From Cantharellus purpuraceus (Eukaryota; Basidiomycota; Agaricomycetes; Cantharellales; Hydnaceae), in NCBI GenBank assembly GCA_025174535.1, contig JALBUN010000006.1:1426001-1490000 (forward strand): a DNA stretch of 64,000 nucleotides. The letters run 5' to 3'. The translations under genes and the position numbers were made by a program. Under the pieces are notes generated by a model that saw only the letters and a list, made by a program, of their open reading frames with translations, had not been told where the DNA came from and ran no database searches. Within the stretch, counting starts at the first letter, position 1. The number at the start of each line of letters is the position of its first letter. This document shows positions 1 through 64,000 of this stretch, piece by piece.

Positions 1-2
1 TG

Positions 3-1035
3 AAATGTGTCCAATACCACGTGTTGGGTTCCTGCCAGCTGTCCAATCAAAGAGGACCTGTTTGGGAGGTTCTGTGAAGTTCTCAAAGCGTCTGAAGGGA
101 AGAGCTGCATAGGTGGCTGCTGAAATACGCTTTGGGGCTTCAGGATTTTCCCGATGGAAGTCTGCAATGCACCTTCTAGCCCCACTGGCATCCTTAGCTG
201 GGATCCAGAGGTCATCAGCAGCTCCATAGCCCTTCCAACGCACCAGGTATTCCAGTCTTCCTCGGAAAACTCTGCTGTCAAGGATCTTCTCAACTTCGTA
301 TTCCTGTACTCCATCTCGAATGACTGGAGGTGGTGGAGGAGATGACTGGCATTCAGGGATGGGATCCTTTTCATAAGGACAGAGTAAGACAACAGAGAAC
401 ACTGGATGAGTGCGGCCAAAGATTGGGGGAAGTCATAGGCCATAGGCATTTCGTGAGACCACCTTATTAATCACATACAGTCCTAACCATTTGTGATCAA
501 GTTTCTTGGTTGGACAGGTGGTGGTGATATTTTGTGCATTGAGCCAGACCTTGTCACCAGGTTTGTATACTGGGGCTGCTTGCCGATGGGCATCATAGAA
601 TCGTGCCATATCATCTGCTGCCTTTTCCAGGGCAGAGCGAGCCTCAGTGGTGGCCGTCTCCATACGCTCAGTGAATTCTTCCAGTGCTTCAAGTCGTGTC
701 TCTCAGATTGGCTCTAGCCCAAGCCTTGGGTGTTGGCCTGTATCAAGCATGAAGGGGGTTGATTGCGTGGAGGAGTGGATGCAGTTGTTGTATGTGAATT
801 TGGCAAGAGCAACCCACTCAATCCAGTCATCCTGGCGCTGATTGACGAAAAGCCTCAAGTATTGTTCAATTTCTTGATTGACCCTTTCCGTCTGACCATC
901 GGTTTGTGGATGATATGCTGTGGATGCTGCAACCTTGATCCCCAAAAGCTTATTGAGCTCGCGCATAAATTGAGAGACAAACTGGGTGCCACGGTCACTG
1001 ATGATCTCCTCAGGAAGGCCGTGGTGTTTCCACAC
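3..1035 (-). pseudogene. GypA integrase core and C-terminal chromodomain (decayed)
   Basis: The segment continues the integrase. It carries the second catalytic Asp (ISDRGTQF, near 990-965) and the Glu (DGQTERVNQEIEQYL, near 900-855), followed by the GPY/F-like region (KWLGLYVINK near 500-470, with the usual Pro replaced by Leu) and a chromodomain at roughly 330-100 (EYEVEKIL, then YLVRWKGY with the aromatic cage residues in place). Chromodomains on Gypsy integrases bind methylated histone H3 and steer insertion to heterochromatin. Three in-frame stops (about 1041-1039, 702-700 and 435-433) are all TGA where related elements would have arginine. The frame is otherwise continuous to the left edge. 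Confidence 0.9.
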
Positions 1036-1041
1036 ATGGTC

Positions 1042-2601
1042 TCAGAAAAGTTGTGCAACTCCTATGGAGTTGATGTCAGAGGTGGTAGGGATAACATGTG
1101 CTCGTTTGGAAAGACGGTCCACAACGACAAGGAGTGCATCATAGCCGTGGCTGATGGGTAGTTCTACAATAAGGTCAACAGATATCACTTGCCACCTCCA
1201 ATCTGGGACACGATTAGGCAGGAGTTTACCCATAGGAGGAGCAGGGAAAGTTTTTGTCCGATTGCAGAGGTCACATCCCTTGACGTATTTGGCAATGTAT
1301 TGTCCAAATCCAGGCCACCAGTAGCTGCGGGATACAAGTTCTGTTGTTCTCCAGCGACCAGGGTGACCTGTAATGTGAGTATCGTGGTGTGCCCTTACAA
1401 TGTCATGGCGCAATTTTGGGTCAAGAGGGACATATACCTTGCCATGATAGAGGACGAGTCCATTCTCCTCGGTCCATTCCTGTCCTCGTAAATTCCAAGA
1501 GGGACCAAGTTCCTTAAGAGCCTTTACAACCTTTTCATCTCTGTTGGTGCAGTTCCGCACACGTTCCAGGAATATGTCTCCTTCTCCTGTGATCATTTGA
1601 GCTTCTGGCCCTGGATAGGTGGATGTCGCATCGATGTGGAATAGCTCAGGGCCAAGAAGAACCTGGTTCTGGTTATCTTCCTCCCCCCACTTATGATCTA
1701 CACGTCGTGAGAGGGCATCAGGTTTGGCTGAATGTCGTCCAGGATGGTGGATCAGTTCAAAGTCAAAACGAGAAAGGTATAGTGACCAGCGAGCTTGTGG
1801 ACGATTGAGATTCTGAGCTGTACGGAAATATGTGAGGTTTTGATGGTCGTTAAGGATTTCAATCTTGTATTTGGTCCCTTCCAAGATGTGGTGCCATTCT
1901 TCTAGTCCACGGATGACTGAGAGCAATTCCTTATCATGGATGGCATAGTTGCACTCTGCATCTGAAAGGCTCTTGGATACAAAACCTACCGGCCTCCATT
2001 TCTCATCGTCACAGAGTTGAGATAGAACAGCACCTGTTGCATATGCTGAAGCATCTGTCTCTAGTCGAAAATGCTTGGTTTGATCTGGGAGGACAAGGAT
2101 TGGAGTTGACGTGACAAGCTGCTTGAGTTTATCAAAGGCTTCTTGTTCTGGGCCATCAGGTATCCAGGACCACTGTGTATCTGCCTTTGTTAACCGATTC
2201 AGAGGCTTTGCAATATGTGAGAAGTCCTCAATGAAGCGACAATAGAAATTGATGAAACCCAGGAAGGATTTGACTTCTGTCACATTGCGTGGTGTGGGCC
2301 AGTCTCTGACTCCGGCCACCTTAACTGGGTCCATAGCTACCTGTCCCTGTGAGAGAATCAATCCAAGATAATCTACCTTCTGTTGCAAGAAAAGGCATTT
2401 CTCTGGTTTGAGGTACAGGTGGTTGGCCTGAAGAATTTCAAGGACAGATTTCACGATCGTGTGGTGTTGTTCTAGGGATTCAGTGAAAATGAGGATGTTG
2501 TCCATGAACACTACCATAGTGCCATCATCAATGAGCTCCTTGAAAATGCCATTCATCATTGTCTGAAAGGTTGCTGGGCTGTTTGTGAGACCAAAGAACA
2601 T
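1042..2601 (-). pseudogene. GypA reverse transcriptase (C-terminal part), RNase H and integrase N-terminus (decayed)
   Basis: The translated stretch begins in the RT palm (FGLTNSPATF) and reaches the catalytic box, which reads FMDN instead of FMDD (codons at 2502-2497). RNase H follows (LETDASAYATGAVLSQ, later DHQNLTYF and GRHSAKPDALSRR). The integrase zinc-binding HHCC region (THITGHPGRW ... CDLCNRTK) and first catalytic Asp (VISVDLIVELP) end the segment. The D-to-N change would abolish reverse transcription; it fits GACGAC becoming GACAAC, a CpG transition read on the other strand. The 519-codon stretch is bounded on both sides by TGA codons. Confidence 0.92.
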
Positions 2602-2631
2602 GACCAGGGGTTCAAATAGACCACGATTGGT

Positions 2632-3654
2632 TCAAAAGGCTGCCTTCCACTCATCGCCCTCTTTAATACGCACATTGTTATATCCCCATCGGATGTCAAG
2701 CTTGGTAAAGTACTTGGCATTGGCTGCAGCAATTTTATTCATGATGTCTGGTACCAGGGGTAGTGGGTAGGCGTTCTTGATTGTGATATCATTCAGCTTG
2801 CGGTAGTCTTGCACAAAACGAAGATTACCGTCCTTCTTCTTCACAAAAAAGACAGGGGATGCCATGGGTGACTTGGAAGGACATATACAATGATTCCATA
2901 GGTTCTCCTCAAGGAATGCGTCCAACTCCTTCTGCTCATTTGGGGACATTGGATAGACCTTTGTGCTGAAGGGTTGCGCTCCTGGAGTGAGTTCAATAGC
3001 GTGGTCCCACAGTTTTTGAGGTGGAAGTTGGTCAAAGGACTCCTTTGCAAAAACATCCTTAAATCCCCAGTACGCCTTTGGGACAATCTCCTCAAAGGTT
3101 TTGACTGGAGTAGATTCTGCAGCCTTCTGTGCGAGCTGTTGAGAAACTGTTGAACCAGCATAGATATTCTCCAAGTCTTCTTCTACAAAGATAACAAATG
3201 TTCGGTCTCCCTCGTATTGGGGTCGCCTGTGTGAGTTCTTGCCATTTGAAGGAGTTGTACCAAGCGAATGCTCTTTGTGTTCTGGTACTTCTCCACATGA
3301 ATCAGGGCAGCGAGTCATCTGTACCTTTCCTGTATGCCAGTCTACCTCTGGGTTGTGCTTCACAAGCCAGGTGTGCCCAACAATTATGCCAAAGGTTCCC
3401 AGGCTTGTGACTGAAAATGTGGCACGTTCAGTATGGGTCCCATATGTGCAGATGAGATCGACTTCTTCCTTGATTGAACCTGCTTCATTTGGGGTCCCAT
3501 CAATGTTATAAACAGGTATGGCATATGGTAGAGGGCGTGTTCGAAGTTTCTCTGCTTTGACATATTCTGCATCAATGAACATTCCTGTAGCACCACTATC
3601 GAGGAGTGCATCCATGGCTAGAGGGTATCCAGTGTCTACCGAGTGGATTTTCAT
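2632..3654 (-). pseudogene. GypA aspartic protease and reverse transcriptase (N-terminal part, decayed)
   Basis: A retroviral-type aspartic protease sits at the start: ALLDSGATGMFID has the catalytic Asp-Ser-Gly triad and TFGIIVGHTWL is the second conserved strand. RT fingers and palm follow (RFVQDYRKLND, YPLPLVPDIM, FTKLDIRWGYNNVRI). The RT is cut at 2631-2629 by a TGA between EWKAAF and TNRGLFEPLVM; the same frame resumes at once. Between gag and this segment (3655-3996) the frame also holds TGA codons only. Catalytic residues in this part are intact, so the defects are nonsense codons rather than missing motifs. Confidence 0.92.
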
Positions 3655-3996
3655 GGGAATTCTTGTACATCGACAGATGTCTGCAGATCAAAGGTAGAGA
3701 TGAGGAGGGTCATCATGTTTAGCTGGAAGTTGAGAAGGGTTTTCAGGCATGGCTGTTTTGGTTTCAGTCTCATGGACAAGGGAGTGTGCGTGTAACATAT
3801 CGCTTGTGAGCCCATGATTCAAGAACTGAAAACCGGTTTGTCAGGCAGGGCATGCTCTTCACTGCTGACTGGCCTGAAAATCCTGCTTCTCCTCTTGCTT
3901 TGGAATTACTGCCTTCTGCGCTTCTTCCTTGGCCTTCAGTGCAGCTGCTACTGACTCTGATATCATGCCTGCAATTGCTGTTTGTGTGAGATCAGC

Positions 3997-4617
3997 TCAG
4001 ATACGTTCCTTGCATGGTTCAGGGCATGCTGGGGATATATGGCCACACTTTCCACAGTTATAGCACGTCTGAGTCTCAATGCGATGGCGGTTGGAGTCAA
4101 TATCCATAGGTGCAGCACCATTAGAGGTTGCCAAAGTAGTTGGTAAAGAGATGACTGGAGTGCTGTGAGGGCAGGATGGGGTATAGCGGGCAGGAGTGAG
4201 GGAAGTCTGAGCACGTCTCACTTCTAGAAGATGACAGTGGTTGCGGTCAATTTGACAGGCCACTTCCTTCCATGCCTTGAGATCGGATGGGAGGGATGGC
4301 TGTGCATGGATCTTGTCAAGAATCATTGCAGGGAGCCCTTGGGCATAGGCATCTTCCAGTGCTGCATCATTAAACCCAGTCCTTCCTGCTAGTATCTCAA
4401 ACTGTGCCATGTATTCATCCGCTGACATGCCAGGTGTCATCCTAAGATCGTGTAACTTTGTTCGTGCTGTTCAAGAGCGGTCAGGGTCCCCAAAAGCATT
4501 CTCCACCTGCTTAATGAATTCCTCCAAGGTGGAGAGCAGTGAGGTCCTGTCAATGACTGCCTGTGTCTCATTGTGCGCCCATACTTCAGCAGAACCTCTT
4601 GTCATAAAAGAGAGGGC
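3997..4617 (-). pseudogene. GypA gag, C-terminal part with CCHC zinc knuckle (decayed)
   Basis: The minus-strand frame starts directly at the T insertion site (ALSFMTRGSAEVWA) and holds a retrotransposon gag capsid region (MTPGMSADEYMAQFE). A nucleocapsid knuckle CYNCGKCGHISPAC (C-x2-C-x4-H-x4-C) follows near 4062-4020; it binds the element's RNA. An in-frame TGA interrupts the sequence near 4471-4469 (DRS / TARTKLHDL). Gag resumes beyond T at 12331, and the two parts join after removing T and one copy of the ATA duplication. Confidence 0.9.
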
Positions 4618-4620
4618 ATA

Positions 4621-5186
4621 GACGCTTGTTCGGAATCATGTCAGTATACAATATTCTGATGTATAGGAGATATACATCAGAATTTCAATGATACATAAAG
4701 CCAGGGAGTTACAATTTGGATATCTTAAAAGATTTCGGATGTGTGAAATTTTCATAAATATAAACATATATTCTATATTTTAATAAACTTTAAAAGATGA
4801 GATATTTGGTTGAGATGAACATAATTATTTACATGGATATAATAGGAATGTATATATGAATATAATTGGTATTATATAGGGTATTTAGATATACAAATAC
4901 CAGGTGGGGATTAAAGATAGTTCAAATTATGTTACAAGTATTGTATAAGAAAGAATCAATGATATTTGGATGTTCCCTCAAGAGAGTTGCCACCACTAAA
5001 TCAGGAAAAAAAGAATTATTTTTGAGAATTATGCCAAAATATCACAATATGTTTTAATCTAGTATATTGTGTAAAATTTGAGAATCATGTTGAAATATGA
5101 AAATAAGTTTGAATTGAAGTGTATTGTATAAAATTTGAGGAAAATGGGTTGTATATATGTATTTGTTGTATTTCTGAATAAGCGTC
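4621..5186 (+). repeat. Left terminal repeat of element T
   Basis: The repeat starts GACGCTTGTTCGGAA and ends TTCTGAATAAGCGTC, giving inverted tips of 15 bp with two mismatches. A subterminal hairpin (ATACATCAG-type arms of 10 bp near 4657-4681) lies close to the left tip and may be a transposase-binding site. The sequence is very AT-rich. A 63-codon frame (4866-5057) inside is not conserved in the related solo copies and is not taken as a gene. Relatives of the repeat occur alone at 23646-24207, 26502-27106 and 38045-38614, and as a remnant at 63234-63313. Confidence 0.9.
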
Positions 5187-5716
5187 TTAGGAAAGTCTTG
5201 GAAACACCTTTAATGCAGTGAAGCTATTTTTAAAACAAAGTAACTTAGTTAGGGCATAGTGGTAGATAATCTTGTTCTAACATAAGACTGTATGACTATC
5301 CCTCGTACTTTAGGGTGCAATACCATCAGATTTTCCATCCAAAGTGGTGGAAAATAATGATCCTGCTCCATACTAGTATATAACTCTGTTAATTTCTGTT
5401 CCAGAAGTGTGCCATCAGTACATCTGTATAAAGTCAGTGATTGGAACCTTGATATTTATAAAGGAACTTACCTCAGAAACAAATCATGGAGGGATCCTAT
5501 CCGAGATATATACCAATCATTAACTCTTCTATCAAACTCTATCTTGCATTGAAGCATAAAAGAGAGCATCTTCATAATGCTTATAACATAAAAACATAAT
5601 AATCATTTTATTAAGAAAGCAAGATGTATATATCTACTGCCTATACAAAATATCAAATGTTCAGAAAAAAATGATTATTATGTTTTTTCATTTCTGTTTT
5701 ATAAGCAGAGAGGGAT
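5187..5716. other. Non-coding left interior of element T
   Basis: No gene is supported in these 530 bases. The stretch is AT-rich and probably holds the promoter of the coiled-coil gene at 5717. A segment at about 5249-5325 vaguely resembles the A and B boxes of a tRNA but does not fold into one on inspection. Confidence 0.5.
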
Positions 5717-6790
5717 TTGAAAATGTCACAAATCTTTGAAGATATAAAAGCAATCAAAGGCTGGATAAGTGACAATGATGCACTGATAAAAGCTATGGCA
5801 AGTCAAATGGAAGTAAAAGATGAATTAATATCTGATCTTATAAATGTCAAGTCTTGGATGAGTGAAAAGGATAGGCAGATCACTATGCTTGAACAACAGG
5901 TTAATTCCCAGAGTCAGGAAATTCAGGTGCTTAAGAAACAGGTTGAGGAAAAAAATACAATTATAACTACTTTGACAGACAGGAAAGAGAATTTAGATGA
6001 ATGGATGAGTGAAATGAATGATATTGTATCAGGATTTGGAACAGATATTCATAAACTTCAGAGACAGGTTAATAGGTGTGTTGCCACAATATCAGACCAT
6101 GGAACAGATATTCATCAACAGGTCAATACACATAATGCAGAGAATCTTATATTGGACCATAGAACAGATATTCATAAACTTCAGAAACAGGTTAATAGAT
6201 GTATTGCAACAATATCAGACATTGTGGAATGGAAATCTGAAGTGCATGAGTGGATTGTAGAAACAGATGATACTGTAGTGGAACTTGGAACAGACATTAA
6301 TAAACTTCAGAAACAGGGTGATAAATATAAAGCAATAATATCTGAGATTGTTGACTGGAAATTTGATATGAATCACTGGGCTGGAAAACAAGAACAGGAG
6401 GTAACAAGGTTACAGGAAAATGGTACCAGAAAGGTGACATTTAAGATAGTGAAAAGAGGTGTAGACTATATACTTATAGACTCAGATCAGTCTTGTAGAC
6501 TAAATAGAATGGAATTATTCATAAATGGTGAGCCTAGAAAACTATCTACAATATATACTAGGAAGAATGAAATGTCATCATATGGCGTAGATGGTAATAG
6601 GATTAATTTTCAAACATGGAAGCAAGGAATGACTCAAGGTTCAAGGCATCAAGAAAAAAGGTCTAAGGAACGATCTCAAACTCCTAGTTCAAGGCATCAA
6701 GAAAAAAGGTCTAAGGAACGATCTGATTCAGACTCTGATCAATCTCAAATTCCTAGTTCAAGAAAAAGATGTAGAGGGAGAACCCAGTAA
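5717..6790 (+). CDS. Coiled-coil protein with repeated heptad block and Arg/Ser-rich tail (unknown function)
   Basis: The 357-residue protein is not recognised. Residues 1-240 are a long heptad-rich coiled coil. It contains three or four copies of a block built around GTDIHKLQKQVNR and IATISD (about residues 110-210), so it has grown by internal duplication. Residues 240-300 look globular (VTFKIVKRGVDYILIDSD). The tail from 300 repeats SRHQEKRSKERS twice and ends in KRCRGRT, a basic Arg/Ser-rich stretch suited to RNA or DNA binding or nuclear entry. The chosen Met is the first in the open frame. It is the first gene inside element T and reads toward the transposase. It could be a structural or DNA-bridging partner of the transposase; that is a guess. 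Confidence 0.75.
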   Translation: MKMSQIFEDIKAIKGWISDNDALIKAMASQMEVKDELISDLINVKSWMSEKDRQITMLEQQVNSQSQEIQVLKKQVEEKNTIITTLTDRKENLDEWMSEMNDIVSGFGTDIHKLQRQVNRCVATISDHGTDIHQQVNTHNAENLILDHRTDIHKLQKQVNRCIATISDIVEWKSEVHEWIVETDDTVVELGTDINKLQKQGDKYKAIISEIVDWKFDMNHWAGKQEQEVTRLQENGTRKVTFKIVKRGVDYILIDSDQSCRLNRMELFINGEPRKLSTIYTRKNEMSSYGVDGNRINFQTWKQGMTQGSRHQEKRSKERSQTPSSRHQEKRSKERSDSDSDQSQIPSSRKRCRGRTQ

Positions 6791-6804
6791 TGTAAGCCTC
6801 CAAA

Positions 6805-7607
6805 GACGTAGGATACAAGGTCACCTTGGAGTGAATGGCTGTCCATGAGCAGTCTAATGATGTCCCTATCTGTCGTTTCATTTCTCCATGATTTCCCCTT
6901 TAGTAGCTCAACTTCACACGCTTCGTCAGCTGGCTTGATCAGCATTTCTTGCATCATTTGCTCCTCATATTGTGTCGTTGTGCCCTGGGAATTTGTATAT
7001 AAAAGGGCGCTAGTTTTCGCCTTTGGAATCAAAAAACAAGTTTTCAGCCAACGCTCTAAAGTCAAAGTCCAAGCTCTAAGTCTACACTCTACATCACAAT
7101 CCATCATCTCTACACTGAGGTAAAACACCTTGGTTCAACGATCAGATTTCCCTCCGCCACCGAGAGGTTGCTTCTCCTGAAACCAGCTTTCGTGTACCTC
7201 CCAACCGGGCTCCGCATTGTCATCCAGTCACAGAGCACGATCAGCCATCAGGACCGACCTTTTGCTCCCATCCTCATCCAACCACAGAGCACTATCCCAC
7301 TTCCCTGTTACGTACCCCTCTCCCTGATTGATCTTTGGAGTGCTGAACAACTGCGTTACACACCGTCTGCTTGCTAGGACCATTGCGCGCAGGCTTATAG
7401 GATCTATTCCATAAGCGAACCGACACCGAGTGACATCATCGGGCTGCTCAAGGACAACGATTCAATTATCTGGTACACCATGCCGCTGCAAAGTCTCACC
7501 TACTGTCTGCTCAGTAAGTGCATCATTATCAACCCTCACAGCCAAAAGGCTGTCCTTTGATAATGTGATCAAACTGCTCCTGACAAGGTGACCTTCCATC
7601 CGACGTC
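6805..7607. mobile_element. Insertion within element T bounded by 24-bp inverted repeats
   Basis: The segments 6805-6828 and 7584-7607 are reverse complements over 24 bp with three mismatches; both contain the palindromic core AAGGTCACCTT. Between them the sequence is less AT-rich than the rest of T, and 6861-7425 matches the 3' part of LTR4 (39634-41059). It therefore looks like foreign sequence captured by T just after the coiled-coil gene. No open gene is supported inside. Whether the 24-bp repeats are ends of a separate transposon or a chance of the capture is unclear. Confidence 0.5.
6861..7425 (+). repeat. LTR4 fragment inside element T
   Basis: The segment is closely similar to about 40465-41059, the downstream part of the solo LTR4. 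It includes the TATA box (TATATAAAAG, 6996-7005) and ends with the terminal CA of the LTR at 7425. The LTR's first 800 bases are missing. The bases after 7425 may be retrotransposon leader. The fragment could serve as a promoter for the small genes that start at 7918. Confidence 0.7.
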
Positions 7608-7917
7608 ATTACCATGATATGATAATATCCAATCGGCTGGTACACCTATTTAGCTATGCAGCAAAGAATTTGGAATGAAAGACTGGCAAGATAGGAAACA
7701 AGGAACTGGTAGAAGAATGATAGATGAAAGGACAGGGAATTCTGTATGGGACTTTGTTGTAGTATTCAGAACGAGTGCATGCATCTGGCTATTGACAACT
7801 TTAGAAAATATATATAATTCAATTTATAAATATTAGATAAAAATATGGACATTCTGCTCTTCAGAACTATGCACATATCTAGTAAATAAATTTTATATAT
7901 CCTTCTTTATTGACATC

Positions 7918-8085
7918 ATGGGTAAAGATAAGAAGTGCAATGATTGGAGTTCTCATGATCTTTGGGATTATGGTATAATGGTTGACACACAATGGACTAA
8001 ACAGTTTTTTGAGACAGATTTTAGAGATATTACTTTAGATACTGATGATGAGATCCTCAGTTTTGATTACAAAAAGATGATGTGA
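7918..8085 (+). CDS. Small acidic protein of 55 residues (unknown)
   Basis: The open frame starts MGKDKKCNDWSSHDLWDYG and ends FDYKKMM. It is rich in Asp, Trp and Phe and strongly acidic in its second half. No family is recognised. It may be a complete small gene or an exon of a longer one: further short frames follow at 8088 and 8163, but no convincing donor and acceptor pair joins them. It lies in the block of four plus-strand small frames of element T. Confidence 0.4.
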   Translation: MGKDKKCNDWSSHDLWDYGIMVDTQWTKQFFETDFRDITLDTDDEILSFDYKKMM

Positions 8086-8162
8086 AATGTTTAAAGGAGT
8101 CTTCAAGAAAATTTTTACATACTTAGATAAGGAAGAATAAGGGAAAAAGTGCTTTAGAGGAA

Positions 8163-8408
8163 ATGACAATACCTTGCATTCAAACATCGAGAAAAGTCCC
8201 CCAGTTTTACCTAGTAACTGTTACAAGAGAGCTTGATCATGCTATCACAGAAGGGTTGTTTTCAGAAGTGATAACAAATGTAAGGTGTTGTTTCCCTGTA
8301 ACAGTAACAGGTATGAAACATATTAATAGTAGAAAGAATGTTCTACAGTGTTTTGAAGCATTTAAGAAGTTTGTAGATATACTTGATAGGAAATTAGATG
8401 AGAAATAA
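8163..8408 (+). CDS. Small protein of 81 residues (unknown)
   Basis: The frame begins MTIPCIQTSRKVPQFYLVTV and has an alternating hydrophobic pattern that suggests beta strands, followed by a helical end (FEAFKKFVDILDRKLDEK). The frame is open for 33 bases upstream of the Met, so the true start could be earlier or in another exon. No family is recognised. It is the second of the four small plus-strand frames in element T. Confidence 0.45.
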   Translation: MTIPCIQTSRKVPQFYLVTVTRELDHAITEGLFSEVITNVRCCFPVTVTGMKHINSRKNVLQCFEAFKKFVDILDRKLDEK

Positions 8409-8446
8409 TGAGTTTTGAAAATTAATATATAATAACCAGAGACACC

Positions 8447-8626
8447 ATGTTGAATATACCCGAGATTGGTGATAAGGTATCATTTATCAATGCAAGAACA
8501 CAAATGACAGTGACAGGTATTGTTACATTAGTAACTGGCACTTTGTCAGATGACACTTTGCTAATAACTGTTACTTATGATGACAATGAGATTCAGCTAC
8601 CACTACGTGCACTACAACAAGTATAA
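8447..8626 (+). CDS. Small beta-rich protein of 59 residues (unknown, SH3-like barrel possible)
   Basis: The frame reads MLNIPEIGDKVSFINARTQM and then alternates hydrophobic and polar residues through several Thr/Val-rich strands, ending LRALQQV. The opening GDKVSF and later VTYDDNE patterns recall small SH3- or KOW-like barrels that bind nucleic acid or peptides; this is only a fold impression. It starts 38 bases after the previous frame ends, a spacing that suggests compact packing of genes in element T. Confidence 0.45.
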   Translation: MLNIPEIGDKVSFINARTQMTVTGIVTLVTGTLSDDTLLITVTYDDNEIQLPLRALQQV

Positions 8627-8677
8627 GATAAATCAGATAAGTGAATATGCAATATTTTTATTCACTCAAATGAAGGC

Positions 8678-8902
8678 ATGTGTGGTGATAGTGAAAAAAT
8701 TCAAATTACTTGGAAGTGCAATCATATAACTACTACATCTGTAGTTACAGATTGTAAGGATATTAAATGTCCTAAGAGCTCTGAACATTCAAAAAATACT
8801 CATCATGATACTAATGGTACTTATTGTTGTGTGAACAAAAGTTCAAATCTTGAAATTATCCAAGTGAAAATAGATGAAAAATGTTGTGAGTGTAGAAACT
8901 AG
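8678..8902 (+). CDS. Small Cys/His-rich protein of 74 residues (putative zinc binder)
   Basis: The protein has about ten Cys and five His in 74 residues: WKCNHITTT, TDCKDIKCPKSSEH, YCCVN and KCCECRN. The spacing (C-x-H, later C-x4-C, a final C-C-x-C) suggests one or two bound zinc ions, in the manner of short fungal proteins with a C-x-H...C...C pattern. There is no signal peptide. It is the last small plus-strand frame of element T and converges with the minus-strand gene that ends at 8921, with 18 bases between their stops. Confidence 0.55.
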   Translation: MCGDSEKIQITWKCNHITTTSVVTDCKDIKCPKSSEHSKNTHHDTNGTYCCVNKSSNLEIIQVKIDEKCCECRN

Positions 8903-8920
8903 GACTTTTAAATCAACTCC

Positions 8921-9571
8921 TTATGAGGATTCTTTGAACATCTGATTTCTTATACTTTGGAATATAATGTCAATAGCATTAGAACACTCTTCAAACTGAG
9001 CTTCTATGCTGTATCCAGAGGAAGGATATACAACAATTGAAACACCCTGATTGTTATTGGTGGTTTCATATAATTTTAACCTACCATCCTTAGTTATGAT
9101 CATACCATAGATTGTGATTTTACTTTTCTTGAAAACTCTCTGCTGTTGTTTCAATGCAACAACCATTGATGTAACCAAATTGTTATACACATCACAGTTC
9201 TTACAAGTTTCCCCAGCAATAGAAATATCACACTTCTTGCCAGTTTCTCTAGCAATAGAAATATTACAACTAGGCAGATTATCCTGTTGCATGGTTTGCA
9301 GACTTGACATACAATGATTTTGTTGAATCCAGGTTGAATTACTTATTTCATTGCCCTTTTCAATCATCTTATTGTACAGTGCTTCTGGTGTTTTATCTCT
9401 TTCCTGAGAAACCGATCCAGCTGGAAAGAAGTCCTTTGGGGGATTTCTTAATCTGAATTTTATGTAGATGGTGTCAGAGTCTATATACAAAGGATTTTCA
9501 TCATCCTCTGGTTCTTTTTTAACAAAGACAGTAGATATTTTACGAACAACTTGCTTAGAGACAGACAACAT
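8921..9571 (-). CDS. 216-residue protein of unknown function, divergent from the transposase
   Basis: The frame starts MLSVSKQVVRKISTVFVKKE. It shows an acidic patch (EPEDDENPLYID), a direct repeat in the middle (SIARETGKKCD and SIAGETCKNCD, about residues 104-127) and a C-terminal half with mixed beta and helix (ITIYGMIITKDGRLKLYE). No family is recognised. Its start lies 96 bases from the transposase start on the other strand, so the two genes share a short divergent promoter region (9572-9667). It is the only minus-strand gene of element T. Confidence 0.65.
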   Translation of the reverse strand: MLSVSKQVVRKISTVFVKKEPEDDENPLYIDSDTIYIKFRLRNPPKDFFPAGSVSQERDKTPEALYNKMIEKGNEISNSTWIQQNHCMSSLQTMQQDNLPSCNISIARETGKKCDISIAGETCKNCDVYNNLVTSMVVALKQQQRVFKKSKITIYGMIITKDGRLKLYETTNNNQGVSIVVYPSSGYSIEAQFEECSNAIDIIFQSIRNQMFKESS

Positions 9572-9667
9572 AGCTTCATAGAATAAATATTATTTAATTT
9601 AAAATTCAATTATCAAAAAAATGAACATATTTTTGTTTTACTGTAATATAAGAGTATCTTAGTCAAA

Positions 9668-11002
9668 ATGCCCTCAGACCAGCAAAAACGCACAAAGGAG
9701 CAAAAAGAGAAAGAAGAAAAAGAGCTTCAGCAACTTAAAATGTGGAATGATCAAAGGGACAGAGCATATAATAAGTTGATGGACAATCATTGGAATTTTC
9801 TATACACAAAGTGGCCTGTCTTAGAACACAAAAAATATCATAGAACAAAACTAAAAGATATGAATGACATGGATGATGTAAAAAAAGTAGTATATAACAA
9901 GCTTGGACCAATACCAGTATTTTTCTTTCTTGTGGTATTGTTTTCAGTTGAAGAACATTCTACACCTTATAGAGAGATAGAAAAAGGCTTGTTAGTACTA
10001 TATCATCTACTCAAAGGTCCTACTTATGAAGAAATAGGAAATTTCATGCCATCAAGTAGCTTTTATGATGTTCATAAGGAATTTTATGGTCGTCTGCATC
10101 ATCTTAACTTTGATCTAGATAAACAAGTTACTGATTCACTGCGTACAATGTTCTCAAATATAATAATAAGGATATTATCAGCTCTTATAAAGAATCCTCC
10201 AAAAATGGAATCAGTGACATTACTTCTTGATGGTCATGATACAAGAGGAATTTTGATTGGATCGACATCTGAAGAGGGGTACTCACATAAATTTAAAAAG
10301 GCAGGATTTCGTACTCAAGTATGCATTGACATTAATCAAATGGTTCTATTCACCTCACCTTCATTGGCATGTAAACTAAATCCTGATGCAAAAATGTTTG
10401 TAGAGATGGCTGTATGGAATAAAATAGATAAGAATGATCAGATAGGCTTTGATGGAGCTTATCCATCTGCTATTCCAGAAGTAGTAAAGGCAAGTATATT
10501 AAAGCCTAAGAACTTCTTTTATCCTTTTCGGAAGCCAAAAAATGTTGAACTTAAACCTGAAGAAAAGATTTTTAATAAGAAGTTTGGTGCCTTTCATTCA
10601 ACAATAGAAGCATTCTTTGGAGGGTTTGCAATATTGTTTGAAAAATTTGATAATAAGAGATCTATTAGAACTACAAATCCTGCTGTCTTTAATCTGGAAT
10701 TAAAGGTAGCATGTCTATTATGGAATATTAAGAAATTTGTAGAACTACGTAAGATCAAACCATCCCCTTATCATGAAAAATGGTGTGAACAATATTTTGA
10801 TTACCCTGAGGAAGAGGACCCAGATATTGAGCCACCCAGATCATTACTGGAAAGAGCAGAAGATGTTGACAAGATGACTCTATCTCAACAACGACTATTA
10901 GAAAGATGTGAGTATGATGTGGAGATGCATTATGAGACTGAAAATGAAGTAGAACAAATAATAAGGCAAAGAAAAAGGAAAGTACGTAGAATATTTAGTT
11001 AA
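9668..11002 (+). CDS. DDE transposase, PIF/Harbinger-like (DDE_Tnp_4 type)
   Basis: The 444-residue protein has a charged N-terminus (1-50), a likely helix-turn-helix at about 117-140 (GPTYEEIGNFMP) and a DDE core. Candidate catalytic residues are Asp188 in LLLDGHDTRG, Asp262 in IGFDGAYPSA and Glu314 in FHSTIEAFFGGF; the IE..F context is typical of DDE_Tnp_4 enzymes, which cut and rejoin DNA at inverted tips and make 3-bp duplications. The C-terminus (400-438) opens into a chromodomain start (ENEVEQIIRQRKRK) whose remainder is in the +1 frame at 10980-11129. It presumably acts on the GACGCTT tips of element T and its relatives. The gene is fully open, unlike nearly everything around it. Confidence 0.85.
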   Translation: MPSDQQKRTKEQKEKEEKELQQLKMWNDQRDRAYNKLMDNHWNFLYTKWPVLEHKKYHRTKLKDMNDMDDVKKVVYNKLGPIPVFFFLVVLFSVEEHSTPYREIEKGLLVLYHLLKGPTYEEIGNFMPSSSFYDVHKEFYGRLHHLNFDLDKQVTDSLRTMFSNIIIRILSALIKNPPKMESVTLLLDGHDTRGILIGSTSEEGYSHKFKKAGFRTQVCIDINQMVLFTSPSLACKLNPDAKMFVEMAVWNKIDKNDQIGFDGAYPSAIPEVVKASILKPKNFFYPFRKPKNVELKPEEKIFNKKFGAFHSTIEAFFGGFAILFEKFDNKRSIRTTNPAVFNLELKVACLLWNIKKFVELRKIKPSPYHEKWCEQYFDYPEEEDPDIEPPRSLLERAEDVDKMTLSQQRLLERCEYDVEMHYETENEVEQIIRQRKRKVRRIFS

Positions 11003-11129
11003 ATGGAAATGTTATGCAGAGAAAACTTGGGAAGCAACATCAAGCTTTAAATCTACAGAATGTATTAAAGAGTATTGGAAAGACAATAGTAATAGTATTA
11101 TTGTATACCTATGCTACATTCAACTGTAA
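10980..11129 (+). other. Chromodomain extension of the transposase in the +1 frame
   Basis: Read from 10980, the sequence gives KYVEYLVKWKCYAEKTWEA and continues to FKSTECIKEYWKDN before a stop. This matches the second half of a chromodomain: strand, KWK-x-Y aromatic cage, TWE and the C-terminal helix. The first half lies at the end of the transposase frame, where the usual first aromatic residue is Asn. Joining needs a +1 shift near 10970-10982, in an A-rich run. It may be a programmed shift, a recent one-base indel or an assembly error. Confidence 0.75.
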
Positions 11130-11185
11130 ATTTTTTTTCCCAGAATAAAATTGAATATTTGTATGTTTTATACTTATAGGTATCT

Positions 11186-11683
11186 ATGGAGACTGATCCA
11201 TTACTGAAACAGCATCTCAATCAACAGTTTTACCAAAAGCCTTTTCACAGCAATCCACACCGGCTAGCTAATTGTACAACATGTGACTGGTACCCCTTTG
11301 GGCAGTATCTGGACCGTTCATATGCTGAAGGTGAAGTGTTCCAGCTTTCAAAGTATCCTCATATCAAATATGTATTTCTTGGTCTACAACCTGATAAAAT
11401 AGGCTATAATGAAAGTGATCCTATTTTTGTAGCAGAATTTGCAGGTTTTCTGAATAAAACCAACAGATTTGTAAGTGGTTCTGATCCAACCTCTGGATAT
11501 GCACACATTATAACCACACATGTGAATCAGGCGTTTGTTAGACAGCCAGGCCCAGATATAAATAGGCAGAAACTATATCTTGGCCGTACAGTGCACATGA
11601 TCTACATAACTAGTATTGGTATACTATTGGCTTTGCTGTGTTGGACAGTGTCCAGACATACCAATGAAGATAAGAATTCATAA
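11186..11683 (+). CDS. 165-residue protein with C-terminal membrane anchor (unknown)
   Basis: The protein starts METDPLLKQHLNQQFYQKPF. It has a CTTCDWYPFGQYLD segment near residue 31 that could bind a metal, a mixed alpha/beta middle and one hydrophobic segment at about 140-157 (IYITSIGILLALLCW) followed by a short polar tail. That layout is a tail-anchored protein with its bulk in the cytosol. No family is recognised. It is the last gene of element T, 56 bases after the chromodomain frame and 79 bases before the right terminal repeat. Confidence 0.65.
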   Translation: METDPLLKQHLNQQFYQKPFHSNPHRLANCTTCDWYPFGQYLDRSYAEGEVFQLSKYPHIKYVFLGLQPDKIGYNESDPIFVAEFAGFLNKTNRFVSGSDPTSGYAHIITTHVNQAFVRQPGPDINRQKLYLGRTVHMIYITSIGILLALLCWTVSRHTNEDKNS

Positions 11684-11762
11684 TGGCATGTCTAAATCTA
11701 TGGAGAAAGAAGCTTGTTGATGATATAAGGTGATGATTTTTGTTTTTAAAATGACCCCCCTA

Positions 11763-12328
11763 GACGCTTGTTCGGAATCATGTCAGTATACAATATTCTG
11801 ATGTATAGGAGATATACATCAGAATTTCAATGATACATAAAGCCAGGGAGTTACAATTTGGATATCTTAAAAGATTTCGGATGTGTGAAATTTTCATAAA
11901 TATAAACATATATTCTATATTTTAATAAACTTTAAAAGATGAGATATTTGGTTGAGATGAACATAATTATTTACATGGATATAATAGGAATGTATATATG
12001 AATATAATTGGTATTATATAGGGTATTTAGATATACAAATACCAGGTGGGGATTAAAGATAGTTCAAATTATGTTACAAGTATTGTATAAGAAAGAATCA
12101 ATGATATTTGGATGTTCCCTCAAGAGAGTTGCCACCACTAAATCAGGAAAAAAAGAATTATTTTTGAGAATTATGCCAAAATATCACAATATGTTTTAAT
12201 CTAGTATATTGTGTAAAATTTGAGAATCATGTTGAAATATGAAAATAAGTTTGAATTGAAGTGTATTGTATAAAATTTGAGGAAAATGGGTTGTATATAT
12301 GTATTTGTTGTATTTCTGAATAAGCGTC
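11763..12328 (+). repeat. Right terminal repeat of element T
   Basis: It has the same length, orientation and, as far as can be read, the same sequence as 4621-5186. It is followed by ATA (12329-12331), which matches the ATA before the left repeat. The inner neighbour (CTA, 11760-11762) does not match, as expected if the repeat did not insert on its own. Confidence 0.9.
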
Positions 12329-12331
12329 ATA

Positions 12332-12713
12332 GAGGATCTTGGTCTGCTCATCTGGGAAAGATGTAGGCTGGACTGCAATGGCAAGCCTGATAGAGCGAAT
12401 GAAACCTTCCATCTCTGCACGATCTCCATTGAATTTGGCTGGTTCAGCTGCCCTTATTGGGCGAACAGATGACGATGTAGGAGAAGGTGTGGGAAATGAG
12501 GTGGTCTGAGAGATGGTCTGTGCTGCAGCGATGGCGGCAGCAGTGGCAGCATCTGCTAGGTTGTTCTGGACATTGGCGAACTGGCTTTGGAGGTGCTGGT
12601 TCTGGAGTTGCAGCTGCTGGAGCTGCTGCGCCTGGGTGTTGAACAACGCTCACAGAAAGCCACCACTTTCACCTAGAGTGTCCCAATAGGCTTCAGGGAG
12701 CTGATCAGTCATG
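12332..12713 (-). pseudogene. GypA gag, N-terminal part
   Basis: A plausible start (ATG at 12713, MTDQLPEAYWDTLGESGG) lies 68 bases inside the 5' LTR. A one-base shift near 12653-12660 then separates it from the main gag frame, which reads a Gln-rich coiled coil (NTQAQQLQQLQLQ), an Ala-rich stretch and the capsid entry (AAEPAKFNGDRAEMEGFIRS). The frame reaches the ATA target site of element T and resumes at 4617. Together they make the usual Gypsy gag layout. Confidence 0.8.
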
Positions 12714-12780
12714 GTATCGGTGAAGTAGTTAATAGGGAAAGTGTTATGAGGTGTGGGGTCGTCTTATGAGCTTGATATTC

Positions 12781-13142
12781 TGTGAGGGCGACGCTGATGA
12801 TGAGGCCACAACAACAAGATACTCAATAAGTGAGAGCTGATAAGAAATAATGCCAGCTGGTACAGTGGATATCCTCAGTCTATACAGCTGTTTCTGATAA
12901 ATACATGGGACTTACCTGGTACAGCGGATATCCTCAGAGATCAAGCTGAGGGGATCACACTGCACCAAGGCGAGTCTTTATACTAAATGATGGAGACGGA
13001 TAGGAGAACCAAGATAGGGGAGGAAGGATAGGGGAAGTGATAGGGGCAATGAAATAGGGGAGACGCACCCTGACAGGCTGCGCTGATAGGGGTGTCAAGA
13101 GAAAATACTAAAAATAGAATATGACTTATTTGAACCCTGACA
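12781..13142 (-). repeat. GypA 5' LTR (LTR1, 362 bp)
   Basis: On the minus strand it begins TGTCAGGGTTCAAATAAG and ends CGCCCTCACA, with the TG...CA ends of an LTR. Solo copies at 42734-43094 and 56117-56476 confirm both boundaries; the latter has a 5-bp AGCTC duplication. The leader between LTR and gag is 12714-12780. The LTR abuts a truncated LTR3a at 13143. Confidence 0.92.
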
Positions 13143-13917
13143 GTGATCAGATCGGGTGATTGCCTTGGAATATTCTACCCCTTTCCATAACATTCTAGCT
13201 GTTTCCTTCTATTATTAGATAGAACTTTCCAGAACCATTATTCAACTCCTGATCAGTGTTAGTTCAGTGATCAGAACCTGTGATTGGCTTGGAATATTCT
13301 ACCCCTTTCTTCCACCTTCCACAACCTTCCAGTAGTTTCCATCTATTAATAGGTAGAATATTCCAGAACCATTTGTCAGCCCCTGTAAATCCAATATATA
13401 AGGAGGTCATTCTGCCTCTGAAATAGTAACATTGTATGGGAACTGGTTTTCCCTTAAAAAATCTTGTTTAAAGTCCCGAAACTGTACAATTTCGCTTCAT
13501 GGCCTTACAATATCAGCATATATGTGCTGCTTTCTTGATTCAGGGCCATTCAAATATTCTCTATTTTTTCATATTTTTTTTGGGAATTTTCCATGCAGAA
13601 ATGAGTCTACAAACTTATTGTTCTGCTGGGCGAAGTTTTGGGACCCACATGGACCCACAAACCTTCGCAGATGTCAGCAGCCCCAAAGTCAGCCGGAGTC
13701 ACCCGGACAACTGACTCATTTTCGATCACATGACTCATTTCAATCTCCGACTCAATCTGGTCACCACTGCCAGTAAATGCTCAATATCTTCACAACCACT
13801 GCACCTCCTGACTCCATTTTCAGGGGAGAGTTCAATAGAAGCTGTGCCTACCCATAGCTGTGCTGATCAGCTGATCAGCCTGGGAAATGAAGTATTGACC
13901 GAGTTATTTGAGTAATG

Positions 13918-14106
13918 GTGACTCATGCAATGACTCCTGCCATGACTCATGCTATGACTCCTTCCATGACTCATACCATGACTCCTGTGATTACTCATAC
14001 TATGACTCCTGCTCTGAGTCACACTATGACTCCTGCTCTGAGTCACACTATGACTCCTGCTCTGAGTCACACTATGACTCCATCCATGACTCATGCCATG
14101 AGTCAG
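13918..14106 (+). promoter_or_regulatory. Array of about 15 TGACTC motifs (Gcn4/AP-1-like bZIP sites)
   Basis: The array counts TGACTC or its complement GAGTCA about 15 times in 189 bases, several as ATGACTCAT, the palindromic site bound by Gcn4/AP-1 bZIP factors. Positions 13999-14070 are a perfect 24-bp unit repeated three times, each holding one site in each orientation. The array ends about 130 bases before the TATA box of the same LTR, where U3 enhancers sit. Other LTR3b copies have far fewer units, so it expands and contracts. Function is inferred. Confidence 0.7.
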
Positions 14107-14236
14107 AGCAAATCCAAGCAGCTCATTGGCTAGGAAACTTCCACCCCCTTCTCACATATTCCACTAGCTTCCAGTAGTTTCCATCTATTAATAGGTAGAA
14201 GTTTCCAGTAGTATTAGTCAGCTCCTGTAAATACAA

Positions 14237-14245
14237 TATAAAAGG
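14237..14245 (+). promoter_or_regulatory. TATA box of LTR3b
   Basis: TATAAAAGG lies in the context AATACAATATAAAAGGAGCC, conserved in all four LTR3b copies. It marks the likely U3/R promoter of the LTR. Confidence 0.65.
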
Positions 14246-14512
14246 AGCCCATTCTGCCTCTGAATAAATAACCATTTCTACCCCATCATTTGCACATCAG
14301 TGTGACTAGAGTGACATACAGTGTCATCCTCTATATCTCAGTAACTGTTGATTGTCCAGTTCAAGGGTCACTTACAGTTGTGTAACTGTATTCGATTGCA
14401 CTCGAGGTAGTGATTGTCCTGCTTTGGGTGTGAGTGTAGTATCTACCTCATGTGACTACGAATCTACAGGGTGAGATTGTCTGTATTAGTGCTCTTTGTT
14501 TAAGTTACTAGT

Positions 14513-15039
14513 TGTTATGACTATATTCATTAACGTCCAGATCCCCATCCAATCCACTCAGATCCCCGCGCATATGAAATCTATACTCCATTTGGAAACC
14601 GCCGTCTCCATCTACCTGTCCGATTGTCACTGCTGATTCTGCCCATCCGTCTCCAGTTCCGATTGATGCATCAGCATCACCATAGGAACCCGGACATCCA
14701 TCCCCATCAGACTCGGACATACTCATGTAAGGCCATCGGCCTCGGAGACCCATCACCGGAGTAATTATTATTAGATTTCAAAATATGTATTTAAGTTGCC
14801 CGACTGGGGACTTCATTCCCCAGTTCAAATATTGAATCACACCTAGTTCCTAAGTCCAATCCTAACTCCCTAAGTTGTACTCCGCCTCCAAAATCTCGGA
14901 CACTGGTATTAGTGAGGGTGCAGCACATAAGCTGAAGCCAAGTCTGTTCCAACCCCCACGACGTGCTCTGACTCCAACTCAACCTCCGACCTGACCTCCA
15001 ACCCAATCTCTGACCCCCAATCAGACCTAGTGTGTAACA
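14513..15039 (+). repeat. Solo LTR2 (GypB LTR, 527 bp)
   Basis: It begins TGTTATGACTATATTC and ends GTGTGTAACA, with CTAGT on both sides (14508-14512, 15040-15044). It is a clean solo LTR of the GypB family inserted in LTR3b. This gives the order LTR3a, then LTR3b, then LTR2. Confidence 0.93.
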
Positions 15040-16133
15040 CTAGTATGTACTGCCTTTGCAGAGCATTAGGATCTTGAACTTGTGTGAAGCAGTTGCTAGA
15101 CTACTTCACACATTGCTGTTACCCACTTCAGAGTGCCACTGGTTGGATGGTCGGATTTATCCACCTACTTCCTCTAGCCTCTAAGTGCATTCCCCTCTTT
15201 TGGAATATCTGGACCCCTAAGCATCCATGAACTCTAGACTCTGGAAGTCTTATTCATTCCCTGCTGCTAAGAAACATATTACCTTCCTGCATATTGTCTG
15301 CATTGACCATTACAACGGATTGTAACCAAAGTACAAACATTAAATTGTTTCTGGAGTTGTGCTGCAGTAGGATTTGATATTCTTCTCAGCTGTTCATTCA
15401 TGGAATTGTGGTGATTTAGAGTTTGCCCTAACACCATAATTTTGCAGGTTCCAAAACAAACATATCCTACCACTTCTACCCATCTTCTGCACACCAGTGT
15501 GACTAGAGTGACATACAGTGTCATCCTCTATCTCAGTAACTGTTAATTACCAGTTCAAGGATCTTTTACAGTTGTGTAACTGTACTTGATTGCACTCAAA
15601 GTAGTGATATTCCTGCTTTGGGCGTGAGTGTAGTATCTGCCTCACGTGACTACGAATCTACAGGGTGAGATTGTCTGTCGATAGTCCTGCCATTAGTGCT
15701 CTTGTTTAAGTAACTAGTGTGTACTGCCTTTGCAGAGCATTAGAAACTTGAACTCGTGTGAAGCAGTTGCTAGACTACTTCACACATCACTGTTACCCGC
15801 TTCAGAGTGCTACTGGTTGGACAGTTGGATTCATCCACCTACTTCCTTTAGCCTCTAAGTGCATTCCCCTCTTTTTGGAATATCTGGACCCCTAAGCATC
15901 CGTGAACTCTAGACTCTGGAAGTCTTATTGATTTCTTGCTGCTAAGAAACATATTACTTTTCTGCGTATAGTCTGCATTGACCAATACAAAGGATTGTAA
16001 CCAAAGTACAAATGTTAAATTGTTTCTGGAGTTGTGCTGCAGCAGGATTTGATATTCTTCTCAGCTGTTCATTCATGGAATTGTGGTGATTTAGAGTTTG
16101 CCCTAACACCATAATATTGCGGGTTCCAAAACA

Positions 16134-16707
16134 GTCACACTACTGGGGACTTTATTCCCCAGTTTGAATATTGAATCACATCTAGGTCCCAAGTCCAGTC
16201 TGGAACTAGTTAAAAGTCCTACTCCATCTCCAAAATCTCAGACACTGGTATTAGTGAGGGTGCAGCACATAAGCTGAAGCCAAGTCCATTCTGATCACCA
16301 CAACCCACTCCAACTCTGACTCTGACCCAACTCCAGCCTCAACTCCAACCTTCCATTGGACCTAGTGCATAACACAGGAGTAGTGAGTGATATGCTGGGC
16401 ATTTCATCTGTGTATATGTATTTCTGACATCACATTTATGATCTGGATGCCAAGTTTATCTTCACATGTATAAGTATACATGCTACTACTATGTAGTTCT
16501 TCAGTCAGTCAGTCAGTCAGTCAGAATTATCATCTCACTGATACACTTCTTTCTACTTCTCTAAGATTCTGGTTGAATATATGGGAATACTACACTCTTG
16601 TTCTATCAACCACTATTCATCTACTTAATCTTACAACAGCCAGGTCATCATCATCCATTACATCCTGTAACACCAAGTCCATCTCCAACTCTGCCATCTC
16701 CACCTCC
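16134..16707 (+). repeat. LTR2-like fragment and adjoining spacer with (CAGT)n run
   Basis: Bases 16134-16375 resemble the 3' half of LTR2 and end near a GTGCATAACA. The rest (16376-16707) matches, in inverted orientation, about 36620-37010, so it belongs to a second repeated element. A short tandem run of CAGT lies at about 16500-16524. No gene is supported. Confidence 0.65.
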
Positions 16708-17221
16708 TGTTACGCACTAGCTCTGATTGGGTCGGAGATTGGGTCAGAGGTCGGGTCAGAGTCAGAGTACGTTGTGGGGGTCGGAACGGACTTGGCTTCA
16801 GCTTATGTGCTGCGCCCTCACTAATACCAGTGTCTGAGATTTCGGAGACAGAGTACAACTTAGAGAGTTAGGATCAGACTTAGGAACTAGGCATGATTTG
16901 ATATTTGAACTGGGGAATGAAGTCCCCAGTCAGGCAACTTAAATACATATTTGAAATCTAATCATAATTACTCCAGTGATGGGTCTCTGAGGCTGATGGC
17001 CTTACATGAGTGTGTCTGGGTCCGATGGGGATGGATGTCCGGGTTCCTATGGTGATGCTGATGCATCAATTGGAACCAGAGACAGATGGGCGGAATCGGT
17101 GGTGACAATCGGACAGGTAGATGGAGACGTGGCGGTTTCCAAATGGAGTATAGATTTCATGTGCATGGGGATCTGAGTGGATTGGACGGGGATCTGGATG
17201 TTAATGAATATAGTCATAACA
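16708..17221 (-). repeat. 3' LTR of GypB copy 1 (LTR2, 514 bp)
   Basis: It reads TGTTACGCACTAG...AGTCATAACA on the plus strand, the reverse complement of LTR2. No 5-bp duplication is visible at its outer edge, in line with later rearrangement. Confidence 0.9.
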
Positions 17222-17323
17222 GTATCTCCCCATTTAAGGCCAAGCCCCTGAGGCCTCATGTCTGTGGATTGAATAGGTGAGATGGTTGGGCACAGTTGGA
17301 GTTATACTGGGGGTCTGGAGACA

Positions 17324-17330
17324 TATAAAA
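17324..17330 (+). promoter_or_regulatory. TATA box of the antisense gene, GypB copy 1
   Basis: TATAAAA lies only 9 bases before the ATG of the antisense gene at 17339, in a sequence kept in the other two copies (near 29060 and 62133, minus strand). It suggests that this gene has its own promoter beside the 3' LTR and is read against pol. The very short distance to the ATG means transcripts may start inside the frame and use a later Met. Confidence 0.5.
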
Positions 17331-17338
17331 GGAGGGGC

Positions 17339-19013
17339 ATGATTGAGGTCTTATCCTCAACGATGTCAAACCCTTTGGCAAGCATGAGCATGGCTGAGCT
17401 TGAGCAGTTGCTCTTGGCCTGATGGAAGGAAGAGAAGAGGAGCAGAGATGGAAAGAGGAGGAGGAAGCAGAATGGAGATGGAAGGAGGAGGAGGAGGTGG
17501 AACGGAGATGGAAGGAGGAGGAGGTGGTGGAACAGAGATGGAAGGAGGAGGAGGAGTGGAGATGGAAAGAGGCGGCGGAGATGGAATGGAGAAGGAAAGA
17601 GGAGGAAGTGAAAACCGAGAGAGCCTGCAGGGTCAAGGAACTTGTGGCTGCGATGGAGGCTGTGAGACTGAAGGAAGTGGAGGAGCAGGCGCACAAGCTA
17701 GAAGCCGCCATGGAGGTAGAGGAGGAGGTGACCGGGGCAGGGGCGACCAGCCACCCAGGAAGTCTGAGTGTGCCGATACAGGCAGGGACTCCCGAGGTCA
17801 CCATCATTTCCATTATGCAGATGGAGACAACTTGTCTGACAACTGTCCCTGCGGCAGACTCGTCGTTACGTCCACCGGCACAGCCATTATTTGGGTTGGG
17901 TGCAGCTGAGGAAGATGAAGTGGCAGAGGCGGAGAGGGCGGAGGTGGAGGTGGATCCCGATGCCAATATGGAGCTCAATGCAAATGCGGAGCCTGAGGCA
18001 GGTGTGGATGTTGGGACAGATGTGGAGCTGGATCTGACCTCGAATTGTTACGAGGAGATGGCTTGGGTAGCCGTGGTCAAGGCTTGCAAAAGAGTGGAGC
18101 TTTATGCTGCTACCACCAAGAAGAACCTCGACGTTGTGGTCTTTTCATTGAAGGTGTACCTGAGTGCTGATATGGAGAAGCGGGAGGTGGATCAGAGGGT
18201 CATATGGTGCAAGGTGGAGAGTCGCATGTTGGCGACCCATAAGAAGGAGCTGCATGTCACTAGGTTGGCAATCCAGCTTTGCAAGCGCAAGATGGAGAAG
18301 GCAGCGGCAGAACAGCAGGACAAGGAGGAGGAGAGGGAACACTTGGAGGCCGCATCAAGAAGGGGTGGACCACCCAAGGCTCTGGCCCCAGCAGAGCCGG
18401 GCCCGGCGTAACTTGTGACTTGTGTCATGACGTGGGCATGGAGTGTGTGTGGCCTACCGGCCCAACTCGCCGCCTTTGGTCCTGCGATCATTGTCAGGGT
18501 CGGAAAGGAGGGTGTAGGATCAATGGAAAGTTCGATCCCCAGAGCCAGAGCGTCAAGCCCTGACTAGTGGTACAAGGAGGGGCAGAGAGAGAAACAGAAG
18601 GTCATCCGACCAAAAAGCAGTGGATGGAGACAGGTGCTGTGGCAGCTGGGGGTAGTGGTGTTGGATCAGAAGGGGCGACGACCAGTGCAGGTACAGGGCG
18701 CGTCTCTGCGCCCAATAGTACCATGGGCCAGCTTATCTGGCTGGTTAACCTGCAGTTGGAGCACCTCTGGCGGACAGAGGGGTTGCTAGTGAACTTGGTG
18801 AAGACTATGAAATGGAAGGAGGTTCTTGAGGGTCGTCAGACGGCCAAGTTACGTCGGCTGCGGAAGTTCATGGCCCCTTTGGACAAGGATTTGGACATGG
18901 GGGATGAGAAAGATTGGGTGTTGGATGTAGAGAGTGATGATGAGTTGGAGACGGCATCGGAGACGGAGCCTGAGGTGGACAAGGGGAAGGGAAAAAGGAA
19001 ATGCAATGTATAA
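17339..19013 (+). pseudogene. GypB antisense gene, copy 1: coiled coil plus Zn2Cys6-like cluster (broken)
   Basis: The gene lies between pol and the 3' LTR and is read against pol. It starts MIEVLSSTMSNPLASMSMAE, is stopped by a TGA at about 17420 and loses one base just after. The N-terminal part is a run of Lys/Glu/Arg/Trp-rich 10-residue units (long charged helix). At about 18414-18513 lie CDLCHDVGMEC and CDHCQGRKGGC, that is C-x2-C-x6-C, a 12-residue loop, C-x2-C-x6-C, like a fungal Zn2Cys6 DNA-binding cluster. The C-terminal part ends in an acidic stretch (DLDMGDEKDWVLDVESDDE) and KGKGKRK. A deletion before the cluster shifts the frame. It is not a known pol domain; a regulatory or DNA-binding role is inferred. 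Confidence 0.75.
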
Positions 19014-19160
19014 AAAATGAAAATGAAAATGATTATAAATTTTGGAGAAAAATGAGGCGGAGTGATTCCTTCGGAGTTTCTTGGGCAGGCTTGTAATTTC
19101 CCTTGTGACTTGTAATAAAATGACGATGCGAAATAATAGAATTAGCATTAGTAATCAAAC

Positions 19161-19429
19161 TTAAAGATTCATAAGAGGGCCAGGTTTGTCTGGATAAGTG
19201 GAGTGAAAGTCGGAGATGGATTCGGATGCATGATCGAGTTCGGATGTGGAGATCCATGAGGACTCTTCATTGGTGCCTTCATATCCAGTCCATTTGACTA
19301 AGTACTGGAGCTTGCACTTGTATCGACGGTCGATCTTTGAGTCCAGGATCTCAGATATCTCATATTCATTGTCTCCTTCAATGATGATCGGGGGAGGTGG
19401 AGGTTGTGTGCGACCAGAGATCTTGTCGC
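19161..19429 (-). pseudogene. GypB chromodomain tail, first tandem copy
   Basis: The minus-strand frame reads IIIEGDNEYEISEILDSKID, then LQYLVKWTGYEGTNEESSW and ends YPDKPGPLMNL. It is the C-terminal chromodomain of the GypB integrase with its aromatic cage residues (Y, W, Y). The upstream edge at 19429/19430 is the breakpoint of the tandem duplication; the integrase that should precede it is found only next to the second copy. Confidence 0.85.
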
Positions 19430-20155
19430 AAGCACGAGATGGAGAAGGCAGTGGCAGAACAGCAGGACAAGGAGGAGGAGAGGGAACACTTGGAGGCCAC
19501 AGCGAGAAGGGGTGGACCACCCAAGGCTCTGGCTCCAGTGGAGCCATTTGGCAGGCCCGGCATAACTTGCGACTTGTGTCGTGATGTGGGCGTGGAGTGC
19601 ATGTGGCCTACTGGCCCAACTCGCTGACTTTGGTCCTGTGATCGTTGTCAGGGTCAGAAAGGAGGGTGTAGGATTGATGGAAAGTTCAATCCCTGGAGTC
19701 GGAGCGTCAAGCCCCAACTAGTGGTACAAGGAGGAGCAGAGAAGGAATCGGAAGGTCGTCTGACCAAAAAGCAGCGGACAGAGATGGGTGCTGTGGCAGC
19801 CGGGGGTAGCGGTGTTGGATCAGAAGGGGCGACGACCAGTGCAGGTATGGGGCGCGTCTCTGCGCCCAATAGTACCATGGGCCAGCTTATCTGGCTGGTT
19901 AACCTGCAGTCAGAGCACCTCCAGCGGACAGAGGGGTTGCTAGTGGACTTGGTGAGGACGATGAAACGGAAGGAGGTTCTGGAGGGTCAGCAGACGGCCG
20001 AGTTACATTGGTTGTGGAAGGTCATGGCCCCTTTGGACAAGGATTTGGACATGGGGGATGAGAAAGATTGGGTGTTGGATGTAGAGAGTGATGATGAGTC
20101 AGAGATGGAGCCTGAGGTAGATAAGGGGAAGGGAAAAAGGAAATGTGATGTATAA
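19430..20155 (+). pseudogene. GypB antisense gene, duplicated 3' part
   Basis: It repeats the end of the gene at about 18285-19013: the EMEKAVAEQQDKEEEREHLE helix, the CDLCRDVGVEC half-cluster and the C-terminal acidic region. The second half-cluster is in another frame after a TGA at about 19625. It has no start of its own, being one unit of a roughly 1.1-kb tandem duplication. Confidence 0.8.
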
Positions 20156-20305
20156 AAATTAAAAATGAAAATGATTATAAGTTTCAGAGCGGAGAAAAAT
20201 GAGTCAGAGTGATATTCCTTCGGAGTATTTTAGGGTGGTAATTTCCCTTGTGACTTGTAATAAAATGATGATGCGAAATAATAGAATTAGCATTAGTAAT
20301 CAAAC

Positions 20306-21688
20306 TTAAAGATTCATAAGAGGGCCAGGTTTGTCTGGATAAGCAGAGTGAAAGTCGGAGATGGATTCGGATGCATGATCGAGTTCAGATGTGGAGATCC
20401 ATGAAGACTCTTCATTGGTGCCTTCGTATCCAGTCCATTTGACTAAGTACTGGAGCTTGCACTTGTATCGACGGTCGATCTTTGAGTCCAGGATCTCAGA
20501 TATCTCATATTCATTGTCTCCTTCGATGATGATCGGGGGAGGTGGGGGTTGCATGCGACCGGAGATCTTGTTCGTAGTAGCGGGTTTGAGCATTGATATA
20601 TGGAAGACCGGATGAACTGCTCAGAAGTGGTCCAGGAGGCGGAGGGTGAAGGACCTGCTGCCTGTGCGAGCAATGACCTCATAAGGACCTAAGTATTTCT
20701 CAGAGAGTTTCTTCGATGGGCGGGTGGTCCAGAAGTGTTCGGCCTTAACAAATACTTTGTCTCCAATTTGCAGGTCTGGAGCCAGAATGCGGTGTCGGTC
20801 TGTGGAGACTTGATATTGTTTCTGGGCATTGGAGATGGTTTCTCGGAGATGTTGGTGTAGTTGATCGAGGTTGGTTATGAATTGGCGGGCTTTGGTGGAG
20901 GCAAGTTCTTTCTCAGGGTGGATGGAGATGTTTGGATGATAGCCTTTATTAGCAAAGAACAGAGAGATGCCAGTAGTCGCGTTCAGTGCATTGTTGTAGG
21001 CAAACTCTGCGATTGGAAATAGATCAGCCCAGTTGTCTTGTTGATAGTTACAATAGATTTGGAGGTATTGTTCCAGGGACTGATTCATTCATTCTGTTTG
21101 TCCATCTCCTTCAGGGTGGTATCCAGAGGTGAAGTGAAGCTTCATGTCGAGAGCCTTTCCTAATGTGCGGAAGAAGGAGGACACGAACTCTGGGCCCTGA
21201 TTGGATGTGACATGCGATGGGACTCCATGTTTAGAGAATATGTGGAGAATGAACAATTTAGCTAGCGAGGCGGAGGTGATGGTGTTATGCGTTGGAATGA
21301 GTTTAGTGAACCTGTTGACAATCATGAGTATGGTATCATATCCGAGCGATGGAGGGAGCTTCTCTATGAAATCCATGGAGATGGAGTTCCATGGTTGCTC
21401 CGGGACCGGAAGTTGCTTAAGCATTCTGTAGGGTTTGTGCCTTTGCGATTTTGAGCGCATACACGTGGTGCAGGAGTTACAGTAGTGTTGAATGTATTCT
21501 CACATTTTTGGCCATACATAGTCTTGTTGGATTAATCCTTGTGTGCAATTTTGCCCAAAATGGCCTGAGATTGGGTGATCATGGTAATACTGCAAAACTC
21601 GGAGTCGGAGGCCATTGGTGTTGGGGACGTATATCCGGTTGTTGTGTCAGAGGTGTCCTTTGGGGTCAAGTGACCATTTCGGATCATG
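20306..21688 (-). pseudogene. GypB copy 1 integrase and chromodomain
   Basis: On the minus strand, the zinc-binding region and CMRSKSQRHKPY linker (about 21650-21440) lead into the catalytic core: SMDFIEKLPPS with the first Asp, TSNQGPEFVSSF in which Asp is replaced by Asn, and GYHPEGDGQTE with Glu. The GPY-like KYLGPYEVIAR (about 20705-20670) and the chromodomain (20593-20306) follow. Stops include TGA codons near 21087 and 20617. The loss of the second catalytic Asp would itself inactivate the enzyme. Confidence 0.87.
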
Positions 21689-21694
21689 AACTTC

Positions 21695-22380
21695 AGACCA
21701 ATTTTGGTCCTTACAACCCTGAGGCCGACACCGAGAATGAACTCGATCAACTTCAGATGAAGGAAAATCACAAAATCACAAAATACATTGTGAGTTTCCA
21801 GCAGCTAGCCCCAAAAGTCCAATGGGGCCAACACCGCACTCCAACGCCAATTTTACATTGGACTCCCATCCCACATCAAGGACGAGATATCACGTGTCAG
21901 TAAGCCAGATACTTTGGTTAACCTCTGCAAGCTTGCTCAATCGATGCCCGTTATTGGGAATGTCAATCTGAGGTCTCCTGCAAAAATTTGGCTAACAACA
22001 AATTGGACAAATCATTGGACAAGACCCCAAAGTCCAACAAGGGCTCTGATAAGAGGACCACCACCAACTCAGGCCAGAAGTCAAACACTGGTAACGCTGC
22101 CGCTTCCAGTTCTGGTCAGAACAATTCCGGCACCAGCAATAACTCTGGAGCTCGTAAGAGTACTCCGGACCTCTCCACCAAGCTGGGGAAGGACGGAAAA
22201 CTTACCCAGCAGGAACGCCAGTGCCGCATGGACAACAACCTCTGTCTGTTCTGTGGAAAGCCTGGCCACCAAGCCAAGGATTGCAACAAGGCAACCTTGT
22301 CTGCAGCAAAGGCAAAAGGCCGTGCCGCCAACACCATGACAGACAAGTCCGATGCAAAAGCAACGGACCCAAAGAAATAG
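21695..22380 (+). pseudogene. GypB copy 2 gag, C-terminal part
   Basis: The segment enters gag at TNFGPYNPEADTENELDQLQ and soon shifts frame (near 21829) relative to copy 3. From 21988 it is open through a Ser/Asn/Gly-rich linker to the nucleocapsid knuckle CLFCGKPGHQAKDC (C-x2-C-x4-H-x4-C) and ends DAKATDPKK. Protease continues in a different frame, offset by two bases, exactly as in copy 3. Confidence 0.85.
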
Positions 22381-22393
22381 TAAGCAGTCCTAT

Positions 22394-23645
22394 AGCCTCT
22401 GTACGGGCTGAGGGCTGTGTTGGTACTCCCTGTACGACAAACAAGGTCCGCCTGAACACATCCACTCTTTCCCACTCCGACTCCCTTACCCTCCTTGTCT
22501 ACTCCGACTCCATTCCCAATACCGCTATTCAAGCATTAATTGACTCCGGTTCTACTCACTGTTTCCTCAATTCCTCTTTTTCTGATTTACATAAACTCCA
22601 TACATACACCATAACTCCGATATCGCTCCGATTATTTGATGGCACTACTAATGCTGTTATTTCACGAGCTATAGATCTGTCTATCCGTTTTTCTGTTGGA
22701 GAAATCCAGAACCTTACATTCTATGTTACTCCGCTTGACTCCAGCTGTTCTGTGGTTCTCAGACATAATTGGCTCACCCGCTACAATCTGTTGATTGACT
22801 GGGCACTGGGCCATATCACATTCCATTCCCCAGTACAGGCTGTGTCATCCCCGATGTCACCAGCAACTTTAGGTGCGACATTATCTTCCACCTCCACTGA
22901 CTCTGCTCCGATAGATACTCTGTCCGCCCTGCCATTTATATCACTGGTGGATGCTATGGTCTTCACCAGACTAAGCAAACTGGATGGTTCCCACACATTC
23001 CAGGTCCACCTCTCCGATCTGATATTCCTTGCCGCTTGTTCCGCCTGATCAACTCCACCGGATCTATCTATGGTCCCTAAGGAGTATCATGAGTTCACTG
23101 ACGTGTTCAGCAAGTCTAAAGCCGACTCCCTAGCAGAACACCGACCATATGACCTCAAGATCGAACTGGATGACAACTCCACCCCTCTGCTTGGCCCTAT
23201 CTACTTGCTATCCCAAAAAGAGCTACTGGCTCTCTGAACATTCATAGATGAGAACTTGGCTACGGGCTTCATCCGCCCATCCCTATCTCCTCATGGAGCT
23301 CCAGTCCTATTTGTCCGCAAAAAGGATGGATCACTCCGTCTATGCATCGACTTCCATGGACTCAACAAGATCACCAAGAAAGACCGATACCCAATACCCC
23401 ACACCGCGGACCTACTCAAAAGTCCTCGAAAGGCTAAGATCTATTCCAAAATAGATCTCCAACATGCTTACCATCTAGTCCGCATCCAAGAAGGCAACGA
23501 ATGGAAAACGACCTTCTGCACACGATATGGATCTTTCGAGTGGTGCATCATGCCCTTCGGACTAACCAATGCTCCGGCCGCCTTCCAGAGGTTCATGAAT
23601 GATACCTTCGCCGACCTCCTTGATGTGACTGTCCTCATTTACTTA
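22394..23645 (+). pseudogene. GypB copy 2 protease and reverse transcriptase up to the active site
   Basis: The protease has the intact triad in LIDSGSTHCFLNSSF (near 22537-22580). RT follows from about 23060 (PKEYHEFTDVFSKSKADSL), with a linker stop TGA at 23046 and another at 23235-23237 where copy 3 keeps CGA. The fingers and palm ([45 protein letters not shown]) are good. The frame is cut at LIYL by a T-type repeat inserted between the Leu and the two catalytic Asp codons. Confidence 0.88.
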
Positions 23646-24207
23646 GACGCTTGTTCAGAAATACAACAAATACATATATACAACCTATTTTCCTCAAATT
23701 TTACACAATACACTTAGATTAAAACTTATTTTCATATTTCAATGTGATTCTCAAATTTTACACAATATACTAGATTAAAACCTACTGTGATATTTTGGCA
23801 TAATTCTCAAAAATAACTGTTTTTTCCCCATTTAGTGGTGGCAACTCTCTTGAGGGAACATCCAAATATCATTGATTCTTTCTTATACAATACTTGTAAC
23901 ATAATTTGAACTATCTTTAATCCCCACCTGGTATTTGTATATCTAAATACTCTATATAATACCAATTATATTACATACATTCCTATTATATCCATGTAAA
24001 TGATTATGTTCATCTCAACCAAATATCTCATCTTTTAAAGTTTATTAAAATATAGAATATATGTTTATATTTATGAAAATTTCACACATCCAAAATCTTT
24101 TAAGATATCCAAATTGTAACTCCCTGGCTTTATGTATCATTGAAATTCTGATGTATATCTCATATACATCAGAATATTGTATACTGACATGATTCCAAAC
24201 AAGCATC
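23646..24207 (-). mobile_element. Solo T-type terminal repeat (562 bp) in the RT active-site codons
   Basis: It is the reverse complement of the T terminal repeat with scattered differences. Tips are GACGCTTGTTCAGAA at the left and GATGCTTGTTTGGAA (reverse complement) at the right. The TTA duplication (23643-23645, 24208-24210) is confirmed by the empty site in copy 3 at 54759-54761. It contains no gene, so it must have been moved by an enzyme from elsewhere, or is the scar of a larger element. Confidence 0.93.
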
Positions 24208-26310
24208 TTAGACGACATTCTGGTATATTCGGACAACAAAGAAGAACATTGGACACATGTCCAAGAGGTACTCCGATGTCTCCAAAAACATGGCCTCTTT
24301 GCCCATGCTGACAAATGTGAATTCCACTCCAACTCGGTTGAATACCTAGGCTATATCCTCTCCCCAGCAGGGTTGACAATGTCCAATGACAAAATCAAAG
24401 CCATACAGGAATGGCCAGAACCCCAGAAAGTCAAGGACGTACAGTCCTTCCTAGGGTTCACCAACTTCTACCACTGCTTCATTCATGGCTACTCCGATAT
24501 CACTGTTCTGCTCACCCAACTCACTAGGAAGGGTATCCAATGGAATTTCACTGACGATTGTAGACAGAGCTTTGAGACCTTGAAAAAGGCCTTTACTTCC
24601 ACTCTGATACTGACTCATTGGGTTCCAGACGTTCCTATCCTATTAGAGACCGATGCCTCCGACTATGCACTTGCCGCAATCCTGTCCATCATCTCTCTGG
24701 ACGACGGACAAGTCCATCTGATTGCTTTTCACTCGCATACATTTACGCCCCCCGAACTGAACTATGACGTCCATGACAAATAGCTCCTTGCCATATATGA
24801 AGCCTTCCGGATATGGAGACACTACCTTGAAGGCCCCTCCAATCCGGTGGACATCATAACTGACCACAAAAACTTGGAATACTTCTCCACAATGAAACTG
24901 CTCACCCAGAGACAAGTCTGATGGTCCAAATACCTATCTCAGTTCAGTCTCATTATCCGTTTCCGTCCTGGTCAACTCGGAGCAAAGCCTGACACTTTAA
25001 CTAGACGATGGGACGTCTACTCTAAAGAGGGGAATAGCGACTATGCCACTGTAAACCCCCACAACTTTTGCCCTGTGTTTACTAATGAGCAGCTGGCATC
25101 GTCCCTACGAGCATCCACCCTCATGACTCCCACCCTCTGAGCTGTCACCATTATGGATATCGACCAACTCCGCTCCGACATCCGCTCATCACTCTGATCT
25201 GATCCTGTTGCAGTTAAACACTTGGACAACCCTTCTGATCCAAAATGGTCACTTGACCCTGAAGGACACCTCTGACACAACAACCAGATATACATCCCTG
25301 ACACCAACGGTCTCCAACTCCAAGTTTTGCAGTATTATCATGATCACCTGATCTCGGGCCATTTTGGGCAAAATCACACACAAGGATTAATCTGATGAGA
25401 CTATGTATGGCCAAAAATGCGAGAATACATTCAACACTACTGTAACTCCTGCACCACGTGTATGCGCTCAAAATTGCTAAGGCACAAACCCTACGGAACG
25501 CTTAAGCAACTTCTGGTCCCAGAGCAACCATGGAACTCCATCTCCATGGATTTCATGGAGAAGCTCCCCCCATCTCTCAGATATGACACCATACTCATGA
25601 TTGTCGACAGGTTCACTAAACAGTCACTATTCATTCCAACGCATGACACCATCACCTCCACCTCGCTAGCTAAATTGTTCATTCTCTACGTATTCTCTAA
25701 ACATGGAGTCCCATCGCATGTCACGTCCAATCGGGGCTCAGAGTTCGTGTCCTCCTTCTTCCACACATTAGGAAAGGCTCTCGACATGAAGCTTCATTTC
25801 ACCTCCGGATACCACCCTGAAGGAGATGGACAAACAGAATGAATGAATCAGTCCCTGGAACAATACCTCCAAATCTATTGTAACTATCAACAAGACAACT
25901 GGGCTGACCTACTTCTGATCACAGAGTTTGCCTACAACAACACTCCGAACGTGACTACTGGCGTCTCTCCATTCTTTGCTAATAAAGGCTATCATCCGAA
26001 CATCTCCGTCCACCCTGAGAAAGAACTTGCCTCCACCAAAGCCCGCCAATTCATAACTGACCTCAATCAACTACACCAACACCTCCGAGAAACCATCTCC
26101 AATGCCCAGAAACAATATCAAGTCTCCGCAGACCGACACCGCATTCCAGCTCCAGACCTGCAAATTGGAGACAAAGTATTTGTTAAGGCCGAACATTTCC
26201 AGACCACCTGTCCATTGAAGAAACTCTCCAAGAAATACTTAGGTCCTTATGAGGTCATTGCTCGCGCAGGCAGCAGGTCCTTCACCCTCCACCTCCCTGA
26301 CCACTTCTGA
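24208..26310 (+). pseudogene. GypB copy 2 reverse transcriptase (rest), RNase H and integrase
   Basis: After the inserted repeat, RT resumes with DDILVYSD (catalytic Asp pair retained), then EYLGYILSPAGLTMSNDK. RNase H has LETDASDYALAAIL and a TAG at 24781 (HDK / LLAIYEAF). The integrase zinc region (HDHLISGHFGQN ... CNSCTTCMRSK), core (SMDFMEKLPP, TSNRGSEFVSSF with Asn for Asp, GYHPEGDGQTE) and GPY region (KYLGPYEVIARAG) follow to 26310. Internal TGA codons at about 24919, 25138, 25196, 25273, 25393 and 25840 match CGA, CAA or CGA-derived codons in copy 3. Confidence 0.88.
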
Positions 26311-26337
26311 GCAGTTCATCTGGTCTTCCATATATCA

Positions 26338-27229
26338 ATGCTTGAACCCACTACCATGAACAAGATCTCTGGTTGCACGCAACCTCCACCTCCCCCGATC
26401 ATCATTGAAGGAGACAATGAATATGAGATATCTGAGATCCTTGACTCAAAGATCGACCATCGATACAAGTGCAAGCTCCAGTACTTAGTCAAATGGACTG
26501 GGACGCTTGTTCAGAAGGATGCTGTTATACAATATTCTGATGTATACAAGATGTACATCAGAATTTTAATAATGATCATAAAAATAGGGAGTTACAATCT
26601 GGATATCTTTAAAGATTTTGGATATCTGAGTTTTTTTGGATATCTTAAATTTTTATAAATATAAATATATATTTCATATTTTAATAAACTTTAAAAGATA
26701 AGATGTTTGTTATGGATGAACATAATTGTTTATATGAATATAACAGTAATGTATATATTAATATTATTGGTATAATATAGAATATTTAGATATACAAATA
26801 CCAGGTGAGGATTCAAGGTATATTAGATTATTTGACCAGTATAGTACAAGAAAGAATGAGTGAAAGAAATCAAGTGTAGCAGGAGTAGAATATTCCCTTG
26901 AAGCAGTTGCCACTGGTAAATTAAAAGAAAAGAATTATTTTTGAGAATCATGTCAAAATATCAAAATATGTTTTAAATCTAAGTAAATTATATAAATTTG
27001 AGAATCATGTATGAAATATCAAAATATGTTTTAATATAAGTATATTATATAAAATTTGAGGAAATGGGTTGTATATACATATTTGATGTATTTCTGAACA
27101 AGCGTCTGGATACGAAGGCACCGATGAAGAGTCCTCATGGATCTCCACGTCTGAACTCGATCATGCATCCGAATCTGTCTCTGACTTTCACTCCGCTTAT
27201 CCAGACAAACCTGGCCCCCTTATGAATCT
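26338..27229 (+). pseudogene. GypB copy 2 chromodomain, split by a T-type repeat
   Basis: The chromodomain runs IIIEGDNEYEISEILDSKID to YLVKWTG at 26501, is interrupted by a 605-bp repeat, and resumes at 27107 with YEGTDEESSW to the terminal YPDKPGPLMNL. The break falls in the conserved KW-x-GY aromatic-cage segment. The empty form is visible in copy 1 at 19280-19310 and 20430-20450. Confidence 0.88.
26502..27106 (+). mobile_element. Solo T-type terminal repeat (605 bp), divergent
   Basis: The inverted tips are perfect over 15 bp (GACGCTTGTTCAGAA at both ends). Duplications TGG lie at 26499-26501 and 27107-27109. It has the same orientation as T's repeats but is clearly more diverged and 39 bp longer, so it represents an older or sister subfamily. 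No gene. Confidence 0.92.
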
Positions 27230-27332
27230 TTAAGTTCGATTGCTAATGCTAATTCTATTATTTCGCATCATCATTTTATTACAAGTCACAAGGGAAATTA
27301 CAAGCCTGCCCAAAAAGCTCCAAAGGAATCAC

Positions 27333-29052
27333 TCTGACTCATTTTTCTCCGCTCCGAAATTTATAATCATTTTCATTTTTATTTTATACATCGCGTTTCC
27401 CTTCCCCTTATCTACCTCAGGCTCTGTCTCTGATGCCATCTCTGACTCATCATCACTCTCTACATCCAACACCCAATCTTTCTCATCCCCCATGTCCAAA
27501 TCCTTGTCCAAAGGGGCCATGAACTTCCAACTGACGTAACTCGGCTGTCCAATGACCCTCCAGAACCTCCTTCCATTTCATCGTTTTCACCAAGTCCACT
27601 AGCAACCCCTCCGTCTGCCAGAGGTGCTCCGACTGCAGGTTAACCAGCTGGATAAGCTGGCCCATGGTACTATTGGGTGCAGAGACGCGCCCCATACCTG
27701 CACCGGTCATTGCCCCTTCCGATCTGATACCACTACCCCCAGCTGCCACAGCACCTGTCTCCGTCCGCCACTTTTTGGTCAGACGACCTTCCAATTCTTG
27801 GCTTGACGCTCTGACTCCGGGGATCAAACTTTCCATCGATCCTACACCCTCCTTTCCGACCCTGACAACGATCGCAGGACTGAAGGTGGCAAGTTGGGCC
27901 AGTAGGCCACACACACTCCACGCCCATGTCACGACACAAGTCGCAAGTTATGCCGGGCCCGCCAAATGGCTCCATTGGAGCCAGAGCCTTGGGTGGTCCG
28001 CCCCTTCTCGCTGCGGCCTCCAAATGTTCCCTCTCCTCCTCCTTGTCCTGCTGTTCTGCTGCTGCCTTCTCCATCTCACGCTTGCAAAGCTGGATCGCCG
28101 ACCTAGTGACACACAGCTCCTTCTTACGGGTCGCCAAAATGCGACTCTCCGCCTTACACCATATGACCCTCTGATCCGCCTCCCGCTTCTCTGTATCAGC
28201 ACTTGGGTACGCCTTCAATGAAAAGACCATGACGTCAAGGTTTTTCTTGGGGGTTGCAGCGTAGAGCTCCGCCCTTTTGTGAGCCTCGACTGTGGCTACC
28301 CAAGCCATTTCCTCATAACAATTTGAAGTCAGATCCGGCTCCACATCCGTCCCAACATCCACACCTGCCTTGGGTTCCACATTTGCGTCGAGCTCCATAT
28401 TGGCATCAGGATCTGCCTCCACCTCCGCCCTCTCCACCTCCATCGCTTCATCTTCCTCAGCCGCACCCAACCCAAACAATGGCCATACCCGTGGACATAA
28501 CGGCAAGTCCTCCGCAGTGACAGTTTTCAGACAAGTTGTCTCCGTGTGTGTAACGGAAATAATGGCGACTTCAGGGGTCCCTGTCCGTATTGGCACACTT
28601 GGACTTCCTGGGTGGCTGGTTCCCCCTGCCCTGGTCACCTCCTCTACCTCCATAGTGGCTTCTAGCTCGTGTGCCTGCTCCTCCACTTCCTTCAGTCTCA
28701 TGGCCTCCATCGTGGCCGCAAGTTCCTTGACCCTGCGGGCTCTCTCGGCCTTTGCCTCCTCCTCCTTCCATCTCCATCCTGTCTCCACTGCCTCTTTCCG
28801 CCTCTGCTCCTCCTCCTTGCATCTCCATTCCACTTCCTCCTCCTCCTTGTGTCTCCGTTCCACCTCCACCTCCTCCTTGCATCTCCGTTCTGCCTCCTCC
28901 TCCTCCTTGTGTCTCTGTTCCACCACCTCCTCCTCTTTCCATTTCCGCTCCTCTTCCTCTTCTTTCTGTTGGGCCAAGAGCAACTGCTCAAGCTTGGCCA
29001 CGCTCATGCTTGCCAAAGGGTTTGACATCATTGAGGATAAGACCTCAATCAT
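27333..29052 (-). pseudogene. GypB antisense gene, copy 2
   Basis: The frame starts MIEVLSSMMSNPLASMSVAK and stays open for 439 codons, through the charged 10-residue repeat coil, the helix EMEKAAAEQQDKEEEREHLE and the cluster CDLCRDMGVEC ... CDRCQGRKGGC (Zn2Cys6-like, 12-residue loop). It then shifts frame near 27800; the rest (APNSTMGQLIQLVNLQSEHL and the acidic DEKDWVLDVESDDE end) is recognisable to about 27380. It is the least damaged N-terminal part of this gene besides copy 3. It converges on pol: the end of pol (27229) and the end of this gene are about 100-150 bases apart. Confidence 0.78.
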
Positions 29053-29169
29053 GCCCCTCCTTTTATATGTCTCCAGACCCCCAGTATAACTCTGACTGCA
29101 CCCAACCGTCTCACCTATTCAATCCACGTACATGAGGCCTCAGGGGCTTGGCCTTAAATGGGGAGATAC

Positions 29170-29694
29170 TGTTATGACTATATTCATTAACATCCAGATC
29201 CCCGTCCAATCCACTCAGATCCCCGCGCATATGAAATCTATACTCCATTTGGAAACCGCCGTCTCCATCTACCTGTCCAATTGTCACTGCCGATTCCACC
29301 CATCCATCTCCGGTTTTGATTGATGCATCAGCATCACCATAGGAACCTGGACATCCATCCCTGTCGGACTCAGACATACTCATGTAAGGCCGTCAGCCTT
29401 GGAGACCCATCACTGGAGTAATTATTATTAGATTTCAAATATGTATTTAAGTTGCCTGACTGGGGACTTCATTCCCCAGTTTGAATATCAAATCACGCCT
29501 AGTTCCTAAGTCCGATCCTAACTCTCTAAGTCATACTCCATCTCCAAAATCTTGGACACTGGTATTAGTGAGGGCACAGCACATAAGCTGAAGCCAAGTC
29601 TGTTCTGACCCCCATGACATAACTGACTCCTTCTCCGACTCCGACCAAACCTCTGACCCAATCTCTGACCCCCAATTGGACCTAGTGCGTAACA
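29170..29694 (+). repeat. 3' LTR of GypB copy 2 (LTR2, 525 bp)
   Basis: It runs TGTTATGACTATATTC to GTGCGTAACA. To its right the sequence becomes single-copy, so this is the edge of the left transposon block. Confidence 0.93.
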
Positions 29695-29725
29695 TGAAAC
29701 AAATACACCTGTGAAAATATATATC

Positions 29726-29980
29726 CTACTGCTTAAGGCTCAGCAAGACAAAAGCACAAGCCATTGATACACATAGTAATACATGCCAAACATAACGCAT
29801 TGTGTGTCCATAATCAATGTGTGGCTTGAAATCCAACAGGAAAGGCTTCAAGAGCCCACTCCTTTGACAATTCTCAATAGCCCCTTTACCCAGGCTCACT
29901 GGCACTTCTCCAGGGCCCTCCTCTCTTTGGAACACCCTTGGCACCATCCTGGCACATTTCCCCTGTTCTTGTGCAGTCAT
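29726..29980 (-). CDS. Possible small single-pass membrane protein (84 residues, uncertain)
   Basis: The frame reads MTAQEQGKCARMVPRVFQRE and ends with one strong hydrophobic segment (VWHVLLCVSMACAFVLLSL). The VFQ...VPVSLGKGAIEN stretch faintly recalls cytochrome c oxidase VIIa-type subunits (FQ...PV-L--G), but a stretch between it and the membrane segment does not fit, and an undetected intron would be needed. It may equally be a chance frame. It lies just outside GypB copy 2. Confidence 0.25.
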   Translation of the reverse strand: MTAQEQGKCARMVPRVFQREEGPGEVPVSLGKGAIENCQRSGLLKPFLLDFKPHIDYGHTMRYVWHVLLCVSMACAFVLLSLKQ

Positions 29981-30187
29981 TTTTCTACAGGCTTGTCCAT
30001 GTAAAGAGGAGTCAACAATAGCAGGTCATCAGACACATTGCAAACTGGTTGTACATGTGAACCTTCATCCACAAAATATACATGTAAGTGATACACATTG
30101 TTCCCAATGCGGTGAACAGTCATCCACGCGTTTTCCACAGCTTTGTACTTTGTATAGTTATTGTTTCTTCACATGACTATTGTTATA

Positions 30188-30290
30188 AAAAACCTATAAG
30201 TACAGCAGGATTTGAACTAGAAAGAAATTCAGTGCCATCCCTCCCTCACAGCAGAACGCAAGCCTAGCCAAGTCACTAGATTTTATGCTA
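30188..30290 (-). repeat. tRNA-derived SINE-like sequence
   Basis: On the minus strand the order is TAGTGACTTGGCTAGGCTTG (A-box-like), about 50 bases, AGTTCAAATCC (B-box-like, near 30212) and TTTTTT (30188-30193), a polymerase III terminator. The T-stem does not pair properly, so it is not a working tRNA. The layout fits a tRNA-derived SINE head. Confidence 0.35.
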
Positions 30291-31692
30291 GGTGGCACGC
30301 ACCTAGCATGACTTCCATGATGTGCGCTTGTCATGTGCTGCTACAAGCGCGCGCCACGTTACTCATGTGTAGCTCCCAGTCAGCGTCCCAGGTCACACCC
30401 GATTCCCAGCCAAGGGGCTAGTGAGCTCGGTACTCTCTGCTAGTAGACACGACGTATGTCTCAGAGCCAAGTACTTGCTTTCTTGTTGCTCAGCAGGCTG
30501 GGGGATTCGGATGCGACGCCAGACGCAAAGGGCAAGAATACCCCGAAGTCAGAGCTTCAAAGCCACGCTGCCCAGTGCCAATACCACTCCCGCTTTCCAA
30601 GCTCGAGTTGTACCCTGGCAAACATTGTCGAGTTGTGACACTCCAACACTGGCAGCTCAGCTTGCTCGTCTGTTGATTAGTCGGTTGTAGAACTAGCATA
30701 GGTGTTTAGACGGCTGTTTGATTTCATTGTTGACCCCGCTGTGTGCCGGCCAAGTCGTTATACGAACTTGAACAACCTCGGAGAGCAGATATGTAAATCA
30801 AAACATTAGCGGGATCCAATTCTCCAACACCCGAAGGGTGCCCAGCAACGTCGATGTTCAACCAAAGTCGTCGTCGACGATGGCTATGCATGCAGAGATT
30901 ACTTTACAGAAGCTGCATTGTATCTACCTTCAGTTCATCTCGCAGAAACCTCTACGATGACTGCTGTTGATCAGTGTGGGTCGGGTGAACGACCCTCTAA
31001 AGTCTACCGCGACATCTCCTGCTTGCCTTGTCATGCCGAGCAGACACTAGTGATGGCACACACAATCTCCACATGACCGGCACGCACCGTAGTGACCACA
31101 ACCGCGTTGTTGCATATAAAAAGCATAATATCCCAGCGATCCCTTTGTCCCATTCCCGAGATATTACGCAAACGGGTAGGGCAGACAATGGAGCACGCAC
31201 GCAGTGGAGAGTTTAATTTTCCTGACGGGATGCATTGTGATCCCCAAAAGGCAATCAAAACGCACTTCCCGACACAATGAACTTTGTGTCCTAAACTTTC
31301 TCCCATGGGTTCATTAAGTGTCTGGGGTCGTGATGTAGTTACTAAACTCCGCTCATCTGCCAAGCGCACCAATCTGCTGGGACGAACCAAAGGTAAATAG
31401 GATTAAATATTCTGAGTTTGTTAGGCATAAAACATACATCGTGAAGCAAGAGAGAGAGAAATGTTATGAGGTGCGTGTCAGTTGCGGTAAAGATCATAAT
31501 ACTCACAGTCAAGAAATATTCATTCTATTTACATCTGACACTATGGAGGTCAGAGGATGAACTATCTTTGTTCTAGTTTACATGGGCTGAGATGTCATAA
31601 GAGAATGTCAAAGGGATCCCCTCACGATGCAACAGACATAAGATAACAAAATTTTATTCAAGGGTCAGTCAAATAATAGTGTACATTGTATG
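30291..31692. other. Single-copy stretch without a supported gene
   Basis: The open frames here (such as 30421-30690) are short, lack a recognisable family and lack intron-supported extension. The base composition is close to the neighbouring HMG gene and distinct from the transposons. It may contain regulatory sequence or exons of an unrecognised gene. Confidence 0.4.
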
Positions 31693-31824
31693 AACATGGT
31701 GTGAGTAACCGGAAATCGCCACGAAGGTGTCGCGATGTGAGCATGAGAATTGAAAGAGTTTTTGCAATTCTCATACTCACATCATGACACCTTCATGACG
31801 ATTTCTGGTTACTCACACCATGTT
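31693..31824. repeat. Long hairpin: 60-bp inverted repeat with 12-base loop
   Basis: The arms 31693-31752 and 31765-31824 are reverse complements with only a few mismatches, and these are transitions at CpG-type sites (for example CGAAGG against TGAAGG). The loop is 31753-31764. It could be a foldback transposon, a precursor of small RNA, or a replication-fork barrier. It lies 171 bases downstream of the HMG gene's stop. Confidence 0.85.
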
Positions 31825-31994
31825 AAAATCCAATGAAGAATGTACAGTGAATGATTCACCATGGACAAGCCAGGCTTGGGGTAGAGCATATATGTAGCGT
31901 ACCACATTGCTCTCTTGTTTATATACACAATCTTGCCTTCCCAACAAGCGCATACCATTCTGATTGATATACTTGCGTCCGATCCAGGTTTGAA

Positions 31995-33877
31995 TCATGT
32001 AGACATGGTGTCAGACCCGAAAGAGACCTTCCAATGTTTCCAGTCGGCACCCACACGTCTGGTCGAAGCGTAGGTCGCACCCGCAGGAGGAACGTAGGCG
32101 GGCGGGGTATACGCAGGCTGGGGGTAGGATTGAGTCTGTTGCTCAGCAGGCTGGGCGACGTTCTGGACCTGCTGCTCCGTAGGCTGAGCAACATACTGAA
32201 CCTGCTGCTCAGCAAGCTGAGGGACATACTGAGCCTGCTCCATAGACCCAGCCTCAAAAGCCGCACCGGCACTGGCAGAAGTAGACCCAGCCTCAAAAGC
32301 CGCACCGGCACTGGCAGAAGTAGACCCAGCCTCAGACCCACTCCCGCTCGCACCGTTGCTCCCCCACATCTCCCCACTCTCAATGGACTGAAGGAGCGAC
32401 GCCATCATCTGGTCAAGCTCAGCGGGGTGCATGTTCGACGTCTCACCCATGTTGGCCGATGACACATCCAACTGGCTGGGGCCCGCGACGCTCGAAGGAT
32501 CCTCTTCGATCAAAGAGTTGAACAACTCGGAGAAGCCCTGGGAGTTACCCTGCATCATTCCGTGGTTGGTACCGCTCGGACCTGTCATCGAACCATCGAA
32601 CGAACCAGTCGAGCCGTAAGAGTTGAAGAAACCGAACGAATTGGGGTCCATGCCGCTGCTGTCGACTTTGATACCATTGGCGTCATCAAAAACTTGCTCA
32701 TTATTGAAGATATCACCGGTGCCGAAGATATACATCATGGGGTCATTGCTGGGATTCTCCATTGATGCGTACGACATGGGGAACCCATTATGATCCCACT
32801 CCACACCCTCTTGCAAGGGCTGTGCAGGGAGCGGAACTGTGAGCTGATGCTGCATGCAACGTCAGTTAAACTGGTCTTCAAAAGCTAAAGAAATAAACCT
32901 ACAGATGCAAGTCCGTACTCTGGAAGGTCAAGTGATGGGGCCTGCTGTGCCTGCAACGCGGAAGGAGAGACGCCGCACTCTGCTTGCTGCGGTTGGACGT
33001 GCTGCTGTTGCGGCTGTTGCTCCCACATCGACGTCGACGCTGGTGGTAGCATGCTGCTGGGTTGAGGGGCAACCAACGACGGGACAGGGTATGGGTATGG
33101 CGACAGCTTCAACGTCCCCTGTGCAGACGGCGATGCAGTTGGGGTCGAATAGTTCGTGAGGGGGATAGGTGCCTGAAGCTGGACGGGTGCCTGCACGACG
33201 GGAGGGGATGGCGATAGCTTCAACGACCTCTGTGCAGACGGCGATGCAGTTGGAGTCGAATAGTTCGTGGGGGAGGTAGGTGCCTGAAGCTGAGCGGGTG
33301 ACTGCACGACGGGAGGGATGGGCGCTTGCACGACAGGCAGGGTGGGAACCCACACGAATGGGACCATGGGGGGCGGAACGGCAGGCTGGGTGGCGGCATT
33401 GGTCTGGGAGAACGAGGACGACACGTCGGACACGGGACGAGGAGGGCCAGCGGGACGCGGAGTGGTTGTGAGCAACGGAGGCGGGGGGTTATTGCGTACG
33501 GTGCGACGTATCCTGGATGCCTTTTCACGCCCCAGCTTAGATTTTGCCTTTCTCTCAGCCTCGCGCTCAGCCCTAAGTCGCAACTTGTCCTCCCTCTTCA
33601 CGGGGTGGAAGCGATAGTCGGGGTATTTGGCACGATGCTCGGCGACCGAGATGCTACCGAGATGCTTATAGTACGCCTTCACGCTTGGAGCTGCGTTCTT
33701 CCACATCTCGGAAACTAGTCCCGAGAGGGTGGCTTGGCGAACGCCTGGTTGATCAGTGAAGGTTTTGATCACGGCTGAGCGAAATAGGATCCAGGCATTG
33801 GCAGGACGTTTAATATGTTCCACGTTGCCAGACGAGGGTTGTTTAGACGAAGAGGGTGTGTTGGAGTCGGGAGACAT
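31995..33877 (-). CDS. HMG-box transcription factor (MATA_HMG type), two exons
   Basis: The protein is 609 residues long. Exon 1 is 33877-32903 and exon 2 is 32849-31995. The 53-bp intron (32902-32850) has GTAGGT, a CTGAC branch site and a CAG acceptor, in phase 0. The start chosen is MSPDSNTPSSSKQPS, just before the domain; the frame is open further upstream but unlike protein. The HMG box (about residues 20-100) reads IKRPANAWILFRS, SEMWKN, KAYYKHL and YPDYRFHP, as in the MATA_HMG group that binds the minor groove in sex- and development-related regulators. A basic tail follows (REDKLRLRAEREAERKAKSK). The rest is Pro/Gln/Ser-rich with internal duplications, typical of activation regions. 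No partner mating gene is seen, so a mating-locus role is not claimed. Confidence 0.85.
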
Positions 33878-36140
33878 GAGTGGAGAAGAGAGGGATGAGA
33901 TGGTGGTGGTAGAAGAGAGAGAGAGGCTGGGGGCTTTTACACGAATCAGTGTGAGAAAGTTGAAAAGAAACTCGCTCGTCTTTATTTCCTCCCACTGGTG
34001 CACGCTGTAGGTCCATGTTTTGCGTCCCAGACCCCGGAATTGATTATGTAAGCAGCCCTCGGCACGTTCCGCCTGTGGCCCGGCTAACGAACAATAGCTA
34101 AACTTTATTTCTCCCTCCTTGTCTATTGCTTTCTTGAGTCCAGACTCTACGAATAACGACCCTGGAGAGGACCAATGGAAAAGGTCTGTCGCAGGCCGTC
34201 TCAATGCGGGCGGCACGCTCAATGACCTTGGACAATACAAGTGTGTCCTTGCTCTCGTCAGTCAACCGGATCTTAATGCTTGGCCCCATTGAACACAGCG
34301 TATATACACAACTCATGCTTCACACATTCCCACTGCTCAGCCGGATCTCAAACACTCCCGTGCCACACCTACCTGAGTACTCCGCTCTTGTGTAGAACGG
34401 CTCTGTGCTCTACCTGGGGTTCTCATATACTCAAGTGTCATTTCAGTAACGATAGCCACACCCACCCAGCCTAGTTAGCCCTGTCAGCGAAAATGGCATC
34501 GCTCAAGAACCGCAGGCCGTTGGTGCCACTGATCCCATGTCGACCATACCACCCCCAAAATGTCGAGAAATATACCTTTGTGTACGTCTCGTGTTATTCT
34601 GGAAATGAGAACATGATAATCTATTATCAGCTGCACAAATTACAAAGAGAGTCATACAGTGCGAGTCGTTAATGTAGGTATGATGTACAAGGAGGCTACA
34701 GTGATATCTAATAAAAGCTCTCAGAAAGTTCAACCCACTCTAATCTACCAAGCTGCGGGAAAAGAACGCACTACTCGACCTATCTGGCATCCACTCCTTC
34801 CGTGTTTGCGTTGACAGTCGAGCCATATATGAATTGTTGCACTGTCGATCACTTGTCAAATGCATCTCCATAATTTTAAAAAAAAAGAGACATCCTGACA
34901 TTGCGCGGTCAATGTCCTACTAATCGGTCCGTCCATTCCAAACATCAATGCTAAAGGTGATGCCATGTCTCGAAGTAGTCACGAAAGACATCAGGCAGAG
35001 TTCACTCACAAGTAACAATCCCCAATGGCCAACGGAGAATATTCGCGCTTTTGCATTTCGGACGCCAATCCCCCGAAAGAACTCTTTCATCGATTCCGAC
35101 TGCTCATGAGACACGGTTTCGTCCAAACCGCTAAACGAGTAAATAAATTAGAAACCAACAACTTTGGAGCAAAATTCAATCTCGCGATTGTGCTAAACTC
35201 ACCCGTGCAAAAAGAGGACTTTGGAAGGTAGCTTGTCTGCGTCCAGAATACTTGTAGAGGCGCATAACAGATGCGCCGGCTGTGTCGTGAATTGAACCAG
35301 TTAATACGATACGCAGCGTGAGACTGCGGATGACACGCACGGAGTGAAAATAGCTAGCCACTTCACCAGGTCCCCCACCCATCGTACAATGCTGAGGTGA
35401 TGGATGCCACGGTTGCCCTCGTGCAGAATATGAGCATCTACGTCAGTTATAGGAGCAAACCTAATCGTTGGTTATCAAGTCAGGTTCGGCTTTGGGACAA
35501 CGATGCTAAAGAGACGATAACTCGCAATATCAGGCCTTTGATCTTAGGCACAGCAATCTCTCCAGCGTATACCTTGAGGTTCGCGACACCGTTAGGGATG
35601 TGGTGAACATCTGCAACGTCAACACCGCTGTAATCTCTAAGTAGTCATCCCGTCTCTCTGCAACTGCCTGCTGTATGGGAAAAGAAATCAACCCACCAAG
35701 ACCATGGCCCGCAAAGTAAACTGCGTAGGGTCACCACCATATCGCGCAGCGTGATCCTTGACGTATCGCAACACAAGATGTGCATCATGAATTTGTGAAT
35801 GTATGCGTCCTGAATGAGATGGGTGAGGCAAATTACCAAACTCTACATATGTACGGACCTTCGGGATATGGTGTCAAGTCAGGAATGACGACCATAACAG
35901 AAAGAACCGTCGCGAGGTTCGAACCCAAAGAAGAAAACAGCCACTTTGATGATGGGAAGGGATGTGTCTGGGATGGAATAAGTGCTTCTGACATCTGCAC
36001 TTGATAGTCTTGAACAACATTGAGCTGCTTTATTTTTGCAGGATCTTATTGTTGTATGGCTACATTTGGGCATAATCAAACAGCCATTCCCAAAGTTTCT
36101 TCAGTCACTGCACCCAAGGCCTCTTCACCATGTTAAGGTC
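33878..36140. other. Upstream region of the HMG gene; no gene supported
   Basis: The region is single-copy as far as this window shows. Several frames of 60-80 codons exist but none has a recognisable domain, good start context or splice-supported extension. A run of A near 34879-34889 and weak TATA-like spots are present. It likely holds the promoter of the HMG gene in its left part. Confidence 0.4.
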
Positions 36141-37186
36141 TAGGAAACTGTGTTCAAAAGGAGTAATTGGAGTTCAGATGCTAGTGAGGAAGAAGGTGGG
36201 ACTTTACTGTTCCAGTTCAACCAGAGACAGAGTGGTCAATAACTATTGAGTTGGATTGAGTGGACTTGGCTTCAACTTGTGTGTTGTGCCCCCTCAGATT
36301 GTCAGTCCAATATTTCAGAGTTTGGAGGTATGGAGTTGGATCAAGGATCCAGAGTTTGACTTGTTAAGAAGAGACTTGTCAAGAAGCTAGCAACCAAGAA
36401 GTTGATGGGGCAAATCTTAGTTGATATACAAACTACTGTAACATACACAGAGTAGCCTGTATAAGTATGTGGAGAATTGAATGATAAAACTGGGGGTGAT
36501 GGAACAATAAGATGGATATGGAGTAGAACACAGAAAGGAGTTTGGAGTTTGGACCCAAGTCTGAACTAATACTAAGCAATATAAAGATGGCGGTTTGTTG
36601 TAATCCATAAGAAGAAACTACTTATAAAGAGAACAATGATGGAGTTTGGGGTTGATGGAGGTGGAGATGATGGAGGTGGAGATGGAGAGTCAGAGATGGA
36701 CTTGGTGTTACAGGATGTAACAGATGATGATGAGCTGGCTGTTGTAAGATTAAGTAGATGAATAGTGGTTGATAGAACAAGAGTGTAGTATTCCAATATA
36801 TTCAACCAGAATCTTAGAGAAGTAGAAAGAAGTGTATCAGTGAGATGATAATTCTGACTGACTGACTGAAGAACTACATAGTAGTAGCATATATTTATAC
36901 ATGTGAAGATAAACTTGGCATCCAGATCATAAATGTGATGTCAGAAATATGTATACACAGATGAATGCTTAGCATATTCATTCACTACTCCTGTGTTATG
37001 CACTAGGTCCAATGGAAGGTTGGAGTTGAGGCTGGATTTGGGTTGGAGTCAGAGTTGGAGTGGGTTGTGGTGATCAGAATGGACTTGGCTTCAGCTTATG
37101 TGCTGCACTCTCACTAATACCAGTGTCTGAGATTTTGGAGATGGAGTAGGACTTTTAACTAGTTCCAGACTGGACTTAGAACCTAG
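36141..37186 (-). repeat. LTR2-related fragments with spacer
   Basis: The right end (about 36990-37186) is the inverted counterpart of 16134-16375, and 36620-37000 is the counterpart of 16376-16700, including a short (GACT)n run at 36856-36873. The left part (36220-36380) is a more diverged LTR2-like segment. Together they look like a decayed small LTR element or TRIM. No gene. Confidence 0.6.
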
Positions 37187-37603
37187 TGTATGGGAACCAC
37201 CTTTTCCCCTATCAAATTCTATTTATGCAGCACCAATGTGCTCTATTTAACTTTTCCATTCCTAAATATCGGCATATATTTGGTGCTTGTACTTAGAATG
37301 GACTTATTAAAATATTCTCTATTTTTCCATATTTTTCAGGAATATTCCATGCAGAACTCAGCCCAGAATGCTCTTATTCTGCTGTGCTACAGTTGTGGAC
37401 CCATAGGCACCCACAAACCTTCACACAGTCAGCTCTCCACCTTTGGACCAGGCATTTGGCCTGAATTCAAGCTCAGATGTCTCTGATCAATAAATATTCT
37501 CTAACTTGACAACCACAGCCTTTTAGGGTACAATTTTCCATGGAGATCATCACCTAAGATGTGGCTATCCATGACCAGTGCAGAAAACAGGGTGGATACC
37601 CTC
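37187..37603 (+). repeat. LTR3a fragment, 5' part
   Basis: It starts TGTATGGGAACCACC, the first bases of LTR3a, and breaks off at GTGGATACCCTC where an LTR3a in the opposite orientation begins. The two form an inverted junction. Confidence 0.8.
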
Positions 37604-38044
37604 TGTTATGGAACCCACAAAATTATGGTGTTAGGGCAAACTCTAAATCACCACAATTCTGTGAATGAACAGCTGAGAAGAATATCAAGCCCTGCTGCAG
37701 CACAACTCCAGAAACAATTTAACATTTGTACTTTGGTTACAATCCTTTGTATTGGTCAATGCAGACTATATGCAGAAAAGTAATACATTTCTTAGCAGCA
37801 AGAAATCAATAAGACTTCCAGAGTCTAGAGTTCATGGATGCTTAGGGGTCCAGATATTCCAAAAAGAGGGGAATGCACTTAGAGGCTAAAGGAAGTAGGT
37901 GGATGAATCCAACCATCCAACCAGTGGCACTCTGAAGCGGGTAACAGCGATGTGTGAAGTAGTCTAGCAACTGCTTCACACAAGTTCAAGATTCTAATGC
38001 TCTGCAAAGGCAGTACACACTAGTTACTTAAACAAGAGCACTAA

Positions 38045-38614
38045 GATGCTTGTTCAGAAATACAACAAATACATATATACAACCTATTTTCCTCAAATTT
38101 TACACAATACACTTCAATTCAAAAAAAACTTATTTTCATATTTCAACATGATTCTCAAATTTTACACAATATACTAGATTAAAACATATTTTGATATTTT
38201 GGCATAATTCTCAAAAATAATTCTTTTTTCCCCATTTAGTGGTGGCAACTCTCTTGAGGAAACATCCAAATATCATTGATTCTTTCTTATACAATACTTG
38301 TAACATAATTTGAACTATCTTTAATCCCCACCTGGTATTTGTATATCTAAATAACCTATATAATACCAATTATATTAATACATACATTACTGTTATATTC
38401 ATATAAACAATTATGTTCATCTCAATCAAATGTCTTATCTTTTAAAGTTTATTAAAATATAGAATATATATTTATATTTATGAAAATTTCACACATCCAA
38501 AATCTTCTAAGATATCCAAATTGTAACTCCCTGGCTTTATGTATCATTGAAATTCTGATGTATATCTCATATACATCAGAATATTGTATACTGACATGAT
38601 TCTGAACAAGTGTC
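38045..38614 (-). mobile_element. Solo T-type terminal repeat (570 bp) in LTR3a
   Basis: The tips are GATGCTTGTTCAGAA and, at the far end, GACACTTGTTCAGAA. TAA flanks both sides (38042-38044, 38615-38617), and the empty site is seen in LTR3 copies such as 15690-15705. It is the fourth independent repeat with a 3-bp duplication. No gene. Confidence 0.92.
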
Positions 38615-39259
38615 TAATAGCAGGACTATTGACAGACAATCTCACCCTGTAGATTTGTAGTCACGTGAGGCAGATACTACACTCACACCCAAAGCAGGAA
38701 TATCACTACTTTGAGTGCAATCAAGTACAGTTACACAACTGTAAAAGATCCTTGAACTAGTAATCAACAGTTACTGAGATATAGAGGATGTGTATGGGAA
38801 CTGGTTTTCCCTTAAAAGATCTTGTTTAAAGTCCTGAAACTGTACAATTTCACTTCATGGCCTTAAAATATCAGCATATATGTGCTGCTTTCTTGATTCA
38901 GGGCCATTCAAATATTCTCTATTTTTTCATATTTTTTGGGAATTTTTCATGCAGAAATGAGTCTACAAACTTATTGTTCTGCTGGGCGAAGTTTTGGGAC
39001 CCACATGGACCCACAAACCTTCACAGATGTCAGCAGCTTTAAAGTCAGCCGGAGTCACCTGGACAACTGACTCATTTTCAATCACATGACTCATTTCAAT
39101 CTCCGACTCAATCTGGTCACCACTGCCAGTAAATGCTCAATATCTTTGCAACCACTGCACTTCCTGACTCCATTTTCAGTGGAGAGTTCAATAGAAGCTG
39201 TGCCTACCCATAGCTGCTGATCAGCCTGGGAAATGAAGTATTGACAGAGTTATTTGAGT

Positions 39260-39310
39260 AATGGTGACTCATGCAATGACTCCTGCCATGACTCATGCCA
39301 TGAGTCAGAG
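39260..39310 (+). promoter_or_regulatory. Short TGACTC array of LTR3b
   Basis: Only about four TGACTC/GAGTCA motifs are present, against about 15 in the copy at 13918-14106. The TATA box ATATAAAAGG follows at about the same distance (near 39439-39447). Confidence 0.6.
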
Positions 39311-39633
39311 CAAATCCAAGCAGCTCATTGGCTAGGAAACTTCCACCCCCTTCTCACATATTCCACTAGCTTCCAGTAGTTTTCATCTATTAATAGGTAG
39401 AAGTTTCCAGTAGTATTAGTCAGCTCCTGTAAATACAATATAAAAGGAGCCCATTCTGCCTCTGAATAAATAACCATTTCTACCCCATCATTTGCACATC
39501 AGTGTGACTAGAGTGACATACAGTGTCATCCTCTATATCTCAGTAACTGTTGATTGTCCAGTTCAAGGGTCGCTTACAGTTGTGTAACTGTATTCGATTG
39601 CACTCAAAGTAGTGATTGTCCTGCTTTGGGCGT

Positions 39634-41059
39634 TGATGAGCCAGGACACATCGAGGACATATATCAAACCACTCTGACAGTCCAACTCCACCAGCATCTT
39701 TTCATATCAACTTTTAAATAGCGCCGCAAATCCCTCTCCACCTCAGTCTCTAATTCTAGCCATCAATTGTCACTCGTGTTTCATCGCCATCGATCATTAT
39801 CAGCCTTCTATTCACACCGATCTTTTCATCACCATTCATATGGCTTCCAATCCTATTCCTCTCTCCAACATCTCTTCTAATAATATGTCACACTGGTCTC
39901 TGGACACAGAGGACTATCAAAAATACACTGAGCTTCACGGGCATGTTAAGCCACCTCCACGTGTCAAAATACTTCCCAAACTCTTTCAACATCCAAGATC
40001 CCCACCATGTCTCTCCTATGCCATTGGCAATCTATATTCTTTCACAATTCTGTTGAACCATATACATTCCTCGGCATTTCACCTCTATATCATAACACGG
40101 ATAGAAGAGTCGAACGTGAGGTAGAGTTTCAGTTGCCATCGCTGACCTATCCTCCCACTTCAATCTGACTCAGGTTACATCGTGTCAGGCAAAGGGACCA
40201 AATACCCTTGGAATGGGATACCATATGGAGACGGATCACTAAGACAATAAGGAGTATTTGTTGTGGATGCTGACTGAAGTCCTCATGTGACTCAGGGTCA
40301 ATTTACCTTTGGAGCTGTAGGGAAGATGGTATTGGTGGATGTTTCTATTGTTCTTTTATATGACTCACCCCTGTTTCATCTTTTAATTCATTCATACATG
40401 ACTTACTTATCCTTGTTCTATTTTTGGTTCTTTTATTACTCATCACCCCCTATTCTTACAAAGATTACCCCTATCTGTCGTTTCATTTCTCCATGATTTC
40501 CCCATTAGTAGTTCAACCTCACACGCTTCATCAGCTGGCTTGATCAGCATTTCTTGCATCATATTGCATCATTTGCTCCTCATATTGTGTTGTTGTGCCC
40601 TGGGGATTTGTATATAAAAGGGCACTAGTTTTCGCCTTTGGAATCAATCAAGAAGTTTTCAGCCAATGCTCTAAAGTCAAAGTCCACGCTCTAAGTCTCC
40701 ACTCTACGCTCTACATCACAATCCATCATCTCTACACTGAGGTAAAACACCTTGGTTCAACAATCAGATTTCCCTCCACCACCGAGAGGTCGCTTCTCCT
40801 GAAACCAGCTTTCATGTACCTCCCAACCGGGCTTCGCATTGTCATCCAGTCACAGAGCATGATCAGCCATTGGGACCAACCTTTTGCTCCCATCCTCATC
40901 CAACCACAGAGCACTATCCCACTTCCCTATTACTCAGTGCTACCTCTACCCCTTGACCTGATTGATCTTTGGAGTGCTGAACAACTGCATTACACACTGT
41001 CTGTTTGCTAGGACCGTTGCGCGCAGGCTTATAGGATCTATTCCTTAAGCGAACCAACA
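39634..41059 (+). repeat. Solo LTR4 (1426 bp)
   Basis: It begins TGATGAGCCAGGACAC and ends AAGCGAACCAACA, with GCGT on both sides (39630-39633, 41060-41063). A TATA box (TATATAAAAG, 40611-40620) lies about 975 bases in, leaving a long U3. A 94-codon frame (39840-40124) in the U3 has no recognisable domain. Fragments of LTR4 are at 6861-7425 and 63189-63233. The family is probably an LTR retrotransposon, type unknown. Confidence 0.82.
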
Positions 41060-42398
41060 GCGTGAGTGTAGTATCTACCTCACATGACTATGAATCTACA
41101 GGGTGAGATTGTCTGTCGATAGTCCTGCCATTAGTGCTCTTTGTTTAAGTTACTAGTGTGTACTGCCTTTGCAGAGCATTAGAAACTTGAACTCGTGTGA
41201 AGCAGTTGCTAGACTACTTCACACATCACTGTTACCCGCTTCAGAGTGCCACTGGTTGGACAGTCAGATTCATCCACCTACTTCCTCTAGCCTCTAAGTG
41301 CATTCCCCTCTTTTTGGAATATCTGGACCCCTAAGCATCCATGAACTCTAGACTCTGGAAGTCTTATTCATTCCCTACTGCTAAGAAACATATTACCTTC
41401 CTGCGTATAGTCTGCATTGACCATTACAATGGATTGTAACCAAAGTACAAATGTTAAATTGTTTCTGGAGTTGTGCTGCAGTAGGATTTGATATTCTTCT
41501 CAGCTGTTCATTCACGGAATTGTGGTGATTTAGAGTTTGCCCTAACACCATAATTTTGCAGGTTCCAAAACAGGATGACACTGTATGTCACTCTAGTCAC
41601 ACTGGTGTGCAGAAGATGGGTAGGATATGTTGAATATGTTACTATTTCAGAGGCAGAATGACCTCCTTATATATTGTATTCACAGGGGCTGAGTAATGGT
41701 TCTGGAATATTCTACCTATTAATAGATGGAAACTACTGGAAGGTTGTGGAAGGTGGAAGAAAGGGGCAGAATATTGCAAGCCAATCACAGGTTCTGATCA
41801 CAGCACTAACACTGATCAGGAGCTGAATAATGGTTCTGGAAAGTTCTATCCAATAATAGAAGGAAACAGCTAGAATGTTATGGAAAGGGGTAGAATATTC
41901 CAAGGCAATCACCTGATCTGATCACCCATCAGCTGATCTGATCCCTGAACTAGGCACTGATCAGGCAAAAAGAAGGGTGTCCACCCTGTTTTCTGCACTG
42001 GTTTGGACAGCCATGGATAGCCACATCTCAGATGATGATCTCCATGGAAAATAGTGCCCTGAGAGGCTGTGGTTGTCAAGTTAGAGAATATTTATTGATC
42101 AGAGACATCTGAGCTTGAATTCAGGCCAAATGCCTGGTCCAAAGGGGGAGAGCTGGCTGTGTGAAGGTTTGTGGGCACCTATGGGTCCACAACTGTAGCA
42201 CAGCAGAAATAAATTATTCTGGGCTGAGTTCTGCATGAAATATTCCTGAAAAAATATGAAAAAATAGAGAATATTTGAATAAGTCCATTCCAGGTACAAG
42301 CACCAAATATATGCTGATATTTAGGAATGGAAAAGCAAAGTATAGCACATTGGTGCTGAATAAATAGGATTTGATAGGGAAAAGGTGGTTCCCATACA

Positions 42399-43715
42399 CC
42401 TACACAGCTGATCAGATCCCTCAGTTGAGGGATCAATGGAAAGAAAAGTACGCTGACCTATTCAGCAGCATACCCCTTAGAACTTCCCCCATTTAGAGAA
42501 GTTAACCATGAGATTAATCTTGTGGATCCTGACAAGCAAATACATTATTGCTTGCCTAAGTGCCCAGAACACTATTGAGCAGAACTTTCAGAGAAAGTTC
42601 TGTGATACACCACTGCTAAATGGTGGGTATCAGCTACAGCCCAGCAGGCTGTACCAATGCTATGCATTCCCAAGAAAAATGGGAAGTTCTGCACTGTGTT
42701 TGACTTGCACAAACAGAATGATAATATGGTGAATGTGAGGGCGACACTGATGACGAGGCCACAACAACAAGATACTCAATAAGTGAGAGCCAATAAGAAA
42801 TAATGCCAGCTGGTACAGTGGATATCCTCAGTCTATACAGCTGTTTCTGATAAATACATGGGACTTACCTGGTACAGTGGATATCCTCAGAGATCAAGCT
42901 GAGGGGATCACACTGCACCAAGGCGAGTCTTTATACTAAATGATGGAGACGGATAGGAGAACCAAGATAGGGGAGGAAGGATAGGGGAAGTGATAGGGGC
43001 AATGAACTAGGGGAGACGCACCCTGACAGGCTGCGCTGATAGGGGTGTCAAGAGAAAATACTAAAAATAGAATATGACTTATTTGAACCCTGACTGAGCA
43101 AGGATAAGATCAATCTATACTCAATGAGTATGGATTGCCTTGGTCATCTATTAGATGACCAAGGCATACATCCAGATGCTGATAAAATGCAGCAAATATG
43201 AGAGTGGAGATGACCTAGGTTGTACCATGAAGTCCAACATTTTCTTGGACTAGTGCAGTATCTGGCACACTATATGCCAGATATAACTGCATACACAACC
43301 CCTTTATTGGGTTGTGCTTATAATAATCATCCATTCTTATGGATGCTGCTGCTGGAGAAATGCTTTGAAAGCATCAAGCTCCTAGCATGTAGGGCTCCAA
43401 TATTGAAGCCCATTAATGTCAATAAACCCGATACTATTTGGGTTATTACTGATGGCTCCAAAACTGGAGTTGGAGCCATCTATGGACAAGGAAAAGATTG
43501 GCAGACCTGTTGGCCTGCCAGATTCCTATCCAAGAAATTTAGTGCTGCACAACAGCACTATAAGACTCACAAGCATGAGACTATAGCTGTGCTTGAAGCC
43601 CTAATGAGATGGGAAGATGAGCTACTAGGATGAAAGTTCATCCTAGTAACTGACCACAAGGGTCTCAAATACTTCAAGACCCACAACGATCAAGTGCAGG
43701 TGAAGCGCACATAAC
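42399..43715 (+). pseudogene. GypC: fragment of a third Gypsy family, RT and RNase H
   Basis: The left piece (42435-42733) shows WKEKYADLF, AVPMLCIPKKNGKFCTVFDL, the entry of an RT. After a solo LTR1 (42734-43094) and a deletion, RT and RNase H continue: DCLGHLLDDQGIHPDADK, FLGLVQYLAHYMPDI, VITDGSKTGVGAIYGQG and LVTDHKGLKYF. Stops are present (TGA and TAG). The RNase H Asp in TDGSKTG is retained. No LTR of its own is recognised. Confidence 0.82.
42734..43094 (-). repeat. Solo LTR1 (GypA family) in GypC
   Basis: It reads TGTGAGGGCGACACTGATG to TGAACCCTGAC, matching 12781-13142. The last A is missing and no clear 5-bp duplication is seen, which fits the deletion of GypC sequence at its right edge. 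Confidence 0.88.
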
Positions 43716-44430
43716 AACCTGATCTGTCTCTGTCTAGCCCTTCCTACCCTGGTCATTTGACAGTTGATCACATCATAAATAGCGCCCATTTCTGCCAGGG
43801 GGAGACAGTGCCACAGATCCGGTGCTCATCAGCGCTATTTATCAGTATCCACAAGACTCAAAAGAGAGACATCGGATATATGCAATGTGTGGAAGACGAA
43901 CTGCGCTGTTATCCTCTTGCGCTTCGTAGAAAAATCTGGAACTGGAACAGGAGCAGGATGGGGGCGGGGTAGACCCAATCAGACCGGCACATGACCGAAA
44001 CTTCCTCCTCAAGTCTGACCCTTGCATTGAACGACATTGCCAAAGCCCAAGGATTGTATGTTTTCATTCTGTTTCACAGGCTGATCGACCTGACCTGGCC
44101 TAGGTTGTTGTTATTGATTTTAAAGGTCACCTTTATCTCGTGACTCGATTGTTGGAGACATTTGAACACGCGCATAGTCCTTGGTCCATGGTGTGCCTGC
44201 CTGTAGCGTGTCACCATCTGTGAAGGAACATAGTGGCGTTTGCATGAGGGCAGCCGCCAAGTTCAATGTTGGCTTAATTTGTTTCCATTCTGTACAAGAA
44301 ACATTTGTTTCAGTGCTCCAACACCAGTCCTCACAACGTCCTAACAAAGACATAATCATGGGCAGCCACTGTTTCTCTCATAGCAGAACCACTGCACCGG
44401 TTGACAAGAGGTATATGAATGGGAAATGCA
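43716..44430. other. Stretch without a supported gene
   Basis: No convincing frame or repeat is found. Two short segments around 43779-43843 (AAATAGCGC... and its near complement GCGCTATTT) form an inverted repeat. Confidence 0.35.
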
Positions 44431-45355
44431 GGAGGGAAGAAGCGAGGAGTTTACAAGAATGTACTGGCGACAGCAAATATTGCAGGAAAATGGGGGGAGG
44501 AGCAAGAAAAGTCGTTTGCATTATTGAAGGCATCGTTGACTACGGCACCAGTTTTATGACCCCATCGACAAGTAGTGCCAAATGTTATTGGGACCGACGC
44601 ATGCAAATGGGGTTATGTTGCATTCCTTGGTCAATGGGAAGTCCAAACGGGATCGGGTGGACGACAAAGACGTACACATCACCCAATTTCCTTTGCTTCA
44701 CGGCTGACCCACGAATCGGAACATCATTACCATTTCTTCGTGCTGGAACTTGCCACACTGAAGTATGCGTTGGACGCATTTCACAAATACATATGGGGGG
44801 AGGAGGTCATCCTAGTCACAGATTGTCAAACTGTGAAAGATCTTTTATCAAACATGTCTTTACCTCCTCATCATCCCGGTAGAAGGAGGCGGTCTTAGGA
44901 CACAATATTTCGGACTTTATACACCGTCCAGGTAAAGAGAATCCGATGGATGGGGTCTCTCGATGAGTGAGAGGATGCAGGGCATCACCAGGACCGTTGA
45001 ACCCAGGATGGGGGTCCTATTCGGGCATTATCAATGACTTCTATTCTTTGGAGTCGGTAGACTTACCAATGCTTTAGGTAGATGCAAAGATCTGCATTAC
45101 GCTCACGGTTTGTAGATGGTGCGGTCCGAGCTCCACTCATTGATTGGCTGACAACATTGGTCATACCCACGGAGTTATCCCCAGCGGAAGCGAAGACATT
45201 AAGGAGGAGGGCGATGGAATATTCAGTTGATGATGGCAAGTTATGGCGGTGGAAGAAGGGGCATGCAACTAGAGTCGAATGCTTAACAAGAGAGGAAGGG
45301 CGAACGAAGATGAGGTACATACGGCGATTGGTCATTGGGGTCGGGACATTCTCGT
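44431..45355 (+). pseudogene. GypD: Gypsy fragment, RNase H and integrase zinc region
   Basis: Several frames together read WGEEQEKSFALLKASLTTAP, then GTDACKWGYVAFLGQ, HPISFASRLTHESEHHY, ELATLKYALDAFHKYI and LVTDCQTVKDLL, the RNase H of a Gypsy element different from GypA, B and C. Further on, LRRRAMEYSVDDGKLWRWKK and HTAIGHWGRDI are the start of an integrase zinc region. The sequence then passes directly into SNF2 helicase coding sequence at about 45355. Frameshifts and stops show it is dead. Confidence 0.8.
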
Positions 45356-45356
45356 G

Positions 45357-45923
45357 GTCACACTATCATATATCATGGCCGGTGGTGTAGGTCTCAACCT
45401 TGTTGCGGCAAACAAAGTTGTCATTTTTGATCCGAACTGGAGTACGCATTTTCATGATATATATCTGATTTATTTATTTTCACAGACCCTGCACATGATC
45501 TGCAAGCGCAAGATCATGCATTTGGGTTTGGCCAGCGTCGGGACGTTTCGGTTTATCGATTTCTAGGAGCTGGTTCACTCGAGTTCATATATAAGCGTCA
45601 GATCTACAAACAGCAGCAGATGAAAATCGGTTATGGGGCAGGACCCCAAGAGGAAACATCACGAACTTTAGTTGCATTGCAAAGCACTGTGGGTGTATTG
45701 ATTATATCAACATCCCTGTGTCAATTCATTTATCGTGATATGCAGTCTGTTGGACCGCTTGGATGCTCTCATTAAACTGGGCTACATTAGTGTGCCGAAT
45801 GACGTTACCAGGTTTTCGGAGGAATTTGTACAGAAGCCGGAAGAAGAGCAGGCGTTGCTTTTAGGTAAATTGGACGAAGAGGCCAGGAGCGTGAGTGCTA
45901 CAGGTACACGGACAGGCGTATAG
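45357..45923 (+). pseudogene. SNF2-family helicase, C-terminal fragment (ERCC6L2/Rad26-like)
   Basis: The sequence begins inside the helicase C domain: MAGGVGLNLVAANKVVIFDP has motif V, and after a probable intron (45443-45483, GTACGC to CACAG) comes NPAHDLQAQDHAFGFGQRRD with motif VI, where the usual RAFRFGQ is HAFGFGQ. YKRQIYKQQQMKIGY and LDRLDALIKLGYI then follow, a pattern known in ERCC6L2- and Rad26-like fungal proteins. SNF2 enzymes move along DNA in repair and remodelling. The ATPase half is absent and replaced by a Gypsy fragment, and the second motif Arg is lost. It is a broken gene remnant. Confidence 0.75.
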
Positions 45924-47340
45924 CTACGTTAAGTGATCCCTTGTTTCTCTTTGTTTTACTATAAGTACTGTTGTCACTGTAGCAACTTGTGATTGAGCGT
46001 CTCCCGGAGCAGTGTCCCTTCGACTGAAAGATGCTTGATCAAAAGATAGCTTTTGGGTACCTCATATACATGCAAAGTATGCACCAGCATCTGCTGATTA
46101 GAGAAACCAAACCCCAAGGTGTTTCTGAATCCAGACTTGACATAGGCCGCTCACGTTGGAAGCACAGATAAGTCTCTGCTGTACTTTAGTAACACTCGGG
46201 CCAGTCTTATATAAAGTAAAGACTTTCTTTCCACAGCGTGAATCAAATATTTTTGTTGTTCTCCACCAAACGATTGGTCACAGCTTGAGAACGTTCGTGT
46301 CAGCTAATTCTTGCAGGGTCAACAGGTGCATATACATGTGTGCATGCGATAGATAGCATTCAGCGTACATCGATCAAGCCTTATTGTGAGTGTGAGACGC
46401 TCATGAAACTTGACGAGCGTTGGGCTCGGAAGGAGGGCGGAAGATGAAGATAGAAAATAACTCGTCCACATGGAAGACGATATATGTGGTGCCTTGTTGT
46501 ATGTCACGCATTTGTCAATTGAGTTAAGAGAAGAGAATAGCGAACCGTCATCAATTCATTGGCCACATCTCATGGGCACTCTATGAGTTTGGTAAACCGT
46601 TCTGGGAACAGTCGTAGAATCACGACGTCATGGTAGTGGTCTGGATGCTATCGAGAGACATTATCCAAATTTCTCTCTCGTAGGTACTCATATGCCAGCA
46701 CTCGGGGCTTTGTAGGCACTCCTGGCACTGGACTCATTGTGCAGACGTGATATCGAGAGGTCCGCTTGAAGACTCTGAACCAGTCACGCGTTTGCAATTT
46801 GCCGATCAGCCGCCGTTCGAGTAGATATGGACCACATCGTCCCTTACAGAGATCTCAAGGTCGACTCAAAATGGTCTCCACTCTTTGCAGCCAAATAACT
46901 AATATCCCTCAGGAAGCAGTAAGAGCACTCTGTTCAACTATCTGATATCCACACTAAGTCCCATTCAATTACGGAATGTTGGAACCACAACGAACACCTA
47001 TTGAGTGGCCATTTCACAGGGAATGAGCATCTCTTCCTGGTTCAGGAACGCCGCGTGCTAATCTGTGACGATGTATTGCGATTGTGAATCCCCACTGGAA
47101 CAAAAGAAAAAACCGCTGTATGTTCTGGTGCGAATATTTGTCTAGAAGGGCTCAAAGCATTGAATGCATTCACGAAAGGGCCATAACTGTCATCCCGTGC
47201 CACTGGAACAAAGAGCTTTGTTCCGACATCAGAAGGGGTCAAAGTCACTTGCCCTATTTTGGGGGGTAGGAGGACACGCAGGCTTTGTATTCCTCATGGT
47301 GTGGCACCTCTCGGGCACCTATACCAGGCCTTTGTCAGAG
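45924..47340. other. Intergenic stretch without a supported gene
   Basis: No recognisable domain or repeat was found over 1.4 kb. The right end probably contains the promoter of the four-exon gene at 47429. Confidence 0.4.
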
Positions 47341-47348
47341 TATATAAG
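47341..47348 (+). promoter_or_regulatory. TATA box of the four-exon gene
   Basis: TATATAAG lies 81 bases before the ATG at 47429, a usual distance for a fungal gene. Confidence 0.55.
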
Positions 47349-47428
47349 AGGGGGGGAATTGACTTTTACCAGATCACTCCCCTCTCACCTTTCCTTGTTT
47401 GACCTACTCCCAGCGCTTTGTGTTCATC

Positions 47429-49346
47429 ATGCCTCAGTTCACTCCCAGCTTTGAAGAGTTTGACGTGCCCTGGGACGCATTGGACGCGTCTAGCAGCGAC
47501 ATAGACCTTGATCATCTATGGTCCTCGTATACCAACCCTCCCGACGGGGCCCCTTCAATACTCATGGCTGGCCTAGATGGCAGTCGCGTGAGCTCCAGCA
47601 ACTACAGTTATTCCGAATCGCACCAGTTCGATCAATTTGACTTGTCAAGTGAGTCGAGGATCCCATACAATGAGCAGCATTCTCATCTTTGGTTTACAGC
47701 TTTACCACAGCCGCCTGACGTATTGCAAGATCCGTTGTATTCTCTGGAAGCTACATGCTCATATCCGCAGTGTAACCAATGTTTCAAACCAATGTCGGCA
47801 AACACAAGAGTACCATTGGAAACCACGGCTCTTGAAAGGTCACCAAACCCAAACCAACTACTTGACCAAACCCAGCTCATGGCTGCGCCCCCTCACCTGC
47901 AACTTCCATTGACCATCCCACCGACCACCCCCCTGACTGCCATGTCGACCATTCCATCTACTATGTCATCGACTATTCCTACCTCCGACACAGGGTTAGG
48001 CAGCAGTAGAATACCAATGGAGCCCCACTGGGAGGCAGGGCTTGCACACCCACAACTTTACGAGGAGAATTCATACAAGTGAGCATCATCTCGTGTGTTT
48101 ACATATACGGTTATGCTGACTGTGCGAATTTCAAGTAATGCTTACCCATCAGATGATAGTTTGAATCACATCTCTATATCGCCCATGCATCCCCGTCTGT
48201 CTGTGGCAGGAGGTGGTATACCTATGGAGCCCCACTGGGAGGCAGGGCTCGCACACCCACAGCTTTCTGAAGAGAATTCGTACAAGTGAGCATCATTTTG
48301 TGTGTTTACATACACGGTTATGCTGACTTTGTGAATTCCAAGTTATGCATACCTGTCAGATGACAACTTGCATCACATCTCTCTACCACCCGTACATCCC
48401 GGTCCGTTTGTCACAGGAGATGTAGCGCCCCACAACCATCAAATAGAAACCCTTAATTCCCACCTTAGCCATCATGTGCAACGGCCGCTACCTCTAAGTG
48501 TTCATGAACCAATACATTTAGGAGGGCAGATGGTCGTTACAAACCAGGGGCGGGGGGAAACAACAGCCATCTTAGCTGGGGTTCTGAACCAGTGAGTGGA
48601 TTGTATAGCCATGTATGCAAGTTTGACCGATTGGGTTTTACAGACCATACGGAACAGACCCCAGCAACTCTGACAACTTTAGTCACGACAGTGACACAGT
48701 GTGGCACACCATAACTGAGCCACGTGCCGGTACAGTTGCTGTAAAGCAGCTGGACAGATCATCCGCCGGCATCACAGAATCCCACCAGACAACTGCGACA
48801 TCGACTACCACCCTGTCGCATTATATCCTGCCACCATCTATCCCGTCATATTCTATCCCGCCGCCTTCCACACCGTCACATGCTAGTACACCGTTAGATA
48901 TTATTCTAACCGGTGATAAATGCAGCTATGTAGGCCCTGACGGAAAGGCATGCGAGAGGAATATGGCATCGGTGAGCAACAGGAACGCGGCAAGACACTG
49001 GTTCACCTGTCATGCAATGAAGGAGCTCCGTCATATTCGTGCCAAAACATTGGCCATGTCTAAAGCAACGATCATCAATTCCACGGCAAGGAAATTAGCT
49101 GCGGAGAGATATCTGGGCATTTGTCCACTGGAGACTTGCGTGGACAAAGGAAAGCCCGGTGCTGAATTCGCGCGTGAAGACAGCCTTAGCCGTCACATGG
49201 CGAACCCCAAGCAACACAAGGGGTTTGTCATGTCCAGACTCGAGGCGAATAGATGGGCTCACGCTAACATGGAGATATTTAGCATCTCAGACAAGTTTGC
49301 CAGTACATATGAAGAGGCTGTCTCTAGAATATGGCATGGGTACTGA
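47429..49346 (+). CDS. Four-exon gene with C-terminal Cys/His (C2H2-like) region, unknown function
   Basis: Exons are 47429-48078, 48136-48285, 48343-48591 and 48644-49346; introns are 57, 57 and 52 bp with GTGAGC/GTGAGT donors and AG acceptors, all in phase 2. The product is 583 residues. The first 400 are Ser/Pro/Thr-rich and low in complexity, with the first 50 acidic (FEEFDVPWDALDASSSDIDL), like an activation region. The C-terminal 150 residues hold CSYVGPDGKACERNM with later His residues, and CPLETC ... SLSRHMANPKQH, both like degenerate C2H2 fingers. Exon 2 duplicates the end of exon 1. All junctions and the frame are intact, so this may be a working gene. A transcription-factor role is inferred. 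Decayed relatives lie at 49785 and 62748. Confidence 0.75.
48011..48342 (+). repeat. Tandem duplication of a 207-bp exon-plus-intron unit
   Basis: The segment around 48011-48135 recurs at 48218-48342: both hold the IPMEPHWEAGLAHPQL block, the EENSY exon end and a 57-bp intron with nearly the same sequence. Because the unit keeps the phase (2 to 2), it adds 50 residues without breaking the frame. Confidence 0.88.
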
Positions 49347-49784
49347 GATAGAGAATGCGCTACCTGGATGGGAGATTTGACAATGGAGCTCTGGCGTTCT
49401 TGATGGGTTTATATGGTCTGGCAGAACAAGGGGAGCACGGGACAAAGGGGTGTCAGTCACGTGCTGAAATGATAGTTGGTCAATCGATCATATGGTGCGT
49501 CGCCGTGAATCAGTACTATCACCTTTGAGTTTTTCATAGCATTAGGGAAGGACAATGGGAATGTTATCTGATACGTAGAAGCCGTTTGTAATTTTTTTTT
49601 TTTTTTTGTATCGTCGGTCTAGGATGCGAGGCATTTGTCGCTACCACCTTACACAACGCGCGCCTTGCTTGAGTGTGTGGTAAAAAGAGCCGGGCCGTCA
49701 ATAAGCTCAACAGAATATATCACCTCACAAGGCGCGAAATGTTTGGCAACCTTTTTGCAAGTCTCAGTGACAATTGACATCCCA

Positions 49785-50733
49785 TACTGACTCAGGGAAT
49801 TTGACCAACACTCTTTCCGGCTCACTGGGTCTATCTTGGACGACGGATGTCAGAGAGCATTCTTTGGCGGCTTCCTATAAGGTGTATCACCGTTCATTCC
49901 ACTTCGATCACTCATTCCGACGTCAAGGTCGATTCATCGTTCAACAGACAGGTGGTCATTACATACGCGGGGAAACAACAGCCATCTTTGCTGGGGTCCT
50001 GAACCAGCTAGTGAGTGCATTGTGTAGTCATGTACGCAAGTTTGACCGATTGGATTTTACAGACCATACGGAACAGACCCCAGCAGGGCAAACAACCCTA
50101 GTCACGACAGTGACACAGCGCACCATGTCTGAGCCACGTGCTAATACAGTTGCTTTAAAGCAGCTGGACAGACCACCCGCTGGCATCACAAAATCCCACC
50201 AGACAACTGCGACATCAACTACCACCCTGTCGCATTATACCCCGCCGCCTTCCACACCGCCACATTCTAGTACACTGTTAGATATTATTCTAACTGGTGA
50301 CAAAAAATGCAGCTATGTAGGCCCCGACGGCAAGGTATGCGAGAGGGATATGACATCGGTGAGCAACAGGAACGCAGCAAGACACTGGTTCATCCGTCAT
50401 GCAATGAAGGGGTTCAGGCATATTTGTGAAAATTGGCGATGTCACAAGCAACCATCATCAATTCCAGCCAGGAAATTGGCTGTGGAAAGATATCCGGCCA
50501 TTTGTCCACAGGGTGCATGGACAAAGGAAAGCCTGGTGTCAAATTCATGCACAAAGATAGCCTTAGCTGTCACATGGCAAATTCCAAGCAACACAAGGGG
50601 TTTGTCATGTCCAGACTTGAGGTGAACAGATGGGCTCATGCAAACAAGGAGATCTTGAGCATCTTGGACAAGTTCACCAGCATGTATGAAGAGGCCATCT
50701 TTAGGAATGTGCTACTTGGACAGGAGATTTGAC
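49785..50733 (+). pseudogene. Decayed relative of the four-exon gene (3' part)
   Basis: It matches exons 3 and 4: GETTAIFAGVLNQ, intron-like GTGAGTGCATTG to TTTTACAG, TATSTTTLSHY, CSYVGPDGKVCERDM and VSNRNAARHWF. Its upstream part (SWTTDVREHSLAASYKVYHR) has no match in the intact gene but matches 62752-62900, so it derives from another relative. Frameshifts near 50425 and 50520 break the finger region. Confidence 0.82.
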
Positions 50734-51806
50734 AATGGAGCTCTAGCAGGACAAGGGGAGCATGGGACAAAGGGGTGTCAGTCATGTGCTAAAATGATAG
50801 TATGTTGGTCAATCAACCATATGGCACATTGCTGTGAATCAGTACTATCACCTTTGAGTTTTTCATAGCATTAGGCTTGAAGGACAGTGGGAATGTTATT
50901 TGATATGTAGAAACCATTTGTAATTTAGTATTTTTCATTTGTGCTATTGGTCTAGGATGCAAGGCATTTGTTGCTACCACCCTTACACAACACCTTGAGT
51001 CTGGTAAACAGAGCTCTCATGAGGCTGTCAATAAGCTTGACAAAATATATCACCTCACAAGGCATGAAACATTTAGCAATCTTTTTTTTTGCAAGTTCCA
51101 GTGACAATTGACATCCATACTGACTCAAGGGATTCAATCTGTTCAGGCTGGTGCCAGTGCTTTTTGTGGATACCATATTCAAGTGGGTCTGGTCACCATG
51201 CAATCTGGTGCTGACTGCCCACTGCATGTTGCTACCCCACTCCCTTCTCAAAACCCATATCCTCTGGCTGTCTAGTATGTTGTGTACAACACCTGCCTTG
51301 CTTTTGAAAGTAGATTTGTTAATATTGCTTCACTGCAACTGCTGTGGTGTGTGCCTGGTTACTTGGCTAGCTATATGATTCTTGATATGCCATCCACTAG
51401 TTGCAACAACTTTTCTACATGCACCAATGATGTGGCACTTCAAACTTGGCATGAAAAAATTAGGAATAGGTCCAGCATGCCAGTTTAGTACTGTAAGTAC
51501 CCTAGGTACTTACTTAGTGTAGTATAGTTATACATAAATATATATACAGCATTCCCTTAAGGAATGCTATTCTCTTGATAGGCATTTGCACCCACAGGGT
51601 GCATATATAGTTATGAAGGGGGGATGGCTGACTGCTGTGGTGGTTACCAAAGCTTTGGGCATTCTCTTGCAAATACATAATTATATCATTTGACATGTTT
51701 ACACACATGCTTAAGCATGCTAGTTACACAAATACATCTTCATTATTCAAGTCATTCTGCAAGATCTGATTGTCAATGTCATCCTCAGGTGGTAGTTTGT
51801 CAAGGA
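50734..51806. other. Stretch without a supported gene, containing short palindromes
   Basis: The first 350 bases continue the diverged 3' flank shared with 49346-49800 (for example TTTGAGTTTTTCATAGCATTAG in both). From about 51120 on it is a different, unrecognised sequence with short frames only. A series of short palindromes lies at 51493-51719. Confidence 0.45.
51493..51719. repeat. Cluster of four short palindromes
   Basis: They are GTAAGTACC/GGTACTTAC (51493-51513), AGCATTCC/GGAATGCT (51548-51568), GCACCC/GGGTGC (51588-51602) and the perfect CATGCTTAAGCATG (51706-51719). They could be parts of an LTR or a cluster of protein-binding sites. Confidence 0.6.
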
Positions 51807-52322
51807 TGTTATGACTATATTCATTAACGTCCAGATCCCCATCTGATCCACTCAGATCCCTGCATGTATGAAATCTATACTCCATTTGGAAACCGCCACA
51901 TCTCCATCTACCTGTCCGATTGTCACCGCCGATTCCGCCCATCCATCTCCGGTTCCAATTGATGCATCAGCATCACCATAGGAACCTGGACATCCATCCC
52001 CATCGGACTCAGACATACTCATGTAAGGCCGTCGGCCTCAGAGACCCATCACCGGAGTAATTATTATTAGATTTCAAAATATGTATTTAAGTTGCCCAAC
52101 TGGGGACTTCATTCCCCAGTTCGAATATCGAATCACACCTAGTTCTTAAGTCTGATCCTAACTCTCTAAGTGTACTCTGTCTCTGAAATCTTGGACACCA
52201 GTATTAGTGAGGGTGCAGCACATAAGCTGAAGCCAAGTCCATTCTGACCCCCACGACATACTCTGACTCCGACGAAACCTCTGACCCAATCTCCAACCCC
52301 CAATTGGACCTAGTGCGTAACA
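51807..52322 (+). repeat. 5' LTR of GypB copy 3 (LTR2, 516 bp)
   Basis: TGTTATGACTATATTC to GTGCGTAACA. It differs visibly from the 3' LTR of the same copy (62243-62747), for example by short deletions, so the insertion is not recent. Confidence 0.93.
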
Positions 52323-52354
52323 GTATATTCGAACTGCCATACTCACTCCTACCA

Positions 52355-53496
52355 ATGCCATGATCCACTGCCAATTCTGAACATGCACGAACCATTGAGG
52401 TGCCTGCTCCCAGCATCGACACCATCCCCGAGGTTGTCGAAGAACCGATGGACCACATAGAGACCGGCAATGAAGAAGACGACACCCCCCCTCTCCAAAT
52501 CTGGCGCAAGCCATCTCCCTGCTCACCAGCAGCATCCGTAACCCACAAGCTCCTAAGTCCCAGACCAAGGTCTGGGAACCTGACCCCTTTGATGGCTCCG
52601 ATCTGCAAAAGCTCCAGCTGTTCTTGGTGCAATGCTGGTTGAATTTCTGTGACCACCCCAATGCGTTCACATCCGATTGGGCAAAGGTCACCTTCGCCAT
52701 GTCCTACCTCAAGGGCACTGCACTGGACTACTTTGAGCCAGCACTCATGGACAACTCTGATGACCCGATATGGTCAGATGACTACTCCAACTTCATCTCT
52801 GAACTTTGGACCAATTTTGGTCCTTACAACCCTGAGGCTGATGCTGAGACTGAACTTGATTGACTTCGGATGAAGGAAAATCACAAAATCACAAAATACA
52901 TTGTGAGTTTCCAGCAGCTAGCCCCAAAAGTCCAATGGGGTGACGCCGCACTCCAATGCCAATTTTATGTTGGACTCCCATCCCGCATCAAGGACAAGAT
53001 ATCATGTGTCAGTAAGCCAGATACTTTGGTTACCCTTCGCAAGCTCGCCCAATCCATCGACGCCTGTTATTGGGAACGTCAATCTGAGGTCTCCCATGAA
53101 AATTTGGCCAACAACAAATTGGACAAATCATCGGACAAGACTCCAAAGTCCAACAAGGGGTCCGATAAGAGGACCACCGCCAACTCAGGCCAGAAGTCAA
53201 ACACTGGTAATGCTGCTGCTTCCGGTTCCAGTCAGAACAATTCCGGCACCAGCAATAACTCTGGAGCTCACAAGAGTACTCTGGACCTCTCCACCAAGCT
53301 GGGAAAGGACGGGAAACTTACCCAGCAGGAGCGCCAGCGCCGCATGGACAACAACCTCTGTCTGTTCTGCGGAAAGCCTGGCCACCAAGCCAAGGATTGC
53401 AACAAGGCAACCTCGTCTGCAGCAAAGGCAAAGGGCTGTGCTGCCAACGCCATGACGGACAAGTCCGATGCAAAAGTGACGGACCCAAAAAAATAG
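52355..53496 (+). pseudogene. GypB copy 3 gag
   Basis: The capsid region reads FLVQCWLNFCDHPNAFTSDW and MSYLKGTALDYFEPAL, typical of retrotransposon gag. A one-base shift before 52624 and a TGA at 52861 break the frame; at the same codon copy 2 has CAA, so both may derive from CGA. The knuckle CLFCGKPGHQAKDC is intact and the frame ends DAKVTDPKK at 53496. Protease overlaps in a frame offset by two bases, as in copy 2. Confidence 0.9.
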
Positions 53497-53507
53497 CAAG
53501 CAGTCCT

Positions 53508-56116
53508 ATAGCCTCCATATGGGCTGAGGGCTGTGTTGGTACTCCCCGTATGACAAATGAGGTTTGCCTGAATGCATCCACTCTTTCCCACTCCAACTCC
53601 CTTACCCTCCTCGTCTACTCCAACTCCATTCCTGATACTGCTATTCAAGCATTAATTGACTCCAGTTCTACTCACTGTTTCCTCAATTCCTCTTTTTCCG
53701 ATTTACATAAACTCCATACATACACCATAACTTCAATACCACTCTGATTATTTGATGGCACTACTAATGCTGTTATTTCACGAGCTATAGATCTGTCTAT
53801 CCATTTTCTGTTGGAGAAATCCAGACCCTTACATTCTATGTTACTCTGCTTGACTCCAGCTGTTCTGTGGTTCTCGGACATAATTGGCTCACCCGCTACA
53901 ATCCCTTGATTGACTGGGCATTGGGCCATATCACATTCTGTTCTCCAGTACAGGCTGTGTCATCCCCAACATCACCAGCAACTATAGGTGTGAAACTATC
54001 TTCTGCCTCCACTGACTCCACTCCGATAGATATTCCGTCTACCCCGCCGTTTATATCAATGGTGGACGCTATGGTCTTCGCCAGACTAAGCAAACTGGAT
54101 GGTTCTCACACATTCCAGGTCCACTTCTCTGATCCAATATTCCTCGCTGCTCGTTCTGCCCAATCAACTCCACCGGACCTATCTATGGTTCCTAAGGAGT
54201 ATCATGAGTTCGCCGACATGTTCAGCAAGTCTAAAGCTGACTCCCTAGCAGAACACCGACCATATGATCTCAAGATTGAACTGGATGACAACTCCACCCC
54301 TCCGCTTGGCCCTATCTACTCGCTATCCCAAAAAGAGCTACTGGCTCTCCGAACATTCATAGACAAGAACTTGGCCACAGGCTTCATCTGCTCATCCCTA
54401 TCGCCCCATGGAGCTCCGGTCCTATTTGTCCACAAAAAGGGCGGATCACTCCATCTATGTGTCGACTTCCGTGGACTCAACAAGATCACCAAGAAAGACT
54501 GATACCCAATACCCCGCACCGTGGACCTACTCGAGAGCCCTTGAAAGGCTAAGATCTATTCCAAAATAGATCTCCAACATGCCTACCATCTAGTCTGCAT
54601 CCGAGAAGGCGATGAATGGAAAATGACTTTCTGCACATGATATGAATCTTTTGAGTGGTGCGTCATGCCCTTCAGACTAACCAATGCTCTGGCCGCCTTC
54701 CAGAGGTTCATGAATGATACCTTCGCTGACCTCCTTGACGTGACTGTCCTCATTTACTTAGACAACATTTTGGTATATTTGGACAATGAAGAACAACATC
54801 GGACACATGTCCAAGATGTACTCCAACATCTCTGAAAACATGGCCTCTTCGCCTGTGCTGACAAATGCGAATTCCACTCCGACTCGGTTGAATACCTAGG
54901 CTATATCCTCTCCCCTGCAGGGTTGACAATGTCTGATGACAAAATCAAAGCCATACAGGAATGGCCGGAACCCCGGAAAGTCAAGGATGTACAGTCCTTC
55001 CTAGGGTTTGCCAACTTCTACTGCCGCTTCCTTCATGGCTACTCTGATATCACCATTCTGCTCACCTGACTCACTAGGAAGGGTATCCAATGGAATTTCA
55101 CTGACGAATGTAGACAGAGCTTTGAGACCTTGAAAAAGGCCTTTACTTCCGCTCTGATACTGACTCATTGGGTTCCAGACGTTCCTATCCTATTAGAGAC
55201 CGATGCCTCTGACTATGCACTTGCCACAATCCTGTCCATCATCTCTCCGGACGACAGACAAGTCCATCCAATCGCTTTTCACTCGCGTACATTTATGCCC
55301 CCCAAACTGAACTATGACGTCCATGACAAAGAGCTCTTTGCCATATATGAAGCCTTCCAGATATGGAGACACTACCTTGAAGGTCCCTCCGATCCGGTGG
55401 ACGTCATAACTGACCACAAGAACTTGGAATACTTCTCCACAATGAAACTACTCACCCAGAGACAGGTCCGATGGTCTGAGTACCTATCTCAGTTCAATCT
55501 CATTATCCGTTTCCATCCAGGTCGACTTGGAGCAAAGCCCAATGTGTTAACTAGACACTGGGATGTCTACCCTAAAGAGGGGAATGGCAACTATGCCACT
55601 GTAAACCCACACAACTTTCATCCTGTGTTTACTAACAAGCAGCTGGCATTGTCCCTATGAGCATCCACCCTCATGACTCCCACCCTCCGAGCTGTCACCA
55701 TTATGGACATCAACCAACTCCGCTCCGACATCTGCTCATCACTCCAATCTGATCCTGTTGCAGTTAAACACTTGGACAACCCTTCCAATCTGAAATGGTC
55801 ACTTGACCCCAAAGGACACCTCCAACACAACAACTGGATATATGTCCCCAACGCCAATGGTCTCTGACTCCAAGTTTTGCAGTATTATCATGATCACCCA
55901 ATCTTGGGCCATTTCGGGCAAAATTGCACACAAGGATTAATCCGACGAGACTACATATGGCCAAAAATGCGAGAATACATTCAACACTACTGTAACTCCT
56001 GCACCATGTGTATGCGCTCAAAATCGCAAAGGCACAAACCCTACGGAATGCTTAAACAACTTCCAGTCCCAGGGCAACCATGGAACTCCATCTCCATGGA
56101 TTTCATAGAGAAGCTC
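53508..56116 (+). pseudogene. GypB copy 3 protease, reverse transcriptase, RNase H and integrase N-terminus
   Basis: The protease triad is LIDSSSTHCFL (Asp-Ser-Ser instead of Asp-Ser-Gly). A one-base deletion near 53800 shifts the frame. RT has [28 protein letters not shown] and [12 protein letters not shown]: the second catalytic Asp is Asn (GACAAC at 54762-54767, where copy 2 keeps GACGAC). RNase H (LETDASDYALATIL) and the integrase zinc region (HDHPILGHFGQN ... CNSCTMCMRSK) follow up to FIEKL, where LTR1 is inserted. Stops near 53747, 54500, 54542, 54639, 54832, 55067, 55658 and 55865 are all TGA. Confidence 0.9.
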
Positions 56117-56476
56117 TGTCAGGGTTCAAATAAGTCATATTCTATTTTTAGTATTTTCTCTTGACACCCCTATCAGCGCAGCCTGTCAGGGTGCGTCTCC
56201 CATATTTCATTGCCCCTATCACTTCCCTATCTTTCCTCCCTATCTTGGTTCTCCTATCCATCTCCATCATTTAGTATAAAGACTCGCCTTGGTGCAGTGT
56301 GATCCCCTCAGCTTGATCTCTGAGGATATCTGCTGTACCAGGTAAGTCCCATGTATTTATCAGAAACAGCTGTATAGACTGAGGATATCCGCTGTACCAG
56401 CTGGCATTATTTCTTATCGGCTCTCACTTATTGAGTATCTTGTTGTTGTGGCCTCGTCATCAGCATCGCCCTCACA
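56117..56476 (+). repeat. Solo LTR1 (GypA family, 360 bp) in the GypB integrase
   Basis: TGTCAGGGTTCAAATAAG to CGCCCTCACA, flanked by AGCTC (56112-56116, 56477-56481). It confirms the LTR1 boundaries and shows that the GypA family was active after GypB copy 3 was in place. Confidence 0.95.
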
Positions 56477-57299
56477 AGCTCCCCCCATCACTTGGATACG
56501 ACACCATACTTGTGATTGTCGACAGGTTCACTAAACAATCACTATTTATTCCGACACATGACACCATCACCTCCACCTCACTAGCTAAGTTGTTCATTCT
56601 CCATGTATTCTCTAAACATGGAGTCCCATTGCATGTCACATCCGATTGGGGTTCAGAGTTCATGTCCTCCTTCTTCCACACATTAGGAAAGGCTCTCGAC
56701 ATGAAGCTTCATTTCACCTCCGGATACCATCCTGAAGGAGATGGACAAATGGAACGAATGAATCAGTCCCTGGAACAATATCTCCGAATCTATTGTAACT
56801 ATCAACAGGACAACTGGGCTGACCTACTTCCGATCACAGAGTTTGCCTACAACAACGCTCCGAACATGACTACTGGCATCTCTCCGTTCTTTGCTAATAA
56901 AGGCTATCATCCAAACATCTCCATCCACCCTGAGAAGGAACTCGCCTCCACCAAAGCCCACCAATTTGTAACCAACCTCAATCAACTACACCAACATCTC
57001 CGAGAAACCATCTCCGATGCCCAGAAACAATATCAAGTCTCCACAGACCAACGCTGCATTCTGGCTCTGGACCTGCAAATTGGAGACAAAGTATTTGTTA
57101 AGGCCAAACATTTCCAGACCACCCGTCCATCGAAGGAACTCTCTGAGAAATACTTAGGTCCTTATGAGGTCATTGCTCATGCTGGCAGCAGGTCCTTCAC
57201 CCTCTGCCTCCCGGACCACTTCTGAGCAGTTCATCCGGTCTTCCATATATCAATGCTCGAACCCGCTACTATGAACGAGATCTCTGGTTGCATGCAACC
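56477..57299 (+). pseudogene. GypB copy 3 integrase core and GPY region
   Basis: After the LTR1 insertion the integrase continues: PPSLGYDTILVIVDRFTKQS, TSDWGSEFMSSF (second catalytic Asp retained, unlike copies 1 and 2), GYHPEGDGQMERMNQSLEQY with Glu, and KYLGPYEVIAHAG. A TGA at 57223 (DHF / AVHPVFHIS) matches the same stop in the other copies. The chromodomain that should follow 57299 is cut off; part of it lies inverted at 58990-59050. Confidence 0.9.
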
Positions 57300-58681
57300 T
57301 GTTTTGGAACCCGCAAAATTATGGTGTTAGGGCAAACTCTAAATCACCACAATTCCATGAATGAACAGCTGAGAAGAATATCAAATCCTACTGCAGCACA
57401 ACTCCAGAAACAATTTAACGTTTGTACTTTGGTTACAATCCGTTGTAATGGTCAATGCAGACGATATGCAGGAAGGTAATATGTTTCTTAGCAGTAGGGA
57501 ATGAATAAGACTTCCAGAGTCTAGAGTTCACGGACGCTTAGGGGTCCAGATATTCCAAAAAGAGGGGAATGCACTTAGAGGCTAGAGGAAGTAGGCGGAT
57601 GAATCCGACCGTCCAACCAGTGACACTCTGAAGCGGGTAACAGCAATGTGTGAAGTAGTCTGGCAACTGCTTCACACGAGTTCAAGAATCTAATGCTCTG
57701 CAAAGGCAGTACACACTAGTAACTTAAACAAGAGCACTAATGGCAGGACTATCAACAGACAATCTCACCCTGTAGATTCATAGTCACGCAAGGTAGATAC
57801 TACACTCACGCCCAAAGCAGGACAATCACTACTTTGAGTGCAATCGAATACAGTTACACAACTGTTAGCGACCCTTGAACTGGACAATCAACAGTTACTG
57901 AGATATAGAGGATGACACTGTATGTCACTCTAGTCACACTGATGTGCAAATGATGGGGTAGAAAATGGTTATTTATTTCAGAGGCAGAATGGGCTCCTTT
58001 TATATTGTATTTACAGGAGCTGACTAATACTACTGGAAACTTCTACCTATTAATAGATGGAAACTACTGGAAGCTAGTGGAATATGTGAGAAGGGGTGGA
58101 AGTTTCCTAGCCAATGAGCTGCTTGGATTTGCTCTGACTCATGGCATGAGTCATGGATGGAGTCATAGTATGAGTAATCACAGGAGTCATTGCATGAGTC
58201 ACCATTACTCAAATAACTCGGTCAATACTTTGTTTCCCAGGCTGATTAGCACAGCTATGGGTAGGCACAGCTTCTATTGAACTCTCCACTGAAAATGGAG
58301 TCAGGAGGTGGAGTGGTTGGGAAGATATTGAGCATTTACTGGCAGTGGTGACCAGATTGAGTCGGAGATTAAAATGAGTCATGTGATCGAAAATGAGTCA
58401 GTAGTCCAGGTGACTCCGGCTGACTTTGGGGCTGCTGACATCTGCGAAGGTTTGTGGGTCCATGTGGGTCCCAAAACTTTGCCCAGCAGAACAATAAGTT
58501 TGTAGACTCATTTCTGCATGGAAAATTCCCAAAAAAATATGAAAAAATAGAGAATATTTGAATGGCCCTGAATCAAGAGAAAGCAGCAGATATATGCTGA
58601 TATTTTAAGGCCATCAAGCGAAATTGTACAGTTTTGGGACTTTAAACAAGATCTTTTTAAGGGAAAACCAGTTCCCATACA
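57300..58681 (-). repeat. LTR3b, reverse orientation (1382 bp), left arm of an inverted pair
   Basis: TGTTTTGGAACCC to GTTCCCATACA. Its start side touches GGAGC (58682-58686), half of a target duplication whose other half is GCTCC at 60411-60415. The TGACTC array (about 58135-58205) is short. Confidence 0.92.
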
Positions 58682-59050
58682 GGAGCCTGAGGTAGATAAG
58701 GGGAAGGGGAAAAGGAAACATGATGTATAAAAATAAAAATGAAAATGATTATAAATTTTGGAGTGGAGAAAAATGAGGCGGAGTGATATTCCTTTAGGGT
58801 TTTTTGGGCAGGCTGGTAATTTTCCTTGTGACTTGTAATAAACTGATGATGCGAAATAATAGAATTAGCATTAGTAATTGAACTTAAAGATTCATAAGAG
58901 GGCAGGTTTGTCTGGATAAGCGGAGTGAAAGTCAGAGATGGATTCGGATGTGTGATCAAGTTTGGACACGGAGATCCATGAGGACTCTTCATCAGTGCCT
59001 TTGTATCCAGTCCATTTGACTAAGTACTGGAGCTTGCACTTGTATCGGCG
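58682..59050 (+). pseudogene. Inverted GypB fragment: antisense gene 3' end and chromodomain tail
   Basis: On the plus strand it reads the end of the antisense gene (GAGCCTGAGGTAGATAAGG...), the intergenic spacer and, on the minus strand, the last part of the chromodomain (LVKWTGYKGTDEESSW) up to 59050. In an unrearranged GypB plus copy this segment would be the other way round. About 75 bases of chromodomain between 57299 and this fragment are missing. Confidence 0.85.
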
Positions 59051-60410
59051 CCCTTAAAAAGATCTTGTTTAAAGTCCCAAAACTGTACAATTTCGCTTGA
59101 TGGCCTTAAAATATCAGCATATATCTGCTGCTTTCTCTTGATTCAGGGCCATTCAAATATTCTCTATTTTTTCATATTTTTTGGGAATTTTCCATGCAGA
59201 AATGAGTCTACAAACTTATTGTTCTGCTGGGCAAAGTTTTGGGACCCACATGGACCCACAAACCTTCGCAGATGTCAGCAGCCCCAAAGTCAGCCGGAGT
59301 CACCTGGACTACTGACTCATTTTCGATCACATGACTCATTTTAATCTCCGACTCAATCTGGTCACCACTGCCAGTAAATGCTCAATATCTTCCCAACCAC
59401 TCCACCTCCTGACTCCATTTTCAGTGGAGAGTTCAATAGAAGCTGTGCCTACCCATAGCTGTGCTAATCAGCCTGGGAAACAAAGTATTGACCGAGTTAT
59501 TTGAGTAATGGTGACTCATGCAATGACTCCTGTGATTACTCATACTATGACTCCATCCATGACTCATGCCATGAGTCAGAGCAAATCAAGCAGCTCATTG
59601 GCTAGGAAACTTCCACCCCTTCTCACATATTCCACTAGCTTCCAGTAGTTTCCATCTATTAATAGGTAGAAGTTTCCAGTAGTATTAGTCAGCTCCTGTA
59701 AATACAATATAAAGGAGCCCATTCTGCCTCTGAAATAAATAACCATTTTCTACCCCATCATTTGCACATCAGTGTGACTAGAGTGACATACAGTGTCATC
59801 CTCTATATCTCAGTAACTGTTGATTGTCCAGTTCAAGGGTCGCTTACAGTTGTGTAACTGTATTCGATTGCACTCGAAGTAGTGATTGTCCTGCTTTGGG
59901 CGTGAGTGTAGTATCTACCTTGCGTGACTATGAATCTACAGGGTGAGATTGTCTGTTGATAGTCCTGCCATTAGTGCTCTTGTTTAAGTTACTAGTGTGT
60001 ACTGCCTTTGCAGAGCATTAGGATCTTGAACTCGTGTGAAGCAGTTGCCAGACTACTTCACACATTGCTGTTACCCGCTTCAGAGTGTCACTGGTTGGAC
60101 GGTCGGATTCATCCGCCTACTTCCTCTAGCCTCTAAGTGCATTCCCCTCTTTTTGGAATATCTGGACCCTAAGCGTCCGTGAACTCTAGACTCTGGAAGT
60201 CTTATTCATTCCCTACTGCTAAGAAACATATTACCTTCCTGCATATCGTCTGCATTGACCATTACATCGGATTGTAACCAAAGTACAAGCGTTAAATTGT
60301 TTCTGGAGTTGTGCTGCAGTAGGATTTGATATTCTTCTCAGCTGTTCATTCATGGAATTGTGGTGATTTAGAGTTTGCCCTAACACCATAATTTTGCGGG
60401 TTCCAAAACA
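59051..60410 (+). repeat. LTR3b, forward orientation, first bases missing, right arm of an inverted pair
   Basis: It starts inside LTR3b (CCCTTAAAAAGATC) and ends GTTCCAAAACA at 60410, followed by GCTCC. With 57300-58681 it forms inverted arms of about 1.36 kb around a 369-base centre. It carries the TATA box ATATAAAGG and a short TGACTC array (about 59508-59580). Confidence 0.92.
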
Positions 60411-62125
60411 GCTCCGTCTCTGACTCATCATCACTCTCTACATCCGACACCCAATCTTTCTCATCCCCATGTCCAAATCCTTGTCCAAAGGGCCATGAAC
60501 TTCTGCAACCGATGTAACTTGGCTGTCCGCCGACCCTTTAGAACCTCCTTCCATTTCATCGTCTTCACCAAGTCCACTAGCAACCCCTCCGTCTGCCGGA
60601 GGTGCTCCGACTGCAGGTTAACCAGCCAGATAAGCTGGCCCACGGTACTATTGGGCACAGAGATGCGCCCCGTACCTGCACCGGTCGTTGCCCCTTCCGA
60701 TCCGACACCACTACCCCCGGCTGCCACAGCACCTGCCTCCATCCGCTGCTTTTTGGTCGGACGACCTTCTGATTCTTTCTCCACCCCTCCTTGTACCACT
60801 AGTTGGGGCTTGATGCTCCGACTCTGGGGATTGAACTTTCTATCAATCCTACACCCTCCTTTCCGACCCCGACAATGATCGCAGGACTGAAGGTGGCGAG
60901 TTGGGCCGGTAGGCCACACACACTCCATGCCTGCATCATGACACAAGTTGCAAGTTATGCCAGGCCCGCTGAATGGCTCCGCTGGAGCCAGAGCCTTGGG
61001 TGGTCCACCCCTTCTCGCTGTGGCCTCCAAGTGTTCCCTCTCCTCCTCCTTGTCCTGCTGTTCTGCTGCCGCCTTCTCCATCTCATGTTTGCGAAGCTGG
61101 ATTGCCGACCTAGCGATACGCAGCTCCTTCTTACGGGTTGCCAACACGCAACTCTCCGCCTTGCACCATATGACCCTCCAATCCACCTCCTGCTTCTCCA
61201 TATCAGCACTCGGGTATGCCTTCAATGAAAAGACCGCGACGTTGAGATTCTTCTTGGTGGTAGCTGCATAGAGCTCCGCTCTTTTGCAAGCCTCGACCGT
61301 GGCTACCCAAGCCATCTCCTCGTAACAATTTGAAGTTGGATCCGGCTCTGCATCCATCCTGACATCCACACCTGCCTTGGGCTCCGCATTTGCATCGAGC
61401 CCCATATTGGCATCAGGATCCGCCTCCACCTCCACCCTCTCTGCCTCTGCCGCTTCATCTTCCTCAGCCGCACCCAACCCAAATAATGGCCATACCCACG
61501 GACGTAACAGCAAGTCCACCGCAGGGACAGTTGTCGGACGAGTTGTCTCCGTCCGTGTAATGGAGATGATGGTGACCTCAGGGGTCCCTGTCCGTATTGG
61601 CACACTTGGACTTCCTGGGTGGCTGGTCCCCCCTGCCCCGGTCACCTCCTCCTCTACCTCCATGGCAGCTTCTAGCTCATGTGCCTGCTCCTCCACTTCC
61701 TTCAGCCTCGCGGCCTCCATCGTGGCCACAAGTTCCTTGACCCTGCGGGCTCTCTTTGCCTTCACTTCCTCCTCTTTCCTTCTCTGTTCTGTCTCCGCTG
61801 CCTCTTTCTGCCTCTGCTCCTCCTCCTCCTTCTGTCTCCATTCCGCCTCCTCCTCCTCCTTCCGTCTCCATTCCACCTCCTCCTCCTCCTTCCGTCTCTG
61901 TTCTGCCTCCTCCTCCTCCTTCCGTCTCCATTCCGCCTCCTCCTCCTCCTTCCGTCTCTGTTCTGCCTCCTCCTCCTCCTTCCATCTCCATTCCACCTCC
62001 TCCTCCTCCTTCCATCTCCGCTCCTCTTCCTCTTCCTTCCATCGGGCCAAGAGCAACTGCTCAAGCTCAGCCACGCTCATGCTTGCCAAAGGGTTTGACA
62101 TTGTTGAGGATAAGACCTCAATCAT
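60411..62125 (-). pseudogene. GypB antisense gene, copy 3 (554 open codons)
   Basis: This is the best copy. It starts MIEVLSSTMSNPLASMSVAE, followed by a charged helix of 10-residue units (such as RRKEEEEAEW, about 8-9 units, 62040-61780), a middle part with VEADPDANMGLDANAEP and CYEEMAWVATVEACKRAELY, the helix EMEKAAAEQQDKEEEREHLE, the cluster CNLCHDAGMEC ... CDHCRGRKGGC (about 60955-60850) and the end part VGQLIWLVNLQSEHLRQTEG. A frameshift near 60480 and the LTR3b insertion at 60410 remove the acidic C-terminus. C-x2-C-x6-C twice with a 12-residue loop fits a Zn2Cys6-type site; the loop is longer than in Gal4. Its conservation in three copies suggests it served the element. Confidence 0.82.
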
Positions 62126-62242
62126 GCCCCTCCTTTTATATGTCTCCAGACCCCCAGTATAACTCCGACTGCACCCAATTGTCTCACGTATTCAATCCAC
62201 GGACATGAGGCCTCAGGGGCTTGGCCTTAAATGGAGAGATAC

Positions 62243-62747
62243 TGTTATGACTATATTCATTAACGTCCAGATCCCCGTCCGATCCACTCAGATCCCCGTG
62301 CATATGAAATCTATACTCCATTTGGAAACCGCTACGTCTCCATCTACCTGTCCGATTGTCACTGCCAATTATGCCCATCTGTCTCGGTTCGATTGATGCA
62401 TCAGCATCACCATAGACATCTGTCCCCATTGGACTTGGACATACTCATGTAAGGCCATCGGCCTTGGAGACCCATCACCAGAGTAATTATTATTAGATTT
62501 CAAAATATGTATTTAAGTTGCCCAACTGGGGACTTCATTCCCCAGTTTGAATATCAAATCACGCCTAGTTTCTAAGTCCGATCCTAACTCTCTAAGTCAT
62601 ACTCCGTCTCCGAAATCTCAGACACCGGTATTAGTGAGGGTGCAGCACATAAGCTGAAGCCAAGTCCGTTCTGACCCCCATGACATACCCTGACTCCAGC
62701 GAAACCTCAACCCAATCTCAACCCCCAATTGGACCTAGTGCGTAACA
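62243..62747 (+). repeat. 3' LTR of GypB copy 3 (LTR2, 505 bp)
   Basis: TGTTATGACTATATTC to GTGCGTAACA. It is followed at once by a relative of the four-exon gene. Confidence 0.93.
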
Positions 62748-63188
62748 ATCTTGGACAACAGATGTCAGAGAGCACTCTTTGAGGCTTCCTATAAGGTGTA
62801 TCACCGCTCATTCCACTTTGATCACTCTCATTCCAACGTCAAGGTCAAATGCAAAGAGTGCCTCATGTCTTGATTCATCATTCAACAGACAGGTGGCCAT
62901 TACATACATGGGGAAACAACAGCCATCTTTGCTGGGGTCCTGAACCAGCTAGTGAGTGCATTGTGTAGTCATGTACGCAAGTTTGACCGATTGGATTTTA
63001 CAGACCATACGGAACAAACCCCAGCAGCCTATACAACCCTAGTCACAACAGTGACACAGTGTGGCACTCCATAACTGAGCCACGTGCTGGTACAGTTGCT
63101 GTAAAGCAGCTGGACAGATCTTGCCGGCATCACAAAATCCCACCAGACAACCATGACATCGACTATTACCCTGTTGCATTATATCCCG
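62748..63188 (+). pseudogene. Fragment of a relative of the four-exon gene
   Basis: It matches 49831-50240: the upstream segment around TTGGAC...GATGTCAGAGAGC, exon 3 (GGGGAAACAACAGCC), intron 3 and the start of exon 4 up to the ACTATTACCCTGTTGCATTA region. It is cut off at 63188 by an LTR4 fragment. Frames are broken. Confidence 0.85.
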
Positions 63189-63233
63189 CTGATGAGCCAG
63201 GACACATCAAGGACGTATATTGAACCACTCTGA
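63189..63233 (+). repeat. LTR4 fragment (first 45 bases)
   Basis: TGATGAGCCAGGACACATC to CCACTCTGAC matches the start of LTR4 at 39634 and then breaks off. Confidence 0.8.
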
Positions 63234-63313
63234 CTTTATGTATCATTGAAATTCTGATGTATATCTCACATACATCAGAATAGTGTATAATGACATGATT
63301 CCAAACAAGTGTC
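63234..63313 (-). repeat. Remnant of a T-type terminal repeat
   Basis: The last 80 bases of a reverse-oriented repeat, including the subterminal hairpin (CTGATGTATA/TACATCAG) and a GACACTTGTTTGGAA tip (reverse complement). TAA follows, but the other end is gone. Confidence 0.85.
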
Positions 63314-64000
63314 TAAGGAGGTCATTCTGCCTCTGAAATAGCAACATATTCAACATATTCTACCTATCTTCTGCACACCAGTGTGACTAGAGTGACATAA
63401 AGTGTCATCCTCTATATATCAGTAACTGTTGATTACCAGTTCAAGGATCTTTTACAGTTGTGTAACTGTACTTGATTGCACTCAAAGTAGTGATATTCCT
63501 GCTTTGGGCATGAGTGTAGTATCTACCTCATGTGACTATGAATATACAGGGTGAGATTGTCTGTCAATAGTCCTGCCATTAGTCCTCTTGTTTAAGTAAC
63601 TAGTGTGTACCGCCTTTGCAGAGCATTAGAAACTTGAACTCGTGTGAAGCAGTTGCTAGACTACTTCACACATTGCTGTTACCTGCTTCAGAGTGCCACT
63701 GGGACGGTTGGATTCATCCACCTACTTCCTTTAGCCTCTAAGTGCATTCCCCTCATTTTGGAATATCTGGACCCCTAAGCATCCGTGAACTCTAGACTCT
63801 GGAAGTCTTATTCATTTCTTGCTGCTAAGAAACATATTACTTTTCTGCATATAGTCTGCATTGACCAATACAAGGGATTGTAACCAAAGTACAAACGTTA
63901 AATTGTTTCTGGAGTTATGCTGCAGCAGGGTTTGATATTCTTCTCAGCTGTTCATTCATGGAATTGTGGTGATTTATGTGCCATCCACAGGATGTTCCCT
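63314..64000 (+). repeat. LTR3a fragment running to near the right edge
   Basis: It enters LTR3a at AAGGAGGTCATTCTGCCTC and follows it to the GGTGATTTA block at 63977, about 50 bases short of the LTR end. The final 23 bases are not LTR3a. Confidence 0.82.

Follow-up and report, generated by a model that had tools for sequence, protein, structure and literature searches.

Eukaryotic DDE transposons are generally regarded as cut-and-paste elements. In LTR retrotransposons, the two end repeats are renewed at each transposition, and solo repeats and tandem copies occur. A DNA transposon with long direct repeats at its ends is KolobokP, which the sections seen of Kojima and Bao (2022, PMC9587614) describe as an interior enclosed by two long direct repeats, ~450 or 660 bp in length, that end in short inverted tips of their own. 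In the same sections of PMC9587614, a DDD/E transposase lies inside, solo repeats and tandem multimers with a shared repeat occur, and the duplications lie outside; the transposase is of the Kolobok superfamily, a His-Me homing endonuclease is present, and the elements come from seven animal phyla. The PHIS elements, as far as the portion of PMC4482050 seen describes them, have short inverted tips and 3-bp targets and duplications, namely C|TNA|G in NuwaII and TWA in PIF/Harbinger.

Element T lies in a 64,000-nucleotide stretch of the fungus Cantharellus purpuraceus (hereafter the window) and represents a family of DNA-transposase elements with some sixty members in the host genome. Two direct repeats of 566 bp each (4621-5186 and 11763-12328, both + strand) enclose an interior of 6,576 bp (5187-11762, +), and there are no differences between them over the 566 bp, as an earlier note on this DNA had reported. 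The repeats have inverted tips (GACGCTT...AAGCGTC; GACGCTTGTTCGG / GACGCTTATTCAG, 11 of 13 positions alike), and the left one contains a subterminal palindrome of 31 nt (4653-4683), a putative protein-binding site. The target duplication, ATA at 4618-4620 and at 12329-12331, is found at the outer edges only, again in line with that note. Its observation that the inner edges do not match, TTA at 5187-5189 and CTA at 11760-11762, also stands, but these triplets are part of T itself because they are constant in the copies examined. CTA is present in the young copies and in the older relatives L029, L113 and L118; in L029 and L118 the right repeat is present, and no left part of T turned up in the sequence retrieved around it. 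A founding TTA/TTA duplication derived from two CCTTA junctions was considered and rejected, as the interior match spans only ~13 bp and the triplet is CTA in three older relatives, so that a founding duplication around the repeat stays conjectural. Nested in the interior is a MITE-like insert with 27-bp inverted ends (6802-7610), and a related copy is located at 40469-41059 of the window.

The joined 209-bp target of T yields 40 uninterrupted matches at 98-99% (40 scored of 154 candidates), all with a single ATA, which confirms the 3-bp duplication. Empty sites were also found for L010, L015, L017, L018, L019 and L024. The outer 3 bp match in 36 of the 44 measured elements and read TAA or TTA in 20 of these 36, with C before the insertion site in 36/56 and G after it in 38/56. 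T inserts as one unit with a 3-bp duplication and the preferred target C|TWA|G, which bears out the earlier claim that the 7.7-kb unit moves as one piece. A pattern search of the host genome detected 61 left and 58 right interior ends, none of which lacks an adjoining repeat end, and 50 pairs of left and right junctions with a median interior of 6.6 kb; the end patterns are blind to copies with a deleted or diverged interior end, seemingly including the second unit on contig C38. The full interior aligns across the fetched copies. With 50 junction pairs and 36/44 matching triplets, T is one of many copies of a family whose members share their interior, are bounded by the direct repeat on either side and show 3-bp duplications, the pattern that the earlier note had set as its check.

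Tandem arrays, in which one repeat is common to both neighbours, are present at four junctions on three contigs, and the dimer on contig C45 carries TAA at both outer sides of the whole unit. The host genome also harbors several hundred lone repeats. Among those sampled, 22 of 25 have matching triplets, or 20 of 23 loci once two duplicated loci are counted singly. The window itself contains a solo repeat at 23646-24207 (- strand, flanks TAA/TAA), at the same target-repeat position as the full element L024, another at 38045-38614 (- strand, flanks TTA/TTA), and an old truncated repeat at 63219-63313 (- strand, 95 bp aligned).

The strongest fact about T is that a left repeat is like the right repeat of its own element and not like the left repeats of other elements, and the same holds the other way round for right repeats. 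The measurement covered 44 non-tandem elements and five tandem pairs; C14:714701, C40 (in which the contig end cuts the left repeat), C8:13704, C45:160641, C26:126007 and L010 (right repeat truncated, matching triplets TTT) were left out. In the 36 non-tandem elements with matching triplets, the left and right repeats differ by a mean of 0.256%, counting substitutions only, and 16 of the 36 have no substitution at all. Repeats of different elements differ by 2.065% in left-right, 2.059% in left-left, and 2.062% in right-right comparisons, and none of 20,000 permutations of the pairing reached the observed within-element value. No site among the 44 elements is specific to the left or the right repeat, the largest difference in frequency at any site being 0.14. 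Because divergence is 0.26% within and 2.07% between elements, with no left- or right-specific sites, the two repeats seem to be equalised at the time of each transposition or close to it, much as those of LTR elements are.

The eight elements without matching triplets have a mean left-right difference of 1.03% (0.18-2.04%); C15c and C37 have just a truncated repeat, and the remaining six seem to be recombinants in which left-right differences have persisted. The matched elements contain 52 left-right substitutions, of which 17 are private and 35 are variants found in other elements too, several of them at CpG sites of the tips or in a single short stretch prone to indels. The elements L017, L019, C3a, C15a and C15b have 3-7 non-private variants each, which need either ectopic exchange or a chance match of the triplets. 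In windows of 200 bp, diversity between elements is 0.66-1.95% in the repeats vs 0.09-0.67% in the interior outside the MITE.

The interior encodes a DDE transposase of 444 aa (9668-11002, +), in which the triad D188, D262 and E314 was assigned from conserved motifs. The alignment, A1, consists of 48 of 61 homologues, and the 13 left out are mostly short or partial. DDE_Tnp_4 (PF13359) is matched by 47 of 49 aligned transposases at E<=0.001 (best 1.2e-15), in accordance with the earlier assignment to a PIF/Harbinger-like type; the window protein itself scores 17.7 bits (E 0.0029), below the cut-off of 24.8. D188 and D262 are conserved in 49/49 proteins and E314 in 48/49. A search of PDB sequences returned just chromodomain proteins among the best 60 of 73 matches, and no relatives of the transposase were found in viral contigs. 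A chromodomain (10965-11126, +) lies in a different frame from the transposase in the window copy and is fused to it in many relatives. The transposase frame is broken in 14 of 19 other copies, and identical lesion patterns recur in several of them; since copies with common lesions have multiplied, the transposase probably acts in trans.

Four further reading frames were followed in the other copies. A 357-aa frame (5717-6790, +), coiled-coil-like with weak Pfam matches only and a basic Ser/Arg tail, keeps the same stop without a frame shift in 6 of 19 copies and in three more stays open as far as the aligned segment reaches. The 81-aa frame (8163-8408, +) is intact in 19/19 copies, as is one of 165 aa (11186-11683, +) in which a hydrophobic segment is visible by eye at the C-terminus, and a 216-aa frame on the opposite strand (8921-9571, -) is intact in 18/19. 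Searches for homologues of the 216-aa and 165-aa frames found none, and no candidate splice joins were seen among the small frames at ~7,900-8,900. Relative to L029, dN/dS is 0.92 for the transposase, 0.73 for the 216-aa frame and 0.49 for the 165-aa frame, values that are not clearly unlike those of shifted-frame controls. A Pfam scan of the 12 larger frames gave no match to a reverse transcriptase or a His-Me homing endonuclease, and none to a Myb/SANT domain at E<=1; apart from the four largest, which include the transposase, no frame exceeds 129 aa.

T looks like an LTR element, its end repeats apparently being made anew around the time of each move, although its enzyme is a DNA transposase. 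Such renewal suggests that transposition involves an unusual step of copying. The reading proposed here, about evenly poised between right and wrong, is that T is a PIF/Harbinger-like (PHIS) DNA transposon of the form repeat-interior-repeat that moves via an intermediate with a single repeat, probably circular, whose integration is replicative. Recombination between the direct repeats of a resident copy would release a circle of the interior with one repeat and would leave behind a solo repeat with its target duplication. The transposase would then nick both tips of the single repeat and join them to the target in a co-integrate route, and replication through the repeat would generate two identical repeats, the outer 3-bp duplications, and the constant inner TTA and CTA. 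Such a route would resemble the one taken by translocatable units of IS26 or by co-integrates of the Tn3 type, except that T has its transposase gene between the repeats. The precise excision by cut-and-paste of the PIF/Harbinger elements studied so far, as given in the part of PMC2836001 seen, counts against a replicative model. The one-repeat model also does not explain why diversity is higher in the repeats than in the interior, unless there is exchange with old solos.

Most of this left-right pattern would also result if the two ends of an element frequently converted each other. T would then be cut and pasted at its outermost tips, the repeats being kept alike by frequent gene conversion or break repair; the direct repeats would have arisen incidentally, from two MITE-like units that formed a composite at the origin of T. 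In its tips and its C|TWA|G target T agrees with known PHIS elements, and ectopic exchange clearly occurs, as seen in the recombinant elements, the shared variants and the excess of repeat diversity. Against this, repeats that lie next to an element in direct orientation without being one of its ends are not homogenised in the informative cases. The repeat in direct orientation 116 bp from L020 has 31 substitutions, while the element's own ends, 6.6 kb apart, have 0, and a second neighbour has 22-25 against the element's own 3; only these two of the three cases tested are informative, as the third, beside the non-matching L023, gives 5-10 against 5. The recombinant elements retain their left-right differences, and because all 44 elements lack left- or right-specific sites, conversion would need to occur at nearly the rate of transposition. 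Cut-and-paste with conversion is judged rather unlikely. It is improbable that one-repeat interior circles enter pre-existing solos by homologous recombination, as in model 5b1 of the KolobokP paper, with the duplications being those of the older solos. Such entry would account for repeats more diverse than the interior, and L024 shares its target position with the solo at 23646 of the window, but crossing over predicts complementary left and right mosaics in place of the alike repeats observed, and the repeats of L024 are 1 apart mutually and 25 and 26 from that solo.

End repeats that are alike, together with solos and tandem copies, are what LTR elements classically show, and T might be a non-autonomous LTR retrotransposon (or LARD) with a transposase gene on board that relies on a foreign reverse transcriptase for its copying. 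This is very improbable, and retrotransposition was rejected: no reverse transcriptase was found in the 12 frames scanned, the tips are GACGC...GCGTC and not TG...CA, and the duplication is of 3 bp, not of 4-6 bp, at sites that preferably read C|TWA|G. By eye, the left inner edge is without a tRNA-like primer site and the right one without a purine tract, and a frame on the opposite strand is kept in 18/19 copies. With several hundred lone repeats in the genome, random pairs could also arise, and T could be two unrelated MITE copies around other genes. The chance of this is practically nil, and the 50 junction pairs refute it; they have identical interior ends at a similar distance and a repeat on both sides, the full interior is aligned in fetched copies, and no interior end is without a repeat. 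Neither of the findings that the earlier note had named as evidence for such a pairing, an interior at loci without repeats or repeat pairs around unrelated sequence, was obtained.

The replicative, one-repeat reading extends to a broader claim that is held tentatively, with doubt slightly the stronger: a eukaryotic DDE transposon that propagates in a co-integrate-like manner, turning one-repeat circles into two fresh repeats, would follow an LTR life style without reverse transcription, and, with KolobokP, the route would have evolved at least twice. The earlier interpretation of T as a whole is partly supported. Its statement that no described family has this layout has to be withdrawn, as the KolobokP elements of animals have it in the sections of PMC9587614 seen; what is new in T is the likeness of repeats within elements set against their divergence between elements. 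No such comparison was found reported for KolobokP in those sections.

As described there (PMC9587614), KolobokP and T both end in long direct repeats that have inverted tips themselves, and both occur as solos and multimers. T differs in its host, a fungus and not an animal, in its DDE_Tnp_4-type transposase, in which the C/DxxH motif of Kolobok between the second D and E is found in 0/49 proteins, in its 3-bp C|TWA|G targets, and in that no endonuclease was recognised. Loss of the repeat at one side is described for KolobokP in the same source, in contrast with 0/61 left and 0/58 right interior ends in T. PIF/Harbinger and NuwaII, in the part of PMC4482050 seen, are like T in the related transposase type, the 3-bp duplication, the target and the short inverted tips. 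The PHIS elements of that account are bounded by terminal inverted repeats, and most encode a Myb/SANT protein in addition; T has 566-bp direct repeats and no recognised Myb, and its relatives carry a chromodomain. The pseudo-compound transposons and translocatable units of IS26 resemble T in that cargo lies between direct repeats that have inverted tips themselves, in the arrays, and in the proposed one-repeat circles; in the portion of PMC7986276 seen, IS26 is bacterial, makes an 8-bp duplication, and has its transposase inside the repeat unit, whereas that of T lies in the interior. T is apparently a second, independent case of a KolobokP-like layout, in another kingdom and with another transposase superfamily, and direct-repeat ends would then be a recurrent design rather than a freak.

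T, a DNA transposon, is bounded in the window (G000:C6:1426001-1490000; the host genome, G000, was searched as 40.15 Mb in 50 contigs) by two identical 566-bp direct repeats, the left at 4621-5186 and the right at 11763-12328, which enclose an interior of 6,576 bp. The ends of the repeat carry inverted tips (GACGCTTGTTCGG vs GACGCTTATTCAG); the outer triplets of the element are ATA/ATA and the inner triplets TTA and CTA. With the flanks joined around one ATA, the resulting 209 bp have at least 40 matches at 98-99% (154 candidates, of which 40 were scored), which establishes the 3-bp target duplication. Judged by eye, the insertion site is a retrotransposon copy, within an apparent gag ORF. Across 56 sites (36 elements and 20 solos, the latter being lone repeats with no interior), the target is symmetrical, C|TWA|G. 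A solo at 23646-24207 and the full element L024:568-8289 lie in separate copies of a repeated target, at the corresponding position in each; their repeats are 25-26 substitutions apart, and the two are probably independent insertions at one hot spot. The solo at 38045 and a truncated repeat at 63219 have near-identical counterparts at similar spacing on contig C4, and we read the window from about 38000 to 63300 and G000:C4 from about 14000 to 40100 as a segmental duplication or a second haplotype.

Junction patterns allowing up to two mismatches, for which the reversed-pattern control gave 0 matches, locate 56 left and 58 right T junctions in the host genome. These form 50 left/right pairs with a median interior of 6.6 kb (6.0-7.3 kb in 49, 12.45 kb in one). 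The interior left-end pattern alone occurs at 61 places, consisting of the 56 already in the junction list and five further copies (L016, L019, L110, L111, and L112), in all of which a T repeat adjoins the interior left end. The right-end pattern alone occurs at 58 places, 56 from the junction list and two older relatives, L029 and L113, both with a T repeat adjoining the interior right end. Among these 61 left and 58 right places the pattern search found no interior end without an adjoining repeat, where some repeats are seen only by their end (contig end or limited stretch covered) and copies with the interior end itself deleted are missed. The left tip occurs 610 times when three mismatches at most are allowed (control, 1). 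Elements explain roughly 115 of these, which leaves several hundred as solos or fragments. Matching triplets flank 22 of 25 sampled solos; treating each of two duplicated loci as a single locus makes this 20 of 23. Contigs C38, C44, and C45 hold four junctions at which tandem copies have one repeat in common, and TAA flanks the C45 dimer at either end. T inserts as a unit with a 3-bp duplication, and solos and shared-repeat tandems occur.

Matching outer triplets are found in 36 of 44 non-tandem elements. The left and right repeats of these 36 differ by a mean of 0.256% substitutions (median 0.18%; zero in 16), the between-element means being 2.065% left-right, 2.059% left-left, and 2.062% right-right; 20,000 rounds of partner shuffling never reached the observed within-element value. 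The own partner is the nearest repeat in 30/36 elements with ties and in 23/36 strictly, and the repeats contain no left- or right-specific sites (largest frequency difference 0.14). The two repeats are equalised on the scale of single insertions. The eight elements lacking matching triplets average 1.03% (0.18-2.04%); two of them, C15c and C37, have one truncated repeat, and the remaining six look like recombinants.

In the matched elements, 35 of the 52 left-right substitutions also occur in other elements and 17 are private, and between-copy diversity in 200-bp windows is 0.66-1.95% in the repeats versus 0.09-0.67% in the interior outside a nested MITE. These observations count against the simplest form of the repeat-renewal claim and call for exchange with other copies, the partners probably being the many old solos. 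The nested MITE-like sequence (6802-7610, with 27-bp inverted ends) lies within the interior, is present in the other fetched copies, and has a relative at 40469-41059. Being also multicopy, it fits such exchange: its diversity (1.16-2.33%, windows 6621-7420) is as high as that of the repeats, whereas the rest of the interior is less diverse. Between L029:4879-8003 and window 8726-11823, the transposase segment is ~21% diverged and the adjoining ORFs only some 5-7%, a contrast that suggests a mosaic interior whose modules have been exchanged.

We infer that recombination between the two repeats of T would give a circle with one repeat, which would then integrate replicatively via the tips of that single repeat. 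Cut-and-paste transposition with conversion between the two ends of one element would give much the same pattern and is the less probable account; conversion would have to be about as frequent as transposition and confined to one element's own ends. A control comparing elements with three same-direction repeats that lie nearby but are not their ends lends no support to such conversion in the two informative cases of three. The neighbour of L020, 116 bp away, shows 31 substitutions (own ends, 0), and that of C3b, at about 6.7 kb, 22-25 (own ends, 3). For L023, with its neighbour at about 6.8 kb, the count is 5-10 (own ends, 5); this case is uninformative, as L023 belongs to the elements that lack matching triplets.

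Only 5 of 19 other fetched copies retain an intact transposase frame, and identical lesions are common to several copies, which indicates that defective copies also multiplied, presumably with help in trans. In the five intact copies the protein stops where the window protein stops. The 444-aa transposase ORF has 61 relatives in a protein search, those named being from Apophysomyces, Rhizomucor, Mortierella, Actinomortierella, and Thamnidium, a set that suggests an early-diverging fungal host. An alignment of the window protein with 48 of the 61 (49 proteins) shows DDE_Tnp_4 in 47/49 and a chromodomain in 38/49; the window protein has neither at E<=0.001 (DDE_Tnp_4 at E 0.0029), and D188, D262, and E314 likely form its DDE triad. 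A chromodomain fused to the transposase in many relatives elsewhere lies in this copy of T at 10965-11126, behind the transposase and in a different frame. The 81-, 216-, and 165-aa ORFs are intact in 19/19, 18/19, and 19/19 other copies, which are very alike; comparison with L029 gives no clear sign of purifying selection on the T ORFs, and the protein search found no relatives of the 216-aa and 165-aa ORFs. Several clustered GTAAC/GTTAC palindrome-like motifs, seen by eye at about 8230-8690, could be protein-binding or replication sites.

Among known systems, published accounts describe IS26 units (PMC7986276), PIF/Harbinger elements in Mucorales (PMC7928374), precise excision and two proteins for PIF/Harbinger (PMC2836001), and the targets of NuwaII (C|TNA|G) and PIF/Harbinger (TWA) (PMC4482050). 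T agrees in two tests with PHIS, the superfamily of PIF/Harbinger and NuwaII, and departs in two, as no Myb protein is recognised and its ends are direct repeats. Among the matches listed in a search of open-licence literature, no DNA transposon besides KolobokP has this layout; its authors call KolobokP 'unlike any other DNA transposons', without settling whether there is a circular intermediate (PMC9587614). KolobokP shares the layout of T and occurs in animals; its transposase is of the Kolobok type, and its endonuclease is a His-Me enzyme (PMC9587614). None of the 49 aligned proteins has the Kolobok C/DxxH motif, the 12 ORFs scanned in T yield no endonuclease match, and T differs from KolobokP, as there described, in its 3-bp C|TWA|G target.
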